Assembly: GCA_025774205.1 (NCBI GenBank)
Contig: JALGWK010000218.1
Coordinates: 1-5,348 of the forward strand
DNA: 5,348 bases
Reading direction: 5' to 3'
Origin: a bacterium
GTDB lineage: Bacteria > Blakebacterota > Blakebacteria > Blakebacterales > Blakebacteraceae
How positions within the stretch are numbered: the stretch's first letter is position 1; each line of letters opens with the position of its first letter. Positions 1-5,348 of this stretch are shown in pieces. The notes below the pieces were generated by a model. It was not told where the DNA came from, ran no database searches, and saw only the letters and a list, made by a program, of their open reading frames with translations. The position numbers were made by a program, and so were the translations under genes.

Positions 1-113
1 TCATCATCCTCCTGCCTTCCATCCTTGCGATCCTTGCGGGACTCCTCTGGTGGCGATACCGCCGGAGGCCGGGGAAGGGGATGGCTGTGACCGCGTCGGT
101 TGCGGAGGAATAG
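1..113 (+). CDS. C-terminal end of a GldG-like ABC transporter auxiliary membrane protein (5' truncated by window edge)
   Basis: Reading from base 3, 36 codons stay open to a TAG at 111-113. They encode a hydrophobic stretch (IILLPSILAILAGLLWW) followed by a basic tail (RYRRRPGKG) and a short polar end. This is a last transmembrane helix with a cytoplasmic positive anchor. GldG-type proteins (ABC_transp_aux family) typically end this way, with a large extracytoplasmic domain before a final helix and an arginine-rich tail. The stronger evidence is context: the next gene, 3 nt downstream, encodes a DUF4340 protein, and GldG-like and DUF4340 genes are habitual neighbours in gliding-type ABC exporter cassettes. 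The assignment is an inference, because almost all of the gene lies outside the window. It could be another membrane protein with a C-terminal anchor. Confidence 0.6.
   Translation, partial: IILLPSILAILAGLLWWRYRRRPGKGMAVTASVAEE
104..108 (+). promoter_or_regulatory. Ribosome binding site of the DUF4340 gene
   Basis: GGAGG lies 8 nt before the ATG at 117 and inside the last codons of the upstream gene, whose stop is at 111-113. This is strong, well-spaced support for the start at 117 and for translational coupling of the two genes. Confidence 0.8.
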
Positions 114-116
114 AAC

Positions 117-1091
117 ATGACCGGAAGCACACGGAAATTGCTGATCACATTCGGGATCCTGCTGGTGGTCACTGTCGCCTGGACCACGCTGGAACGGCGC
201 CAGACCACCTCCCGGGTCCGTACCTTCGACCGGGTAGAGGTCGAGGATGTGACCCGGATATCCATCAGCGGCAAGGGCAACGAAGTCAACCTGGAGAAGC
301 GGGGAGGGACCTGGATCATAACCGAACCGCTGGAGTATCCCGCCAACCAGACCCTGGTGGAAGACCTGCTCGAGAAGGCGGGTGAGCTCGCGACCGTGAA
401 CGTCGTTTCGAGCAATCCGGCGAACCACGACCTGTACGAGGTCGGGACTGATACCGGAGTTCTCGTTCAGCTCTACGGCGGGCAGGAAGGTAACCGGCGA
501 ATGCTGTCGGTCTTTATCGGGAAGATGACCAGCGATTTCAACCATACCTACATCCGCCGGTTCTCCGAGGATGACGTCCATACCGCCAGCGGACTCGTGA
601 GCGGCTATTTCAACAAGACCGTCAGCGCCTGGCGCGACCGGACGATCTTCTCCCTGCCGCTGGAGAGCCTCGAACAGGTCTCGGTCGTCGGAGAGGACAC
701 CGATTACACGCTCGCCCGGCGGGGCAGCCTGCCGGAGGCGCCCGATGCGCCCTGGGTGATCCGGACCGCTGATGGAGTGACCGCGGCTGACTCCCTCCAG
801 GCCATGACCATCATCCGGAGGGTTGCCACTCTGACCGCATCCGCGTTCCCGGAACCTGGTGAAGTGATCGAAGCCGACTGGGAGAATCCGCTGCTGACGA
901 TTACCGGTCGACTCGTCGACGGTTCACTGATCGAAGTGACGGCGTTCGACAGGCCGGAGGACAGCAGCAGGTACTATGTGAAAACAGGTGGGGGCGAGAC
1001 GGTCTTCCTGATGTACCGAAGCAACCTCGATGCGGTCCTGCGCCCGGTCGAGGACCTGATGGCGAAGGAGGAGGCAGGATCGGGATTCTGA
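117..1091 (+). CDS. DUF4340 domain-containing, membrane-anchored protein
   Basis: The product is 324 aa with a short basic N-terminus and one transmembrane helix at about residues 7-25 (LLITFGILLVVTVAW). The rest is a mostly beta/alpha extracytoplasmic domain. Features I recognise from the DUF4340 family are the motif WIITEPLEYPAN at about 66-77 followed by a helix (VEDLLEKAGEL), a LYEVG element at about 106-110, strands ending in FIGK (133-136), a TYIRR strand at 144-148, and the WRDRTIF segment at 172-178. A second WVIRTADG-type repeat at about 213-220 is again followed by a helix. Length and topology are normal for the family. No enzymatic motif is visible. Family members accompany GldA/GldF/GldG-type ABC exporters and their molecular role is not known. 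An accessory role at the exporter's extracytoplasmic face is inferred. The start is set by the GGAGG 8 nt upstream. The gene follows the GldG-like stop by 3 nt and ends 16 nt before the next start, so it sits inside an operon. Confidence 0.85.
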   Translation: MTGSTRKLLITFGILLVVTVAWTTLERRQTTSRVRTFDRVEVEDVTRISISGKGNEVNLEKRGGTWIITEPLEYPANQTLVEDLLEKAGELATVNVVSSNPANHDLYEVGTDTGVLVQLYGGQEGNRRMLSVFIGKMTSDFNHTYIRRFSEDDVHTASGLVSGYFNKTVSAWRDRTIFSLPLESLEQVSVVGEDTDYTLARRGSLPEAPDAPWVIRTADGVTAADSLQAMTIIRRVATLTASAFPEPGEVIEADWENPLLTITGRLVDGSLIEVTAFDRPEDSSRYYVKTGGGETVFLMYRSNLDAVLRPVEDLMAKEEAGSGF

Positions 1092-1101
1092 GTGCTACCA
1101 T

Positions 1102-1119
1102 GGGAGGATGAAACCTCTC
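1102..1119 (+). promoter_or_regulatory. Shine-Dalgarno-containing hairpin with the start codon in the loop
   Basis: GGGAGG (1102-1107) directly abuts the ATG at 1108. It can pair with CCTCTC (1114-1119), giving a 6-bp stem with one G-U pair and a 6-nt loop, ATGAAA, that holds the start codon. The only purine-rich ribosome-binding sequence is therefore in the stem. It is also too close to this ATG for optimal use, and it is 15 nt from the next in-frame ATG at 1123. An ATG at 1100 opens a three-codon frame (M-G-G-stop) whose TGA overlaps the real start. The pairing is visible in the sequence, but any regulatory effect is an inference. Confidence 0.35.
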
Positions 1120-1716
1120 CAGATGCCGCCGGCCTGGGAGCGGATCGGCGATGACGGTCCGCTCACGGCGTTCTTCGGTACCATCTTTGATGTGCTCCGG
1201 GCGCCCCTCCGCTTTTTTGATGCGCTTCCCCCGTCAGGACCGGTCGTGTCCGTCATCGGGTTCTGGCTGCTCACGACCCTGCCGCCCATGGTCATCTCCG
1301 GCATCAGCGCCTGGACCTTCCTCCAGGAGATGCTCGAGATCATCGTCACGACGCCCCAGCCGATGTCCTTCAGCATCCCGTGGTGGGTTTTCGTGATCGT
1401 GGCCCCGATCCTCCAGTTCGCCTCCCTGCTGGCTGATATCTGCGCGGTCCACATCCTCCTGAAGATGATGGGGCATGACCGGGGAGGATGGCGCGGCAGC
1501 TTCAGGGCCGGCGGATATGCCTCCGCCCCGGCCGTCTTCGGTTACATCCCCTATATCGGCGCCATGGTGGGGGGGCTGTGGATGGGAGTGCTGCAGTTCG
1601 TGGGGCTGAAACGGATCCACCAGGTTCCGACCGGGATCCTCCTCCTGGCCTACCTCCTCCCGGTCGTGGTGATACTCATCCTGGCCGCGGCGGCGATGGT
1701 CATCGCGATCTCGTCG
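1108..1716 (+). other. Yip1-like membrane domain (codons 1-203)
   Basis: This part could be a complete small membrane protein by itself. Bacterial Yip1-family proteins are typically of about this size, with an N-terminal cytoplasmic helix of the type seen at DVLRAPLRFFDALP and about five membrane segments. Positive-inside reading fits a cytoplasmic N-terminus: the loop at 118-133 (KMMGHDRGGWRGSFR) and LKRIHQVP at 167-174 are basic, while the loop at 70-91 is acidic or neutral. Yip1 domains act in membrane trafficking in eukaryotes, and their bacterial role is unknown. Confidence 0.65.
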
Positions 1717-4389
1717 ATGTTCCTCCGCCGATCCCGATCAACCAGCCCCGGGTCGTTCGCTCCGGCCCTGATGGTCCTGGCCCTCCTGATGCTGGCGGTC
1801 GCTCCATCGGTCACCCGGGCCCAGACAGCTCAGCCTCTCAACTTCGCTCCGGAGAAAGGAGCGTGGCCGGTCGGGTCCCTCGCGGATGATGAATGGGTTC
1901 TGCGGGGTCCGGCCCGACCGGGTGCCTTCATCGACGCGATCGGCCCTTCGGCGGTCTGGATGGGCACCGAGCAGGGCATCCTCGAAGCGTGGATCTGGCC
2001 GTGGAAGATCTTTCATCAGTTCAACCTGGCAGCCCGGACCGGTGAGGTGGGGAGTGAGATCGACCTGAGCGAGCTGGCCCGCACGGTTGAAGTGCGTCCC
2101 TTCGGGGTTCAGATCACCTACGTTCATTCCCGCTTCCAGATCAGGCAGACTCTCTTCGCGCATACCGTCGACCCGGTGCTGGTCATGCTTCTCGAGGTGG
2201 ACACCTCCACCGATCTCACGCTCGTGGCCTCCTTCATCCCCGATCTCCTGCCGATGTGGCCCGCCGGCATGGGGGGGCAGTACGCATACTTCGACGCGGG
2301 CGCTCCCGGTTATGTGCTGGGTGAGAGCCGGGGGAAGGTGAACGCCGTGGTCGGGTCGCCCGACGCTTCGCGGGGATCGTCAGCGCCTGCTCATCAACTG
2401 GCCGGCGCCAACGCCTTCGAGATCCCCGTCACCCGGGAGCGGGCCGGAGAGGGGCCGGTGGTGATGGTCATCACCGGGGGAGAGGAGGATCGGCAGGAAA
2501 CGATCGATCGCTACCGGAGGACGGCCGCCCGGGGCAGCGGACTGCTCGCAGAGCGGAAACAGGCCTGGGCCGACGGTCCCGGCGTGGTAGGACTCGTTCT
2601 ACCTGATCCCATGCTCGAAGAGGCGTACCGCTGGGCGGTGAGTTCACTGACCGATGGCCACCAGTCCACCCCGGGACTCGGCACCGGACTGGTGGCAGGC
2701 TTCGGCCCCACCGGGAGCGGCTATCGACCCGGGTTCTCCTGGTATTTCGGGGGGGATACCAGCATCAACTCCTTCGGCCTGGTGGCAGCCGGGCAGGGGT
2801 GGGTCCTGGCCGACGCCTTCCCCTTCCTGGAGGGGTTCCAGCGCGAGGACGGGAAGATGATGCATGAACTGACCCGCTCGGCAGAGCTGCTCGACTGGTT
2901 CGGCGAGTATCCCTACGCCTTCATCCACGGTGACACGACCCCGTTCTACATCGTTGCCCTCGCCAATTACATCCGCTGGACCGATGACCGGGCCCTCCTC
3001 GAGCGATCGTGGCCTCACCTGATGAAGGCCTACGAGTTCGGACTGTGGGCCGACGAAGACGGCGACGGCCTGATGGACAACTCCCGCGCGGGACTCGGAG
3101 CCTCGGAACTGGGAAGTCTGCGGGAGGGGCTCAGGACCGGGGTCTTCATCGCCACGGTCTGGACCAGGGCGCTCTCCGATCTCGCCTACCTGGCCCGATT
3201 GAGGGGAGAGGAGGAGCTGGCGCCCCGGTTCGAGTCGGAACATCAGCGCGCCCGGGAGCGGCTGGCCGAACTCTTCATCGACCCGGAAACCGGGACCCTC
3301 AACTTCGGCGTGGCGGTCAGCGGCGAGCCGAAGAACGACGCCACCGCCTGGGCCGCGTTCCCGATCGTGTTCGGACTCCTCGAGGGTGAGGCAGCTGAGA
3401 ACACCCTCGACGTGGTCGCCTCGGCGAGGATCACGACCGACTGGGGTACCCGGATGCTCTCGGAGGACAATCCCTTCTACGATCCGGTCGGGTACAACAA
3501 CGGCGCGGTCTGGCCCTTCCTGACCGGCTATGTGGCCATGGCTGAATACGCCGCTGGTCGCCGCTACGCCGGCTATCAGCATCTGCAGCAGGCGGCCGGC
3601 AATACCTGGATCGATGCTCTCGGACGACACCCGGAGGTGATGTCGGGTGATTATTTCACCGCCCTGGAGACGACCGTTCCCCACCAGCTCTTCTCCTCCA
3701 GTCCCGTGCCTGCCAACCTCATCCGGGGTGTGCTCGGTCTGGAACTCGACCTGCCGAACAACCGGATCACCGTTACCCCGCAGCTGCCGGGCGGGTGGAC
3801 GAATCTGCAGATGTACGACTATCCCCTGCCGGGAGGAGGATCTCTCGGATTGAATCTCACCAGGACCTATGAGGGGCGTGAGGTAACCTATTCCCTGTTT
3901 GTCAGCGGTCCCGAGGATCTCACCATCCGGTTCGCGCCCCGGCCGAATGTTCTGGAACGACTGAGCGGCGGGGGTGTCGAGGAGGGACGGCTCCGTTCCG
4001 GAAGATCTACCCTGGCAGTCAGAGGACGGCGCGGATTCGAACTCGACCTGGACGGCCTCCGCTGGGGAAGTGTGGAGGAAGGTCCGGTCAGGTCTGCTCC
4101 CAGGGAAGGGGATCCGCCGACAGGCCTGCGGGTGATCAGGGTCGAGGAGGAGGGGGAACGTGTTGTCCGCCTGGTCCTGGAGGGTCGTGCTGGATATGTC
4201 TATCGTCTGCCCTGTCTTACGCCCTCAGCGATCGAAGAGGTCATGGCTGATGACATCGAGGTCGAGGACGGATGGAATTTTGTCCTTGAGGAGCGCAGCG
4301 TGCTGCTCTTTACGGTTGCCGAGGATGACGGCATGGCGGTCGGAGTCGATGACTACCGGCGGTTCACCATCAGACTGAGAATCAGGTAG
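1108..4389 (+). CDS. Yip1-type membrane domain fused to a six-hairpin glycosidase (glycogen-debranching/GH63-like)
   Basis: This 1093-aa frame has several parts. Residues 1-205 form a Yip1-like multi-pass membrane domain: an amphipathic lead-in (IFDVLRAPLRFFDALPPSG, about 26-44), then hydrophobic segments at about 46-69, 92-117, 137-167 (probably a hairpin) and 175-205. Residues 206-238 look like an internal signal peptide. Residues 240-490 form a beta-rich N-terminal domain. Residues 500-860 form an (alpha/alpha)6 catalytic barrel with the motifs FSWYFGGDT (543-551), FIHGDTTPFYIVALANY (605-621), ADEDGDGLMD (648-657), KNDATAWAAFP (742-752), GYNNGAVWPF (795-804) and EVMSGDYF (843-850). D550, D609 and E843 are candidate active-site acids by position relative to glycogen-debranching and GH63-type enzymes. 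Residues 860-945 resemble the beta domain that closes such enzymes, and 950-1093 form a further unrecognised beta-rich region. The likely reaction is hydrolysis of an alpha-glucan or other alpha-linked sugar outside the cytoplasm, but the substrate cannot be read from the sequence. The start at 1108 has an abutting GGGAGG. M6 (base 1123) is an alternative. Confidence 0.8.
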   Translation: MKPLQMPPAWERIGDDGPLTAFFGTIFDVLRAPLRFFDALPPSGPVVSVIGFWLLTTLPPMVISGISAWTFLQEMLEIIVTTPQPMSFSIPWWVFVIVAPILQFASLLADICAVHILLKMMGHDRGGWRGSFRAGGYASAPAVFGYIPYIGAMVGGLWMGVLQFVGLKRIHQVPTGILLLAYLLPVVVILILAAAAMVIAISSMFLRRSRSTSPGSFAPALMVLALLMLAVAPSVTRAQTAQPLNFAPEKGAWPVGSLADDEWVLRGPARPGAFIDAIGPSAVWMGTEQGILEAWIWPWKIFHQFNLAARTGEVGSEIDLSELARTVEVRPFGVQITYVHSRFQIRQTLFAHTVDPVLVMLLEVDTSTDLTLVASFIPDLLPMWPAGMGGQYAYFDAGAPGYVLGESRGKVNAVVGSPDASRGSSAPAHQLAGANAFEIPVTRERAGEGPVVMVITGGEEDRQETIDRYRRTAARGSGLLAERKQAWADGPGVVGLVLPDPMLEEAYRWAVSSLTDGHQSTPGLGTGLVAGFGPTGSGYRPGFSWYFGGDTSINSFGLVAAGQGWVLADAFPFLEGFQREDGKMMHELTRSAELLDWFGEYPYAFIHGDTTPFYIVALANYIRWTDDRALLERSWPHLMKAYEFGLWADEDGDGLMDNSRAGLGASELGSLREGLRTGVFIATVWTRALSDLAYLARLRGEEELAPRFESEHQRARERLAELFIDPETGTLNFGVAVSGEPKNDATAWAAFPIVFGLLEGEAAENTLDVVASARITTDWGTRMLSEDNPFYDPVGYNNGAVWPFLTGYVAMAEYAAGRRYAGYQHLQQAAGNTWIDALGRHPEVMSGDYFTALETTVPHQLFSSSPVPANLIRGVLGLELDLPNNRITVTPQLPGGWTNLQMYDYPLPGGGSLGLNLTRTYEGREVTYSLFVSGPEDLTIRFAPRPNVLERLSGGGVEEGRLRSGRSTLAVRGRRGFELDLDGLRWGSVEEGPVRSAPREGDPPTGLRVIRVEEEGERVVRLVLEGRAGYVYRLPCLTPSAIEEVMADDIEVEDGWNFVLEERSVLLFTVAEDDGMAVGVDDYRRFTIRLRIR
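1717..1821 (+). other. Internal signal-peptide-like segment (codons 204-238)
   Basis: Codon 204 is an ATG. It is followed by a basic region (FLRRSRSTSPGS), a hydrophobic core (FAPALMVLALLMLAVAP, about 217-233) and SVTRA|QTAQ, which satisfies the small-residue rule of signal peptidase I at -3 (T236) and -1 (A238). The order n-region, h-region, c-region is what a free secretory protein would show at its N-terminus. The minus-strand barrel protein in this window ends its own signal peptide with the same TRA|Q. I see no good ribosome-binding site before base 1717, so internal initiation is not directly supported. The segment could instead be a sixth membrane helix. Confidence 0.6.
1822..3936 (+). 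other. Six-hairpin glycosidase region with N- and C-terminal beta domains (codons 239-943)
   Basis: This is the predicted extracytoplasmic enzyme part. The order is beta-sandwich-like N-terminal domain (strands such as VEVRPFGVQITYVHSRFQIRQ at about 327-347), a linker helix around 478-487, and the helical barrel (500-860) with repeating helix-turn-acidic motifs. The closing beta domain has RGVLGLELDLPNNRITVTPQ, the usual 'region/layout of products' strand pattern seen at the C-terminus of bacterial debranching-type and GH65-like enzymes. The motif GGDT at 548-551 stands where many glycogen-debranching enzymes have GRDT, so the usual arginine is glycine here. The family assignment is by motif memory only, and exact GH family membership is uncertain. 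Confidence 0.65.
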
Positions 4390-4462
4390 GGATCACTGAT
4401 CGTCTCTGCCCGGCAGGAGCCGTTCCGGAAAGAACCCGCTGTTCGCGAAGTGGCGCCCGTCG
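4390..4462. other. Convergent intergenic gap, no clear terminator
   Basis: Seventy-three bases separate two convergent stops. CTCTGC-CCG-GCAGGAG around 4406-4421 can form only a short stem of about five pairs with a 3-nt loop, and no T-run follows on either strand. GTTC/GAAC also pair weakly. Neither qualifies as an intrinsic terminator. Termination here, if any, may be Rho-dependent or occur elsewhere. Confidence 0.5.
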
Positions 4463-5131
4463 TTACTTCACCTCACCGGCGGCGAAACCGGTCATGAGCG
4501 TGAGGGAGAGCCAACGCGTCTTCATCTTCCCCGTGCTCGGGGTAGGCGAGGTCACCTCGGAAAAATGAATGGTGAAGGTCACGTCGAATCCCGGACCATC
4601 ACTGTGCCGGTTCATCACCCCCATACCGATCGAATAGCCGGGAACGTGATCAAACCCCTCCACAAGCAGATCTCCGGCATCGGTGGCCTGGCTCTCGAAG
4701 CGGTACCGTCCAACACCACCCTGCAGGTAGGTGAGGGCCTCGTCCATCTCCGAGATCACCACCCGCACGCCCGCCTGGCCGATATTAAAGCCCTGCTTTG
4801 GATTCTGGATAAATATTGCGTTTTCCTCAAGCATCGAGGTGTCGTATCCGAATCTCGGCCGCGAGAGGCCGGCAAAGAGCGCGAAGCCCCTGGTCACGGC
4901 CGCATGCAGTCTGAATTCGAGACCGAAGCTCGAAGTAGCGAATCCACCCCGGAACAGTTCAGTGGCGCCCAGATCGCCGATCGGCATGCAGAACGATACA
5001 CCTGCCTGGAGGATTAAGCGGGGAGGAGCGTCCACCGGGGCTCTCTGGACCGGTCCGATCTGGGCCCTGGTGTCTTCAGAGAAGGGCAGACAGAGGATAA
5101 TGAGGCACAACAGCAGAGGGATCAGGCGCAT
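4463..5131 (-). CDS. Signal-peptide-bearing outer-membrane beta-barrel-like protein
   Basis: The product is 222 aa. Residues 1-23 are a typical signal peptide: M-R, hydrophobic LIPLLLCLIILCLPF, then SEDTRA|Q for signal peptidase I. The cysteines at 10 and 14 do not fit a lipobox, so a lipoprotein is unlikely. After a proline-rich linker (24-37), alternating polar/hydrophobic strands follow: RLILQAGVSF, SSFGLEFRLHAAV, GFALFAGLSRPRFGYD, FNIGQAGVRVVIS, LTYLQGGVGRYRFES, PGYSIGMGVM, GFDVTFTIHFSEV and WLSLTLMTGF. About eight strands with glycine/aromatic girdles suggest a small OmpA/OmpW-sized barrel, though I recognise no specific family. The frame is open upstream to 5254, but the extra 41 residues would bury the signal peptide inside the protein. 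AAAGGA sits 10 nt before the ATG at 5131, so that start is chosen. It is convergent with the glycosidase gene and is transcribed separately. Confidence 0.75.
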   Translation of the reverse strand: MRLIPLLLCLIILCLPFSEDTRAQIGPVQRAPVDAPPRLILQAGVSFCMPIGDLGATELFRGGFATSSFGLEFRLHAAVTRGFALFAGLSRPRFGYDTSMLEENAIFIQNPKQGFNIGQAGVRVVISEMDEALTYLQGGVGRYRFESQATDAGDLLVEGFDHVPGYSIGMGVMNRHSDGPGFDVTFTIHFSEVTSPTPSTGKMKTRWLSLTLMTGFAAGEVK

Positions 5132-5290
5132 CCTCGACAGGTCCTTTCTGGCGGGTGCCAGATATATCTCGATGGTCGTCACGGCTTCGCCGACACGCCG
5201 GTTGAGCAGTATCCTGACTGTACAGATAACGGAGTGGTCCCGGTTCCTGTCCACCCAATAATGTGACCATCCTCCGACCAGCTTCCACGG
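5132..5290 (-). other. Leader region upstream of the barrel protein gene
   Basis: This stretch of about 160 nt holds no gene I can support. It contains the ribosome binding site and, 29-38 nt before the start, a perfect 10-bp AT-rich palindrome, AGATATATCT (5160-5169), which stands out in otherwise GC-rich DNA. TATATC within it could serve as a -10 element, but nothing resembling TTGACA lies at the right distance, so no promoter is called. Confidence 0.4.
5142..5147 (-). promoter_or_regulatory. Ribosome binding site of the barrel protein gene
   Basis: AAAGGA on the minus strand lies 10 nt before the ATG at 5131. Together with the signal peptide that begins there, it decides the start in favour of 5131 over the upstream in-frame start at 5254. 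Confidence 0.6.
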
Positions 5291-5347
5291 TCAGTCCCCC
5301 TTCATCAGAATCGTTCCACTCCCTGTCGGTCCCGACGGCAGCCGCGA
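5291..5347 (-). CDS. Possible C-terminal tail of an upstream minus-strand gene (truncated by window edge)
   Basis: Read on the minus strand from 5347, 18 codons (SRLPSGPTGSGTILMKGD) run to a TGA at 5293-5291. The end R-L-x-S-G...x-I-L-M-K is reminiscent of the last strands of FlgD-like/type IX sorting-type Ig domains, which often finish in a pattern such as YRL..G....KMVLLK. The fragment is too short to prove coding. Another minus-strand frame also stays open across the window edge, down to 5076, and its composition is not clearly worse. Treat this as a hint that a gene ends here. Confidence 0.25.
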   Translation of the reverse strand, partial: SRLPSGPTGSGTILMKGD

Positions 5348-5348
5348 C

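Follow-up and report, generated by a model that had tools for sequence, protein, structure and literature searches.

The open reading frame at positions 1108 to 4389 of this DNA raises the question of whether a glycosidase has been built onto a Yip1 membrane domain, or whether two neighboring genes merely read as one. The window, the whole stretch of 5,348 nucleotides analyzed here, is an entire contig (C521) of a draft MAG (527 contigs, 86% complete, 4.8% contamination). As the preliminary description had reported, the frame is uninterrupted: it runs on the forward strand from an ATG to a stop through 1093 codons, with neither internal stops nor frame-breaking indels. Its first part carries a Yip1 domain (PF04893, amino acids 27-196, E 3.6e-8, 33.9 bits against a gathering cut-off of 28.6) that is complete, covering profile positions 1-172 of 173. 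Its second part has a partial match to the MGH1-like_GH family (PF22422, amino acids 678-812, E 1e-12, 48.8 bits against a cut-off of 27; profile positions 172-307 of 356). Since both halves are conserved as protein in relatives, a frame of this kind lies far beyond chance. Sequence comparison with the sister genome, G001, indicates purifying selection on both halves (dN/dS 0.18 for the Yip1 part and 0.09 for the glycosidase part), and the segment that joins them is only 40% identical between the two genomes. The window contains the following features up to the end of the frame:

3 to 113, forward strand: GldG-like gene (ABC_transp_aux), of which the contig start leaves only the 3′ end; the frame ends in ...LLWWRYRRRPGKGMAVTASVAEE and a stop, and was matched by eye to the C-terminus of the GldG-like protein of a third genome of the phylum, G002.
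117 to 1091, forward strand: DUF4340 gene of 324 amino acids, adjoining the GldG-like gene (PF14238, E 1.4e-23); the order is the same in G001 and G002.
1108 to 1716, forward strand: Yip1 part, amino acids 1-203 (PF04893); its orthologue is the free-standing 215-amino-acid Yip1 gene of G001, of which it lacks the last residues and the stop.
1712 to 1713, forward strand: junction at which a 50-bp block of the sister genome is missing, a single gap in the DNA alignment.
1717 to 1821, forward strand: former glycosidase start (ATG 1717, M204, aligned to the ATG of G001) and signal peptide, amino acids 204-238, now in-frame.
1825 to 4389, forward strand: mature glycosidase, with a beta-sandwich at about 265-460, an (alpha/alpha)6 domain at about 500-876 and a C-terminal beta region reaching 1093.

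The ATG at 1108 immediately adjoins a GGGAGG motif, and Yip1 translation may in fact begin at the ATG at 1123 (M6); the conclusions are unaffected by this choice.

The whole phylum is represented by four genomes, and G001 is both the sole other genome of the same genus and the sole informative one. At the sister locus (L031, contig JALGVQ010000003.1), Yip1 and glycosidase lie in two different frames, with 77-86% protein identity to the window (77-78% for the Yip1 part). The Yip1 gene occupies 5210-5857, encodes 215 amino acids and ends in TAA. It is followed by an 11-nt spacer containing an AAGGAG Shine-Dalgarno sequence, and then by the glycosidase, which starts at an ATG at 5869, out of frame with Yip1, and has its own signal peptide. 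Thus the one relative that speaks to the junction has two genes, with a stop ahead of the signal-like segment. G001 is an imperfect reference because its own glycosidase copy is damaged at the 3′ end (L031 8250-8480): about 76 bp of the window (about amino acids 1009-1030) have no counterpart there, the frame changes, the remnant contains a TAG, and the reading frame stops at 824 amino acids. G002 was considered as a second witness and dropped, as its contigs break inside both genes, one ending at Yip1 amino acid 139 and another beginning at enzyme amino acid 457. The fourth genome, G003, had no match.

Aligned as DNA, the window and G001 differ at the gene border by one clean gap of 50 bp. 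The 613 bp upstream of the junction align gap-free; on the downstream side, the alignment has its next gap about 70 bp further on, within the signal peptide. The missing block spans the Yip1 tail, the TAA stop and the AAGGAG Shine-Dalgarno sequence, while the window keeps GTCGATG with the old start at 1717, whose ATG (M204) aligns with that of the G001 glycosidase. Because 50 equals 2 modulo 3, the loss brings the two frames into one. The glycosidase start has thus kept its ATG and lost its Shine-Dalgarno sequence; predicted anti-Shine-Dalgarno pairing upstream of it weakens from -8.7 kcal/mol in G001 to -2.2 kcal/mol in the window. The signal-peptide-like segment that the preliminary description had placed between the domains is indeed there, and corresponds to the old glycosidase signal peptide, in which RRSR is followed by a hydrophobic core (amino acids 217-235) and, judged by eye, a cleavage site after ..VTRA.

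Distant homologues of the glycosidase were sought in one genome per species across 84,980 species. The 80 loci found belong to Aminicenantes, Acidobacteriota, Ignavibacteria, KSB1, WOR-3 and other groups, mostly at 27-41% identity; a search of viral contigs gave no relative. These stand-alone homologues align with the enzyme over much of its length or almost all of it, but none is fused to Yip1 and none adjoins a Gld/DUF4340/Yip1 cluster. Single-sequence and profile searches detected no Yip1 domain in or near the distant loci, G001 being the exception. Where the N-terminal region was in view, the fusion was kept in 0 of 75 distant homologues, as it is not in G001, where the genes are separate. 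A signal-like hydrophobic N-terminal segment was present in 74 of these 75, the remaining one starting at a contig edge. Given homologues that lack Yip1 and almost uniformly start in this way, the enzyme appears to have been ancestrally stand-alone and exported. A search of the available literature collection found no fusion of Yip1 with a glycoside hydrolase.

It is therefore very probable that two adjacent co-directional genes have been joined by an in-frame loss of 50 bp specific to this lineage or to this assembly, a judgment that covers a real deletion and an assembly error alike. The ancestral state would have been a separate gene for a Yip1 membrane protein beside one for a secreted, debranching-enzyme-like (alpha/alpha)6 glycosidase, and loss of the block would have taken away the end of Yip1, its stop codon and the next gene's Shine-Dalgarno sequence, so that the frames met. 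Against this explanation count the single informative close relative, the damage to the sister copy and the lack of a long direct repeat. As for the fusion architecture proposed in the preliminary description, separate genes with a stop between them in G001, and stand-alone homologues elsewhere, leave the reading as a novel architecture unsupported beyond a single contig; most likely the deletion is private to this genome or the assembly has slipped. More generally, a single draft genome in which an intergenic stop has been lost in frame can mimic a new domain architecture, and such cases call for caution.

Within the joined-genes explanation, the 50 bp may be present in the cell and have been dropped from the contig by the assembly or its consensus, a sub-case that is plausible but rather doubtful. 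The fragmented and incomplete source speaks for it, as does the small deletion and frame damage in the glycosidase gene of the related draft. Yet no long direct repeat was seen by eye to flank the gap in the alignment with the sister sequence, so that nothing obvious points to a simple collapse during assembly, and the remaining frames of the window are intact and conserved. If instead the strain or species itself has lost these bases, most of the enzyme would arise by read-through, as a fusion.

That the fusion is real, fixed and functional in this species, with a Yip1 anchor tethering the glycosidase at the membrane, is improbable. The uninterrupted frame, the complete Yip1 domain and the loss of the second gene's Shine-Dalgarno sequence, which would make the enzyme mostly a read-through product, are all consistent with it, but the arrangement was seen in no relative and the linker between the halves is predicted by AlphaFold to be disordered (amino acids 207-251 fall below pLDDT 50). 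The Yip1 copy, compared with other Yip1-domain proteins, has the complete domain and lacks the sister gene's C-terminal tail and stop. Its topology was deduced from hydrophobic segments and charges and not from the AlphaFold model, whose Yip1 half is of low to moderate confidence. Positive residues at about amino acids 119-136 and 168-172 suggest the arrangement usual for Yip1, an N-in protein with five helices and its C-terminus outside. The old signal sequence, following RRSR, would then act as a sixth segment and turn the fused enzyme toward the cytoplasm. This placement, set against the exported-looking relatives, speaks against a working tether, although it is not proof. A very recent real fusion in this species, by which the Gld-like ABC cluster would have acquired a Yip1-anchored glycan hydrolase, is likewise improbable. 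It is highly improbable that the fusion is ancestral and was split by a 50-bp gain in the sister genome, for although two genomes alone cannot fix the polarity, those 50 bp encode the end of Yip1 with its stop and hold a suitably placed Shine-Dalgarno sequence, and each distant enzyme has a gene to itself, beginning with a signal-like segment (74 of 75, the other at a contig edge).

The preliminary description's assignment of a Yip1-like domain and a debranching/GH63-like enzyme was borne out for both domains, while its limit for the enzyme at about 945 was too short, as the enzyme extends to 1093 in the model. The AlphaFold model (38 sequences; mean pLDDT 81.7, mostly above 90 in amino acids 260-1050) is confident from about amino acid 252 to 1093 and has beta domains flanking the helical catalytic domain on both sides. 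A six-hairpin fold with an N-terminal beta-sandwich is present in it, and the best fold match is 7vma_A (Z 32.1, 564 aligned, rmsd 3.4), followed by alpha-L-rhamnosidases, GH94 phosphorylases and GH63 enzymes. The same structure, the Thermococcus gammatolerans amylo-alpha-1,6-glucosidase (archaeal-type glycogen debranching enzyme), is the closest by sequence (E 2.3e-11 with a single sequence, 6e-29 with a profile) and shares the FGxD, GKxxHE and PExxSG motifs. Identity to it is 18%, however, and the window enzyme and its relatives have, in addition, signal-like segments at the N-terminus and a further beta region at the C-terminus. The GH63 and mannosylglycerate hydrolase-like enzymes (MGH1-like PF22422; YgjK, Thermus MGH) have the same (alpha/alpha)6 fold (Z 24-26) but only 13-16% identity and rank behind 7vma. 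None of these debranching-like glycosidases reached an NCBIfam cut-off. All 36 homologues compared share D550, E587, E667 and E843, and by position E667 and E843 would be the likely acid and base. The enzyme would normally work by itself and be exported by means of its own signal peptide; going by its family, it may hydrolyze alpha-glucan-like or related glycans, either periplasmically or outside the cell.

The gliding-type ABC system that had been described upstream was recognized in the sister genome, where GldA-like, GldF-like and GldG-like genes (named for their top NCBIfam matches, each under its curated cut-off) precede DUF4340. The full GldG-like gene of G001 matches PF09822 (1.4e-57) and TIGR03521 GldG (6e-70, under the curated TIGR03521 cut-off), and the order GldG-DUF4340-Yip1 recurs in G002. 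The Yip1 protein would belong with this upstream cluster. The idea that the enzyme and the ABC cluster are in general functionally linked was considered and rejected, since no GldG or DUF4340 homologue was found near the distant glycosidases, which also indicates that the ABC/DUF4340 neighborhood is particular to this lineage. What remains of value is a set of debranching-like glycosidases, apparently exported, whose genes in one small phylum adjoin a GldAFG-like ABC/DUF4340/Yip1 cluster. Downstream of the frame, a convergent open reading frame of 263 amino acids (4463-5254, reverse strand) has no Pfam match and looks like an outer-membrane beta-barrel protein; it resembles, in place and in the start of its sequence, a frame at 8523-9197 on the reverse strand of the G001 locus.
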